In this document: in pieces, positions 1-64,000 of the stretch | How positions within the stretch are numbered: the stretch's first letter is position 1 | Layout: each line of letters opens with the position of its first letter | Assembly (NCBI GenBank): GCA_009726135.1 | Contig: WLIQ01000001.1 | Span: forward strand, 29,056-93,055 | Source: Actinomycetota bacterium | Lineage (GTDB): Bacteria > Actinomycetota > Actinomycetes > Nanopelagicales > Nanopelagicaceae | Direction: 5' to 3' | DNA: 64,000 bases | The notes under the pieces: generated by a model | Databases searched by the model: none | Seen by the model: the letters and a program-made list of their open reading frames with translations, nothing else | What the model was told of the DNA's origin: nothing | Position numbers and translations under genes: made by a program

Positions 1-38
1 GCGGCCAATCCGGCAGTCAGTCGAATATAGGCTTTCAT
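1..38 (-). CDS. 5' end of a CDS running off the window (MKAYIRLTAGLA...), possibly endolytic transglycosylase MltG
   Basis: ATG on minus strand at 36-38, ATGA overlap with upstream ruvX stop; identity only from usual ruvX-mltG adjacency. Confidence 0.35.
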   Translation of the reverse strand, partial: MKAYIRLTAGLA

Positions 39-460
39 CCGCGCTGCTTTTCGATTTCGAGAGCGAAATTTAGAATTGCCACGGCGGCGGCTTGATCGAT
101 AGATGCACGTGCATCTTTTGCCTTCACTCCAGAATCTTGCATATTTTTTGTAGCGCTCACTGTACTCAACCGCTCATCGATGAGTTCAACGGGTGCGTTC
201 GTCAGCTGCCCCAGCATCAATGCGAACTCACTGGCCTTAACTGAAGATTGACTATCACGGCCATCCATATGTGATGGTTTGCCGACGTAAATTCGAATAG
301 GTTCATATTCGGAGAACAGTTCCAAAATTTTTACCTTTAAATTGCCGTCATTGGAATTCAAAGTAGTAACAGGTGATGACAAAATTGCATCTGGATCACA
401 TACAGCTACACCTATTCGGACGTCACCATAATCAAATGCGATTCGGCGACCTCGTTGCAT
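35..460 (-). CDS. ruvX: RuvX/YqgF family Holliday junction resolvase-like protein
   Basis: AFDYGDVRIGVAVCD and DERLSTVSA motifs; next to alaS. Confidence 0.9.
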   Translation of the reverse strand: MQRGRRIAFDYGDVRIGVAVCDPDAILSSPVTTLNSNDGNLKVKILELFSEYEPIRIYVGKPSHMDGRDSQSSVKASEFALMLGQLTNAPVELIDERLSTVSATKNMQDSGVKAKDARASIDQAAAVAILNFALEIEKQRG

Positions 461-467
461 AACCAGA

Positions 468-3140
468 TTATTCGGCTAGGGCTTGAGAAATCGCAGCCAA
501 CGCATCAACAGATTTTGCTGCATCTGTGCCTCCACCTTGAGCAAAATCATCTTTACCACCACCGCCACCACCTAAAACTGTGGATCCAATCTTTACTAAC
601 GCTCCAGCTTTGACTCCACCGGCACGGGCAGCCTCACTAACGGCGACAACTAGCACTGGCTTGGAATCATTAACGCTGATTAGTGCAACAACGACGTTTG
701 GCGCATGAGAGCGAAGTTCTAGTGCAATCTTGCGCAGATCATCTCCCGAGATTCCATCTCCTAAAAGTGCTGTGATAACTGTTGTGCCATTCACAACCTT
801 TGCACTCTTAGCAATCTCGCCAACTTGAGATAGTGCCTGTGCTGAGCGCAAAACAGACAACTCCTTTTCAATCTCTTTCATTGAGTTGATAAGACCATTA
901 ATACGTTCAGGAAGTTCTTCTACACGAGCACCTTTGAGGATCTCTGTTAGCGAGTTAAGCAAGATGTGTTCGCGCGCTAAGAATTTATAAGCATCAACAC
1001 CTACAAGAGCCTCAACACGTCGAACACCCGCACCGATTGAGGACTCACTCAATAGTTTTACGACACCAAGCTGACCCGAGCGAGACACGTGTGTTCCACC
1101 GCAAAGCTCACGTGCCCAATCGCCAACGCTGACAACGCGAACTTGGTCTCCATACTTTTCACCAAAGAGTGCCATAGCACCAATTTTCTTAGCCGCCTCT
1201 TGCGACATAACCTCTGCACTGATTTCCAAATTATCAAGTAGCAAAGTATTAACGCGGAATTCAACATCATTGAGAACTGATGCTGGAACTGCACCCGTTG
1301 CCGGAAAATCAAAGCGGAAGCGCCCAGGTGAATTCTCAGAACCGGCTTGCGTTGCAGTTTCGCCTAGAAGTTCGCGAAAGGCTTTATGAACCATGTGTGT
1401 AGCAGTGTGTGCACGTGAAATCGCATGTCGACGCTCAATGTCGATAGATGCCTGGGCCTGTGAACCGTTTTCTACCGAACCACTGAGTACTCGACCTCGG
1501 TGAACAAACACACCTGGAACGGGAGTTTGTACGTCATCGATTTCAACAACTGCGCCGTTAGACAATGTAATTGTTCCACCATCGGCTAGCTGCCCACCAC
1601 CTTCTGCATAGAACGGTGTGCGATCCAAAACTATTTCGACATCTTCATCGGCCCCGGCGGACCCAACGAGCAGGCCATCGACCAATATCGCATTAATCTT
1701 TGATTCACTTGTTACATGGGTGTAACCAATGAACTCGGATTTTCCACTCTTATCAACGAGTGCGCGATATACCGAAAGATCGGTGTGCCCACTCTTTTTA
1801 GCTTTCGAATCAGCTTTAGCTCGATCCTTTTGCTCTTTCATTAATCGACGAAAACCATCTTCATCAACTTCAAGACCTTCTTCGCGCGCCATTTCTAGCG
1901 TCAAATCAAATGGAAAACCGTAAGTGTCGTGAAGTTTGAAAGCGTCTTCGCCCGGTAAAACTGCGCTTTTGCTCTTCTTGATTGCCGCACTAGCTACATC
2001 AAAGATCTGTGTTCCACTTTTTAGTGTTTGCAAGAAACTCTCTTCTTCAGAAACACTAACTGACAAAATACGTTTTGTATCAGTAACTAACTCTGGGTAC
2101 TGCGGACCCATTGCACCAATAGCTGCCACGGTGAGCTCGGACATGATTGGATCCATTGATCCAAGTAAACGCATATTTCGAATCGTGCGGCGCATCATGC
2201 GTCGTAGAACATAACCACGACCTTCATTTCCCGGCGTTACCCCATCGCCGATGAGCATCGCCGATGTTCGAGCGTGATCTGCAATGATGCGCAGAGAAAT
2301 ATCTGACTTCGCGGATGAACCGTACTTAACTCCAGTTAACTGTGATGCTTTCGAGAGAATTTGCATCGTTGTATCAATCTCGTAAATATTCTCAACGCCT
2401 TGCAATAGCGCGGCCATACGCTCGAGCCCTAAACCTGTGTCGATACTTTTTGCTGGAAGCTCGCCAAGGATTGGATAATCATTTTTACCCGATCCCACGC
2501 CTCTTTCATTTTGCATGAAAACCAAATTCCAGACTTCCATATAACGGTTTTCATCGGCAATTGGACCGCCTTCAGAACCAAAGGCTGGACCACGGTCGTA
2601 ATAAATCTCAGAGCACGGGCCGCAAGGACCAGGAACTCCCATTGACCAAAAGTTATCTTCCATGTCGCGGCGCTGAATGCGCTCTTTAGGAACACCCATT
2701 TTATTGTGCCAAATGTCAGCGGCTTCGTCATCATCGAGATAAACAGTTACCCATAAGCGATCTTCAGGGAACCCATATCCGCCATCATCAATAGGACGCG
2801 TCAGAAGTTCCCAAGCAAGTGCGATGGCACCCTCTTTGAAATAATCGCCAAAAGAAAAGTTACCGCACATCTGAAAAAACGAAGCGTGGCGTGTTGTCTT
2901 ACCTACCTCATCAATATCTAATGTTCGTACACATTTTTGAACTGATGTCGCTCGCTTGTAAGGAGGAGTAATTTCACCAAGAAAATAAGGTTTGAAAGGC
3001 ACCATACCTGCGTTCACAAGCAGCAGGTTGGGATCATCAGCGATTAACGATGATGATGGAACGACTGTATGCGTTAACCCTTGACGGTTATCTGATTCAA
3101 AAAAACGCAGCCAGCGTGAACGGATCTCGGCGGATTCCAC
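468..3140 (-). CDS. alaS: alanyl-tRNA synthetase
   Basis: 890 aa; [20 protein letters not shown], [24 protein letters not shown]-terminal [15 protein letters not shown]. Confidence 0.98.
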
Positions 3141-3149
3141 TTGTGAGGA

Positions 3150-3509
3150 TCACTCAGCCTTCTTCTTAGATCGAGATTTCTTCATCGATGCTGCAGAAAG
3201 CAAAGCTCCAGCTACTTTAACCGCTGAGCCATTTTTGCTGATGAAAGATGTAGTGACTTCATTAACCTTATCTGAGAGATCTTCTGCATTTTTGGTGATG
3301 CGGTTAATGCTCTTAAGCGGTCCGTTAATAAGAGTTACGGTTGTATTGACCTCATCAATAAGAGGTGCGGCCTCATCCGTTAAAACCTTGAGTGAGGCCT
3401 TCGCTTCATCTATTAAACGACCAACTCGAATAATTACGTAGGCAACTGCCAGCGCGATAATCATTAACGCGCAGCTCGCGACTATCGTTGCAACTCCACC
3501 TGGACCCAT
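3150..3509 (-). CDS. DUF948 domain membrane protein
   Basis: N-terminal TM helix followed by a coiled region; position between alaS and aspS. Confidence 0.7.
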   Translation of the reverse strand: MGPGGVATIVASCALMIIALAVAYVIIRVGRLIDEAKASLKVLTDEAAPLIDEVNTTVTLINGPLKSINRITKNAEDLSDKVNEVTTSFISKNGSAVKVAGALLSAASMKKSRSKKKAE

Positions 3510-3513
3510 GTTG

Positions 3514-5265
3514 TTAGCCTACCTGAGGAGCTTGTTTAGGCGCGCCATCGATACCGCTCTCCTTGCGTTGCGCCAGGGTAATTGGTGTTGGAGCACCAGT
3601 GAGTGGGTCCCCACCGCTAGCTGTTTTAGGGAAAGCAATGACTTCACGAATTGAATCTGAACCAGTTAGCAATGCGCATACGCGATCTAGGCCAAGTGCG
3701 ATTCCGCCATGTGGAGGCGGACCATAGTTAAATGCCTCAAGTAAGAAACCAAACTTACTTTGCGCTTCCTCATCACTTAATCCAATAACGTTAAAGACAT
3801 CTTTTTGAATTTGGCGATCGTGGATACGGATGGAACCGCCGCCAAGTTCAGTTCCGTTGAGCACTATGTCGTATGCATAGGCAAGTGCCGATGCTGGATC
3901 TTGTGCAAAAGTTTTCGCAAACTCTGGTTTTGGACCAGTGAACGGATGGTGAACCGCTGTCCATCCACCATTATCAGTTGGTTCAAACATAGGTGCGTCC
4001 ACAACCCATAAGAACTCCCACTTATCGGCTGGAATTAAGTTACAACGCTTACCAATTTCTAATCTGACTGCACCCAACAAATTTAGTGATGCGGTGCGCT
4101 CACCAGCTGCAAAGAAAATAGCGTCTCCGGGTTTTGCCCCAGCTGCTGCAGTAATGCCAGCAGCTTCTGACTCTGAAAGATTCTTAGCAACTGGCCCACC
4201 CAAAGTTCCATCTTCATTAACCAAAATATATGCAAGGCCTTTAGCCCCGCGCGCTTTAGCCCAATCTTGCCATGCATCTAGTTCACGGCGAGGTGAAGAT
4301 GCTCCACCTGGCATAACAACGCTTCCAACATACGGAGCTTGGAAAACTCGGAAAGTAGTTTCTGCAAAATATGAAGTCTGTTCCGTTAATTCGTGAGCAA
4401 AGCGCAGATCTGGTTTATCAGATCCGTAACGAGACATTGCATCGGCGTAGGTCATACGTTGAAGTGGAAGTGGAATTGTGTAACCAACGGCTTCCTTCCA
4501 TACACGTGCAACTATTTTCTCGGCAACTGCCAAAATATCCTCTTGGTCGATAAATGACATTTCAATATCGAGTTGGGTGAACTCAGGCTGACGATCAGCA
4601 CGAAAATCTTCATCGCGGAAGCAGCGCGCAATTTGGTAATACTTTTCCATGCCAGCCACCATCAACAACTGCTTAAACAGTTGTGGCGACTGAGGAAGTG
4701 CATACCAGCTTCCGGGTTGCAATCGAACAGGTACTAGAAAGTCACGTGCACCTTCAGGTGTTGATCGAGTCAGATACGGAGTCTCAATCTCTAAAAATGC
4801 TTCGTCCTCCATAACTCGGCGAATTACCGACGTTACTTTTGATCGCAGGCGCAGGTTAGCTGCCGGCTTTTCGCGACGAAGATCTAAATATCGATACTTG
4901 AGGCGTACTTCTTCACTTATGTCTGCATCATTTCCAGAATCAACTGGGAAAGGTAGTGCAGCCGATTCGCTAAGGACAACAACCGTGTCCCCCATGATTT
5001 CAATTTCTCCGGTTGGAAGATTCGGATTTTCATTTCCAGAAGGGCGGGCTAACACTTCACCCGTAATCATCAAACACCATTCAGCACGAAGTGATCCTGC
5101 AATTTTCTCGTCACGGATTACAACCTGGACCGAGCCTGATGCATCGCGCAGATCGATAAATGCAACTCCGCCATGGTCGCGACGTCTAGAAACCCAACCT
5201 GCCAACGTGACCGTCGTGCCGGCATGAGATTTGCGCAATGAGCCTGCGTCGTGAGTTCTTAACAT
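3514..5265 (-). CDS. aspS: aspartyl-tRNA synthetase
   Basis: [55 protein letters not shown]. Confidence 0.97.
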
Positions 5266-5288
5266 GGTTGCGTTTTACATCCCTATAA

Positions 5289-6539
5289 TTAAAGTGCGCT
5301 GATTAATGATGCAATCTTAACCGATGAAGTCTCACCAGTTTTCATCTCTTTTAGCTCCACAGTTGCGCTAGAAATCTCAGAATCACCTAGAACTATGACG
5401 TAGCGTGCACCGCTCTTATCAGCACCTTTCATGGCTCCTTTGAGTGCCCGGTCGCCAAAAGCAACTTCGACGCTTTTTCCAGAAGATCTTAGATCGCTGG
5501 CAATCTTCATCGCCATCTCTTTAGCGGCATCACCTAATGGAATGATGAATAAATCCGAGACAAAGGAGTTTTCGTTGATAACCCCTTCTGCTTCAGCAGC
5601 TAGTAAAGCTCTATCAACACCTAAGCCAAAACCGATTCCTGATAGCTCTTGGCCACCAAGCTGCGCCATGAGACCGTCATAACGGCCTCCCCCACCAATT
5701 CCTGATTGCGCTCCTAGAAGTTCGTGCACAAACTCAAAAGTTGTTCCGGTGTAGTAATCCAAACCACGAACCATACGTGGATTGAGAGTGTAAGAAATTC
5801 CGAGGGCCTCTAAATATTTTTTGACTTGCTCAAAGTGAGATTTTGAGGGATCGCTGAGGTAATCAACGAGTAAAGGTGCATTAGCCATAGCTTCTTTTAC
5901 TTCAGGGCGCTTGTCATCAAAGAGGCGCAAAGGATTTAGAGCAGCTCTTGAACTGGTTGCCTCATCCAGATTCATTCCGGCAATAAATTGGACTAAGTCG
6001 ATACGGTGGGCTGCGCGCGATTGGGCATCACCCAGACTCGTAATTTCCAAACGATACTTACTTAAGCCAATAGCTTTGAATCCTGCATCTGCAATAGCAA
6101 TAACTTCGGCGTCTATTGCCGGATCATCCAAACCAATTGCTTCAATACCAACTTGGTAAAATTGACGATAACGGCCAGCTTGTGGACGCTCTGCTCGAAA
6201 GAATTGCCCGGAGTACCAAAGTTTTGCCGGAAGTTGACCACGATCTAAACCATGTTCAATAACTGCGCGCATCACACCTGCAGTTCCTTCGGGGCGTAAA
6301 GTGATTGAGCGATCTCCACGATCTTGAAATGTATACATTTCTTTGGAAACTACATCAGTCGATTCGCCAACTCCGCGAGTGAATAGCTCAGTATCTTCAA
6401 AGACTGGAAGCTCTATGAGTTGATAGCCTGCCAGACGGGCTGGAGTAATCAGAGACTCCCTGACGAATTCAAACGCTGCAGAGCGTGGTGGAACATATTC
6501 ACTTACGCCTTTTGGTGCTTGGATCTTTTGTGCGGCCAT
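5289..6539 (-). CDS. hisS: histidyl-tRNA synthetase
   Basis: [44 protein letters not shown]. Confidence 0.97.
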
Positions 6540-7201
6540 TAGTAACGACCTTTCAACGCAGTTAAATATGGATTGTTCTTTTTCTCTGCCGCCATAGTGG
6601 TCTCAGCGTAATGACCAGGCAAAACCCTTAGGTGATCTGGCAAAGGCATAATTTTTTTGCGCAAAGTTGTCTCCATCGCTTCAGCTGATCCACCTGGCAA
6701 ATCAGTGCGACCTATGGAACCAGCAAAGAGAACATCGCCGCTGACTAATATTTCATCCTCAATCACAAAGACTAAGGAACCAGCAGTATGTCCGGGTGCG
6801 TGGATAGCTTTAAATTTCATACCCACAAGCTCGACAACTTCCTCATTACGCAATTCTCTAACATCTACTGGTTCGACAAAGTCCATACTCGATAATGTCG
6901 CTATAAATTCTGGCCCATGAATGCGTTCAGGGTGCGCCAATGCAACTCGGTCCAAAGAATGAATATAGGCAGGAATCGAATACCCATCTGCAATCGGTTG
7001 AATTGAAAAGGTGTGATCGAGATGACCATGCGTAGCAATGACGGCAACAGGCTTGAGTGAATGCTTCTTGAGAATTTCATCCAACTGCTGTGAAACATCA
7101 GGCATGCCAGGATCAATAACTACGCATTCACTGCCCGCCTTTGGGGCAATAACCCAGCAGTTAGTGGCATACATAGGAGCGGCGAATGAGTCGATAAGCA
7201 T
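6539..7201 (-). CDS. MBL-fold metallohydrolase (glyoxalase II-like)
   Basis: THGHLDH motif, [24 protein letters not shown]. Confidence 0.9.
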
Positions 7202-7373
7202 GGAGTTGACCCCTTCGCCTACGCTTAAAATTGGAGCGATTGACGCTCACACACCTAGACAGGGTACCTTTTACCTCCGCACGATTCACGCTCATCCAAG
7301 GTGCGCCTTAGGTGAGCACGCACACTGATAGCGACGTTCCATAGTGGAACAACGCGCTGAAAGGGACTACACC

Positions 7374-8672
7374 ATGAGCGAATTCAATCCAACACCACAA
7401 GCAAGTGCAGCATCGGCGTTAATCGGAGACCCTTCAGCCTTTGGCCGAGTCGGTGAGGATGGAACGGTTTTTGTTCGCACATCCTCTGGTGAAAAAGCAG
7501 TTGGTTCATATCCTGGTAAAACCGCAGAAGAGGCGTTGGCATATTTCGTTCGCAAATTTGAACTCCTTGCAGCTGAAGTTGCACTCCTCGCCGCTCGAAT
7601 TAAAAGTGGCGCGCTAGTTCCATCAGATGCCTATGCCGCCGTGAAGAAACTGCGCGATCAAGTTAAAGAACTAAATGGTGTTGGCGATCTCGATGCACTC
7701 TCAGCATCTGTTGAACAGATTGAGCCTCTTATTGAAGGTCACCGTGAAGCATATGAGGCTAAGAAAGCTGCAGAAACTGCGGCAAAGGCGGCTCGGCGTG
7801 AACAGATTCTTGTTGAAAAGGAAAAAATTGTTGCAGAGGCCGAGACTCTTGCACTCTCCGAAAGTTGGAAAACTACTGGCGATCGCTTGAAAGTTCTTCT
7901 TGGTGAATGGAAATCTGCACCCCGTCTAGACAAGAAAGCCGATGCTGATCTATGGAAACGTTTTTCTTCTTCACGCAATAAATTTGATAAGCGTCGCCGT
8001 ACACATTTCGCAGCTCTCGAATCGGTTCAAAAAACGGTAGTTGATGCGAAAAAGGGGATCATTGAAGAGGCTGAAAAACTAGCAACATCAACTGAATGGG
8101 TTCCTACAGCTAAGCGCTACAAAGCTCTAATGGATTCTTGGAAAGCGGCTGGACGCGGTAAGCCAAGTGATGATGCAAAAATGTGGGCCAGATTCAAAGC
8201 AGCCCAAGATAAGTTTTTCACTGCCAAGAACGCTGATCTTGAAAAGCGCGATACAACGATGGCTACTAATCTAATTAAGCGAGAAGAGTTAGTTGTGCTC
8301 CTTGAAGGACTTCTACCCATTACTGACTTAGGTGAAGCTAAAAAAGCGTTGCGTGATCACCTCAATGCTTGGAGCAAGATTGGTATGACTCATCGCGAAA
8401 AGCGAGCTTCGCTCGATGCGCGCGTACAAGCCGTTGAAAACGTTTTTAAAGAAGCCGAAGCAGAAACTGTTCGCAAGACTGATCCAGCTGCCAAAGCTCG
8501 TGCGCAAGAGGTTGTTAAGCAGCTAACAGATTCGATCGAAAGCTACGAAAAGATCGCTGCTAAATCTCAAGCTGCAGGTAACGCCAAGAAAGCAACGGAA
8601 GCATCTGAATCTGCAGCTGCGCGACGAGTGTGGTTAGAAGAGGCAATGAAGGGCCTAGCTGAGTTCAGCTAG
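7374..8672 (+). CDS. DUF349 domain protein
   Basis: repeated W-K-x-A-x-R...W.RF..A.DKFF units; start set to ATG after AAAGGGA. Confidence 0.8.
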   Translation: MSEFNPTPQASAASALIGDPSAFGRVGEDGTVFVRTSSGEKAVGSYPGKTAEEALAYFVRKFELLAAEVALLAARIKSGALVPSDAYAAVKKLRDQVKELNGVGDLDALSASVEQIEPLIEGHREAYEAKKAAETAAKAARREQILVEKEKIVAEAETLALSESWKTTGDRLKVLLGEWKSAPRLDKKADADLWKRFSSSRNKFDKRRRTHFAALESVQKTVVDAKKGIIEEAEKLATSTEWVPTAKRYKALMDSWKAAGRGKPSDDAKMWARFKAAQDKFFTAKNADLEKRDTTMATNLIKREELVVLLEGLLPITDLGEAKKALRDHLNAWSKIGMTHREKRASLDARVQAVENVFKEAEAETVRKTDPAAKARAQEVVKQLTDSIESYEKIAAKSQAAGNAKKATEASESAAARRVWLEEAMKGLAEFS

Positions 8673-10831
8673 TTATTTGTAGTGCGATAAACGTCGTACA
8701 CCCCTTCAATATGTCGCACGGCTGAAAGAACTGCATCTAGATGTGTTGCATCAGCCATTTCAAAAGTAAAACGTGAGATGGCTGTGCGATCTTTAGACGT
8801 GGTAACTGATGCGCTCAAGATGTTTACGTGCTGATCAGAAAGCATTCGAGTCACATCAGCTAACAAAGAAGCTCTATCTAGTGCTTCTACTTGGATATTG
8901 ACCAAAAAGACACTAGCTGCACCCAAGCGCCAGGAAACATTAACAATTCGATCATTTTGATTGCGGACTAGGTCATCAGCATTTACACAATCTGAACGGT
9001 GAATTGAAACCCCACTACCTTTGGTAATGAAACCCAAAATTGCATCCCCTGGAACTGGCGTGCAGCAACGTGCGAGCTTTACTAGAACATCATCGGTACC
9101 TTCGACATCAATGGCATTACTCGATCGCCTTGTTGTGCTGACTCGCGTTGGAAAGCTTTCCATCGTTGGCTCTGGATGCGAATCTTCTGCCCCCATAGAT
9201 GAAACTAATTTATCAATTATGGAAGCGGCCGAAACATGACCATCACCCACCGCTGAATACAATGCCTCGATATCGGCATATCGAAGCTCATGTGCTAATT
9301 CCAAAAGTGAATGACCAGCAAAAATTTTCTGAAGAGGAAGTCCCGCTTTTCGCATCTGACGGGCTATAGATTCACGTCCAGCATCAATGGCTTCTTCGCG
9401 CCGCTCCTTGCTAAACCAAGCTTTGATCTTAGAACGCGCCCGAGGACTTTTAACAAAATTGAGCCAATCTCGACTTGGCCCCGCGTGCTCTCCTTTATTG
9501 GTAACAATTTCAACAACATCACCATTATTTAGAGGTGATTCTAGTGGAACTAATCGACCGTTAACCTTTGCTCCTGCGCAACGGATACCAACATCAGTGT
9601 GAACTGAGAACGCAAAATCCACAGGCGTTGATCCCCCAGGCAAGGCAACGACACTCCCCTTGGGCGTGAATACAAAAACCTCAGGTGTGCCTAAATCAAA
9701 TCTCAATGCTTCCAAAAATTCCGAGGGATCCTCAGTCTCTTTCTGCCATTCATGCAACTGTCGTAGCCACAACATTTCTGGTGAGCTCTCATTATTTTCA
9801 TGTCCTTGCTTGTACTTCCAATGCGCGGCTATACCGAACTCAGCGCGAGAATGCATGTCATATGTTCGGATTTGGATCTCAATAGCTTTTCCAGTTGGTC
9901 CTATAACAGTTGTATGCAAAGACTGATAAAGATTAAATTTTGGCATCGCAATGTAATCTTTGAAACGCCCAGGTACCGGACTCCAACGAGCGTGTATTGC
10001 TCCAAGAACTCCATAGCAATCTCGCACATCCTCAACCAATACGCGAATACCAACAAGGTCATATATCTCATTGAACTCACGACCTCGCAAGACCATTTTT
10101 TGATAGACCGAAAAGAAATGCTTCTTGCGCCCAGTAACAGTTGCCTGTATTCCATCAGCGGCCAAATCGGTAGTAACAATCTCAATAACATCATGAGTTA
10201 GCGCGTCTCGAGACGGGGAGCGTTCAGCAACGAGGCGCGCGATTTCTTCGAATTTCTTAGGTTCTAGAACTTCAAAAGATAAATCCTCTAACTCCCACTT
10301 AATCGCATTCATACCTAATCGATGTGCCAGCGGCGCATAAATATCCAGAGTCTCTCGAGCTTTGCGCTCAGCGCTCTCGGTAGAAACATGCTTCCATGTG
10401 CGGGCATTATGTAATCTATCCGCCAACTTGATCACCAACACACGAATATCCCGAGACATTGCTACAACCATCTTGCGAACAGTTTCTGCTTCGGCCGTAG
10501 GCCCGTATGTGAGTTTGTCTAACTTTGTAACGCCATCGACTAATCCTGCAATCTCATCACCAAACTCACTTCGAAGCTCTTTAAGTGAGTACGCCGTATC
10601 TTCAACTGTGTCGTGCAAAAGCGCAGCGATAATAGTTTCAGAGTTCAGGCCAAGGTTAGCCAGAATGTTTGCAACGGCTACAGGGTGCGTTATGTAGCGA
10701 TCACCGGATTTTCGTAGTTGCCCCTCGTGTGCCTTTTCAGCCACACGATATGCGCGTTCAACGTCATCAAAGGTGCTTGTTGCATGGTGTTCTTTGAGCG
10801 CACTTATAACTGGTGCAATCAAAGTTTCCAT
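8669..10831 (-). CDS. relA: bifunctional (p)ppGpp synthetase/hydrolase
   Basis: HD domain (LLHDTVEDT), synthetase domain (PKFNLYQSLHTTVIGP), TGS and ACT domains; start moved to METLIAPV because the longer ORF runs into secF. Confidence 0.95.
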   Translation of the reverse strand: METLIAPVISALKEHHATSTFDDVERAYRVAEKAHEGQLRKSGDRYITHPVAVANILANLGLNSETIIAALLHDTVEDTAYSLKELRSEFGDEIAGLVDGVTKLDKLTYGPTAEAETVRKMVVAMSRDIRVLVIKLADRLHNARTWKHVSTESAERKARETLDIYAPLAHRLGMNAIKWELEDLSFEVLEPKKFEEIARLVAERSPSRDALTHDVIEIVTTDLAADGIQATVTGRKKHFFSVYQKMVLRGREFNEIYDLVGIRVLVEDVRDCYGVLGAIHARWSPVPGRFKDYIAMPKFNLYQSLHTTVIGPTGKAIEIQIRTYDMHSRAEFGIAAHWKYKQGHENNESSPEMLWLRQLHEWQKETEDPSEFLEALRFDLGTPEVFVFTPKGSVVALPGGSTPVDFAFSVHTDVGIRCAGAKVNGRLVPLESPLNNGDVVEIVTNKGEHAGPSRDWLNFVKSPRARSKIKAWFSKERREEAIDAGRESIARQMRKAGLPLQKIFAGHSLLELAHELRYADIEALYSAVGDGHVSAASIIDKLVSSMGAEDSHPEPTMESFPTRVSTTRRSSNAIDVEGTDDVLVKLARCCTPVPGDAILGFITKGSGVSIHRSDCVNADDLVRNQNDRIVNVSWRLGAASVFLVNIQVEALDRASLLADVTRMLSDQHVNILSASVTTSKDRTAISRFTFEMADATHLDAVLSAVRHIEGVYDVYRTTNN

Positions 10832-10841
10832 TGAGGGATCG

Positions 10842-11891
10842 CTATCTGCGATGTTTACGTTTCGGTTGATTGCGTGGCCCACGTCGGTCCTCTGAAACAG
10901 AAGGTACAGGTGTGGAAGTACCAACTGGACCAGTGCGTCCGTTTACTCGCTTAGATAAAGCCTGCATCGCAGGTTCCTTTTCACGCAACTGCGCAAGAAC
11001 AGGAGGTGCGATGAAAATCGATGAGTAAGTACCAACGGCTAAGCCGATGAAAAGAGCTAACGAAAGATCTTTAAGTGTTCCAGCTCCCAGAAGACCCGCA
11101 CCAACAAAGAGGATAGAGCCAACAGGAAGCAGAGCAATCAATGATGTATTCATAGATCGAATGAGCGTCTGATTAACAGCCAAGTTAGTTGCCTGTGAAT
11201 ATGTGCTTTTGGAAGTTGACGTGATAGTCCGAGTGTTTTCACGGATCTTGTCGAAAACCACAACCGTGTCGTAAAGAGAATAACCAAGAATTGTTAGAAA
11301 ACCAATAACTGTTGCCGGTGTTACGTCGAAACCAACAAGTGCGTAAATTCCAACTGTAATGAAAACGTCATGGACAACTGCTGCAATTGCGGCCACTGCC
11401 ATTTTGGGTTCAAAGGCCATCGCCAGATAAAGCATTACGCAGATAAGGAATCCAAAGAGACCATAAAGTGCTTTGCGTGTAATTTCTTTACCCCATGAAG
11501 GCCCAACGATTTGCGTATCAATTGATTCAACTGGAACTGAAAATTTTGCTGCTAACGCATCTTGGACAGCGTTGTTTTGTGCAGTATCAAGTGCACCTGT
11601 TTGCACGCGAACCTTGTCGCTGCCAACAGTTTGGATAATTGACTCTCCGGGGATGCCAACCGCAGTAACTGCTGCACGAGCATCATCAACATTAGCCCCC
11701 ACCTTAGTTACAGTGAATGAGGAACCACCCTTAAATTCAATACCCAAGTGCAGACCCTGCATACTTAGTGCACCTATAGACAGCATGATGAATATTGCAG
11801 ATATCGCATACCAACGACGACGACGCCCAATAATTTCAATAGAAGTTTCACCACGGTAGAGACGTCCACCTAGACCTGAAATCTTTGACAT
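10842..11891 (-). CDS. secF: protein translocase subunit SecF
   Basis: GIEFKGGSSFTV, ATVIGFLTILGYSLYDTVVVFDKIRENTR. Confidence 0.96.
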   Translation of the reverse strand: MSKISGLGGRLYRGETSIEIIGRRRRWYAISAIFIMLSIGALSMQGLHLGIEFKGGSSFTVTKVGANVDDARAAVTAVGIPGESIIQTVGSDKVRVQTGALDTAQNNAVQDALAAKFSVPVESIDTQIVGPSWGKEITRKALYGLFGFLICVMLYLAMAFEPKMAVAAIAAVVHDVFITVGIYALVGFDVTPATVIGFLTILGYSLYDTVVVFDKIRENTRTITSTSKSTYSQATNLAVNQTLIRSMNTSLIALLPVGSILFVGAGLLGAGTLKDLSLALFIGLAVGTYSSIFIAPPVLAQLREKEPAMQALSKRVNGRTGPVGTSTPVPSVSEDRRGPRNQPKRKHRR

Positions 11892-11894
11892 CGT

Positions 11895-13406
11895 TTATGC
11901 CTCCTCTGCAACTGGCAGTGTTCCAGTGCTCTTAGCCGATAGACCTGACAATGGGTGACCTGATGCAAAGAAAATCATCTTTGAAAGAATTGTCACTATT
12001 GGTTTTGTGAAGATAAAAACAACGATCAAGTCGATAAGCGTTGTTAACCCTAAAGTAAAGGCAAACCCACGAACGCCACCTACTGCGAAGAAATACAAAA
12101 GAACTGCAGCGATGATTGAAACAAAGTCAGCGACTAAGATTGTGCGTCGTGCACGACTCCACCCTGTTTCAACTGCGGTGCGCAGTGTTCGGCCTTCTCG
12201 AATTTCATCTCGAATTCGCTCGAAATAGATAATAAATGAGTCGGCAGTTACACCAATAGCCACAATAGCTCCGGCAATTCCTGCAAGAGTCAATGTAAAT
12301 CCGATCCACTTACCCAAAAGTAGGAAGAGTAGATAAACAAGTGAACCAGCTACAGCAAGTGAACCGACAGTTACAAGACCCAAGCCACGATAGTAGAGAA
12401 GTGAATAGAGAAGTACTAGTCCTAAACCAATTCCGCCTGCCAATAGTCCAGCATTGAGTTGGTCTGCTCCAAGTGTTGGAGAAACTTGTTGAACTTCACC
12501 ACGATCAAAAGCAAGTGGTAACGCACCATATTTCAAAACGTTCGCCAAATCCTGTGCCTCAAGTTGAGTGAAGTCTCCTGTGATCTGGACATTACCGGCT
12601 GGAATAGCGGCCAAAATTCGCGGAGCCGAAACAACTAAACCATCGAGCACAATTGCCACTTGATTAAGCGGTGCCGCTAGAGATGTAACTCGAGATGTTA
12701 GTGCGCCAAATGCTGTAGTTCCTTCGGAGTCAAAAGTAAGAGTGACTATCCATGAACTTCCGGCTTGAGTATCGAGCACTGACGCTGCCTTTGATACTTG
12801 ACGACCCAAAACTTCTGCTGGAGCTAAAATATATTTATTTCCGCCGGCGCGATCGCACCCAACAATAATGTCAGTTGGTGCATCTGAACCTGAACCCTGA
12901 AGATTTTCAGCCTTTGTACAATCTAAGGCTGCAAACTTTGCGTTTACTTCTGCAGATACCCCGGCTACTGGAGTTGCATTTGGATCAGCAACACCGGTTG
13001 AAGTAGCTGTTGCTAACACTTGGCGGAATCGAAGCTCTGCCGTTTGACCAACAAGCTCAACTACACGACGACCAGTGTCTCCAGGAACGGAGATCACAAT
13101 CTGGCGGTTAGTTCCACTTCCTTGTGCAGTAACTTCTGACTCAGCAACACCGAGTGAGTTAACACGTTGACGGATAATGGAGACTGCTTGATCAATTGCT
13201 TCATTAGTAACTTTTCCATTCTCCCCCGGCGCGATACGCGGTTGAAGAGTTACGGACGTTCCACCTCGAAGGTCAAGACCTAGACGTACTGCGGTTGCAC
13301 TTTGAACAAATACAAGACCGGTTAGCGCGATGAGTGCTAGAGCCAGAATTGCTAATGAACGTGCGGGACGGGCAGTCGTCTTTACTGGTTTAGTAGTTGT
13401 AGACAT
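11895..13406 (-). CDS. secD: protein translocase subunit SecD
   Basis: RLGLDLRGGTSVTLQP, AIGVTADSFIIYFERIRDEIREGR. Confidence 0.96.
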   Translation of the reverse strand: MSTTTKPVKTTARPARSLAILALALIALTGLVFVQSATAVRLGLDLRGGTSVTLQPRIAPGENGKVTNEAIDQAVSIIRQRVNSLGVAESEVTAQGSGTNRQIVISVPGDTGRRVVELVGQTAELRFRQVLATATSTGVADPNATPVAGVSAEVNAKFAALDCTKAENLQGSGSDAPTDIIVGCDRAGGNKYILAPAEVLGRQVSKAASVLDTQAGSSWIVTLTFDSEGTTAFGALTSRVTSLAAPLNQVAIVLDGLVVSAPRILAAIPAGNVQITGDFTQLEAQDLANVLKYGALPLAFDRGEVQQVSPTLGADQLNAGLLAGGIGLGLVLLYSLLYYRGLGLVTVGSLAVAGSLVYLLFLLLGKWIGFTLTLAGIAGAIVAIGVTADSFIIYFERIRDEIREGRTLRTAVETGWSRARRTILVADFVSIIAAVLLYFFAVGGVRGFAFTLGLTTLIDLIVVFIFTKPIVTILSKMIFFASGHPLSGLSAKSTGTLPVAEEA

Positions 13407-13417
13407 AGAGCCAGAGT

Positions 13418-14479
13418 CTAGGCGTCAGGCGCTGGCGTGTCGAAAAGGGTCCCTGGTTGAGCAGGTGGTGTTCGTCCTATATGAGCAAAGCCTGCAGCCG
13501 TTGCCACTCTTCCACGCGGGGTTCTGGCCATTAAACCGTTGCGAACTAAAAATGGTTCAGCCACAGCTTCTACTGTTTCAATCTCTTCGCCAACTGCAAT
13601 CGCTAACGTTGAAAGACCGACCGGACCACCGTTAAAGCGCTCAACAAGGGCGGTCAAAACGCCTCTATCTAATCGATCCAACCCCATTTGATCTACTTCA
13701 TACATCTCCAACGCAGCTCTGGCATCGGTAAGTGAGATCGATGATGCCCCGTGAACTTGTCCATAATCTCGTACACGTCGAAGCAATCGATTAGCGATTC
13801 GAGGGGTTCCGCGAGATCGCCCTGAGACTTCAGTAATTGCATCTTTGTGAATATCAATATCCAATAATTGGGCACTTCGCGTAATCACTTGAGCTAACTC
13901 TGAGTCGTCATAAAAATCTAAATGCGCAGTGAAACCAAAACGATCCCGTAAGGGACTTGGAAGCAGGCCGGCTCGAGTTGTAGCTCCTACTAAAGTGAAA
14001 TGCGGAAGCTGCAAAGGAATCGCGGTAGCCCCCGGGCCCTTACCAACAACTACGTCGACGCGAAAATCCTCCATAGCAAGATAGAGAAGTTCTTCAGCAG
14101 GTCGCGGCAATCTATGAATTTCATCAAGAAAAAGAATTTCACCTTCAACAAGAGAAGAAAGAATCGCCGCTAAGTCACCTGCATGCGTAATAGCTGGCCC
14201 GCTAGTGATGCGAATAGGTGCCTGCATTTCACTAGCCAAAATTAGGGCCAACGTAGTTTTACCTAATCCCGGCGGACCGGAAAGCAAAATATGATCTGCT
14301 GGTGTTTTACGATGACGCGCAGCAGTTAATAGAACGTCAATCTGTTCCCGAACGCGGTGTTGACCAATGAAATCCTTGAGTGTTTTAGGACGAAGCGCTT
14401 GTTCCAATGCAGACTCTTCACCCTTTACATTCGAGGCAACTAGGCGCTCTTCTTTTTCAGCCACGTGAACTCTTTCCAC
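13418..14479 (-). CDS. ruvB: Holliday junction branch migration helicase RuvB
   Basis: [39 protein letters not shown]. Confidence 0.98.
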
Positions 14480-15071
14480 TGGCTAACGCCAATTTGAGCA
14501 GTTCACTTAAATTCAGCTTTGCAGGATCAGCATCATTTGCATGCAAATCATTTACAACAGAACTAATTGCGCTATCAGATTCCTTTGGTGAAAAGCCAAG
14601 AGAGACAAGTGCGCTAGTTAACTGCTCACGCCAAGGTGGTTGATGGCCCTTATACGTTCCACCACTGGATAAATCACTGAGCTTGCCTTTTAACTCCAAA
14701 ATCATTCGTTGTGCGCCTTTTTTACCAATGCCAGGTACTCGTTCGATTGCCGACGTATCCTCCTGAGAAATTGCGCGGGCTAGATCTTCAGGAGTTAACG
14801 CCCCCATGATTGAGAGAGCGACTTTCGGCCCCACCCCAGAAACAGTTTGCACAAGCTCAAAAAGATTTCGAACTTCTTCAGTCAAAAATCCGAACAAAGT
14901 TAATGAATCTTCCCGTACAACTAACGAAGTGTAAAAAGTTGATTGTGATCCCAGCGCAACATTGGCACTTGTTTGGGGGTTGATTAAAACACTTAACCCA
15001 ACTCCCCCAACCTCGATGATCAATTTCTCAGATGACAAGGATCGAATTGTGCCTGTAAGAGTAGAAATCAT
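14457..15071 (-). CDS. ruvA: Holliday junction helicase subunit RuvA
   Basis: [45 protein letters not shown]. Confidence 0.97.
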
Positions 15072-15608
15072 TTATCCACGCAGTTTTCGTAAACGTGACT
15101 TTTCCGCTTCGACAGCTTGATTGATCCGAGCCGTTGCCCCACCACGCCATATATTACAAATTGCAAGAGCTAGTGCATCAGTTGCATCTACGGGCTTTGG
15201 AATGCTTTCAAGATTAAGAATCTTTTGCACCATCTGCGCTACTTGTGCTTTATTGGCACGACCTGATCCAGAGACCGCCGCTTTGACTTCACTGGGGGTG
15301 TGCATCATGACTGGTATTCCAGCCTTGGCAGCAATGAGTAAGGCGACGCCTGCGGCTTGACCAGTACCCATAACGGTTCGAACATTGTGTTGAGCAAATA
15401 CTCGCTCAACTGCGATTACATCTGGGTTATAAAGAGTGATCCACTCATTTAAGCTTTTATCTAATTCAAGCAGACGGTTTTCAAGTGCCATATCCGATGG
15501 AGTCATTACTACTCCGACACCCACAATCTTTAAAGGGGAACCAGCAACACCTTCAACGATTCCAATACCGCAGCGCGTTAGCCCAGGATCAATACCTAGT
15601 ACGCGCAT
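15072..15608 (-). CDS. ruvC: crossover junction endodeoxyribonuclease RuvC
   Basis: [40 protein letters not shown]. Confidence 0.97.
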
Positions 15609-15671
15609 CGCCAGCCACCTATTCCTCTTCTTATGTGCAAGTTTCTAGCCTAGGCCTTAACTCAGACGAAG

Positions 15672-16424
15672 CTATTCCAGGCTCGCCATAACCTCGTCTG
15701 AAACATCAAAATTGCTATAGACATTTTGTACATCATCTAGCTCTTCGATTGCATCGATGAGTTCAAATACCTTCTTGGCACCCTCTGCATCTAGCGGAAT
15801 AGACATCGATGGCAGGAATGAAGAGTCCGCAGATTCATAATCAATTCCCGCGCTTTGTAGGGCGGTTCGAACTTGTACTAAATCAACTGGCTCGCACACA
15901 ACCTCAAAAGATTCACCCAGATCATTGACTTCATCAGCCCCGGCATCTAGAACAGTTTCTAAAACTTTATCCTCTGTTAATCCATCAACTTTGTTGAGGA
16001 TTATGACGCCTTTACGGTTGAACAAATATGACACTGAACCAAGATCTGCCATCGATCCCCCGTTACGGGTAACTGCCACTTTGATTTCAGAGGCTGAGCG
16101 ATTTCGATTATCAGATAAACATTCAATCATGATTGCAACGCCATTTGGGCCATAGCCCTCATACATAATTGTAATCCAGTCTTTTGCTCCAGCTTCAAGA
16201 CCTGCACCGCGCTTTATCGCACGATCAATATTATCTGCGGGCATTGACGATTTCTTTGCCTTAGTCACAGCGTCAAAAAGCGTTGGATTGCCTTCCATGT
16301 CAGCTCCACCATTGCGTGCTGCAACTTCAATTGCACGAATCTGCTTTGCGAAAACTTTGGCACGACGACTATCGATAATCGCCTTCTTGTGCTTGGTCGT
16401 CGCCCACTTGGAATGGCCGGACAT
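15672..16424 (-). CDS. YebC/PmpR family protein
   Basis: [28 protein letters not shown]. Confidence 0.96.
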
Positions 16425-16459
16425 GGCTTACACCTTCAATCTAGTCTGCGCGAATGAAC

Positions 16460-17056
16460 TTACTTTACCTTCTCTAATGCAGGCTTTGCCACTTCCTCAA
16501 TAAAGTATCGGTGGATTCGATGATCTCCAGTTAGTTCAGGATGAAAAGATGTAGCTAAAAGGTGATCCGAGCGCACGGCCACGGGATGCGCATCAACTGA
16601 TGCCAGTACTTTAACTCCAGGACCAATTTGTTCCACCCATGGTGCGCGGATAAATACGGCCTTAATTAAATCCGCCGATCCATCAGCGAAGGTAATGTCA
16701 GATTCGAATGAGTCCACTTGGCGCCCAAAAGCATTTCTGCGCACAGTGATATCTAAACCACCAAAAGTTTTTTGACCTTCTTTAGCATCGAGAATGGAAT
16801 CAGCTAACAAAATCATTCCGGCACATGAGCCGTAAACCGGCATGCCTGAAGAAATTCGAGTTCTGATCGGTTCAAGCAGGCCAAATATTTCTGCTAACTG
16901 GGCAATCGTTGTTGACTCTCCCCCAGGCAAAACCAGCGCATCAACTTCGGCTAACTCACTCGGACGTCGAACTTGCACGGGGTCAATGCCGCAAGCAATT
17001 AATGCGCTCAGATGTTCGCGCACATCACCTTGGAGGGCGAGAACTCCGACCTTCAT
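16460..17056 (-). CDS. pdxT: pyridoxal 5'-phosphate synthase glutaminase subunit
   Basis: [40 protein letters not shown]. Confidence 0.96.
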
Positions 17057-17069
17057 GAGGTTCTCGAAA

Positions 17070-17957
17070 CTACCAACCGCGATCGGCAAGACGATGAGGT
17101 GCTGGAAGATCGGCAACGTTGATTCCAACCATCGCTTCACCTAATCCGCGAGATGCATCAGCAACAACCTTTGCATCATTCCAAAACGTCGTTGCCTTGA
17201 CACAGGCAGCTGCGCGTTGCGCTGGATTTCCAGATTTGAAGATTCCTGAACCAATGAATACTCCGTCGGCCCCCATTGCCATCATTAACGCTGCATCTGC
17301 TGGAGTTGCAATTCCACCGGCTGTAAATAGAACTACTGGAAGTTTTCCAGTTTGAGCAACTTCTTTAACTAATTCATATGGGGCTTGTAGTTCTTTAGCG
17401 GCAACATAGAGTTCATCTTCGCGCATTGAAGATAGACGGCGAATTTCTCCGCCAATTTTGCGCATGTGCTGCATCGCATTAGATACATCTCCAGTGCCAG
17501 CTTCACCCTTTGAACGAATCATTGCTGCACCTTCATTGATGCGTCGCAAAGCTTCGCCAAGATTTGTTGCGCCACAAACGAAAGGAATAGTGAAATCCCA
17601 CTTATCGATGTGGTTTTCATAATCAGCTGGAGTCAAGACTTCGGATTCATCAATGTAATCAACACCAAGTGATTGCAAAACCTGTGCTTCGACGAAATGC
17701 CCAATACGCGCTTTTGCCATAACTGGAATTGACACTGCAGCTTGGATTTTTTCGATCATGTCAGGATCAGACATCCGAGCAACTCCGCCTTGTGCACGAA
17801 TATCTGCAGGCACGCGCTCTAACGCCATAACGGCAACTGCGCCAGCATCTTCGGCAATCTTTGCTTGTTCGGCGTTAACGACATCCATGATGACGCCGCC
17901 CTTGAGCATCTCTGCCATGCCGCGCTTAACTCTGCCTGTGCCTTTTACTTCTGACAT
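17070..17957 (-). CDS. pdxS: pyridoxal 5'-phosphate synthase synthase subunit
   Basis: [43 protein letters not shown]. Confidence 0.97.
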
Positions 17958-17995
17958 TGCCTATTTACTCGCCTTCGCTGATGTAGGGGTACATC

Positions 17996-19012
17996 CTACT
18001 TTGTCTTTGATGGCTCCGCGCTCGCAGATAAATAGGTGAAATCAGGCTCGGTATCGGTTAACGCCACCCACACTTGCCCAGGTGCAAATTTAATTTCGCT
18101 TCCATCCAGCAAAGTCCATTGTGTTCCGGCCTCGGCTGAAGCCCTGTTCCACAGCGCAGGAAAAGTTTTCCCACCGCGCAAGATATATCCACGACCACTA
18201 CCAACCGTTTGTGAAAATGGTGTTACTCCGCCAACTTTGTCGTGGTATTCCGAATCAGTAATTGTAACCAACTGGATAACTAGAGTTGTCGGACCTAGAG
18301 TTTTTCCAGATTCTGCAACATCAGGCATGGAGTTAAAGTCCAACAACCAACGGTTCTCTACATGTGACCACGTGGCCAAGTATTTTGCGGCTGGCCAACG
18401 CATCATCACCATTTGTGTTGGCTTGCCACCTTCTGGTGCTTCACCAAAGCTCCATCCAACGTTATTGGATGAGGTTACTTGGTAGTTCTTTTCAACTATC
18501 TTGGCCATTAAAAGATCTGCACGCAAAACCATTGCAAATGGTGGGGTGCGATTTGGATCTGTTGTGTAAATAGAAGATGATTGAGATTGCCCACCAAGAT
18601 TTTCTAGATACGCTCCCTGTATTACTGGAAGAAGTTTTTTCTGCGCTCCACTAAATGCGAAGGCAACTCGACCGTATTGACGTAAAATATCAATATCTGA
18701 AATTCGAGCGCTCCGAACCGGACCTATGCGCATAGGGATTGAGGACGAGAATATTGCTGCCAACCGAGTCAATCCACCCTCTACTTGCTCGATGTAAATT
18801 ACATCTGCATCTTCTAGCCCGATTTGAGGATGTGCCGAATTTGTGTCGTCAATTTTCACTGCGAGAACGGGGCCATTAACTCCTGCACGACCACTGAGTA
18901 CATTTGTCTCTACAACCTTAGGTTTGGCTTTTGAAACGACGTTGGCCACCGAAGAGCAGCCACTGAGAAGGATGAGTGCCAGAAACGCTGCAGTTGAACG
19001 TTTAAAGAACAT
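17996..19012 (-). CDS. DUF3048-type secreted lipoprotein
   Basis: lipobox LLSGCSS; NGPVLAVKIDDTNSAHPQIGLEDADVIYIEQVEGGLTRLAAIF. Confidence 0.75.
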   Translation of the reverse strand: MFFKRSTAAFLALILLSGCSSVANVVSKAKPKVVETNVLSGRAGVNGPVLAVKIDDTNSAHPQIGLEDADVIYIEQVEGGLTRLAAIFSSSIPMRIGPVRSARISDIDILRQYGRVAFAFSGAQKKLLPVIQGAYLENLGGQSQSSSIYTTDPNRTPPFAMVLRADLLMAKIVEKNYQVTSSNNVGWSFGEAPEGGKPTQMVMMRWPAAKYLATWSHVENRWLLDFNSMPDVAESGKTLGPTTLVIQLVTITDSEYHDKVGGVTPFSQTVGSGRGYILRGGKTFPALWNRASAEAGTQWTLLDGSEIKFAPGQVWVALTDTEPDFTYLSASAEPSKTK

Positions 19013-19505
19013 CAGATTCAAACTCATAAGTAACAGGCAGTGGCGCTGTCCCTGCCAATCTAAAAACTTTTACTACAAACTTACGACGCACCATTTGTGT
19101 TGACGAAACTGCATCAGTGTGAATTGAAATAGCTATCCGGATTTTTGACGTTAAAACAGAAAGCTCCTGAAGTAGAGCTTGCTCTGGCGCACTTGCATGG
19201 GGCAGCCCATCTGCGATTAGCAGCCCAAGTGCGCCGGATAAACCACTTTCAGCCATAGAACGATTTTCAACATCTGCATCACGAGCCTGATAAGCAGCAC
19301 CAGTTAACAACATAGAACTGGCGGGATCTGCCAAATCACTATGGGCTATTTCAAGGGCTATAGCCGCGCGCTTTTGCAACAACACATCTAAATTCGCCCA
19401 ACTCGTTTCAACACGATGATGCAAGCGGTCTAAACGTGTTGCCGAAAAAGAGAGGTACCAAATACCTAAAAGAATCAAAAAAGAAAATGTCAGCAGATTT
19501 TTCAC
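19002..19505 (-). CDS. LemA-like membrane-anchored protein
   Basis: N-terminal TM helix then RLDRLHHRVETSWANLDVLLQKRAAIALEI, similar to the LemA family start. Confidence 0.55.
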   Translation of the reverse strand: MKNLLTFSFLILLGIWYLSFSATRLDRLHHRVETSWANLDVLLQKRAAIALEIAHSDLADPASSMLLTGAAYQARDADVENRSMAESGLSGALGLLIADGLPHASAPEQALLQELSVLTSKIRIAISIHTDAVSSTQMVRRKFVVKVFRLAGTAPLPVTYEFESDVL

Positions 19506-20686
19506 TTCTTCTCCTCATCGCGTGAAAGGAAACGTCCCCAAGCACGTCCGTCAGAACTAAGAGAAACACCTTGCCCGCCGACGATAGCCATCTCATAAAT
19601 CGAAAGAATTTGCTCGGCTACAACATCCCAATCAAATAATTGTGAACGAATTTTTCCAGCAGCAGCTAATGTTTTTCTCTTTGACTCATCACGCAATAGG
19701 TCGATAACTACTTTGGCCAATTCTGTAGAATTCTCGGATTCAAATAGCGCACCAAATTCTCCGCCACCTAAAAGTGAATCAAAAGCTGGAATATCACTTG
19801 CCACCACACATGCACCACCAGCTAGAGCTTCAGCCAAAATGATCCCAAAAGATTCTCCACCCGTATTGGGCGCGACATAGAGCGAGACCGAAGACATGAA
19901 ATCAGCCTTTTCTTTCTCTGAGATTTTCCCAAGGAATTCGAATCGATCGCGAAGTTGAGGGTCAATCTCTTTTTCGAAATCTTTAGAATCTCCAGGGCCT
20001 GCCACAAAAACCTTCACATCTGGTGCAAATCGAGCAATTATGGGAAGTGCATCAACTAAAACCTGCAGCCCTTTACGAGGTTCTTCAAATCGCCCGATAA
20101 AACCGATGGTATTTCCTGACCACTTTTGCTGTGCGACTCCATCTGAATATCGCTTGGCATAGATGCCGTTAGGGATAACAACAGCATCTGTTTCAAGATG
20201 ATCTGTAAGAGTTAAACGAGCCGCCTCGGAAACTGCAATGCGCGCGGAAAGTTTTTCAATTGCTGGCTCCAAAATTGGCCCAATAGCAAAAATAACTTTT
20301 TGACGTTTTGCGGCTGCATGAAAAGTCCCAACCATGGGACCTTCAGCTGCCCAACAAGCCAAGAGCGAAATGGATGGAATTGCAGGTTCGTGTAAGTGGA
20401 GTAAATCAAAATCTCCACTTCCGATCCACTGGCGCACTCTGGCATAAGCAATCGGACCAAAAAGAACTCGTGCAACTGCGCCGTTGTAAGGAATCGAAAT
20501 TGGTTTACCGGCGCTCACCACATAGTCGGGCAATTTCTCATCATCTAAAGCTGGCGCTAATACAGAAACAGTGTGGCCGGATACAATCAAGAATTCCGCC
20601 AAATCACGAACATGGTTTTGCACCCCACCTGGCGTATCCCAGCCATACGGACAAACTATTCCGATTTTTAGCTTCTTAGTGAGCAT
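19502..20686 (-). CDS. pimA: GT4 glycosyltransferase, likely phosphatidyl-myo-inositol mannosyltransferase
   Basis: KIGIVCPYGWDTPGGVQNHVRDLAEFL; adjacent to acyltransferase and pgsA. Confidence 0.85.
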   Translation of the reverse strand: MLTKKLKIGIVCPYGWDTPGGVQNHVRDLAEFLIVSGHTVSVLAPALDDEKLPDYVVSAGKPISIPYNGAVARVLFGPIAYARVRQWIGSGDFDLLHLHEPAIPSISLLACWAAEGPMVGTFHAAAKRQKVIFAIGPILEPAIEKLSARIAVSEAARLTLTDHLETDAVVIPNGIYAKRYSDGVAQQKWSGNTIGFIGRFEEPRKGLQVLVDALPIIARFAPDVKVFVAGPGDSKDFEKEIDPQLRDRFEFLGKISEKEKADFMSSVSLYVAPNTGGESFGIILAEALAGGACVVASDIPAFDSLLGGGEFGALFESENSTELAKVVIDLLRDESKRKTLAAAGKIRSQLFDWDVVAEQILSIYEMAIVGGQGVSLSSDGRAWGRFLSRDEEKK

Positions 20687-21570
20687 TATTGACGAACCTT
20701 AAAATCGCCATCAATCCAAATGCGCTGCATCATGTGCCAATCCTGTGGGTATCTAGAAATACCTTGAGCAAAAAGATCCGCACTTTTTTGAACAACTAAG
20801 GCTACGCGTTCACTTTCACTTCCTTGTGTTGGAATTTCGATAACTGTTAAGTCGATATGTATTCCAGCCTCAGTGTAAGAAATATATGCGCTAATCAGTG
20901 GGGCCCCGGTGCGAATGGCAAGTAGTGCAGGACCAGCCGGCATCCGCGCGGGACCGCCAAAGAAATTCACATCGATGCCAGATTTAGAAAGATCGCGATC
21001 AGCGGCAAGTGCGATAACACTCCCGCTTCGAATACGTTGCATCAATGTAGGAATAACTCGACCGTCTAACGGAAGAGATTCCATGCCGAAATTCTCACGG
21101 TACTGCATGAATTTTTTGAATAGCTTTTCAGGTTTTAAATGCTCAGCAACAGTGACAATTGTTGCGCCTCTCGCACAAAAATACGCTGCTGCATGATCAT
21201 AATTACCGCAGTGAGGTAGCGTCACGATGGCACCATTTCCGGCAGCGACCGCATCCATCAAAATACTTTCATCATTGACGGTAACGGTGCTCAGAATTCG
21301 CTCTTTTGACCAATCCGGAAATCTAAATACATCACACCAATATCGCAGTGCAGATCGCATTCCCTGATAAACAAGTAGGTCTAAATCTAAATCAGTGATG
21401 TTCGGTGAAGTTCGCGCCAAATTCGAACGCAACCGAGCAACACTCTTACCGTTCTTCTTTACAAGATAGTCAGCCACATCGTTGGCTTTGGAATACACAA
21501 AGGTTTCAGGCAGCCAGCGAAGAACTCGCCACGCACCAAAATATCCCCAAGCTGAAATATTTTCAATCAC
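20686..21570 (-). CDS. phosphatidylinositol mannoside acyltransferase (LpxL/HtrB family)
   Basis: TLPHCGNYDHAAAYFCARG, HxxxxD-like motif, synteny with pimA/pgsA. Confidence 0.85.
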   Translation of the reverse strand: MIENISAWGYFGAWRVLRWLPETFVYSKANDVADYLVKKNGKSVARLRSNLARTSPNITDLDLDLLVYQGMRSALRYWCDVFRFPDWSKERILSTVTVNDESILMDAVAAGNGAIVTLPHCGNYDHAAAYFCARGATIVTVAEHLKPEKLFKKFMQYRENFGMESLPLDGRVIPTLMQRIRSGSVIALAADRDLSKSGIDVNFFGGPARMPAGPALLAIRTGAPLISAYISYTEAGIHIDLTVIEIPTQGSESERVALVVQKSADLFAQGISRYPQDWHMMQRIWIDGDFKVRQ

Positions 21571-22166
21571 TTCAAAAAGGCCTTACGCACAATTAACATG
21601 CGTTGCACAACAGTGATGGCTCCAAGTGCTGCCAGCAACCACATTCCAATAGCTAATACATATGGAATTCCAAGCCCATCTAATGCAATCGCAGACATCG
21701 CCATAATTAACCTCTCAGTGCGTTCTGCAATTCCTCCACTACAAGCCACAGAAAAACTTTCAGCTTTGGCCCGAATGTATGGAACCAGTAGTCCGGTGAC
21801 TAAGGCGACGATGACTACAAAACTGAGATGGTCGCTCTGATTTATCAAATAAATACTGATACCCAATAAAATTGCAGAATCAGTTAATCGATCAATTGTG
21901 GAATCCAGAAAACTTCCCCACACACTTGCACCGTTTTTTGAGATACGAGCCATTGCTCCGTCAAAGAGATCACTTAAAGCAAATACCGCAATAACTGCAG
22001 TGCCAACAAAGAAATCTCCGCGAGGGTAAAAGAAGAGCGCAGATGTAATCACGCCGATAGCCCCTATCCAGGTCACCGCATTTGGAGTTATCCCAATTCG
22101 CAGGGCAAATGAGGCTACGGGTGTTATTAATCTCGTAACCGCTGGTTTCAAAGAACGACTTAACAT
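21567..22166 (-). CDS. pgsA: CDP-alcohol phosphatidyltransferase, likely phosphatidylinositol phosphate synthase
   Basis: SDLFDGAMARISKNGASVWGSFLDSTIDRLTD (CDP-OH-P signature); start moved to MLSRSLKPAV. Confidence 0.85.
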   Translation of the reverse strand: MLSRSLKPAVTRLITPVASFALRIGITPNAVTWIGAIGVITSALFFYPRGDFFVGTAVIAVFALSDLFDGAMARISKNGASVWGSFLDSTIDRLTDSAILLGISIYLINQSDHLSFVVIVALVTGLLVPYIRAKAESFSVACSGGIAERTERLIMAMSAIALDGLGIPYVLAIGMWLLAALGAITVVQRMLIVRKAFLK

Positions 22167-22190
22167 CACTGCACATCGTAGGCTGACCCA

Positions 22191-22772
22191 GTGCAGAATC
22201 ACACATCCGGCTTGAATCTTTGCGTCTTTGGCCACCCATCAGCGGCACCGACCGATGTTGCTGGTGCCTTAGGGGCGAGCATTGGCTCGAAGGCCTCTGG
22301 TGAAGTTTCGTTGGCAATATTTGCAATTAATCCCAATACTGGAATCGACCAAGAAACAATTGATCAATGGCAATCATTCGATGAATTTCTTACTCCACGC
22401 ATGATTCTCGTAACGCAACTAGATGGCAACAATGCAGATTTTGATGATGCCGTTATGTTGGCCACCCGTGTATTTGATCAGGTTGCAACTCCTTATTTAG
22501 TTTTACATGATGACGATGGTTCGCCACGGGCGTTAATCTCACTTTCTGACATGGTCGTCACTGATTATTCAACGACTCCTCCAACCCAAAATCCATGCGA
22601 ACCAGAGCATGAAACATTGGTGCAAGAGTTTCGCGATGAATATCTGGAACTTGTAACTTCTATGGGTGAAGGTGCTTTTGCAGCAGGCGTACTATTTCCA
22701 GCGATCCCTTTAGTCCTTGAAAATGGAATTGGGCTAGATGTTATAAAGCAATATCTAGCGCAACTCGTTTAG
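22191..22772 (+). CDS. truncated, motif-degenerate EF-G/EF-G2-like G-domain protein
   Basis: AIFAINPNTGIDQETIDQWQ..., PRMILVTQLDGNNADFDDAVMLATRVF and LVQEFRDEYLELV...FAAGVLFPAIPL...GIGLDVIKQYL resemble EF-G segments; P-loop and G3 absent. Confidence 0.6.
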   Translation: MQNHTSGLNLCVFGHPSAAPTDVAGALGASIGSKASGEVSLAIFAINPNTGIDQETIDQWQSFDEFLTPRMILVTQLDGNNADFDDAVMLATRVFDQVATPYLVLHDDDGSPRALISLSDMVVTDYSTTPPTQNPCEPEHETLVQEFRDEYLELVTSMGEGAFAAGVLFPAIPLVLENGIGLDVIKQYLAQLV

Positions 22773-22774
22773 TT

Positions 22775-23296
22775 CTACCAAGCTGCTGCGATTTCATCTC
22801 GCGTCAAATTCAATAACTGTGGCAGCACTTTAGTCTTGCCAATAATCGGCATGAAATTAGCGTCACCACTCCATCGAGGAACAACGTGCTGATGTATATG
22901 CTCTGCAACCCCTGCTCCGGATATTGCCCCTTGATTCATACCTAGGTTAAATCCGGCAGGTGCTGAAACTTTACGAATTGTTTTCATAGCGTGAGCAGTC
23001 AGTGCAGAAATTTCACTTCTTTCGTCATCACTTAAATCAGTCAAATCAGCGACATGGCGATATGCGCATACCAACAAGTGCCCAGGGTTATATGGATATA
23101 AATTCATCACAACGAAAGCCGTACTGCCTCGGTGAACTATTAATCCTTCTGAATCACTTAATGTAGGAATTCTGCAAAAGGGACACTCCACATCGTTGCC
23201 TTCTAATGGCCGGTTTTCACCACGTAAATACTCAAGGCGATGTGGTGCCCACAGGCGTTGCCAACCATCAGGCATCCCTGCGCCATCAATATCCAT
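22775..23296 (-). CDS. HIT domain protein
   Basis: CPFCRIP, NLYPYNPGHLLV, HIHQHVVPRW. Confidence 0.93.
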   Translation of the reverse strand: MDIDGAGMPDGWQRLWAPHRLEYLRGENRPLEGNDVECPFCRIPTLSDSEGLIVHRGSTAFVVMNLYPYNPGHLLVCAYRHVADLTDLSDDERSEISALTAHAMKTIRKVSAPAGFNLGMNQGAISGAGVAEHIHQHVVPRWSGDANFMPIIGKTKVLPQLLNLTRDEIAAAW

Positions 23297-23298
23297 GA

Positions 23299-25281
23299 TT
23301 AAACCTGGGTGCGTTCAGATACAGTTTTTTGAATTTCGGCAATCGCTTGCGCAATTGGGATTCCATTTTTCTGTTCACCATTGCGATAGCGGAATGAGAC
23401 AGCACCTGCTGCCATATCTTCCTCACCAGCAATAACCATAAATGGAACTTTCTGCATCTGTGCGTTTCGTACCTTTTTCTGCATACGATCATCGGAGGCA
23501 TCTAGCTCGGCGCGGATTCCAGCCTTCTTCATCTGCTTAATTACATCGGCTAAATAATCAGCAAAGGCTTCTGCAACTGGAATGCCAACTGCCTGGACTG
23601 GCGCAAGCCATGGTGGGAACGCTCCTGAATAGTGTTCAGTGAGAACACCAAAGAATCGTTCAATAGATCCAAACAATGCACGGTGAATCATGACAGGACG
23701 TTGGCGTGAGCCATCAGCTGCTGAATACTCAAGTTCAAATCGTTGCGGCAGTTGAAAATCCACTTGAATCGTTGACATCTGCCATGTGCGCCCAATGGCA
23801 TCTTTAGCTTGTACTGATATTTTCGGACCATAAAAAGCTGCGCCATCTTCATCTAAAACAAGTTCTAAGTTTTGCGCAACCGCTGCTTTTCGTAGGGTCT
23901 CGGTTGCTTCCTGCCAATCTGCGTCTTCTCCTACAAATTTTTCAGGATTTTTCGTAGAAAGTTCGAGATAGAAATCATTGAGACCATAGTCACGCAGCAA
24001 ATTGAGAACGAAAGTCAATAATGAATCCAGCTCATCAGCCATCTGTTCCTTTGTGCAGTAGATATGCGCGTCATCTTGCGTGAAGCCACGTGCACGCGTG
24101 ATGCCGTGAAGTACACCTGATTTTTCATAGCGATAGACCGTTCCAAATTCGAATAAGCGAAGCGGAAGCTCACGATAAGAGCGTTGACGAGCCTGGAAAA
24201 TTAAGTTGTGGAAGGGGCAGTTCATTGGCTTCATGTAGTACTGCTGGCCAGGTTTCTTTATAGTTCCATCTGCATGGAGTTCTTCGTCCATAATCATTGG
24301 TGGGTACATGCCTTCGGAATACCAATCCAAGTGGCCAGATTTTTCAAAGAGCGCTGCCTTGGTTAAGTGAGGCGAATAAACAAATTCATAATCTTCTTCT
24401 TCATGGCGCTTGCGCGAATAATCTTCCATCGCCCGGCGGATGATTCCTCCCTTAGGGTGAAACACTGCAAGACCAGAACCAATCTCTTCGGGAAATGAAA
24501 AGAGATCGAGTTCAGTTCCTAAACGGCGATGGTCGCGCTTTTCAGCTTCAGCTAAAAGTTCAAGATGGGCATTGAGTTCATCTTGTGAAGGCCATGCTGT
24601 TCCATAAATTCGTTGCAACATCGGATTTTTTTCAGATCCGCGCCAATACGCCGCCGCACTTCGCATTAATTTAAATGCAGGAATGAGTTTTGTTGAAGGC
24701 AGATGTGGACCTCGACAGAGATCGCCCCACACAGGATTTCCATCACGGCCTAAGTTGTCATAAATAGTGAGCTCTGCTCCCCCAACTTCCACACTTGCTT
24801 CTTCACCTGCTGGACCTTTTATGCCAATGAGTTCACATTTGTAAGGCTCGTGGGCAAGTTCTGCCAAGGCCTCAGTTTCGCTAACGACACGACGGCGAAA
24901 ACGTTGGCCGTCTTTAACAATCTTGCGCATTGTACTTTCAATCTTGATTAAATCCTCTGGATTAAAAGGAACCTTAGGATCAAAATCGTAATAAAAACCA
25001 TCCTTTATCGGCGGGCCAATTCCAAGTTTTGTCTCTGCATATATCTCTTGCACCGCTTGCGCCATTACGTGAGCAGTTGAATGTCGAAGCACAAAGAGCC
25101 CGTCAGGTGAAGAGATTAAGACTGATTCAATAACATCGCCATCTTTGAGATCTGTCCACAAATCTTTGAGGGCGCCATTAATGCGACAAACCACTACATC
25201 TTTGTTTTCGGCAAATAAGTGCGTAGGGCGTTGATCTACTTCTATGGAGCGCGATGCGCCATCAACGGTTACCTGAATCAT
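23299..25281 (-). CDS. thrS: threonyl-tRNA synthetase
   Basis: TGS domain, [35 protein letters not shown]. Confidence 0.98.
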
Positions 25282-25285
25282 CTGC

Positions 25286-26038
25286 CTAGCCTACCGAATA
25301 CTTATGAGCCAACGACGCAATTTCTTCTCCGAACGCGTGCGAAAGATGCAATGGCCTTGATTCAATGGAAGAAATCGCATGAGATAAACGCAAGCTACTT
25401 ATGAAGAAGGCTGAAGTGATTTGTGAAACCCGTTCGGCCGAGATGCTCTCAACGGCTACTAGCTTGTTCTCAATCAATATTTCGCGAATGATTCCTGGCA
25501 GCACGCAATCAGAAGTTGGTGGCGTAACCCAAACTCCATCAATATAGCCAATGAGATTCGTGACCGAACCTTCGCAGATGTTTCCCTCAGGGTTGATTGT
25601 GATTGCATCATCAAAACCAGAAAGCCGAGCCTGCTCAAGAATGTCAATGCGATGCGTGTACGGAAATCTTTTGTGAATATCGCCGACGACTGGCTGTGGA
25701 TGAATCCGAACATCGCAGGTCTTTGATTGTTCGGTATACGGCATGTGTACCGCAAGCCAGTTAGATTCATTATCGAAGCTAATCCGTAGCATCCCTAAAC
25801 CTTGCGGAACTACAGCGAATAGGTCTACGACACTCTGTGAAATCTGTTTAGCGTCTGGAATCTCAATACCAAGTTCATGTGCACTTCTGTGCGCTCGTGC
25901 AATATGTCGATCCAACGAAAATGCGCGATTGCCCACGGTCTTTATCGTTTCAAAAATTCCTTCACCATCAAGCCAACCTGAAGCGGTTGCAGGTACTTGG
26001 CTAATGTCCTGTAGATGAGCGTTATAAATGACTTTCAT
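25286..26038 (-). CDS. pabC: aminotransferase class IV, probable aminodeoxychorismate lyase
   Basis: [25 protein letters not shown]; overlaps pabB. Confidence 0.75.
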
Positions 26039-27087
26039 AATTCACCGCCGGCAAGTGAGACTAGGCGTCTGGCTTTAAGTTGCGTCTCTTCCCATTCAGC
26101 TGCAGGTTGACTGGGCCACGTTATCCCCGCGCCTGTGCCAAAGCGCAACTTGTCATCTTTAAAGAAAATGCGAATAGCAACTGAGAGTTCGCAGGTATCT
26201 CCTTGTACCCAACCCAGTACTCCGCAATACGGCCCACGTATTCCTTCATTTTCATGAATGACCGAAACCGCAGATGATTTCGGCGCTCCGCTTATTGAAC
26301 CTGGTGGACTAAGTAATGTAAAAATCTGCGACCACGTTGTGTCTTGCGCTAACTCACCTTCAATATCAGAGACTAAATGCACTAAACCAGGGTGGACTTC
26401 AGTTGAAAGTAATCGCGGGACGGATACCGTTCCACTTTTGCAAATTTGCCCCAAATCATTTCTCATCAGATCAACGATCATGATGTTCTCAGCCCTATCT
26501 TTTACACCAAAATCAGTAGAGCCAACTGGCGCTGTTCCCTTAATAGGTGATGTGCGTATTCGATTTCCCTCTCGTTTCAAGAATAGTTCTGGTGAAGCCG
26601 AGGCGATATTGATACCTGGGGCTTCAAGGTATGAGGCCCAAGGCGCTGGATTACCTTCCAACAAGACGCTAAATAAACCACGTAAATTTTCGGTATCAGT
26701 GTCAATAGAAATTTCTCTACAAGCATTTACTTGATATACCCACCCTTGTGCGATGAAGTCTTGTATGCGCTGAACATAAGTGACATATTCATTCTCACTT
26801 GCACTGCTACTCCATGTTCCATCAATTTTTTTCCAAGGTGTTTGCGGAAACTCTGAAGTACTAACGTCATCAAACTTGAATGCCTGAAACTTTCCTTCAA
26901 ATGTTGTTGAGACTGCCCAGAATCCTCCATCGGCTAAACAAGCAGGATCATCTGAAACCTGTGACAGGCCAGTTGCCAACCGCCCATTCATCCAAAAAAT
27001 AGGCGCATTGGGCGATGAACTCACAAGGTAACGGTATCCATTGATTTCCCACTTTGGCGCTATGGCCTCACCTACGATAGATTTCAC
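26035..27087 (-). CDS. pabB: aminodeoxychorismate synthase component I
   Basis: FVQRIQDFIAQGWVYQVNACRE-type and SASPELFLKREGNRIRTSPIKGT chorismate-binding motifs; ORF 5' extension runs antisense through tRNA-Gly, so start placed at GTG 27085-27087 (uncertain). Confidence 0.85.
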   Translation of the reverse strand: MKSIVGEAIAPKWEINGYRYLVSSSPNAPIFWMNGRLATGLSQVSDDPACLADGGFWAVSTTFEGKFQAFKFDDVSTSEFPQTPWKKIDGTWSSSASENEYVTYVQRIQDFIAQGWVYQVNACREISIDTDTENLRGLFSVLLEGNPAPWASYLEAPGINIASASPELFLKREGNRIRTSPIKGTAPVGSTDFGVKDRAENIMIVDLMRNDLGQICKSGTVSVPRLLSTEVHPGLVHLVSDIEGELAQDTTWSQIFTLLSPPGSISGAPKSSAVSVIHENEGIRGPYCGVLGWVQGDTCELSVAIRIFFKDDKLRFGTGAGITWPSQPAAEWEETQLKARRLVSLAGGEL

Positions 27088-27093
27088 CTCCTC

Positions 27094-27166
27094 GCGGACG
27101 TAGCGCAGTTGGTAGCGCGGAACCTTGCCAAGGTTCAGGTCGCCGGTTCGAACCCGGTCGTCCGCT
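27094..27166 (+). tRNA. tRNA-Gly (anticodon GCC)
   Basis: acceptor GCGGACG/CGTCCGC, anticodon arm GAACC-TTGCCAA-GGTTC, TTCGAAC T loop. Confidence 0.96.
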
Positions 27167-27178
27167 CTCAAAACTTAT

Positions 27179-27214
27179 CGCCGTTCACGTTAAAAATGAG
27201 CGGCGTTAGTTTTT
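27179..27214 (+). terminator. candidate hairpin with T-tract between tRNA-Gly and tRNA-Cys
   Basis: CGCCGTTCA-cgttaaaaa-TGAGCGGCG (9 bp, one G-U) followed by TTAGTTTTT. Confidence 0.5.
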
Positions 27215-27285
27215 GGTCGGATGGCCGAGAGGCGAGGCAAGGGACTGCAAATCCCTCTACACGGGTTCAAATCCCGTTCCGACCT
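27215..27285 (+). tRNA. tRNA-Cys (anticodon GCA); CCA encoded at 27286-27288
   Basis: acceptor GGTCGGA/TCCGACC, anticodon arm AGGGA-CTGCAAA-TCCCT, TTCAAAT T loop. Confidence 0.96.
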
Positions 27286-27316
27286 CCATTATTAAAACAA
27301 GTTAAAGGAAGCGTTC

Positions 27317-27655
27317 ATGAGCGATGACATCAGACCGTGGGGTCGCTATGAAATCTTGTCAGAAAGCTCAGATCACAAAGTAAAGCGAATCATCGTTAAT
27401 GCTGGTGCTCGCTTTTCCTATCAACGCCACCAACATCGTGCAGAACATTGGTTCATCGTCAGTGGTCAAGCGAAAGTAACGCACAATGGCGTTGATGTTG
27501 AAATGGCTGCTGGTGGTTCAATTGATATCGCCAAAGGTGATCTCCATCGATTAGCAAACATTGGCACAGAGCCAGTTGTTTTTATTGAGGTGCAAAGTGG
27601 CTCATACTTTGGCGAAGACGATATTGAGCGTATTGAGGATGATTACAACCGCTAA
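27317..27655 (+). CDS. cupin domain protein, type II mannose-6-phosphate isomerase-like
   Basis: RPWGRYEIL...RFSYQRHQHRAEHWFIVSGQAKV...GDLHRLANIG. Confidence 0.85.
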   Translation: MSDDIRPWGRYEILSESSDHKVKRIIVNAGARFSYQRHQHRAEHWFIVSGQAKVTHNGVDVEMAAGGSIDIAKGDLHRLANIGTEPVVFIEVQSGSYFGEDDIERIEDDYNR

Positions 27656-27698
27656 TTGCGGCCGTAATTTCGTGGGGTATGATTCCTCACTCAAGCAA

Positions 27699-27770
27699 GG
27701 ATCGTTGGCTCAGCGGTAGAGCACCACATTGACATTGTGGGGGTCACTGGTTCGATCCCAGTACGGTCCA
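27699..27770 (+). tRNA. tRNA-Val (anticodon GAC)
   Basis: acceptor GGATCGT/ACGGTCC, anticodon arm CCACA-TTGACAT-TGTGG, TTCGATC T loop. Confidence 0.95.
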
Positions 27771-27842
27771 CTTCAGTAAGTTCATCAAGGCGCAAACAAA
27801 ACTATCGGAATGCGCTCATTGTCAGCCGATACAATTTCTACT

Positions 27843-29189
27843 ATGAAATCCCCAACTAAAAAACCTATTGCCCGCGTGGTTAATAGGGTGGAACGTGCCG
27901 TAGGGCGGCGCGATCTAGTTTTGGCTCGCAAAAGTATTCGCGATTCAGTTGTCTCACTTGCCGGATTACTGGGTTGTCCAGTGCGCAATGAAGATGGCCG
28001 TGAAATTGGCCGCTTAGTTGATGTCGTAGTTCGACATGGGCAGGATGCTTATCCCCCAGTCTCAGGATTAATTGTAAAAGTCGGATTGCGTAAATCTTTT
28101 ATTGATGGTGCGCGAATCGCAAAGCTGGGCCGCAATGAAATCCAACTATCGTCTACAACAATCAACTTAACGGATTACAAACGCCGCAGCGATGAATCCT
28201 TATTGGACGCAGATGTGCTCGACCATCAAATTGTTGATGTGAATGGGTTGCGCGTTGTGCGATCCTCTGATCTTTATCTAGCACCACTTGATAAAGAGAT
28301 TCGAGTGGTTGGTGTAGATATCTCCTTCGTGACTTTTCTTCGCCGAATCTTTCCTGGTGCCCTTGGTCGCAGGGCTACCCCACAACATGTTTTGGACTGG
28401 GCAACCGTTGCATCCCTGGCCGATACTTCAGGAGTAGTAAAAACTTCAGGTTCAAAGACTGCGCTCTCACAACTTCGCCCTGCTGACCTAGCCGATTTAA
28501 TTGAAGATCTCGCCGGCCGTGAACAAAACGCACTCATCGAAATGTTGGATCCTGAGTTGGCAGCTGATGCACTTGAGGAAATGGAAGATGAAGAGTTGCA
28601 AGGACTGCTTCGCGGTTTAAGCGAAGGCCGCGCCGCCGAACTACTTAGCCGCATGGAACCAGATGAGTCTGCAGAAGTTCTGCGTGATTTAGATGATGAG
28701 CACCGCGAAGATATTTTGAAAGCAATGGATTCAAAGATGGCAAAGCAGTTACGTCAGTTGATTGCTTTCGATGAAACTTTGGCTGGTGGAATTATGACTA
28801 GCCACATGGTTTTTGCTCAAGAAAATGAGACTGTGAACCAGGCGTTAGTTCGCCTGGTTGAAAACCGCGACCGAGACGTCTCTGACGGCGTGATCATGGT
28901 TGATTCAAAAGGCAAGTTGATGGATCACATTGCAATTATTGAACTTGTTGCCGCTAAACCCACCGCTCTTTTGAGCACGTTAATGGGACCGCCCTACCCA
29001 ACGGCCGTGAACATCGATTCACCATTAGAAGAAGTGATCGAAGAGTTCTCTAATAACCGTGGGGCCTCAATCGTGGTCATTGATGAAAAAGGCAAGCCGG
29101 TTGGCCGCATCTTGGCTGATGATTTAGTTGATGCACTCAAGCCAGAGGAACAACATGGATTGTCTAAGGGAACCGGTGCGCTCTCATGA
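27843..29189 (+). CDS. PRC-barrel + MgtE_N + CBS domain protein lacking a transmembrane channel domain
   Basis: GRLVDVVVRHGQ (PRC-like), LRPADLADLIEDLAGREQNALIEMLDPELAADALEEM (MgtE_N), two CBS-like segments; start moved to MKSPTKKP. Confidence 0.8.
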   Translation: MKSPTKKPIARVVNRVERAVGRRDLVLARKSIRDSVVSLAGLLGCPVRNEDGREIGRLVDVVVRHGQDAYPPVSGLIVKVGLRKSFIDGARIAKLGRNEIQLSSTTINLTDYKRRSDESLLDADVLDHQIVDVNGLRVVRSSDLYLAPLDKEIRVVGVDISFVTFLRRIFPGALGRRATPQHVLDWATVASLADTSGVVKTSGSKTALSQLRPADLADLIEDLAGREQNALIEMLDPELAADALEEMEDEELQGLLRGLSEGRAAELLSRMEPDESAEVLRDLDDEHREDILKAMDSKMAKQLRQLIAFDETLAGGIMTSHMVFAQENETVNQALVRLVENRDRDVSDGVIMVDSKGKLMDHIAIIELVAAKPTALLSTLMGPPYPTAVNIDSPLEEVIEEFSNNRGASIVVIDEKGKPVGRILADDLVDALKPEEQHGLSKGTGALS

Positions 29190-30421
29190 CAACTCAACGC
29201 AAAATTCGTTTAGCTGCATTGCTCTCAGTCATGGGTCCAGGAATCATTGCTGGACTTTCCGATGATGATCCAGCTGGTATCACCACATATTCGCAACTGG
29301 GTGCAAAATTTGGATACCAAATGTTGTGGGTTCTGGTCATCTCCACGATTGCATTAATTATTTTCCAAGATTTAGGGGCTCGCATTGGCGTCGTTACTCG
29401 CCAAGGACTCATCGGTTTAGTGCGTCAAAAATACGGGGCTCGCTCTGGAACTCTTAGTGCCAGCGCTTTAATCATCGCAAACTTTGGAACACTCACCGCT
29501 GAATTTGCCGGTATTGCAGTTGCCGGAGAGCTCTTTGGCTTTTCACGTTTTGTAACCGTTCCTGCTGGAGCATTAGTTGTTTCATTCCTTGTATTACGTG
29601 GTTCTTTTGCCAATGTTGAAAAGGTTTTCTTTGCACTATCAGCAGTATTCATTTCTTACATCATTGCTGGCTTCATGGCCCACCCTGATTGGGGCCAAGC
29701 AGCACGTGGCGTTTTTGTCCCGTCAATGCCATTTACTCATGATGCGATCTACTTAGCGACGGCTACCTTAGGTACAACACTTGCGCCTTGGGGTCTGGCA
29801 TTTATTCAGTCGTATGCTGTTGATAAGCGTTTAACACGCGATGATTTAAAACTGCTGCGTATTGATGTGTGGACGGGATCATTGCTAACAGGAATTATTG
29901 GTTTCTTCGTGATCATTACCTGTGCCGCAACTTTAAACAAAGAAGGTCAGACAAACATCACCGATGCCGCGCAGGCTGCACGCGCATTAGAACCATTAGC
30001 CGGCACAATGGCTAAAGCTCTTTTCGCAATTGGCTTAGTGGGAGCAGCTCTTCTTGCTGCATCAATCTTGCCTTTATCAACTGCTTATTCGGTAGGCGAC
30101 TTAACTGGGCAACCGGCAGCACTCGATGATGGTCCGAAAGAAGCACCGCTATTTTATGCAACTTTTGGTGTAATGACCCTTTTTGCTGCTGGATTAATTC
30201 TGATACCTGGGTTGCCGTTAATTAAGGTATTAGTTTTCACTCAGATTCTTAATGCTATTTTGCTTCTACCCCTTCTAATATTTATGTACGGAATATCTAA
30301 AGATGAACGCCTCATGGGTGAGTTCGCCTCAAGTTCTCGCATGCGCGGCGTTTATGCCTTCATTATTTCGTTGGTTTCAATCTGCGTTCTGGCACTTCTC
30401 TGGTTCACAATAAAACCTTAA
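29186..30421 (+). CDS. NRAMP-family divalent metal transporter with non-canonical metal-site motifs
   Basis: GPGIIAGLSDDDPAGITTYSQLG and TLAPWGLAFIQSY; hydrophobic polytopic protein; ATGA overlap with preceding CDS. Confidence 0.8.
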   Translation: MTTQRKIRLAALLSVMGPGIIAGLSDDDPAGITTYSQLGAKFGYQMLWVLVISTIALIIFQDLGARIGVVTRQGLIGLVRQKYGARSGTLSASALIIANFGTLTAEFAGIAVAGELFGFSRFVTVPAGALVVSFLVLRGSFANVEKVFFALSAVFISYIIAGFMAHPDWGQAARGVFVPSMPFTHDAIYLATATLGTTLAPWGLAFIQSYAVDKRLTRDDLKLLRIDVWTGSLLTGIIGFFVIITCAATLNKEGQTNITDAAQAARALEPLAGTMAKALFAIGLVGAALLAASILPLSTAYSVGDLTGQPAALDDGPKEAPLFYATFGVMTLFAAGLILIPGLPLIKVLVFTQILNAILLLPLLIFMYGISKDERLMGEFASSSRMRGVYAFIISLVSICVLALLWFTIKP

Positions 30422-31209
30422 TTCGACCGAAGAGTTAATCCTTCGATAAAAGTAAGTGAGTTTTGAAAAATCAATTCCTGGTCATAATCCAATGTAGCAA
30501 CGTGATAACTATTTACTAACTCGATTCGTGATTTATTTGAGGACCCTAAGCCAGCCATAATAATTTCAGTATTTGAAACAGGCAAAGTGTGATCTTCTAC
30601 AGAATGAAATAACTGAACCGGAACAGAAATTTTGCTTAAATTTTTGCGAGTTATCTTGAGCATTTTTAAAAGTTCATACACGCCGCGAGTCGGTAAGGCG
30701 TCATATCCGTGCTCTGTAATTCCAGGGCGCTTGATGTCGTTTCCTACGCTGGACCTAAGTTTTTGAAAATTAGAAATTACGTAAGCCAATTGATGCGGCA
30801 TATAAGCCACATGAATCATTGGATTTACCAAAATAATTCCTGACAATCGGTCATTATGGGTAAGCGAAATATTAAGAGCTGTTCCGCCGCCCATTGATAA
30901 GCCTGCGATAAAAACGTGGTCGCAAGTTTTATAGAGTTTATTTAACTCAGCTTCAACCTTGGCGGGCCACTCTTGCCATTTCACTTTGTTTAGATTTTCA
31001 GGCTTTGTTCCATGCCCGGGAAGCATTGGGACGCTAACGGTGTATCCCTTGCCATTGAGAAATTCTCCCCACGGGCGCATCGATGGTGGTGCTCCAGTAA
31101 ATCCATGAACAAGTAACACTCCAATGCGAGCATTTTTGCCTGAGCCCTGCGCTGACCAATCTTGCATCCAACCTGGGGGTGCGCTTTCAACTGCCATACC
31201 AGTAACCAT
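30418..31209 (-). CDS. alpha/beta hydrolase (carboxylesterase/monoacylglycerol lipase-like)
   Basis: GVLLVHGFTGAPPSMRPWGEFL, GLSMGGGTALN, VEDHTLPVSNTE; start uncertain (31209 or 31245). Confidence 0.85.
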   Translation of the reverse strand: MVTGMAVESAPPGWMQDWSAQGSGKNARIGVLLVHGFTGAPPSMRPWGEFLNGKGYTVSVPMLPGHGTKPENLNKVKWQEWPAKVEAELNKLYKTCDHVFIAGLSMGGGTALNISLTHNDRLSGIILVNPMIHVAYMPHQLAYVISNFQKLRSSVGNDIKRPGITEHGYDALPTRGVYELLKMLKITRKNLSKISVPVQLFHSVEDHTLPVSNTEIIMAGLGSSNKSRIELVNSYHVATLDYDQELIFQNSLTFIEGLTLRSN

Positions 31210-31222
31210 ACGCGGACTGTCA

Positions 31223-31849
31223 ATGACAGTGCAATCACTTACCATTACCGCTGTGCACCTTTCGCAAACAACTTTCGTTGTAGTTGATCTTGAGACCTCT
31301 GGTGCTGCACCTTCTACTGGCGCCGGTATTACTGAAATCGGCGCGGTCAAAGTATGTGGCGGAGAGATAATTGGTGAGTTTCAAAGCTTTGTAAATCCTG
31401 GTGTTCCTATTTCATCCTTCATCACACAGCTCACCGGGATAACGGATGAGATGCTTTTCGACGCTCCTCAAATAGGAGAAATTTTCCCTTCGTTCATTGA
31501 ATTCTTAGGGCCAGAAAATGAGAACGTACTAGTTGCCCACAACGCGCCATTTGATATTGGATTTTTAAAAGCAGCCGCAGTTCATCTTGAGTATCCCTGG
31601 CCCAACCATCATGTTGCCGACACTGCCCGACTCGCTCGCTATGTTCTTACAAAAGATGAAGTCATCAACTGCAAATTAGCTACGTTGGCCGAGTTCTTTG
31701 GCGCAACTACTTCACCTACTCACAGAGCTCTAGATGATGCGCGAGCCACAGTAGATGTATTGCACGGAATCATTGAAAGATTGGGTGGATTTGGTATCAC
31801 TACTTTGCCAGAGTTTAAAAAAGTTAAGAAGAGGCTAGTTTCTGGGTAA
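31223..31849 (+). CDS. DnaQ-like exonuclease (DNA polymerase III epsilon-type)
   Basis: TFVVVDLETSGAAPSTGAGITEIGAV, VAHNAPFDIGFL, HRALDDARATVDVL. Confidence 0.9.
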   Translation: MTVQSLTITAVHLSQTTFVVVDLETSGAAPSTGAGITEIGAVKVCGGEIIGEFQSFVNPGVPISSFITQLTGITDEMLFDAPQIGEIFPSFIEFLGPENENVLVAHNAPFDIGFLKAAAVHLEYPWPNHHVADTARLARYVLTKDEVINCKLATLAEFFGATTSPTHRALDDARATVDVLHGIIERLGGFGITTLPEFKKVKKRLVSG

Positions 31850-32870
31850 GTTCTGCCCACTTGGCTACTAGTTCAGTCGCAGCACCACTATCAATTGCCT
31901 GCGTTGCTTTTTCGATACCAGCCGAAATTCGATCATGCAATGACACATCCATTGCACCTTCATAGGCAGCTATCGCAGCGGCGGCGTTGAGTACAACGGC
32001 ATCACGTGGAGCACCTTTTTCACCGTCGAAAATTGCGGTGGAGATCCGCGCATTTTCAACTGCGTCTCCCCCGACTAAGGCCGAGATAGGTGCACGTTTG
32101 ATACCGAAATCAAGAGGGTCCAGCAGATCGCTCGATATTTGCCCATTACCAATTGTTAAAACAGAGGTTGTTGTTGCCAAGGTAATTTCGTCGATTCCAT
32201 CATCGCCACGGAAAACAAAGCCATCTACGCCTTTTTCGACAAGAACTTGCGCCATTACTAAGTGCATTCGATCATTTGCTACACCGATAGCTGCAGCCTT
32301 TGGCCGTGCAGGATTTGCCAGTGGACCCAGAATATTAAAAACTGTTGGTACACCTAACTCTTTGCGAGCAGGCGCAGCAAATTTCATAGCTGGGTGAAAA
32401 ACTGGAGCGAAACAGAAACCAATTCCTAGGGCATGAAATGTAGTTTCTACACCTTTGCCGTCCAGGGTTATGGCAATTCCCAGAGCTTCCAATAAGTCAG
32501 CCGCACCAGATTTAGAAGAAGCTGCTCGATTCCCGTGCTTGATAACTTTAGCGCCAGCTGCTGCTGCAATAATTGCCGCCGTTGTTGAAATATTTATTGT
32601 GTGTGCACCATCTCCGCCAGTTCCTACAGTGTCGACGGCGCGCTCAGTAATTGAAATAGGCGCTGAATGCTCGTACATCTGGGCAACTAATGCGCCGACT
32701 TCCTCAGAAGTTTCACCTTTTGTTTTTAATGCAATCAGAAACTTTTTAATTATTTCGGTATCTGCATTTCCTTCAAGAATCTGCTTCATGCACCATTGAA
32801 CATCTTTCGGTTCAAGATTTTGACCAACTTCTAGAGTGGAAAAATATTGATCCCACTGAGTCTGCGACAT
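31824..32870 (-). CDS. trpD: anthranilate phosphoribosyltransferase
   Basis: DTVGTGGDGAHTINISTTAA, KHGNRAASSKSGAADLLEALG, LGPLANPARP. Confidence 0.96.
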   Translation of the reverse strand: MSQTQWDQYFSTLEVGQNLEPKDVQWCMKQILEGNADTEIIKKFLIALKTKGETSEEVGALVAQMYEHSAPISITERAVDTVGTGGDGAHTINISTTAAIIAAAAGAKVIKHGNRAASSKSGAADLLEALGIAITLDGKGVETTFHALGIGFCFAPVFHPAMKFAAPARKELGVPTVFNILGPLANPARPKAAAIGVANDRMHLVMAQVLVEKGVDGFVFRGDDGIDEITLATTTSVLTIGNGQISSDLLDPLDFGIKRAPISALVGGDAVENARISTAIFDGEKGAPRDAVVLNAAAAIAAYEGAMDVSLHDRISAGIEKATQAIDSGAATELVAKWAELTQKLASS

Positions 32871-32880
32871 GATTACCTAT

Positions 32881-33282
32881 TTAAACTGTGGCGAGCTTTG
32901 TCCCGCGCAATAGTTCAGCAGCGCTCTTGGCCAAGGTAAATGGATCGATGGGATGAACAACTGATGCTTCAGCTAATGACCATGCCGCTAGCCATGCATC
33001 CTCTTTTCGCCCTGTAATCACAAGGACTGGAGGGCAGTTAAAGACCTCGTCTTTAAATTGACGTGCAATTCCTAGTCCACCTTCGGGTACAGCTTCACCA
33101 TCTAAAATGAATAGATCAATCCCAGCTTTTGAATCAACAAAAGCACGAAGCGCTGCCCCAGTAGCAAACTCATGAATCTGGTGTTCGCCCACATCGCTGG
33201 CGGTTTGGCTACCAAGGGCGTTAATAATGGCGTCACGAATAGTTGAATCATCTGCATAGATGACGATCTGTTTCTTTGCCAT
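32881..33282 (-). CDS. receiver-like protein, C-terminal Lys position substituted
   Basis: KKQIVIYADDSTIRDAI, DLFILDGEAVPEGGLGIARQFKDE, VLVITGRKED, VVHPIDPFTLAKSAAELL. Confidence 0.6.
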   Translation of the reverse strand: MAKKQIVIYADDSTIRDAIINALGSQTASDVGEHQIHEFATGAALRAFVDSKAGIDLFILDGEAVPEGGLGIARQFKDEVFNCPPVLVITGRKEDAWLAAWSLAEASVVHPIDPFTLAKSAAELLRGTKLATV

Positions 33283-33433
33283 GGCTGTAAGTCTAAAGGT
33301 CTTCTGAGGTTGTCGCCTTCGATTTTCACCGCCCAAAGCATGTGGCCTGTTTCACCCCTGATGAGAGGTAATAATCTGGCTGAAAGGGGGTTCGGGTAAG
33401 ACTCAGGCGTGGTTTTCGGGAATAATCACCTCC

Positions 33434-34063
33434 ATGTCAACTGCATCCGTATCGGCCCATCACAAGATCACCCGCCCCAATGCCGTTGCTGTTGGAACAA
33501 TCGTTTGGCTTTCAAGTGAACTCATGTTTTTTGCCGCACTCTTTGCTATTTATTTCACAACACGGGCAGTTCAAGGACCAACCATTTGGACCGAGTCAAA
33601 CCAGATTCTCAACATTCCTTTTGCAGCACTCAACACAACGGTGCTGGTTCTTTCATCAGTAACGTGTCAGTTCGGAGTATTTGCTGCTGAGCGTTTTCAG
33701 AATCGCCGCACCGGATCCATTATCCAAATGAACAAATGGGGAATGCGTGAGTGGTTTGCTTTAACATTTTTAATGGGTTCATTCTTTATTGGTGGTCAAA
33801 TATTTGAATACGCATCATTAGTTCAGGAAGGCTTAACACTTTCATCAACTGCCTATGGATCCGTTTTTTACATTGCTACAGGTTTCCACGGTTTACACGT
33901 AACTGGTGGCCTTATTGCTTTTCTTGTCGTAATGATCCGCGTTTCTAAAGCCCGTCGCTTTACACACCAGCAAGCAACTACGGCAATCGTCGTTTCCTAT
34001 TATTGGCACTTTGTTGATGTTGTGTGGATCGCCCTCTTCTCTGCTATTTACCTGATTAAGTAA
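33434..34063 (+). CDS. ctaE: cytochrome c oxidase subunit III
   Basis: [47 protein letters not shown]. Confidence 0.95.
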
Positions 34064-34080
34064 GGGAGTACATACACTTC

Positions 34081-34872
34081 GTGAAACGCTTATCGCGCTA
34101 CCGCAGACACAAGGCCGCAGGTCCTGCCCTTCTTATTTTCGCCCTATTGGCAATTGGCACAACTTTTTCAGTAGCTAGCGCCACAGTGAAGGCGTCACCA
34201 ACTTCATTTGCGCGCTCTGCAGTAATTGATGAAGGTAAACAAATATTTCTTAAGGGTTGTTCTTCATGTCATGGTCTTAACGCAGAGGGTGGCGCAGTTG
34301 CACCATCTCTTATTGGCGTCGGTGCGGCTTCGGTAGATTTCCAAGTTGGAACAGGTCGTATGCCAATGGCGGATATGAGCCAACAAGCTATGCGTAAGAA
34401 GCCTGTCTACAACGCCGAAGAAACTGCGGCATTAGCGGCATATGTTGCTTCGCTTGCTCCCGGCCCAGCAATTCCTGATGATTCAGTTTTAAATTATGAA
34501 CGAGATGGCAACACTGCACAAGGTGGTGAGCTATTTCGCAACAACTGCGCCATGTGCCACAACTTTGCGGGCCAAGGTGGTGCGTTGACTCAAGGTAAAT
34601 ATGCACCAACACTTATGGGCGTAGAACCAAAGTACATCTACGAAGCATTGATAACTGGTCCACAATCAATGCCAGTTTTTAGCGATAAAACAATTACTCC
34701 CGCAGAAAAACTTTCACTTATCAAATGGATTAAGGCAGCTGAGGCTGAACCAAATCTAGGTGGAGCGACAATGGGGCGAATTGGACCAGTAACTGAAGGC
34801 CTATTGGCATGGGTTCTAGGAATAGGACTGCTTATTGGTATTGCAGTCTGGCTAACTACGAGAGCAAGGTAG
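34081..34872 (+). CDS. qcrC: diheme cytochrome c of the bc1-aa3 complex
   Basis: two heme motifs CSSCH and CAMCH; C-terminal TM; order ctaE-qcrC-qcrA-qcrB. Confidence 0.95.
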   Translation: MKRLSRYRRHKAAGPALLIFALLAIGTTFSVASATVKASPTSFARSAVIDEGKQIFLKGCSSCHGLNAEGGAVAPSLIGVGAASVDFQVGTGRMPMADMSQQAMRKKPVYNAEETAALAAYVASLAPGPAIPDDSVLNYERDGNTAQGGELFRNNCAMCHNFAGQGGALTQGKYAPTLMGVEPKYIYEALITGPQSMPVFSDKTITPAEKLSLIKWIKAAEAEPNLGGATMGRIGPVTEGLLAWVLGIGLLIGIAVWLTTRAR

Positions 34873-34879
34873 GCGAAAC

Positions 34880-35875
34880 GTGTCTAATGAATTAGTTCCA
34901 ACTGATGATTCGATTGCACCTGCCCATGCACCTCGATCTACTGATATCAACCCAAAGGCTGAGAAGCGTGCTGAACAACAAATTGCAATTCTCTTTGGAC
35001 TCTCCGCGCTGGGTTCACTCTTACTGATTTATTCTTACGTTTTTGTCACTAAAGACGTCTTCATTTTCATTCCTATTATGGGAAATCAAAATGCACAGCA
35101 ACTTGGTATCGGTATTGGTATGGCAATGTCCCTATTCTTTATCGGCATCGCTGCCATTCACTGGGCAAAGACATTGATGTCAGATGTTGAAGTAGTAAAT
35201 CACCGTCATGAGTTTCGCTCCAGCGATGAAGATCGTGAAGAATTTGTTAAGACTGTTAAAAACGGCGTTGCCGCTGCCGGTCTTGGTCGTCGTAAGTTGA
35301 TAAAACGATCACTGGGTGTGGCCATCGGTTTCTTTGCTCTACCTCCCGTGCTACTTCTACGCGACCTAGGCCCATTGCCAAAGAAGCAGTTGGAAACAAC
35401 AAACTGGAAAGCTGGAACCCGTCTACTGACCGATCCAGGCAATCGTCCAATATTGGCGTCAGATCTTGAAGTTGGCGCCGTTGTTCAAGTCTTACCGGCA
35501 GTTGAAAATGAAGATGAGCGACCCCTCAGTGATATTGCTAAAGATCCAGTTCTGCTCATCAGATTGCGTGAACAAGATTTTCAATTAACCCCCGAAAAAC
35601 TTGCGATGACTCATAATGGAATCATCGCCTTTTCTAAGATCTGTTCACACATGGGATGCGCAGTTGCGCTGTATGAACAGCAAACTAAGCATTTGTTATG
35701 TCCATGCCACCAGTCAACATTTGACGTGACACGTGGCGCTAAAGTGATTTTTGGGCCAGCCGCACGCCCACTACCTCAACTCGATATCACAGTCGATGGT
35801 GAGGGATATTTAATTGCACGTGCAGCATTTAATGAACCAGTCGGACCTAGTTTCTGGGAGCGTAACTCACAATGA
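34880..35875 (+). CDS. qcrA: Rieske iron-sulfur subunit
   Basis: CSHMGCAVALYEQQTKHLLCPCHQSTFD. Confidence 0.95.
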   Translation: MSNELVPTDDSIAPAHAPRSTDINPKAEKRAEQQIAILFGLSALGSLLLIYSYVFVTKDVFIFIPIMGNQNAQQLGIGIGMAMSLFFIGIAAIHWAKTLMSDVEVVNHRHEFRSSDEDREEFVKTVKNGVAAAGLGRRKLIKRSLGVAIGFFALPPVLLLRDLGPLPKKQLETTNWKAGTRLLTDPGNRPILASDLEVGAVVQVLPAVENEDERPLSDIAKDPVLLIRLREQDFQLTPEKLAMTHNGIIAFSKICSHMGCAVALYEQQTKHLLCPCHQSTFDVTRGAKVIFGPAARPLPQLDITVDGEGYLIARAAFNEPVGPSFWERNSQ

Positions 35876-37458
35876 CACCTGTAGAGAAAACTATTGGTAA
35901 CGCAGCTAACTTTGTCGATGAAAGGTTAGGAGCGGCCGGTTGGGTTAAGAAGTCACTCAATAAGGTCTTCCCTGATCACTGGTCCTTCATGCTCGGTGAA
36001 GTATGCATGTATTCATTTGTTATTCTGCTTCTCTCTGGAACGTTCTTAACTTTCTGGTTCGATCCTTCTCAGCGCGATGTAATTTACAACGGCGTGTACG
36101 AACCACTTAAAGGTTTGAAGATGTCAGCTGCATACGCTTCAACACTCGATATTTCATTTGAGGTACGTGGTGGCCTATTGATGCGCCAGATTCACCACTG
36201 GGCAGCAAATATCTTTATGGCCGCTATCGTGGCTCACCTTCTTCGCGTTTTCTTCACTGGCGCATTTAGAAAACCACGCGAGTTCAACTGGATCCTAGGA
36301 ATTCTCTTGCTCACTCTTGGTCTAGTTGAAGGTCTATTTGGTTATTCCTTGCCAGATGATTTGCTTTCAGGAACCGGACTTCGCATCACCTCGGCAATTA
36401 TTCAAGCCCTACCGGTAGTTGGAACATATATTTCATTCTTCTTATTCGGCGGCGCTTTCCCTGGGACTGGATTTATTCCACGAATTTTCACGCTCCACAT
36501 CCTAATAATTCCGGGAATCTTCCTTGCGGTGATCACAATTCACGTGATGTTGGTTTGGTACCAAAAACACACACAGTTCCCTGGTGTTGGTCGTACAGAA
36601 AAGAACGTTGTTGGACATCCAATCTTGCCTGTCTACATGGCTAAAGCCGGCGGATTCTTCTTCGTTGTATTTGGCGTAATCGCATTCTTATCAGCCGTTG
36701 CATCTATTAACCCAATTTGGTTATACGGTCCGTACACACCTGGGCAGATTTCTGCGGGCTCTCAACCGGACTGGTACATGGGGTGGCTAGATGGATTAGT
36801 TCGTATGGCTCCCCCATTAGAAACTCATGCTTTTGGCCACACAATTTCTTGGAATATTTTAATTCCAGCGCTCATAGTCCCTGGAATCCTTTTTACGGGA
36901 ATGGCCCTGTACCCATTTATTGAAAGCTGGATAACTGGAGACAAGCGCGAACACCATCTACTCGATCGTCCTCGCAACGTACCTAACCGAACAGCACTTG
37001 GTGTCATGTCCATTACTTTCGTAATGGTCGCACTCATCAATGGTGGTAACGATATTTTGGCAACTAATTTCCATTTATCTATTAATCAAATTATGTGGTT
37101 CTCACGTATCGGCATATTTGTTCTGCCACCGATCGCCTTTGTGATAACTAAACGTTTGTGTTTGTCGCTGCAGCGCGCAGATCGTGACTTGCTATTACAC
37201 GGAAGTGAAACTGGCCGACTACTTCGGCTACCTCATGGTGAGTTCGTCGAGGTCCACGAACCTATCTCTGCAGAAAAAGCTTTCCTACTGCAATCACATG
37301 AAGAGCCGATAGCACTTGAGCTATCTGAAGTTGATTCCAGAGGCGTTCGACGACCTGGTGCTTTGAAGAACAAGGTGCAGCGACGCTTAAGTAAAGCTCA
37401 TGCAGTTTCTGTTCCTAAGGTCAGTGAACAAGAGTTAAAAGAGATCGAACACCACTAG
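35872..37458 (+). CDS. qcrB: cytochrome b subunit
   Basis: RQIHHWAANIFMAAIVAHLLRVFFTGAFRKPREFNWILG. Confidence 0.96.
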   Translation: MTPVEKTIGNAANFVDERLGAAGWVKKSLNKVFPDHWSFMLGEVCMYSFVILLLSGTFLTFWFDPSQRDVIYNGVYEPLKGLKMSAAYASTLDISFEVRGGLLMRQIHHWAANIFMAAIVAHLLRVFFTGAFRKPREFNWILGILLLTLGLVEGLFGYSLPDDLLSGTGLRITSAIIQALPVVGTYISFFLFGGAFPGTGFIPRIFTLHILIIPGIFLAVITIHVMLVWYQKHTQFPGVGRTEKNVVGHPILPVYMAKAGGFFFVVFGVIAFLSAVASINPIWLYGPYTPGQISAGSQPDWYMGWLDGLVRMAPPLETHAFGHTISWNILIPALIVPGILFTGMALYPFIESWITGDKREHHLLDRPRNVPNRTALGVMSITFVMVALINGGNDILATNFHLSINQIMWFSRIGIFVLPPIAFVITKRLCLSLQRADRDLLLHGSETGRLLRLPHGEFVEVHEPISAEKAFLLQSHEEPIALELSEVDSRGVRRPGALKNKVQRRLSKAHAVSVPKVSEQELKEIEHH

Positions 37459-38315
37459 TTCTTTTTACGTATTACAAGCCAAACACCCAGGGCGGTAATT
37501 CCTATTCCAAGGAAGCCTTGGGTGTTTACTTTTTCACCAAAAAGAGCATATGCCTCAAGTGCCGTAGCTGGCGGTACTAAGTAAAACAGTGACGAAACCG
37601 AAGCAGCACTACCTGTATTGAGCAACCAGAGCAATATCAGTACTGCACCTACCGACAGCGCAATGATTAACCACACCATTGAAGCTACAAACTTAGGTGT
37701 GAAATCAATATGTGTTCCACCCGTTACGCCCGCACCCACGGCCAATATCGCCCCTGCTGCAAGGTACTGGTACGCGGTGCCGGCCAACATTGGAATACCC
37801 GCACCAAACTTTTTCTGCATCAGCGTGGCGGTTGTGCTCCCAAGCAATGCAACAAACACTGCAGCAATACCCACTTTTGAAACTGAACTATCGAATGTAG
37901 GACCAAGAACCAATACAACTCCGATAAGTCCAAGAACTAATCCAATAAATTGGGTGCGACGTAGTTTCTCACCCAGAATATTCACTGCAAGAAGAGAGAC
38001 CAAAACCGGCTGCAAACTCGTAATAACTGCCGCCACACCTGCCGAAACTCCTTTAGAAATTGCGAAGAAGACTCCCCCTAAGTAGAAGGCATGTAAAAAT
38101 AAGCCAATAAGTGCTGATTTAACTATTTCATTCTTTCGCAAATCCAGCGGAAATCTCAGAATTCGCGCGATGATAATAAGAATTGCTGCGGCGATAAAAA
38201 TACGTAGCGATAGAAAAATGAAGGGATCCGCGTAAGGCAGTCCGTATTTTGCTCCGACAAAGCCCGTGCTCCATAAAAATACAAATAGATATGGAGCTAA
38301 GCGTGCGGTCTTCAA
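37455..38315 (-). CDS. EamA/DMT family permease
   Basis: ten-TM EamA pattern (LWSTGFVGAKYGLPYADPF); start probably TTG at 38315 overlapping the upstream stop (ORF extends to 38360). Confidence 0.8.
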   Translation of the reverse strand: MKTARLAPYLFVFLWSTGFVGAKYGLPYADPFIFLSLRIFIAAAILIIIARILRFPLDLRKNEIVKSALIGLFLHAFYLGGVFFAISKGVSAGVAAVITSLQPVLVSLLAVNILGEKLRRTQFIGLVLGLIGVVLVLGPTFDSSVSKVGIAAVFVALLGSTTATLMQKKFGAGIPMLAGTAYQYLAAGAILAVGAGVTGGTHIDFTPKFVASMVWLIIALSVGAVLILLWLLNTGSAASVSSLFYLVPPATALEAYALFGEKVNTQGFLGIGITALGVWLVIRKKN

Positions 38316-38788
38316 CCTTCGCAGAGGGCTTTGAGCGCCACCAAACTCTTGGCCATCCACTTCGGATTTCTGGCGATTGAGCCAGTCTTCTTAAGCCACC
38401 ATTTGGAGATAGATGGAATCGAATTGCCATCAAAAATCTCTGTTACTTGAGTTTGTCCATTTCCTAAATCTTCAAGTTCATACGACCAGGTCCACTTCAT
38501 CAAATGGCACCAGGTGATTTTTTTGTTTTCTTCAAAAGACACCACTGTATTTGTGATGCGATAAGGAACTTTAATTTTCATAGCCATGCCAAACTTTGCA
38601 CCTTCATATAAGCGAGCCGGACCTGAGATTGATTCGGTAATCGTCCCCGATCCATCAAATCGTGCGTGAGCACGAGGGTCGGCTAAAAGATCGAAAATCT
38701 TTGCTGCGGGTGCATTAATAACGATTCGAGCTGCGGCTGTATTTGGGTTTTCAACTGAAAGAATTTCTGCACGTACCTGAGACATCAA
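38312..38788 (-). CDS. SRPBCC family protein
   Basis: INAPAAKIFDLLADPRAHARFDGSGTI. Confidence 0.8.
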   Translation of the reverse strand: MMSQVRAEILSVENPNTAAARIVINAPAAKIFDLLADPRAHARFDGSGTITESISGPARLYEGAKFGMAMKIKVPYRITNTVVSFEENKKITWCHLMKWTWSYELEDLGNGQTQVTEIFDGNSIPSISKWWLKKTGSIARNPKWMAKSLVALKALCEG

Positions 38789-39189
38789 TGAGCCCCTGAT
38801 ACGACCGGCTTTTCATACTCAGTCACCATGCCAATGATGGAGATGACCAAAGCACCTAATGAAATTACGGTCAACCACCAACCAATAACGAGTGAGAGAG
38901 TTAATGCGCACATGCTTAAAGCAACTGGTAATGGCCACCAAGAATGAGGGCTATAAAAACCTAGGTCGCCGGCACCATCTGAAATTAATGCCGTTTCATT
39001 ATCTTCCGGAAGAATTTGTCCGATTCGGCGCTGAGTGAACCAAACATAAAAGCCAACCATTCCAGCAAGTGCTGCCGCAAGAAGCATCCCACCAATTCCC
39101 ACCGGTTCACCGCCAACTTGCCAATAAATAATCGTCATCAAAACATAAAACACTGATAGACCAATAAATAGCTGCCAAGAAACCTTCAT
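38785..39189 (-). CDS. ctaF: cytochrome c oxidase subunit IV
   Basis: four TM helices, VGFYVWFTQRRIGQILPEDNE, position after ctaD. Confidence 0.85.
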   Translation of the reverse strand: MKVSWQLFIGLSVFYVLMTIIYWQVGGEPVGIGGMLLAAALAGMVGFYVWFTQRRIGQILPEDNETALISDGAGDLGFYSPHSWWPLPVALSMCALTLSLVIGWWLTVISLGALVISIIGMVTEYEKPVVSGAH

Positions 39190-39195
39190 AGTTTG

Positions 39196-40848
39196 TTAGT
39201 GCCCTTCAGTCTTGATGTGCGGGTGATGCAGATCAAATGCTGGGCGCTCAGATGAAATGCGAGGCATAGTTAAAAAGTTGTGGCGTGGTGGTGGGCATGA
39301 TGTTGCCCATTCCAGCGATGCCCCATAACCCCAAGGATCATCAACTCCGACTAGAGGTGCTTTTCGAGTGATCCAAATGTTAACCATAAAAGGAATCATT
39401 GAGAATGCAAGCAAGAAAGAACCGATTGTTGAAACTTCATTCATAAATGTGAATCCATCGGTTGGAAGATAATCGGCGTAGCGACGGGGAAAACCTTTAA
39501 TACCTAACCAGTGCTGAATAAGGAATGTTAAGTGGAAACCAAAGAAAGTTGTCCAGAAGTGAATCTTTCCTAGCCTTTCATTGAGCATGCGGCCAGTCAT
39601 CTTTGGCCACCAGAAGTAGAAACCACCGAACATTGCAAAGACCACGGTTCCAAAGAGAACGTAGTGGAAGTGGGCAACCACGAAGTAACTAGCAGAAACG
39701 GCAAAGTCCAGAGGAGGCGATGCCAAGATAATTCCAGTTAAACCGCCGAATAAAAACGTGACTAAAAAGCCCATTACCCACAGCATCGGGGTTTCAAAAG
39801 TTACATGGCCACGCCACATCGTGCCGATCCAGTTAAAGAACTTCACACCAGTTGGAACTCCGATAAGGAAAGTCATGAATGAGAAGAAGGGCAACAAAAC
39901 CTGACCAGTTGCGAACATATGGTGAGCCCAAACAGAAACAGAAAGTGCGGAGATTGCGATAGTTGCTGCAATCAAACCCTTGTACCCAAAGATTGGCTTA
40001 CGGCTAAAGACGGGCAAAATCTCGGTTGCAATTCCAAAAAATGGAAGGGCCAAGATATAAACCTCAGGGTGTCCGAAGAACCAGAACAGATGCTGGAAGA
40101 GCATCGCCCCACCATTGGCCGGATCAAAAAGATGTGTGCCATAAATACGATCTGCTTCAAGTCCTAGCAGTGCTGCAGCAAGTGGTGGGAATGCAAGCAA
40201 TACAAGGATGGAGGTAAGCAATACGTTCCAAGAAAAGATTGACATACGGAACATCGTCATACCTGGTGCACGCATTGTGAAGATGGTTGTAATGAAGTTA
40301 ACGCCACCCAGGATTGTTCCGATACCACTGACAGCTAAACCGAGTAGCCATAGGTCAGAGCCAATACCTGGCGAGTATGTTGCATTTGATAATGGAACAT
40401 AAACAGTCCAACCAAATGAAGCTGCTCCACCCGGAGATAAGAATCCAGCAAACGCCATGAGGCCACCGAATAGGTAGAGCCAATAAGAAAGCATGTTTAA
40501 TCGTGGGAAAGCAACGTCAGCTGCTCCGATTTGCAATGGCATGATTACATTCGCAAAACCCACAAACAGAGGCGTTGCAAACATCAGCAACATAATCGTT
40601 CCGTGCATTGTGAAAATCTGGTTATATTGCTCGGCACTTAAGAACTGCATTCCTGGTCGCGCTAATTCAGAGCGAAGCAATAACGCTAGAACACCTGCAA
40701 TAAGAAACCAAGAAAAAGAGGTGATCAGATACAAATAGCCGATTGTTTTGTGATCAGTAGAGGTTACCCACTTAACAAATGCTTTACCTTTTTTTGGAGG
40801 TAACTGAGGCAGATTGGTAGTTGTTTGACGATCTGCAAATGTTGTCAT
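39196..40848 (-). CDS. ctaD: cytochrome c oxidase subunit I
   Basis: [62 protein letters not shown]. Confidence 0.98.
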
Positions 40849-41615
40849 GCCGCGCTCCCCTTTATGGTTTCAAGATAAGCCTGATACTGCGCTGGCGTTA
40901 CTACACGAGCGGTGAACAACATTTGTGAATGATTTCGCCCGCACAAGATGTTGCAACGCCCTGGATAATCTCCCAGCTTGTTTGCCGTGAACTCCAAGTG
41001 ATTTGTTACACCTGGCAAATTCTGCATCTGAATCATAAATGCTGGGATCCAAAATCCATGGACCACGTCGTTAGAGGTAATCGTGTAGCGAACTTTTTCG
41101 CCTAGTGGAATATAAAGAATTGGTGGTTGTGCCGGGGTTCCAGTGACTACTGCTGCAGAACCCGCTTCTGGGTAACCAAACTGCCATGACCACTGAATAC
41201 CTTCGACGGTAATTTCATGTTTGTATGTATCAGTCTTCGCCGAGATAACTGTTTCCTTTTTGGCCGTGAAATAGAAAAGCACGGCAACGATAATGAAGGG
41301 AATGATTGTATAAACGATTTCGATTGGAATGCTGTACTGGGTTTGTTTTGGAAACTCTGGGCCATCTTTCTTTAAGCGGTGAAAAAATGCTGGCCACATA
41401 ATTAATATCAGAGTAAATACGCCAACCACCCCTGCTGTGATCCATGCGCCTTGCCACAGTGAAAGCGACTGATCATTGACACTTGAAAGTCCTTCTTCAA
41501 ATCCAAGTCCTGAAACCTTTGAGCAGCCCGTTAAAAATAGAGCTGGGAGCACAAGGGCAAGGCCACGAAGAGATCTGATTTTGGAAGACGACATAGAGGT
41601 AAGGATAGAGCGCAA
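40845..41615 (-). CDS. ctaC: cytochrome c oxidase subunit II
   Basis: lipobox [52 protein letters not shown]. Confidence 0.95.
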
Positions 41616-41678
41616 TGGCTACGTCTGTGGCACTGGTTTATAGGCTCGCTCTGGTGGTTCGTGTCACAGCATTTAAAA

Positions 41679-42656
41679 TTAGAAAACTACATGCGGGGCG
41701 ATCTCTGCGGCCGCATCTGATCCATAGGCCTGTTCGAAACGGCTTACAAATTCGGCTCCGGTGAAGCGGTACTCCTGGGTGCCCATGGTCTCAATAACGT
41801 AGGTAGCAATTAAGGAACCTAACTGTGCGCACCGTTCATGTGATAAACCCCAGGCAAGGCCAGCGATGAATCCTGATCTAAATGAATCTCCAACTCCGGT
41901 GGGATCGGTCTTTGATTTCTCTTGGGGAACTCCTACTTGAACGAATTCACCAACAGCACTTTCAACCTTAGCGCCTTTTGAACCGAGAGTGACAACGCGA
42001 ATTTTGACGTGCTCTAAAATTTCACGATCGCTCCAGCCGGTTTTTTGCATAGCAAGAGCAAGTTCGTATTCATTTAAAAATAGGTAGGAAGCGCCGTCGA
42101 TTAGGAGCTTGATCTCCTCCCCTGACATCCGAGCCATTTGCTGAGAAGGATCGGCGGCAAAAGCGATGCCTTCGCTTCGACAAACATCAGAGTGATGCAA
42201 CATCGCCTCGGGATCATCAGGTGAGATAACTACCATGTCGAAACGTCCAGTTTTATCCATGATTGGACCAAGTTCAATATTGCGCGCTTCACTCATTGCG
42301 CCAGGGAAAAAAGATGCAATCTGATTGAGATCATCATCAGTTGTAACCATAAAGTGGGCCGTATAAAGCTCGGTTGAAACAAGGGCGTGTGAAGTATCTA
42401 CTCCGTGACGTGAAAGCCAGGCTTCATAATCTGCCCAATCTTTACCGACGGCTGCAATCAGAACTGGGTTTAATCCAAGTACGCCCATGCCGTAGCAGAT
42501 ATTGGCCGCACACCCACCGCGACGAACATCAAGACTGTCGACTAGAAATGAGAGAGAAACTTTCTCTAAAGAACCTGCAACAAAGGAATCGGTGAATTTG
42601 CCCGAAAAGGTCATTAAATGATCAAGACCAACTGAACCCGCCACACCGATTTTCAT
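41679..42656 (-). CDS. PfkB-family carbohydrate/nucleoside kinase
   Basis: RRGGCAANICYGMGVLG, DPTGVGDSFRSGFIAGL. Confidence 0.88.
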   Translation of the reverse strand: MKIGVAGSVGLDHLMTFSGKFTDSFVAGSLEKVSLSFLVDSLDVRRGGCAANICYGMGVLGLNPVLIAAVGKDWADYEAWLSRHGVDTSHALVSTELYTAHFMVTTDDDLNQIASFFPGAMSEARNIELGPIMDKTGRFDMVVISPDDPEAMLHHSDVCRSEGIAFAADPSQQMARMSGEEIKLLIDGASYLFLNEYELALAMQKTGWSDREILEHVKIRVVTLGSKGAKVESAVGEFVQVGVPQEKSKTDPTGVGDSFRSGFIAGLAWGLSHERCAQLGSLIATYVIETMGTQEYRFTGAEFVSRFEQAYGSDAAAEIAPHVVF

Positions 42657-42687
42657 GAGGCGATACTAGAGCGTAAAGAAGCCTTTG

Positions 42688-43032
42688 TTAGTTGAATGAA
42701 TCGCCACATGCACAAGAACCTTGCGCATTTGGATTATCAATTGTGAAACCTTGCTTTTCAATGGTGTCAACGAAATCAACTGTGGCTCCCATTAAATAAG
42801 GATCACTCATTTTGTCGACGATAACCTTGACTGAACCATACTCCCGGACAACATCGCCTTCTTGGTTACGATCATCAAAGTAGAGCTGATAACGAAGTCC
42901 TGAACATCCACCTGGTTGCACAGCAACGCGAAGATTTAAATCATCACGGCCTTCTTGTGCCAATAGTGCGGCCACCTTTGCAGCGGCAACATCAGTGAGG
43001 GCTAATCCAGTTAATGTAACTTCAGTAGTCAT
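42688..43032 (-). CDS. erpA: iron-sulfur cluster insertion protein (ErpA/IscA family)
   Basis: LRVAVQPGGCSGLRYQLYFDD, GSCACGDSF. Confidence 0.92.
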   Translation of the reverse strand: MTTEVTLTGLALTDVAAAKVAALLAQEGRDDLNLRVAVQPGGCSGLRYQLYFDDRNQEGDVVREYGSVKVIVDKMSDPYLMGATVDFVDTIEKQGFTIDNPNAQGSCACGDSFN

Positions 43033-43135
43033 TTTCTCTCCTTGTTTGGACCAAGCCTACCTGCACCCATCCCCTAATGCGAGTTATGACCTTCCGCTTG
43101 CGGCTCGATTTCCCAATGGCTCTATAGTTACGGCC

Positions 43136-43666
43136 ATGACTACTGAATCAACTGGTAAAGGCCGACCAACCCCGAAGCGCAAAGATGCTCAGGCCAAGGC
43201 CAAGATTTCCTCACTGTCCCCTGTCGTGACAAAAGAACAGAAGCGGGCGCAAAAATTGGCGACCCGAGCTGACCGCGTTGGCTCCCGTGCAGCTTATCTT
43301 CGTGGTGAAGAAAGCGCGCTACCAACTAGAGACCGTGGACTAGAGCGCAGATTTGTGCGCAACTACGTCGATGCTCGTCGTTCTATTGGCGAATATTTCT
43401 TGCCTATTATTTTCGTAGTACTCGTTCTGACATTAATTCAAGTTCCCGCAGTTCAATTTTCAGCGATTGCATTAATGTATCTAGTACTACTCGCCGCAGT
43501 TGTTGACGGTATTTTCTTAGGCCGCAGAATTCAGCGACTTGTACATGCCAAGTATCCAACATCAACCACAAAAGGTTTAGCTATGTATGCATGGCTTCGC
43601 TCAACACAAATGCGACGACTACGCGCACCGCACCCACAAACTAAAGTGGGCGATGTAGTTAACTAA
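43136..43666 (+). CDS. DUF3043 membrane protein
   Basis: GKGRPTPKRKDAQAK, RDRGLERRFVRNYVDARRSIGEYFLP. Confidence 0.85.
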   Translation: MTTESTGKGRPTPKRKDAQAKAKISSLSPVVTKEQKRAQKLATRADRVGSRAAYLRGEESALPTRDRGLERRFVRNYVDARRSIGEYFLPIIFVVLVLTLIQVPAVQFSAIALMYLVLLAAVVDGIFLGRRIQRLVHAKYPTSTTKGLAMYAWLRSTQMRRLRAPHPQTKVGDVVN

Positions 43667-44664
43667 GCGCGCGGATTTGGACTGATGTTTTGAGCAGGAT
43701 CTTTTTCAGGCAAATCACCGAGAGCCTTATCAATGGCTTTCATCATGTCAGCATCAAGTTTTATTCCTGCGGCTTTGACGTTTTCCTTAACCTGAGACGG
43801 CTTAGTAGCACCAACTATGGCGCTTGAAACGTTTGGATTTTGCAAAACCCAGGCAACAGATAACTGCGACATTGTGATTCCCGCTTGATCTGCAATCGGC
43901 TTGAGTTTTTGTACCGCAGTTAAAACATCGTCGCGCATCCACTTAGAGATCATCCCAGCACCACCTTTTTTGTCGGTAGCACGAGAACCGGCGGGTGGTT
44001 TTTTGCCGGGCAGATACTTGCCGGTTAATACACCTTGAGCCATTGGGGACCAAACTATTTGGCCAATTCCCTCTTTAGCTGACAGAGGAACAACTTCGGC
44101 TTCAATGACTCGCCACAGAGCGGAGTATTGCGGTTGGCTTGAAACAAACCGGTTGTAGCCTCGAGCATCTTGAATTTTTAAGGCCGCGGCAATCTGCTCA
44201 GCTGTCCACTCTGAGAAACCTATGTAGTGAACTTTCCCGGCACGAATCAAATCATCAAAGGCGTTCAATGACTCTTCAAGCGGTGTTTCAAAATCGAATC
44301 GGTGCATCTGGTAGAGATCTATGTGATCGGTTTGTAGACGCTTAAGTGATGCGTTACAGGATTCAATGATGTGCTTGCGCGATAGACCGCGATCATTTTT
44401 ACCTGGACCGGTTGGCCAATAAACTTTAGTAAATAGTTCATAGGATTCACGACGAACACCTTTAAGGGCTTTTCCAAGAATCTTTTCGGCACGGGTACCG
44501 GCATAAACATCAGCTGTGTCAAAAGTTGTGATCCCACAATCTAAAGCGGTTTTTACACATTTGATAGCAGAGTCGGCTTCAACTTGTGAACCATGAGTGA
44601 TCCAGTTTCCATAAGAGATCTCAGATACATACATTCCGGTACTGCCAAGGCGACGATATTCCAT
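43663..44664 (-). CDS. aldo/keto reductase
   Basis: MEYRRLGSTGMYVSEISYGNW, FDTADVYAGTRAEKILGKAL, IDLYQMHRFD. Confidence 0.93.
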   Translation of the reverse strand: MEYRRLGSTGMYVSEISYGNWITHGSQVEADSAIKCVKTALDCGITTFDTADVYAGTRAEKILGKALKGVRRESYELFTKVYWPTGPGKNDRGLSRKHIIESCNASLKRLQTDHIDLYQMHRFDFETPLEESLNAFDDLIRAGKVHYIGFSEWTAEQIAAALKIQDARGYNRFVSSQPQYSALWRVIEAEVVPLSAKEGIGQIVWSPMAQGVLTGKYLPGKKPPAGSRATDKKGGAGMISKWMRDDVLTAVQKLKPIADQAGITMSQLSVAWVLQNPNVSSAIVGATKPSQVKENVKAAGIKLDADMMKAIDKALGDLPEKDPAQNISPNPRA

Positions 44665-44709
44665 GTCTAGAACTCTAGAACCATGCGCGCCTTGTTGCCA
44701 ACTCAAAGG

Positions 44710-44870
44710 CGATGTGGTTGCCTATGCACACAACTTAATACGCCCTTCATTAGGGGAAGTTCGGTGAAATTCCGACACTGACCCGCAACCGTAAAGTCGG
44801 ATTACCTAGTGATTGGTTATAGACAAACACCCGCCGAGGTTTGCGGGGTGTAGTCCACATGTTCAAGGGG
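44710..44870 (+). promoter_or_regulatory. cobalamin riboswitch (boundaries approximate)
   Basis: GGGAAgttcGGTGAAATTCCGACACTGACCCGCAACCGTAAA core, followed by hairpin ACACCCGC...GCGGGGTGT; upstream of ECF operon. Confidence 0.9.
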
Positions 44871-44936
44871 TATTTTCTCTTATTCGCGCGGCCTGCTCCC
44901 TGTGAGTTTCTTTCACAATTGAGAGGCACCACAGAA

Positions 44937-45467
44937 ATGAAGTTCAAAGCTTTCCTTATCACTCTAGTAATTCTTATTTCATCTGTTTTCTTTATTCCAC
45001 AATCAAATGCCGCTAGCAAGGGCTGGCGCTATTGGGGTTATTTTCAAGCAGCTCCCGGAGCAACACAGTGGACTGCAGCCATGACTGGACCAACTGTTGA
45101 TATTGCAGATGGCACAGTTGAAGGTTGGCTATTTGTATTTAGTAGCGATGATGTTCCATCTCTTGCACCAGCAGTTAAGCCAAACTTTGCAAAGATCTGC
45201 GCTGGCGTTAAAGGTGACAAGGACACCAAGCGAATCGGTTTGGTAATTGAATTTGGCTCAAAAGCTTGGGCACCAAAAGGTGAAAAGCCACGAAAAACAA
45301 TCACTACATGTGTTCGGACCGCAAAAACTTCTCAAGGAATAGATGTCCTTGCCCAGGTAACAAAAATCCGTGCTGCCTCATCCGGGTTAATCTGCGGACT
45401 ATCTGGTTACCCAGCTAAAGAATGCGGACTCGAAATCGCTACCCCTAAATCACTGAATAAAAAATAA
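44937..45467 (+). CDS. small secreted protein of unknown function, first gene of the riboswitch-controlled operon
   Basis: signal peptide MKFKAFLITLVILISSVFFIPQSNA; four Cys in the mature part. Confidence 0.8.
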   Translation: MKFKAFLITLVILISSVFFIPQSNAASKGWRYWGYFQAAPGATQWTAAMTGPTVDIADGTVEGWLFVFSSDDVPSLAPAVKPNFAKICAGVKGDKDTKRIGLVIEFGSKAWAPKGEKPRKTITTCVRTAKTSQGIDVLAQVTKIRAASSGLICGLSGYPAKECGLEIATPKSLNKK

Positions 45468-45476
45468 AAAATATTC

Positions 45477-46223
45477 ATGAAGAAACTTTCATTTCACCCA
45501 CTGACGTGGTGGATTTTCTCAGGTGCGCTTGCTCTTGCAATAGCCCGTGTGAACTCCCCGCTCTTTGCCATTGCTGCAGTAGGTGTTATGTCAGTGATTG
45601 TCTTTACGCAGCGAGATGACGCCCCATGGGGGAGATCTTTTAATGCCACATTGAAGTTATCGCTATGGATCATCACTATCCGAGCGATGATCGGTGTGCT
45701 CATTGGTGTTCCCATTCCGGGGACAACACTTTTCACTATTCCCACTGTGCCACTACCAAGTTGGATGCCAGGTATTCGCATAGGTGGCGCGGTGACTTTG
45801 GAGCGCTTAAGTTCATCGATTTCTGAAGGAATCATCATTTGCGCAATCCTTGTTGTATTTGGCGCAGCAGCATCACTGACAAGTCCACATCGCTTGCTGC
45901 GCGTATTGCCGGTGTACGTCTATGAATTTGGAATAAGTGTTGTGATAGCAACTTCAGTTCTACCCCAATTAGTTTCTGCCGTTTCACGTATTCGAATGGC
46001 GCAGCGCTTACGCGGTCAGAAAACTCATGGAGTGAAAGCATTTAAACGTATTGCACTTCCTCTACTAGAAGAATCCTTAGCTAGATCTTTAGATTTAGCA
46101 GCTGCAATGGACTCACGAGGCTATGGAATTAGTAAGAAGCGATCTAAATACCGTCCCATTAAATGGGCCAGAATTGATGTAGTAGTTGTTCTAGCTGCTC
46201 TAGCGGTTATAGGTATTTCATGA
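45477..46223 (+). CDS. ECF transporter T component (CbiQ/EcfT-like)
   Basis: polytopic; RIRMAQRLRGQKTHG and ARSLDLAAAMDSRGYG motifs. Confidence 0.88.
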   Translation: MKKLSFHPLTWWIFSGALALAIARVNSPLFAIAAVGVMSVIVFTQRDDAPWGRSFNATLKLSLWIITIRAMIGVLIGVPIPGTTLFTIPTVPLPSWMPGIRIGGAVTLERLSSSISEGIIICAILVVFGAAASLTSPHRLLRVLPVYVYEFGISVVIATSVLPQLVSAVSRIRMAQRLRGQKTHGVKAFKRIALPLLEESLARSLDLAAAMDSRGYGISKKRSKYRPIKWARIDVVVVLAALAVIGIS

Positions 46224-47827
46224 TTAAGTTTTCCAACGTTTCGCTTATCTATCCAAACTCAACAACAACCGTGATTGAAGACCTCACCCTTGAAATCGCT
46301 GAAGGTGAATTAGTTCTAGTTATTGGCCCGACAGGATCTGGGAAATCTTCATTGCTACGACTGATCAACGGCCTTGTTCCACACCACACAGGCGGTATTT
46401 TGGCTGGAAGTATTGAAGTAGATGGAATTTCAACTGCAGAAGTTAAGCCTGGCGGCCTGGCACATTTGATTGGAATTGTCGGACAAAACCCCATCAATGG
46501 CTTTGTCGCAGACACGGTAGAAGAAGAACTGGTATTTGGAATGGAAGCTCTCAATCTTTCCAATGAAACAATGCGAAAGCGTGTGGAAGAAGTTTTGGAT
46601 TTGATGTCATTGGCTTCGCTTCGAAATCGTACTATTGCAACTTTAAGTGGTGGAGAACAACAACGCGTTGCAATTGCCAGTGCCTTAGTTGCACATCCCA
46701 AAGTCTTAGTTCTAGATGAGCCCACAAGTGCACTCGACCCCATCGCTGCTGAAGAAGTTCTCTCAATCCTTCACCGTTTAGTTCACGATTTAAGCCTGAC
46801 TGTTGTGATTGCAGAACATAAATTAGAACGTGTCATCCAATTTGCTGATCGCATTGTTCACATCAATGGAGCTGGATCTGCAGTAGTAGGAACACCTGAG
46901 AAAATTCTGATGAACTCCCCCATAGCTCCGCCCATCGTTGAACTTGCTAGAACTCTTGGGTTAAAGGAGATTGGTGTTTCTGTGCGAGAGATGCGCCGAA
47001 TGACACAAGAGTTTAGAGATTCACATCAGGTTGCTAAGCCGGAAGTTGCATCAACATCGTCGAAAGTGTGTGCAACCATCAAGGACTTAACAATTTCCTA
47101 TAACGGCAAAAATGCAGTGAATTCGCTCTCAACAACTATTTATGAAAATGAAATCGTTGCCATCATGGGCCGCAATGGTGCGGGCAAAAGCTCGCTGCTA
47201 CGAGCCATCGCAGGAGTCAGTGATAACGCAGCAGGAGAGGCAATAGTTAATGGTATTAATTCCCAGAAACTGCACAGCAAGCAACGGCGGGAGACTATTG
47301 GCTATATCCCTCAGGAACCAAGTGATTTGCTCTATGGACAAAGTGTAGGTGAAGAGTGCAAGCAAGCAGATAACGACAATCAAGTCACCAGTGGGACTAC
47401 CTTCACTCTTCTTTCCCAACTTGTTCCTGGAATATCGGCACAAACACATCCCCGTGATTTATCTGAAGGACAGCGTTTAGGCTTAGCTCTCAGCGTGGTT
47501 CTCTCAGCTAATCCGCATCTGCTTATTTTGGATGAGCCAACAAGAGGTTTGGACTATCAAGCAAAACGTGTTCTAACCAAAATACTTATTGATTTTGCTC
47601 GCGTTTTTAATCGCAGCGTCATCATTGCTACACACGATGTTGAACTTGTTGCCGAATTGGCTACTCGCACAATCTTCATCGCAGATGGTGACATCGTCGC
47701 AGATGGAGCAACAATTGATGTCCTGTTATCTTCGCCAGCTTTTGCTCCACAGGTTTCCAAGATCATGTCACCACAGCCTTGGTTAACCGTTGCCGATGTC
47801 GTGCGAGCCATTGAGGCCGATAGCTAA
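46220..47827 (+). CDS. ECF transporter fused double ATPase
   Basis: two Walker A (GPTGSGKSS, GRNGAGKSS), LSGGEQQRVAIA and LSEGQRLGLAL signatures. Confidence 0.93.
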   Translation: MIKFSNVSLIYPNSTTTVIEDLTLEIAEGELVLVIGPTGSGKSSLLRLINGLVPHHTGGILAGSIEVDGISTAEVKPGGLAHLIGIVGQNPINGFVADTVEEELVFGMEALNLSNETMRKRVEEVLDLMSLASLRNRTIATLSGGEQQRVAIASALVAHPKVLVLDEPTSALDPIAAEEVLSILHRLVHDLSLTVVIAEHKLERVIQFADRIVHINGAGSAVVGTPEKILMNSPIAPPIVELARTLGLKEIGVSVREMRRMTQEFRDSHQVAKPEVASTSSKVCATIKDLTISYNGKNAVNSLSTTIYENEIVAIMGRNGAGKSSLLRAIAGVSDNAAGEAIVNGINSQKLHSKQRRETIGYIPQEPSDLLYGQSVGEECKQADNDNQVTSGTTFTLLSQLVPGISAQTHPRDLSEGQRLGLALSVVLSANPHLLILDEPTRGLDYQAKRVLTKILIDFARVFNRSVIIATHDVELVAELATRTIFIADGDIVADGATIDVLLSSPAFAPQVSKIMSPQPWLTVADVVRAIEADS

Positions 47828-48627
47828 TGCGCACTTATGACGTAGTGAAATTTTCTCCACTAGGCACAGCAGTGCTTACGCTGGCCTCATTGATTTCTGC
47901 CACAGGATTTCTCTGGCCCTTTTTCTATAACGGCACATCATTACCCCGCACACAGCTTTTCTTTTGGGCAGCAATCGCCGTGGCATTCGTTTTAGTCATT
48001 GTTCAGATCTCTAACTCAGCTCTGGATGCTAAGTCTGTTGCACTCCTTGGTGTTTTATCTGCACTCATTGCTGCTGTTCGTCCGCTTGGCGCAGGCGCAG
48101 TCGGTATTGAACCTATGTGGTTTATATTGATTTTAAGTGCAAGAGTTTTCGGGCCTTCTTTCGGATTTATTTTGGGCCTTACATCAATGTTTGTTTCTGC
48201 CTTGCTCACAGGTGGGCTTGGGCCTTGGCTTGGTTATCAAGTATTTGCAGCTGCATGGATTGGTATGGCCGCTGGAATGCTGCCAGGAAAGCAGCTTCGT
48301 GGCCGTCGTGAACTGCTTTCTCTCATTATCTTTGGCATCATCGCCTCAGAGCTCTTTGGAATATTGATGGATCTACAGTTTTGGCCTTGGGCGTTTGGTG
48401 CCAACACACAACTCTCATATCTAGTTAATGGTTCTATTGTTGAAAATCTCTCTCGCTTTATTACATTTCACTTTGCCACCGCTATGGCCTGGGATATCCC
48501 CCGCGCGCTCTTTACGACGATTCTTCTGGCGCTTTCAGGCAAAGCTGTTTTATCAGCGCTGCGTAGAACTAAAACCCGCGCAGCATTTTTGCAACCAATT
48601 GAATTTATCGAACGTGTGAAGGCGTAA
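47827..48627 (+). CDS. ECF transporter S component, predicted cobalamin/corrinoid-specific
   Basis: six-TM S-component-like protein; TAVLTLASLISATGFLWPFF, LLGVLSALIAAVRPLGAGAVGIEPMWFILILSARVFGPSFGF; riboswitch context. Confidence 0.75.
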   Translation: MRTYDVVKFSPLGTAVLTLASLISATGFLWPFFYNGTSLPRTQLFFWAAIAVAFVLVIVQISNSALDAKSVALLGVLSALIAAVRPLGAGAVGIEPMWFILILSARVFGPSFGFILGLTSMFVSALLTGGLGPWLGYQVFAAAWIGMAAGMLPGKQLRGRRELLSLIIFGIIASELFGILMDLQFWPWAFGANTQLSYLVNGSIVENLSRFITFHFATAMAWDIPRALFTTILLALSGKAVLSALRRTKTRAAFLQPIEFIERVKA

Positions 48628-49693
48628 AGGGGAGCTTTACAACTTCCACCATAGAATCACGGCCACGCACATCGATTACTAAATGATCTCCAACCTTCAC
48701 CGAACTATCTAGTAATGCAATTCCAATTCCCACTTTAAGTGATGGCGAAAATGTTCCGCTGGTTACTTCCCCTAGGGCTTTGCCATCACTTGTTTTAACC
48801 TTCATACCGCCGCGAGGAATTCCTCGATCCAATGACTTGAGGGCAACACTTCTGCGATTAGCCCCAAGAGTTTTCAGAGATTTTAAAACCTCCGAACCTA
48901 AAAATTCCCCTTTGTCCCAACCAATAGCCCATGTTGCACTTGCTTCTACTGGATTGATTTCAAGTGAGAGCTCGTGCCCATGCAGTGGATAGCCCATTTC
49001 AGTTCGCAAAGTATCACGTGCTCCAAGTCCGCACACTAAGCCACCGAAAGGTTGCATCGCCTCAACGATTAAATCCCACACCATAGAAGCATCTGCGGTT
49101 TTAGGAAGAAGTTCATAACCAAGTTCTCCTGTGTAGCCAGTGCGACAAAGTATTACTTGTGCACCACCGATGTTCACATTTTCAAAGGCCATGTAATCAA
49201 TATTTGTATTAACGCCAAGTGATTGCATGACTCGTGGTGCAAGCGGACCTTGAACGGCGATGACTGCATAGGCTTCATGCAAGTTTTCAATTGTGATTCC
49301 AGATGGAATATGTGCCATTAAAGTTTTAACGACATCGGTTGTATTCGAAGCATTTGGTACTAAAAAGAAATCCGCTTCTGAATTGCGGTAGACGATAAGG
49401 TCATCTATCACCCCGCCCTTCTCATTACACAGCAATGTGTACTGCGCAGAGCCATTTTCGATCCGGCCCGCATCGTTAGTAAACATAGAATTAAGAAATT
49501 CGAGAGCACCGTTACCTTTGACACTTGCTTTACCCAAATGAGAAACATCAAAAATTCCAGTTTTTTCTCGCACGGCTGCATGCTCTGCCAAGGTTCCTGC
49601 CCCTGGATATTCAATCGGCATCAGCCAACCACCGAAATCTGCCATTTTGGCGTTACGGGCAAGATGCTTTTCATGCAAGGGTGAGTGCTTCAT
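48605..49693 (-). CDS. gcvT: aminomethyltransferase (glycine cleavage T protein)
   Basis: SPLHEKHLARNAKMADFGGWLMPIEY, CRTGYTGELGYEL, GLGARDTLRTEMGYPLHGHEL. Confidence 0.95.
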   Translation of the reverse strand: MKHSPLHEKHLARNAKMADFGGWLMPIEYPGAGTLAEHAAVREKTGIFDVSHLGKASVKGNGALEFLNSMFTNDAGRIENGSAQYTLLCNEKGGVIDDLIVYRNSEADFFLVPNASNTTDVVKTLMAHIPSGITIENLHEAYAVIAVQGPLAPRVMQSLGVNTNIDYMAFENVNIGGAQVILCRTGYTGELGYELLPKTADASMVWDLIVEAMQPFGGLVCGLGARDTLRTEMGYPLHGHELSLEINPVEASATWAIGWDKGEFLGSEVLKSLKTLGANRRSVALKSLDRGIPRGGMKVKTSDGKALGEVTSGTFSPSLKVGIGIALLDSSVKVGDHLVIDVRGRDSMVEVVKLPFTPSHVR

Positions 49694-49732
49694 AGTGTGA
49701 AACCTACCAATACATCTATTACGCTGACACCC

Positions 49733-51223
49733 ATGACAACACTCAAAGTTTCTGATGGCCTAGTAAAAGATGATCACCTTGTTGTAGGGCTAGTGAGCAC
49801 CAACACAAAAGGTGGAATCGCCATTGAAGCCGGTGATTTAGCGATGGACACTAAAGCACTTGTGGCCTCACTGATTGAAATGGGCGCAACAGGGAAAGTA
49901 GATGAAGTTACAAAAATGCCCGGTGGTCCAACTCGGATCTTGGTGTTCACCGGTCTCGGAGCAAAATCAAATGCTTACTCCCATGAAAGCTTGCGCAGAG
50001 CAGCAGGTGCCGCTTCCCGCTCTTTAGCTGGAAATATTGGAGCAACATTTGCCCTCCCAACTCGTGACATCGCCGGAGTAAGCGCTGTTGCAGAAGGTGC
50101 TGCAATTGGGGCATACGTTTTTAATGAGTTCCGTGGATCCACGAAGAACGATCACAAGGTGGCATTAAAATCGGCCAATATTTATACAAACCTTTCCGGT
50201 AAAGCTGAAGCTAAAGATGCAATCAAACGCGCAGGTATTATCGCGAAGTACACACACTTAGTCCGTGATTTAGTAAATACACCGCCTAGTCACTTAACTC
50301 CTGATTCATTTACTAAGAAATTGACGGCAAGCTTTAAATCTGCCGGTGGTTTAAAAGCAGGATTAAAAGTAACAATCTGGGATGAAAAACAACTTAAGTC
50401 ACAGGGCTTCGGAGGAATTATTGGCGTTGGACAAGGTTCGGCTAATCCCCCGCGTCTTATGCACATCTCATATACGCCTAAAGCCAAAAAAACTAAACGT
50501 TACGCTTTTGTTGGCAAGGGAATCACATTTGATACTGGTGGCTTAAATCTAAAGGCTGGCTTAGGTATGGAAGCTATGAAATCAGATATGAGCGGAGCTG
50601 CTGCAGTTTGTGCGGCAACTCTTGCCATTGCAGAACTGGGATTACCAGTTGCCATTGAATGTTGGGCACCACTGGCTGAAAACATGCCAAGTGATACTGC
50701 GACCAGGCCAAGTGACATCATCACAATCTTTGGGGGCAAAACTGTTGAAGTTCTCAATCCCGATGCCGAAGGTCGCCTTGTTCTAGCCGATGCTTTAGTT
50801 AAAGCTCAGGAAAGTAAAAACAAAATAGATGGCATCATCGATGTTGCTACTTTGACTGGTGCACAAGTAATTGCCTTAGGCACTCGCACAAGTGCGGTCA
50901 TGACCAATAATCAAAGTTTTAGTGACTCATTCATCGCTGCTTCAAAGGAAACCGGTGAGCAGTTTTGGCCAATGCCACTTCCAATAGAACTTCGTGCATC
51001 TCTAGATTCACCAGTTGCAGATCTTGCAAATATCGGCGATAAGAATGGCGGAATGTTAGTTGCTGGGTTATTTCTGAAAGACTTTGTAAGCGATGATCTG
51101 CCATGGCTGCACCTAGATATTGCAGGACCGGCCTATAACGAAGGCAAAGCTCATGGCTATACCCCTGTCGGTGGAACAGGTGTGAGCATGCGCTCACTCG
51201 TGAGATTGGTCGAACAGGCATAG
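49733..51223 (+). CDS. pepA: leucyl aminopeptidase (M17)
   Basis: VGKGITFDTGGLNLKAG, NPDAEGRLVLADAL. Confidence 0.96.
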   Translation: MTTLKVSDGLVKDDHLVVGLVSTNTKGGIAIEAGDLAMDTKALVASLIEMGATGKVDEVTKMPGGPTRILVFTGLGAKSNAYSHESLRRAAGAASRSLAGNIGATFALPTRDIAGVSAVAEGAAIGAYVFNEFRGSTKNDHKVALKSANIYTNLSGKAEAKDAIKRAGIIAKYTHLVRDLVNTPPSHLTPDSFTKKLTASFKSAGGLKAGLKVTIWDEKQLKSQGFGGIIGVGQGSANPPRLMHISYTPKAKKTKRYAFVGKGITFDTGGLNLKAGLGMEAMKSDMSGAAAVCAATLAIAELGLPVAIECWAPLAENMPSDTATRPSDIITIFGGKTVEVLNPDAEGRLVLADALVKAQESKNKIDGIIDVATLTGAQVIALGTRTSAVMTNNQSFSDSFIAASKETGEQFWPMPLPIELRASLDSPVADLANIGDKNGGMLVAGLFLKDFVSDDLPWLHLDIAGPAYNEGKAHGYTPVGGTGVSMRSLVRLVEQA

Positions 51224-51270
51224 GTACGGCAAGATAGAGCCGTTGCTTACGAACAAAAGGGGTAAACCGG

Positions 51271-52638
51271 GTGTCGCAATTTGATCTAGTGATTTTAGGT
51301 GGTGGAAGCGGTGGCTATGCCTGCGCGCTTCGAAGCGCACAACTAGGTCTATCAGTGGCATTGATCGAGGCGGAAAAAGTCGGTGGCACGTGTCTTCACA
51401 AGGGTTGTATTCCAACCAAAGCGCTCTTGCACTCCGCCGAAATTGCAGATGGCGCACGTGAAGGTTCTAAGTTCGGCGTTAAGTCAACTTTTGATGGTAT
51501 CGATATGAATGGTGTTAACTCATACAAGGACGGTGTCATCTCCCGCCTACACAAAGGTTTACAAGGATTAGTAAAATCTAGAAACATTACCTACATCGAA
51601 GGTCATGGAAAGTTAGTTTCAAAAGACACAATCGAAGTAAATGGTGAGCGATACACCGGTAAGAACATTGTTCTAGCTACTGGTTCATATGCTCGCACCC
51701 TGCCCGGTCTTGAAATTGATGGAAAACAAATCATTACATCTGATCATGGAACAAAAATGGACTACGTTCCAGAATCTGTCATCGTCCTAGGTGGTGGAGT
51801 CATTGGTTGCGAGTTCGCATCAGTGTGGAAATCATTTGGGGCAGAAGTTACGATTATTGAAGGTTTGCCACATTTGATCGCCCTAGAAGATGAATCTTCC
51901 AGCAAGCAACTAGAGCGTGCATTCAGAAAACGTGGAATAAATTTTGAACTCGGGACCAAGTTTAAATCGGCTGTTAAGGATCAACGCGGAGTAACAATTA
52001 CTCTTGAAGATGGCAAAGAGTTCACCGCACAGGTTTTGATGGTGGCAGTCGGCCGTGGCCCAGTATCGGCAAATCTTGGATACGAAGAGCAAGGCATAAC
52101 AATTGATCGCGGGTATGTCCTAGTAGATGACAAATGCCGCACAAATGTTCCAGGAATTTGGGCTGTCGGAGATTTGATTCCAACTCTTCAACTTGCCCAT
52201 GTTGGTTTTGCAGAAGGAATGTTGGTTGCAGAGGAAATTGCAGGATTAAATCCTCGTGCAATTAACTACGATGGAATTCCTCGTGTTACATATTCAGACC
52301 CTGAGGTTGCATCAGTTGGCTTAACGACTGCCGAAGCGAAAAAGCGCGGCCATGATGTAGTTGAACTTAGTTACGACTTAGCTGGAAATGGAAAAGCACA
52401 AATCCTTGGTACAGCAGGTTCAATCAAACTCGTTGGCGAAAAGAATGGCCCAATTCTCGGAGTTCATATGGTCGGTGCACGCGTTGGTGAACTTCTAGCT
52501 GAAGCTGAGTTAATTTTTAACTGGGAAGCACGTGCAACTGATGTTGCATCCCTCATTCATGCACACCCAACACTGTCAGAGGCAATGGGCGAAGCTCACA
52601 TGGCTCTTGCAGGCAAACCGCTTCACGCACACGGATAA
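51271..52638 (+). CDS. lpdA: dihydrolipoyl dehydrogenase
   Basis: [52 protein letters not shown]. Confidence 0.96.
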
Positions 52639-52655
52639 CCAAGGAGAAAACACAG

Positions 52656-54329
52656 ATGACATTTTCCGTAACGATGCCAGCACTTGGTGAAAGTGTTAGC
52701 GAAGGAACAGTTACTCGTTGGTTAAAGTCGGAAGGCGACAATGTCAATGTTGACGAACCTCTTCTTGAAGTATCAACTGACAAAGTAGATACCGAGATTC
52801 CATCGCCAGTTGCTGGAACTCTTACAAAAATTCTTGTTCAAATTGATCAAACAGTTCCAGTTGGTGCAGAGCTAGCAATCATCGCTGACGGTGCTGCTGC
52901 GCCTGCCTCGTCTGCACCAGCTTCACCAGTAGTTGCTGCGCCAGTTACACCACCACCTGCAGCACCAATTGTTTCAGCACCAGTTGTTGCAGCTCCTGTT
53001 GCACCAGCTGCTACAAACGCTGGAACAGTGATAACGATGCCAGCATTGGGTGAAAGTGTGAGTGAAGGAACTGTCACACGTTGGTTAAAAAATATTGGTG
53101 ATTCAGTTGCCGTTGATGAAGCATTACTTGAAGTTTCAACTGACAAAGTAGATACCGAAATTCCATCGCCAGTTGCTGGAACATTATTGGCGATCGATGT
53201 TGCAGTTGATTCAACTGTTCCCGTCGGTGCCAGACTCGGATTAATTGGAACAAGCGGTGCTGCAGCAGTTGCTGCGCCTGTCGCCGCACCGGTCGTACCT
53301 GTGGTTGTTCCTGTGGTTTCAACACCAGTAGTTTCAACACCAGTAGTTTCAACACCGGCTCCAGTTGCTGCCCCTGTATCAGTGGTTCCCATTAGTCAGC
53401 CAACTGATGCTTACGTAACTCCCCTGGTTCGCAAACTAGCAAGTGAACTCGGCGTTAATCTCGCACAAGTTAAAGGCACTGGAATTGGCGGACGAATTCG
53501 TCGCGAAGATATTGAAGCGCTAGGAAAACCTGCTGCACCAACATACTCAGCACCAGTCCCAACTTCTGCAGCACCATCTGCTGCTAAGGCGCCAGTTGTG
53601 GCAGTTTCACCATTGCGTGGAACAACTGTGACTATGTCAAGACTTCGAAAAGTAATTGCGGCGCGTATGGTTGAATCACTTCAAATAAGTGCTCAATTAA
53701 CAACTGTCATTGAAGTAGATGTGACAAAGATTTCTCGACTTCGCGATAAGGCAAAGGCTTCATTTGAATCCCGCGAAGGCGTAAAGCTGTCTTACCTTCC
53801 ATTTTTTGCCGTAGCCGTATGTGAAGCGCTCAAGCAACATCCAGTGCTTAACTCTTCGGTTGAGGGCGATCAAATTACCTACCACGGTGCAGAACACTTG
53901 GGTATTGCCGTTGATACTGAACGTGGACTACTAGTTCCTGTAATTGCCAACGCTGGCGATTTAAATATGGGTGGAATTGCGCGAAAGATTTCTGATCTAG
54001 CCGCACGCACACGTGATAACAAAGTGACTCCCGATGAATTAGGTGGTGGAACTTTCACACTCACAAATACTGGTAGTCGCGGTGCACTGTTTGACACACC
54101 AATTATCAATCAACCACAAGTAGCAATCCTTGGTCTTGGCGCAGTTGTAAAGCGTCCAATGGTTGTGCGTGGTGAAGATGGTGGCGAAACTATCGCTATA
54201 CGATCAATGGTCTACCTAGGCCTTTCATATGATCACCGAGTTGTTGATGGTGCAGATGCCGCGCGATTCCTTGTTACCTTGAAGGAACGCCTAGAAGGCG
54301 GCGCCTTCGAGTCAGATTTGGGTCTATAA
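52656..54329 (+). CDS. sucB: 2-oxoacid dehydrogenase E2 component with two lipoyl domains
   Basis: two [18 protein letters not shown]...[19 protein letters not shown] domains, peripheral-subunit-binding domain, [14 protein letters not shown]. Confidence 0.94.
53313..53360 (+). repeat. short tandem 15-bp repeat (GTTTCAACACCAGTA)x~3 encoding VVSTP
   Basis: gtggtttcaacaccagtagtttcaacaccagtagtttcaacaccggct. Confidence 0.9.
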
Positions 54330-54335
54330 GTACCT

Positions 54336-55226
54336 ATGAGAGTTCCACAAAGAATTGCAATCAGTGGCTCATCGGGTCTTATTGGTAGCGCATTAGTTGG
54401 CCATTTAAAAAGTGAAGGTCATACAGTCCAGCGCCTTGTTCGCCGTACACCTATTGCCCCAGATGAAGTTCAATGGGATCCACAAACTGGTTACGTTGAC
54501 CTCAGCGCTCTTGAAGGCGTCGATGCAGTAATTCACTTAGCTGGAATTGGTGTTGGCGATAAACGGTGGACTAAAAAATATAAATCTGAAATTCTAAATT
54601 CTAGACTTTTGGGAACGACGGCAATCGCAAAGGCCGTAGCTCAATTAAAACCCCAAGTATTTATCTCAGCAAGTGCAATCGGTTGGTACGGCGAAAGCGG
54701 CAACCGAGCTGTAGTCGAAACTGATCGCGTTGGTGATGACTTTCTTGCGGCCGTGTGTCGCGAATGGGAAGCTGCCGCAGATTTGGCAGGAGACCTCCGA
54801 ACTGTAAAAATCCGAACAGGCTTAGTCCTAGATCCAACGGGTGGCGCCCTTGGGAAGATGTTGCCACTGTTTCGCTTAGGTTTTGGTGGAAAACTTGGCT
54901 CCGGTAAGCAATGGTGGTCGTGGATTACTTTGCATGACCAATTACGGGCAATAGATTTTGCACTAACCAATCCAATTTCAGGTCCCGTTAATTTAACTTC
55001 ACCTAATCCGATTACAAATCAAGAATTCACTTCCGCTCTAGCGCGCGCCCTACACCGTCCAGCGGTATTTCCAGCACCTGCAATTGCTCTAAAGATCGCA
55101 CTCGGTGGATTCTCTTCTGAAGTTCTTGGTTCTAAGAAAGTGATTCCTCGCGTGCTGCAAGAAGCAGGCTTTACTTGGGATTACCCACACATTACCGATG
55201 CTCTTAATCTCTTAGTTCAAGATTAA
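54336..55226 (+). CDS. TIGR01777 family NAD-dependent epimerase-like protein
   Basis: RIAISGSSGLIGSALVGHLKSEGH, SASAIGWYG, GLVLDPTGGALGKMLPLFRLGFGGKLGSG. Confidence 0.93.
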   Translation: MRVPQRIAISGSSGLIGSALVGHLKSEGHTVQRLVRRTPIAPDEVQWDPQTGYVDLSALEGVDAVIHLAGIGVGDKRWTKKYKSEILNSRLLGTTAIAKAVAQLKPQVFISASAIGWYGESGNRAVVETDRVGDDFLAAVCREWEAAADLAGDLRTVKIRTGLVLDPTGGALGKMLPLFRLGFGGKLGSGKQWWSWITLHDQLRAIDFALTNPISGPVNLTSPNPITNQEFTSALARALHRPAVFPAPAIALKIALGGFSSEVLGSKKVIPRVLQEAGFTWDYPHITDALNLLVQD

Positions 55227-56381
55227 TTGCGCGGCTAAAGCGCCACTAAAGAGAGCCCCTTGTTGTGATGGCACACTCCTGTGATCTCCAACAACGTAGA
55301 GATGTTCAGAAATTTTAGTTGGTTGGGTCAACTCTCTTCCCACGCTTTGCAATGGCAGCGCTGAAGGAATTTCATATTTAGCAATTAATTGCCATTCTCG
55401 AGTTTGTACTCCCCACATAATTGCCAAATGTCTACGAACTTCAGATTCAGTGATTCCTAGTGGTGTTGTTGTGGAAATTAGGTGCTTGTCAGAGGGTGCA
55501 TAGGCCGGTGAAATATCAGAGATAACAAGTGTGTTTATAACAGGGCCGCGATTCTGGCCATCGACGACAAGACGTCCCGAACCAGATGGGTTTAAATCAC
55601 TCGCGTGATACCAAGTAATACAACCACTCATTTGTGCAACATCAGCTAGTTCCAATAGTTGCGTAGCAGTAGTTGCATCAGTGGCTATAACTATGTCCTT
55701 GCCTTCTAACTGACCCGTCGAAGTTTCTACCGTATTTCCCACGATTCGTTCTGCGCGCACATTGAGTTGAAGATCATTAACTCGAGAAGCTAGAGCTTGC
55801 GAAAGTTGGCCCACACCGAACCTTGGGAGACCTGGTGCGCCATTCACAAATGAACGAATAACCATTTGGCCATAGGTCGCATCAATATGGTCTGGATCTG
55901 TTAAAAAGACTCCTTGTAAGAATGGTCGTAGCACCCGTTCATAGGTTGCCCCACAACCTGCTTTGCGCAAAGCTTGCTCAAGAGATTGTTCACCACTTAT
56001 CTTGGAGAAAATGAAGCGAGCAAAATTTATTTTCTCACTTAACGTTCCAGTACCACGGTGCAACGCTGAAAAAGGCGCGCTACGTGGATCTCCTAGCGCA
56101 ATTCGTTCATCTCCTAAGCAAACTTCAATCGTTCTTGGCGCTGGGATAAAATCAATTTCATCAATCACATCAAGTGCAACAAGGGCTGGATACTTTGAAT
56201 TAATAAGTTGAAAACCACGATCACAGATATATCCATCGATATGATCACTTGCTACCCGTCCCCCAGCCCGATCACTGGCCTCAATTACAGTTACAGAGCG
56301 TCCGGCATTTTGACAATGAATTGCTGCGCTTAGCCCAGCTAATCCAGCGCCAACAATTACAACATCGCTTTTCTTAGACAT
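55212..56381 (-). CDS. FAD-dependent amine oxidase/protoporphyrinogen oxidase-like oxidoreductase
   Basis: DVVIVGAGLAGLSAAIHCQNAGRSVTVIEASDRAGGRV. Confidence 0.85.
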   Translation of the reverse strand: MSKKSDVVIVGAGLAGLSAAIHCQNAGRSVTVIEASDRAGGRVASDHIDGYICDRGFQLINSKYPALVALDVIDEIDFIPAPRTIEVCLGDERIALGDPRSAPFSALHRGTGTLSEKINFARFIFSKISGEQSLEQALRKAGCGATYERVLRPFLQGVFLTDPDHIDATYGQMVIRSFVNGAPGLPRFGVGQLSQALASRVNDLQLNVRAERIVGNTVETSTGQLEGKDIVIATDATTATQLLELADVAQMSGCITWYHASDLNPSGSGRLVVDGQNRGPVINTLVISDISPAYAPSDKHLISTTTPLGITESEVRRHLAIMWGVQTREWQLIAKYEIPSALPLQSVGRELTQPTKISEHLYVVGDHRSVPSQQGALFSGALAAQLILN

Positions 56382-57384
56382 GCAGTGCGTTGTTTCTTGC
56401 CTCATCAATAATCTGGGCCACTAAAAGCGCATCGTCATTAGATACTGGCCAAGGATTTTTTCCAGCAAGAGCGCCGGCAACTAAAGTGTAGAAGGTGGCA
56501 TAGTTTCCATCTTCTCCAATAATCTCTTCTACTTCATCACCACGATGAATAAATGTTTTTGATTTAGTTGAAACACCCCATTTTCCCCCATGAGGAATTT
56601 TTCCTGCTCTCAGAAGTTCTTCTTGAGGATCCAAATCATTGATAACTAATGCACCTTTGCTGCCTAGAATTCGAATTCGTGGACCTGGCGCGCCCACAAC
56701 TGCACTTGCCGAAAGAATTGAAAGTACACCTGAACTGTGATGCAAAACTAATACGGCATCGTCATCGGCAGCCCCACGAATAGTACGAACTGTTGAGGTT
56801 ACCAATTCAGCTTTACCAAACCAATCAAGAGCAGTTGAGATTAAGTGGGGTTGTAAATCGAGCAGCTGTCCCCCACCATCTGCGGCGCTCATATTTTCAC
56901 GCCAAGAATCCCTATTTAATTCTGGGCGAAAACGCTCAAAACGTGAATCTAAGCGATGGATTGTGCCCAGAACGCCTGAAGCCAAAACTCTCTTTATTGT
57001 GAGTGCATCGCTGTCCCACCGACGATTGAAGAAAGTTGAGACTGGAACTTTCGCACGGTCACCGGCAGAAATAATTTCCTGAGTTTCGGCATACGTTCTT
57101 CCCATCGGCTTATCAATTACGACGGCTATGCCAGCATTAATTGCCGCAATAGCATGTTGAGCATGAACTATATTTGCTGAAGCAACAACTACTAGATCAA
57201 GTTCGTGAGCTACTAACTCTTCAATTGTAGGAACAACGTGAACATCGGGAAAATCTGTTTTCGCATGATTTGAACGTTCTGCATTGCCGGTAGCAATAGC
57301 TACAACTTCATATCCGCACCCCTTAAGAAGAGGTGCGTGGAAATATCGCCCTGCTAAACCATAACCAGCGATACCTACGCGCAT
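56374..57384 (-). CDS. Gfo/Idh/MocA family oxidoreductase
   Basis: RVGIAGYGLAGRYFHAPLLKGCGYEVVAIAT, VVIDKPMGRTYAE. Confidence 0.93.
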   Translation of the reverse strand: MRVGIAGYGLAGRYFHAPLLKGCGYEVVAIATGNAERSNHAKTDFPDVHVVPTIEELVAHELDLVVVASANIVHAQHAIAAINAGIAVVIDKPMGRTYAETQEIISAGDRAKVPVSTFFNRRWDSDALTIKRVLASGVLGTIHRLDSRFERFRPELNRDSWRENMSAADGGGQLLDLQPHLISTALDWFGKAELVTSTVRTIRGAADDDAVLVLHHSSGVLSILSASAVVGAPGPRIRILGSKGALVINDLDPQEELLRAGKIPHGGKWGVSTKSKTFIHRGDEVEEIIGEDGNYATFYTLVAGALAGKNPWPVSNDDALLVAQIIDEARNNALHV

Positions 57385-59531
57385 TAGTTCTTTATATCTT
57401 CACGCGAAAGCTTTGAAGGCCACCAAATCTTCGGGCCGATTTCATGAACTAAGGCAGGTACCAAGATTGAGCGAACCACGATCGTGTCTAAAAGAACACC
57501 AAAGGCCACAGCAAAACCTAGCTCTGCAAGGGGTACCAGAGGTAGCAGACCAAGAACAGCAAAGGTTGCAGCAAGAACGACTCCGGCTGAAGTGATCACA
57601 GCTCCCGTGACAGTCACACCTTTAATGATTCCCGCCCGTGTACCGATTTTTCCACTTTCCTCACGTACGCGTGTCATTAGGAATATGTTGTAATCAATTC
57701 CAAGTGCGACTAAGAATATGAATGCAAAGAGTGGGAATGAGTTATCCCCGCCAGCAAAGCCAAATACGTGATTGAAGACAAGTGCGCACACACCAAGGGT
57801 TGCAAAGTATGAAAGCAAGACTGTTCCAAGAAGTACTACAGCGCTGAGAATGCTGCGAAGGAGTAGACCAAGGATTAACGTTATGACAAGCAAAATAATT
57901 GGAATAATTGTGCGATTATCCCGAGTATTTGCTGTGCGCACATCAAAATACACAGCACTCGTTCCTCCAACTAGAGAACTAGCATCGACTGCGTGAGCTA
58001 ATTCGCGAATTTTAGGAATATCGTTTCCAGCTTCAACGCTATCTGGTGCTTTATCCAAAATAACATTCAAAATCGTTTTTCCGCCAACGACTTTGAACTC
58101 TTGAGTCACGGGGTCAACCAAGGGAACAATATCGGCTACACCTGGGGCTGATTTTACAGCTTCACGCATTGCTTCCATTTTATCGAAAGCTACAACAATT
58201 TGAGTAGGATCGCCTTCGCCACCAGGAAAATGAGTTGTGAGAAGTTTTTGACCAACTACAGATTCTGGCTTTCCCGTAAACGTATCAATCGTTCCAATTC
58301 CATCGGCTTTAAGTGTCGTTGAAGCAAAGGCAAAAAGAAGTAACACTGAACCTGTCACTATCCACGCCTTTCGAGGATTGCGGCCGATTGAATTAGCGAC
58401 TTTGGACCAAGGTCCACTCATCACATGATCATCACCATCAAATAATGGGCGGCGTGGCCAGAAAATCCAGCGTCCAAAAATCAATAGAAGTGCCGGTAGT
58501 AAAGTCAGAATCGTGATCATTGAACACACAATCCCAATCGCACCGATTGGGCCTAGACCAGCAGTATTTGTTAACTGGCTAAAAAGTAAAATCAGAAGTG
58601 ATATTGAAACCGTCGAGCCTGAAGCCACGATTGGTTCCCACACACCTTTGTATGCACTCTTCATCGCATCAAAACGATTTGCATGCAAATGAAGTTCTTC
58701 GCGATAACGGGCAATAAGTAGCAGTGCGTAATCAGTTGCTGCACCAATTACTAATACTGACAAAATTCCTTGGGATTGACCATCAACATCGATAATATTA
58801 TTCTTCGCAAGTAAATAAACAATTCCACCTGCAGTACTCAGCGCAAACAATGCAGATATCAGCGGGATTATCCACAAAACAGGTGATCGGTAAACCAGAA
58901 TCAAAATCAATGCAACTACTCCGAAAGTTGTGAGCAACAACGACGAATCTAATGTGCCAAAAGCACCAAAGAGATCGCCCAATAATCCGCCGGGACCTGT
59001 AACGTAAGGAGTAAGCCCATTAGCTGCTGCAACTGGTTTTATGTCTGCTCTCAGGGCGGCAACAACTGCCGGTAAGACAGGTTTGTCATTGGATAAAGTT
59101 TTCGCAAGTGAATTTCCATCCAGTGGAATATTTGCCAAGATCGCCATGTAGTCATTGGAGGGAAATACACTTATTTTCGAGCCAGGTGCTAAGAAATCTG
59201 AAATCTTAGATGAGGTTCCTTCTAAAGTTAAGTCACCAACGTTTGCCAAATGCGCATTGACCGCAGCAAAAGTTTCGGGTGTTGTTTTGCCTTCAAACAA
59301 AATCAATGTTGGAAAATTGAAACTATCTTTACCTGAAAACTTCGCAATTTCATCTGCAGCCTTGGTCGCTTCGGCTCCCTTAGGCAAGAAGGAAGAGTTG
59401 TTGTTCTCTTGAACTGATGAAAGTTTGCCAAATAGCGGCCCAAGCACGCCTGTGATTCCAAACCAGGCAAATACGACTAAGAATGCGATTGCTAAAGGCT
59501 TTCGGGATTTTTGAATTGACTGCGTAGACAT
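57384..59531 (-). CDS. MMPL family transporter
   Basis: 715 aa RND-type; VLVIGAATDYALLLIARYREEL and VALGIDYNIFLMTRVREE. Confidence 0.94.
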   Translation of the reverse strand: MSTQSIQKSRKPLAIAFLVVFAWFGITGVLGPLFGKLSSVQENNNSSFLPKGAEATKAADEIAKFSGKDSFNFPTLILFEGKTTPETFAAVNAHLANVGDLTLEGTSSKISDFLAPGSKISVFPSNDYMAILANIPLDGNSLAKTLSNDKPVLPAVVAALRADIKPVAAANGLTPYVTGPGGLLGDLFGAFGTLDSSLLLTTFGVVALILILVYRSPVLWIIPLISALFALSTAGGIVYLLAKNNIIDVDGQSQGILSVLVIGAATDYALLLIARYREELHLHANRFDAMKSAYKGVWEPIVASGSTVSISLLILLFSQLTNTAGLGPIGAIGIVCSMITILTLLPALLLIFGRWIFWPRRPLFDGDDHVMSGPWSKVANSIGRNPRKAWIVTGSVLLLFAFASTTLKADGIGTIDTFTGKPESVVGQKLLTTHFPGGEGDPTQIVVAFDKMEAMREAVKSAPGVADIVPLVDPVTQEFKVVGGKTILNVILDKAPDSVEAGNDIPKIRELAHAVDASSLVGGTSAVYFDVRTANTRDNRTIIPIILLVITLILGLLLRSILSAVVLLGTVLLSYFATLGVCALVFNHVFGFAGGDNSFPLFAFIFLVALGIDYNIFLMTRVREESGKIGTRAGIIKGVTVTGAVITSAGVVLAATFAVLGLLPLVPLAELGFAVAFGVLLDTIVVRSILVPALVHEIGPKIWWPSKLSREDIKN

Positions 59532-59605
59532 TGTGAAGGAGGCCTTTCCTGGGTCTCAACTAGCTCCAATTGGTACGGAGGCAAGCCTACCTTTAGGCTA
59601 GCGAT

Positions 59606-60262
59606 GTGCCCGTCGTAACCCCACCTAGCCAGAGTGAAATTGCTCTAACTCGCCACGGACTTATTGATTATGAAAAAGCCTTGCAAGTGCAGCGAACTAT
59701 TCATTCCGAAGTAGCAGATGGAATCCGACCAAATACCTTGCTCTTACTTGAACATCCTTCAGTTTATACCGCTGGTCGTCGAACTTTAGATTCAGAAAAA
59801 CCTCAGGATGGAACGCCAGTGATCAATGTAGATCGAGGTGGAAAAATTACATGGCATGGCCCAGGGCAGTTAGTTGGCTATCCAATTGTGAAATTGGCAC
59901 AACCACATGAACTTGTTGGTTTTGTCCGCGAAATTGAACGTGGCCTGATTAATGTCTGTGAGGATTTAGGAATTAGCGCAACATGTGTTTCTGGTCGTTC
60001 TGGTGTGTGGGTCCGCGATCAAAATGGTGATCGCAAAATAGCTGCGATCGGAATTCGTGTGGCCAAAGGCGTAACAATGCATGGTTTCGCCCTCAATGTC
60101 TGCCCTGACTTAACGGCCTTTAACCAAATAATTCCATGCGGAATTAGCGATGCCGAAGTCACTTCTATTTCAAAAGAGCTGGGTAGAGACGTTACAATTG
60201 ACGAAGTATCTTCTCTGGTAGAACGACACATCTTTGAATCATTAAAGAAGGTGAGCGCATGA
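59606..60262 (+). CDS. lipB: lipoyl(octanoyl) transferase
   Basis: [45 protein letters not shown]. Confidence 0.95.
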
Positions 60263-61191
60263 CTCTGGCCCCTGAAGGTCGTAAATTAATTCGTATTGAA
60301 GCGCGCAATGCCCTAACGCCAATTGAGCGCAAACCCGAATGGATTAAAACCAAAGCCCACATGGGTCCTGAGTACACACGGCTACAGACTTTGGTTAAAT
60401 CTGAAGGCCTACATACCGTTTGCCAAGAAGCGGCATGTCCGAATATTTTTGAATGTTGGGAAGATAAAGAAGCTACATTTTTGATCGGTGGAGATAAATG
60501 CACACGTCGTTGCGATTTCTGCAACATCGATACCGGTAAGCCAGATGCCCTAGATCGTGAAGAACCACGCAAGGTTGCTGAATCTGTTAAAGCAATGGGT
60601 CTTAAATATGCAACCATCACTGGCGTTACTCGCGATGACCTGCCCGATGAAGGTGCTTGGCTTTATGCCGAAACAATTCGTAAAGTACATGAACTAAATC
60701 CTGGTACTGGCGTGGAGATGTTGGCACCTGATTTCCATGCAAAGGCGCACCTTCTCAACGAAATTTTTGAAACTCGTCCAGAAGTCTTCGCTCATAACTT
60801 GGAGACAGTCCCCCGAATTTTCAAGCAAATTCGTCCAGCTTTTACTTATGAAAAATCGCTCATGGTTATATCTATGGCCCGTGATTTCGGCTTGATTACT
60901 AAATCAAATTTAATTCTTGGCTTAGGTGAAACTCGTGAGGAAGTTTCCCAAGCACTTCTAGATCTTCATGCTGCCGGTTGTGACTTAATTACGATAACGC
61001 AGTATTTGCGGCCAACTAATCGCCATCACCCCGTTGAACGTTGGGTTAAACCAGAAGAGTTTGTTGAACTTTCTAAAGAGGCGACCGAGATTGGTTTCCT
61101 TGGGGTAATGAGTGGGCCACTTGTGCGCTCAAGCTATCGTGCAGGTCGTCTTTATAAGCAGGCAACGGATGCGAAGGCAGCTCGTGGCTGA
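60259..61191 (+). CDS. lipA: lipoyl synthase
   Basis: [29 protein letters not shown]. Confidence 0.97.
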
Positions 61192-61882
61192 TCTTGTCTA
61201 TCCCCCGGTAATTGCTGCAATAAAAACTTTTTGGAAAATTCTTGGACTTCAATTTGATTTTAAAGGTGAAGAAAACATCCCGAGAAAAAATGGAGCAATT
61301 CTTGCGATCAACCATGTGAGCTATTTAGATTTTGCAATCACGGGAACCGCCGCCTTGCCTGCCGGGCGGTACGTGCGCTTTATGGCTAAGAAAGAAATAT
61401 TTGAAAATAAGTTAGCTGGTCCATTAATGCGCGGCATGCATCACATTAGTGTCGATCGCAGTAGTGGCTCTGCTTCATTTGTTGCGGCCCTACGCGCACT
61501 CAAGGCTGGTGAGATCATTGGCATCTTTCCGGAAGGCACCACCTCAACTTCATTTGAGATTAAAGAGCTCAAATCCGGAGCTGTTAGATTAGCGATCGGA
61601 TCCGGAGTACCGATTATTCCTACGATTATTTGGGGCAGTCAGAGAATTTGGACAAAGGGAGTTAAGCGAAACCTTAAGCACAATAAATTCCCTGTGGCTG
61701 TGGTATTCGGTCAGCCAATCTATTACGAACGCGGAGCAGACGTTGAACATGCCGAACTGCATTTGCGTGAAACATTGCTAACCATGTTGCGCCAGGTTCA
61801 AGAAAACTACCCTGATAGCCATGTGGGTCAACGTTGGGCACCGGCTCGCCTTGGTGGAACTGCCCCTGCACCACTAAACTAA
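61184..61882 (+). CDS. 1-acyl-sn-glycerol-3-phosphate acyltransferase (PlsC family)
   Basis: [24 protein letters not shown] start overlapping lipA by 8 bp. Confidence 0.88.
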
Positions 61883-61886
61883 ATAC

Positions 61887-62564
61887 ATGTTTAAGAGAAA
61901 AGCCAAAGAAAAGAAGATTAAGACCCCTCGTTTTCAAACCTTCCGCGATGCATACGCGGTCACAAAGCAAGTAAAACCTTGGATTGGCATAGCTCTCGTC
62001 GCAATCTTTCTTGTAACGCTTTCAATAGGAATCGGTATTGGGATCGCGGTTGGTCATCCAGTTTATCTAGGTTTCATTTTCACCCCTCTTTCTTTTCTAG
62101 CCACGCTTCTCGTCTTTACTCGCATTGCAGGCCGCGCTGCTTACTCTTCTATTGAAGGACAGATTGGTGCTGGCGCAAGTGTTTTAATGGCTATCCGCAA
62201 AGGGTGGACGACAACTCCAGCGGTTGCGGTTTCACGTAATCAAGACATGGTTCATCGCAGCGTCGGTCGTGCAGGAATAGTTCTTACAGGAGAAGGTTCA
62301 CCCAATACTGTTCGCCAACTTTTACAGGATGAGCACAAGAAAACCGAGCGCTTTGCTCCTGGAGTCCCAGTAATTGAAGTAATCGTCGGTGATAGCGAAG
62401 GTCAAGTTTCACTACGTAAACTACAAAAGCATTTGCAAAAACAACCTAAAAAATTAACCGCCCATCAAATGCGTGAAGTTCGTGCCCGTCTAAAGGCCGT
62501 TGGTGGTTTATCTATGCCAATTCCAAAAGGCCCTATGCCGACTCGTGCGCCAAAAATTCGCTAA
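61887..62564 (+). CDS. DUF4191 membrane protein
   Basis: two TM helices, synteny between lipA and glnA. Confidence 0.8.
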   Translation: MFKRKAKEKKIKTPRFQTFRDAYAVTKQVKPWIGIALVAIFLVTLSIGIGIGIAVGHPVYLGFIFTPLSFLATLLVFTRIAGRAAYSSIEGQIGAGASVLMAIRKGWTTTPAVAVSRNQDMVHRSVGRAGIVLTGEGSPNTVRQLLQDEHKKTERFAPGVPVIEVIVGDSEGQVSLRKLQKHLQKQPKKLTAHQMREVRARLKAVGGLSMPIPKGPMPTRAPKIR

Positions 62565-62573
62565 TACATCTTT

Positions 62574-63299
62574 TTAAAGAATTGAAAGAGTAATTCTTTC
62601 ACCATTGTGTAGTTGCTGATCTGGAAGCCCTTTCAAAACGTGCACTGTTGCCTCACCGATAACCACCCAATCAGAATCTCCCGATCTCTTAACTATTGCC
62701 GTTAACTCATCAACACCAATCAGGATTGAATTATCAGGAACATGCAGTAAAACCTTTGCAGCACTCTCTGGAATCCACTTGAAAAACTTGTTAAAATGTG
62801 GAATTACACGAATCTCTGGGAGCAGATTTAATCCAGAGGTTGCTGTTTTTTTCAGTAAGCGAAAATTCGGAATATGCGCGCTTAAAACCATTGCGCCAGC
62901 GCTACATCCAGCAAGTGATCCCCCTGTTTTCCAATTCTCGACTATCGCTTCCCACACGGGCGTATCACTTAAAACCTGCGCTAGATGGTGTGGGTCTCCC
63001 CCGGACATATACATCAGAGCACTGTTTGCAATTGCTTCCACAAATTCTTGATTAAATGCATCCTCGCGTGTATAAATTGGAAGGTAATCTGCTTGCACTC
63101 CAATTGCGCTAGCTTGTTTGTGGCCTAACTCTTTCCAGTATGCCAAGCTTTGATTACTCTCACGACCGGCTGCTGTTGGGATTTGTATGTACCTAGCCTC
63201 TTTCCCATTCTTTACGCCATCTTGAACAAGTGAATTCTCAAACTCGGTCATGGCAGGCAGGTATTCGCCTGAACCAACTAACGCTAATGAACCAACCAT
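62574..63299 (-). CDS. peptidase S51/cyanophycinase-like class I amidotransferase-fold protein
   Basis: SGGDPHHLAQVL and AGCSAGAMVL nucleophile elbow. Confidence 0.8.
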   Translation of the reverse strand: MVGSLALVGSGEYLPAMTEFENSLVQDGVKNGKEARYIQIPTAAGRESNQSLAYWKELGHKQASAIGVQADYLPIYTREDAFNQEFVEAIANSALMYMSGGDPHHLAQVLSDTPVWEAIVENWKTGGSLAGCSAGAMVLSAHIPNFRLLKKTATSGLNLLPEIRVIPHFNKFFKWIPESAAKVLLHVPDNSILIGVDELTAIVKRSGDSDWVVIGEATVHVLKGLPDQQLHNGERITLSIL

Positions 63300-63344
63300 T
63301 TGGCAAGTGTAAGCGCTCTTAACTTTATTAAGATTAAAGTTGAG

Positions 63345-63716
63345 CTAACTTCTTGTTAGTACTGATCCGCTTAATCGCTCATGAATTCCCCGACCATTTT
63401 CGTCAAAGGTAACTGCAGTCACGACTAGAACCAAAAGCGCAGTTCGAATAAACGCCTGACGAGCAGAGATTGCTCCCCCATCTTCAAATCGAACAACCTT
63501 CATTCCAAATAGACGGTGTCCCAAAGTTGCCCCTTGCAAGGCGGTCAGAATCCACACTTCTGCAAAAAACAGCGCAAGAACATAGAGGGAACTATTGGGG
63601 CTCATCTGACCAATGCCGCCACTAAAAGCTGCGACGATGGCATAGCAAGCTAGCCAATCAAGGGCCAGAGCCCCCATGCGGCGACCATATGTGGTTCGAA
63701 TGAATGGATAGCTCAT
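63345..63716 (-). CDS. RDD family membrane protein
   Basis: RRMGALALDWLACYAIV, GATLGHRLFGMKVVRFEDG. Confidence 0.85.
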   Translation of the reverse strand: MSYPFIRTTYGRRMGALALDWLACYAIVAAFSGGIGQMSPNSSLYVLALFFAEVWILTALQGATLGHRLFGMKVVRFEDGGAISARQAFIRTALLVLVVTAVTFDENGRGIHERLSGSVLTRS

Positions 63717-63724
63717 GGGCCCAA

Positions 63725-63773
63725 GCCTAACGCCCTTTAAATTCTTAACATGGATGTAACAGGGCGGTTAGGC
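63725..63773. repeat. imperfect inverted repeat upstream of glnA
   Basis: GCCTAACGCCCT ... AGGGCG(G)TTAGGC, 12-bp arms with one bulge. Confidence 0.8.
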
Positions 63774-63880
63774 CAATTTGCCATTAGCGACTTATTCTTG
63801 GGCCACGAAGCAGAGGGCTCAAAGTCGAGGATATCTGCGCTGATACACATATAAACGTATCAATGTGAATTGGGAGAAGC

Positions 63881-64000
63881 ATGTTTAAGAACTCTGCAGA
63901 AATTTTTGCATATATTAAGAAGGAAGACATAAAGCTAGTTGATGTTCGCTTTACTGATCTTCCAGGTATTCAGCACCACTTTAACGTTCCAGTTGAATCA
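63881..64000 (+). CDS. glnA: glutamine synthetase type I (5' end, truncated by window)
   Basis: MFKNSAEIFAYIKKEDIKLVDVRFTDLPGIQHHFNVPVES. Confidence 0.95.
   Translation, partial: MFKNSAEIFAYIKKEDIKLVDVRFTDLPGIQHHFNVPVES

Follow-up and report, generated by a model that had tools for sequence, protein, structure and literature searches.

An order-wide family of EF-G2-derived pseudo-GTPases in Nanopelagicales

Between a pgsA-like gene and a HIT-family gene, the 64,000-nucleotide stretch of Nanopelagicales DNA analysed here (the window) holds a short open reading frame (ORF) whose product looks like a G domain of EF-G in which the GTPase motifs are gone. Such a gene raises the question of whether it is a decaying remnant or a working protein, and, if the latter, which part of a translational GTPase could be worth keeping when the GTP site is not.

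Descent from EF-G2 and the parts retained

The ORF occupies the plus strand in a block in which htrB, pgsA, HIT and thrS are all read from the minus strand (order htrB, pgsA, ORF, HIT, thrS; Table 1), and 24 bp separate its GTG from the start codon of the divergent pgsA. A likeness to EF-G and EF-G2, noticed by eye in the preliminary description, proved to be significant homology: the NCBIfam EF-G2 model (NF009377) matches residues 41-156 with E=3.7e-16, the M. smegmatis EF-G2 chain in PDB entry 9k0z matches with E=1.5e-11, and the family profile with E=4.4e-16. The EF-G2 match begins with G-domain strand four and takes in only model positions 104-219 of 700, its 58.7 bits lying far below the equivalog cut-off of 890 bits. 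A Pfam assignment of the protein to InPase (E=0.34) is a chance match only. The possibility of a chance ORF was considered and rejected. Contig ends account for the cut copies at two loci (L167 and L168, which were treated as full-length EF-G2) but not for closed frames.

Table 1. Coordinates of the ORF, its segments and its neighbours in the window, and of truncated EF-G2 genes at other loci (w, regional dN/dS)
Feature	Coordinates	Strand	Residues	w	Remarks
htrB-type gene, lysophospholipid/lipid A acyltransferase-like	20686..21570	-			member of conserved block
pgsA-like CDP-alcohol phosphatidyltransferase gene	21567..22166	-			syntenic neighbour, ATG at 22166
CATCGTAGGCT 11-mer, putative shared divergent promoter core	22174..22184	.			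between pgsA and ORF starts
Truncated EF-G2 pseudo-GTPase ORF	22191..22772	+	193 aa		GTG start, TAG stop
beta1/P-loop/alpha1 relic (VFGHPSAAPTD)	22218..22304	+	10-38	0.346	from alignment with a full-length EF-G2 (L066)
beta4, alpha3, former G4 strand	22305..22436	+	39-82	0.064	
alphaD (DFDDAV...) and G' strands (TPYLVLHDDDGSPRALISL...DY)	22437..22601	+	83-137	0.043	most invariant block
Counterpart of EF-G G' subdomain helix A (bL12-contact helix)	22602..22670	+	138-160	0.012	AlphaFold2 helix 138-158
Eroded G5 strand and last helix (FAAGVLFPAIPL...GIGLDVIKQYL)	22671..22769	+	161-193	0.081	
HIT-family gene	22775..23296	-			convergent neighbour of ORF
thrS	23299..25281	-			outer member of conserved block
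Truncated EF-G2 gene, family f38/f33	L163 5082-6092				pgsA-HIT locus
Truncated EF-G2 gene, family f38/f33	L164 4706-5392				pgsA-HIT locus
Truncated EF-G2 gene, family f38/f33	L165 5019-6116				pgsA-HIT locus
Truncated EF-G2 gene, family f38/f33	L166 5195-5980				pgsA-HIT locus

The motif losses first read from the letters are confirmed throughout. The P-loop site reads GHPSAAPTD and its lysine is gone; the G3 segment is absent, a deletion of roughly 50 residues, and both switches and the DTPG strand are lost; NKxD has become TQLD (22413-22424) and G5 is eroded; and nothing follows the G domain, so EF-G domains II-V are absent. Across 115 short homologues, a motif count found Walker A in none, DxPG in one and [NT]KxD in three. 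The protein is thus without nucleotide-binding motifs, and what remains is half of the Ras-like sheet together with the G' subdomain. Compared with actinobacterial EF-G2 (EFG II, FusA2; NF009377; 9k0z), it shares homologous residues 39-157, the gene neighbourhood, and the G' strands and helix, but lacks, besides the P-loop, switches, G3, NKxD and domains II-V, the second G' helix, which is deleted in the short form; it has 193 residues against about 700-740.

AlphaFold2, run on a 91-row alignment, returned a confident model (mean pLDDT 91, pTM 0.87) with the element order beta-alpha-beta-alpha-beta-alpha, four G' strands, a 21-residue helix, a strand and a last helix. The predicted fold would correspond to a Ras-like sheet minus its second and third strands, plus the G' subdomain. 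Its best Foldseek matches are EF-G structures, with E down to 3.2e-11; the highest TMq, 0.82, belongs to S. aureus EF-G, and M. smegmatis EF-G2 on the 70S ribosome (9k0z) gives a TMq of 0.70 with an rmsd of 2.1 over 176 columns. The structural search proposed in advance as a check therefore agrees with an EF-G fold.

Homologues were found in 192 of 201 genomes sampled across Nanopelagicales, mostly as open frames of about 195-200 codons, in 105 of the 108 near-complete genomes and in all 16 genera; the few genomes with no match are for the most part incomplete. Among the homologues are those of Actinobacteria bacterium IMCC19121, 85% identical to the window's protein, and of SCGC AAA044-N04; we take these two bacteria to be acI / Ca. 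Planktophila freshwater members of the order. The divergent pgsA and the convergent HIT-thrS pair flank the gene in nearly all fetched loci of the order, with a few local exceptions. In genus g36 (L039, L040), no HIT gene was found in the interval from the EF-G2 relic to thrS, in contrast to the other genera of the order that were examined.

In most of the class, that is, in other families, the pgsA-HIT-thrS slot is occupied by a full-length EF-G2, and EF-G-like genes do lie beside pgsA in actinobacteria, as the preliminary description had it. The order itself includes one genus (G184) with a full-length EF-G2 at the locus, its motifs intact (1094 bits against the cut-off of 890), and another (g31; L067-L070) with a pseudo-G domain of 343-349 aa that also has no Walker A; elsewhere in the order the form is about 195 aa. 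Two parts that are missing from the short form persist in the g31 protein, namely the second G' helix and a C-terminal stretch. The latter can be aligned with the last portion of EF-G2 domain V, and its model has the order beta-alpha-beta-beta-alpha-beta; it may be a domain-V relic, an assignment that is only tentative because pLDDT is low there. In g31, a gene for a putative membrane protein whose C-terminal segment is SHOCT-like has been inserted between pgsA and the relic (L067 2331-2918; L069 1552-2199) and overlaps the predicted start of the relic by about 38 bases.

In a tree of thrS, HIT, htrB and pgsA, these forms are nested, full-length first, then 349 aa, then short, and the truncated clade has 100% support. 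Given the shared pgsA-HIT-thrS locus and this nested truncation series, the gene is, as judged from sequence and synteny, orthologous by position to actinobacterial EF-G2 and has become reduced in Nanopelagicales; homology, synteny and the graded series together support the early suggestion of a pseudo-GTPase derived from EF-G2. Each complete genome with a truncated EF-G2 has one EF-G domain IV, which belongs to a 700 aa frame at another place (EF-G1), whereas G184 and the five outgroups tested have two. With a single domain IV per complete genome, the truncated form has therefore not been replaced by another full-length EF-G2. A domain-IV match was not found in the window's own genome, an 84% complete MAG, which we read as EF-G1 missing from an incomplete assembly because the closest complete relatives have one.

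Constraint on the short form

The preliminary description allowed that the gene could be a relic under drift. Slow pseudogene decay would fit the loss of all nucleotide-binding motifs, the fast evolution of the N-terminus (w 0.35-0.46, with 0.46 over the first nine codons), a frameshift in one member and the missing match in a few, mostly incomplete, genomes. Set against these are a median pairwise dN/dS of 0.080, far from 1 and comparable to that of pgsA (0.077), with htrB at 0.049, HIT at 0.043 and thrS at 0.030 (Nei-Gojobori, close members, pairs with dS below 1.5); frames of about 195 codons that stay open in nearly all of the 190+ genomes of a diverse order; retained invariant residues; a conserved -10 element at near-fixed spacing; and a confidently predicted fold. 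Residues G51, D83, L103, L105, G110, P173 and G181 are invariant in 91 diverse members, and many others are nearly so. The gene is under strong purifying selection. Because of the low dN/dS, the regional constraint, the invariant residues and the order-wide open frames, we reject the drift reading as very improbable. The one frameshifted copy (L004, from G008) is broken near residues 147-154 and comes from a partial MAG, in which a sequencing error is possible.

We also identified a putative promoter core, the 11-mer CATCGTAGGCT, in the gap between the two divergent start codons. Its TAGGCT half (22179-22184) matches a TANNNT -10 six bases 5' of the GTG of the ORF, while TACGAT on the minus strand (22180-22175) is a candidate -10 for pgsA; the 11-mer would thus form opposite, overlapping -10 boxes for two apparently leaderless genes. 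A -10 this close to the start codon is what one would expect of an actinobacterial gene transcribed without a leader. The 11-mer occurs once in the window, and 113 of 169 fetched loci each have exactly one copy; in nearly all of these, its TAGGCT half sits 6-8 bases upstream of the start codon. In 104 of 117 loci some candidate start has a TANNNT 5-8 bases away, whereas the expectation for a single fixed start is about 4%; the choice among candidate starts, however, inflates the observed figure. The full-length genus G184 and g31 keep the pgsA-side ATCGTA and have no TAGGCT; therefore, the ORF-side element belongs to the short clade. As far as sequence conservation can indicate, the ORF has a conserved promoter element of its own. 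We hold it to be nearly certain that the gene descends from EF-G2, is constrained and has lost the GTPase motifs.

What the G' subdomain may be kept for

The dead P-loop is under weak constraint (w 0.346) and the G' subdomain helix under the strongest (w 0.012); the most constrained part is thus the one that is known in EF-G for docking on the stalk. In Mtb EF-G1, residues E221, E225 and E228 of this helix contact bL12 (PMC8446442), and the C-terminal domain of bL12 binds translational GTPases (PMC12548414). The three glutamates align with E153, S157 and E160 of the window's protein, positions that are acidic in 77%, 39% and 76% of 115 members, and the median net charge of the members is -21. 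The E225 position is non-acidic also in the full-length EF-G2 of G184. Like the canonical G' subdomain of EF-G, the retained module has four short strands and a long acidic helix, with two of the three bL12-contact glutamates mostly acidic; unlike it, the module rests on half a Ras-like sheet with no GTPase engine attached.

We hypothesize that the retained G' face is the working surface of the protein. Its acidic helix would dock on the C-terminal domain of bL12, or on an equivalent partner of EF-G2, and the docked protein would be tethered to ribosomes or compete with translational GTPases for the stalk, whereby factor recruitment or translation may be tuned without GTP hydrolysis. That the protein may bind ribosomes, as the preliminary description suggested, is favoured indirectly by the extreme constraint on this helix and by the resemblance of the predicted fold to EF-G2 on the ribosome. 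To this main reading, a stand-alone, GTP-independent G' module that modulates factor recruitment from the bL12 stalk, the docking partner being the one we infer, we assign a probability of slightly under one half (about 0.45). Loss of the GTP site is easier to understand since M. smegmatis EF-G2 already has no ribosome-dependent GTPase activity, according to work cited in PMC3150367. A search of the open-access literature for MSMEG_6535, PDB 9K0Z, mycobacterial EF-G2 cryo-EM, and Nanopelagicales with EF-G found no paper.

The conservation of the G' subdomain could equally serve another partner, and the deletion of the second G' helix also counts against docking on bL12. The best conserved residues of the helix (E146, F147, E150 and Y151) differ from the reported bL12 contacts, although some may be structural, and one contact position is not kept, which makes a close rival of the reading in which a functional pseudo-GTPase has moved to a non-bL12 partner, such as another ribosomal protein, EF-G1 or a non-ribosomal protein, through the conserved TPYLVLHDDDG...ALI / DY / EHxxLVxEF surface. 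The top invariants span the whole fold (G51, D83-F84-D86, T100-H106, G110, E139-H140, F147, E150, P170, P173 and G181), and the short form no longer has the domains by which EF-G is held on the ribosome. However, a full-length EF-G2 (L066) already has several of these invariants, so they do not point to a clearly new interface, and other truncations retain the same inherited core; we regard a change of partner as a serious possibility that falls short of an even chance.

Stalk docking by the short form also has to be set beside a more conservative reading, in which full-length EF-G2 is itself mainly a non-GTPase ligand of the ribosome, a job that the short form would continue in reduced form, for instance by shielding idle ribosomes, with nothing new added. 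The title of PDB entry 9k0z places M. smegmatis EF-G2 on the 70S ribosome, and truncation has been tolerated several times, as such a reading would have it. Most ribosome contacts of EF-G, however, are made by domains II-V, which the short form lacks; it is therefore unlikely to bind in the same way, and we consider this explanation improbable.

Probable recurrence of the truncation, and its significance

A class-wide profile search recovered shortened EF-G2 frames in two further families. In f33 there are forms of 228, 261 and 365 aa, with a full-length protein in neighbouring genera and in one relative of the same genus; in f38, forms of about 340 aa occur in most sampled genomes of the main genus. 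They share with the Nanopelagicales gene the pgsA-HIT locus and a retained core at A1 columns of about 36-162, a stretch that profile comparison finds kept in L163, L164 and L166 with a probability of 96.6-98.9%. They differ from it in length (228-365 aa) and in their tails, and in L165 part of domain II is present, as is a stretch resembling a P-loop. On the four-gene tree, at least three independent truncations at the locus are likely, support inside f33 being moderate. Matches with in-frame stops were seen in three f33 genomes (G381, G405 and G414), the stops lying in profile extensions; the matches in G405 and G414, at profile positions of about 106-296, are EF-G2-like and possibly true pseudogenes of a truncated form.

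A bolder generalisation is that EF-G2 was turned into a GTP-independent, stalk-binding regulator repeatedly, at least three times at one locus, in actinobacterial lineages of which several have small genomes. We judge this unlikely on present evidence; if true, the G' module alone would be the core of a new kind of translation factor.

More generally, the gene represents a conserved, order-wide family of EF-G2-derived pseudo-GTPases with parallels elsewhere in the class. Together these genes amount to a series of deletions made by evolution in a translational GTPase, in which the G' module is kept while the GTP site and the domains for tRNA and the decoding centre are discarded, and a protein of 193 residues makes the role of EF-G2 directly testable. 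The host organisms are among the most abundant bacteria of lakes, and a gene carried order-wide in so streamlined a genome probably does not have a trivial role.
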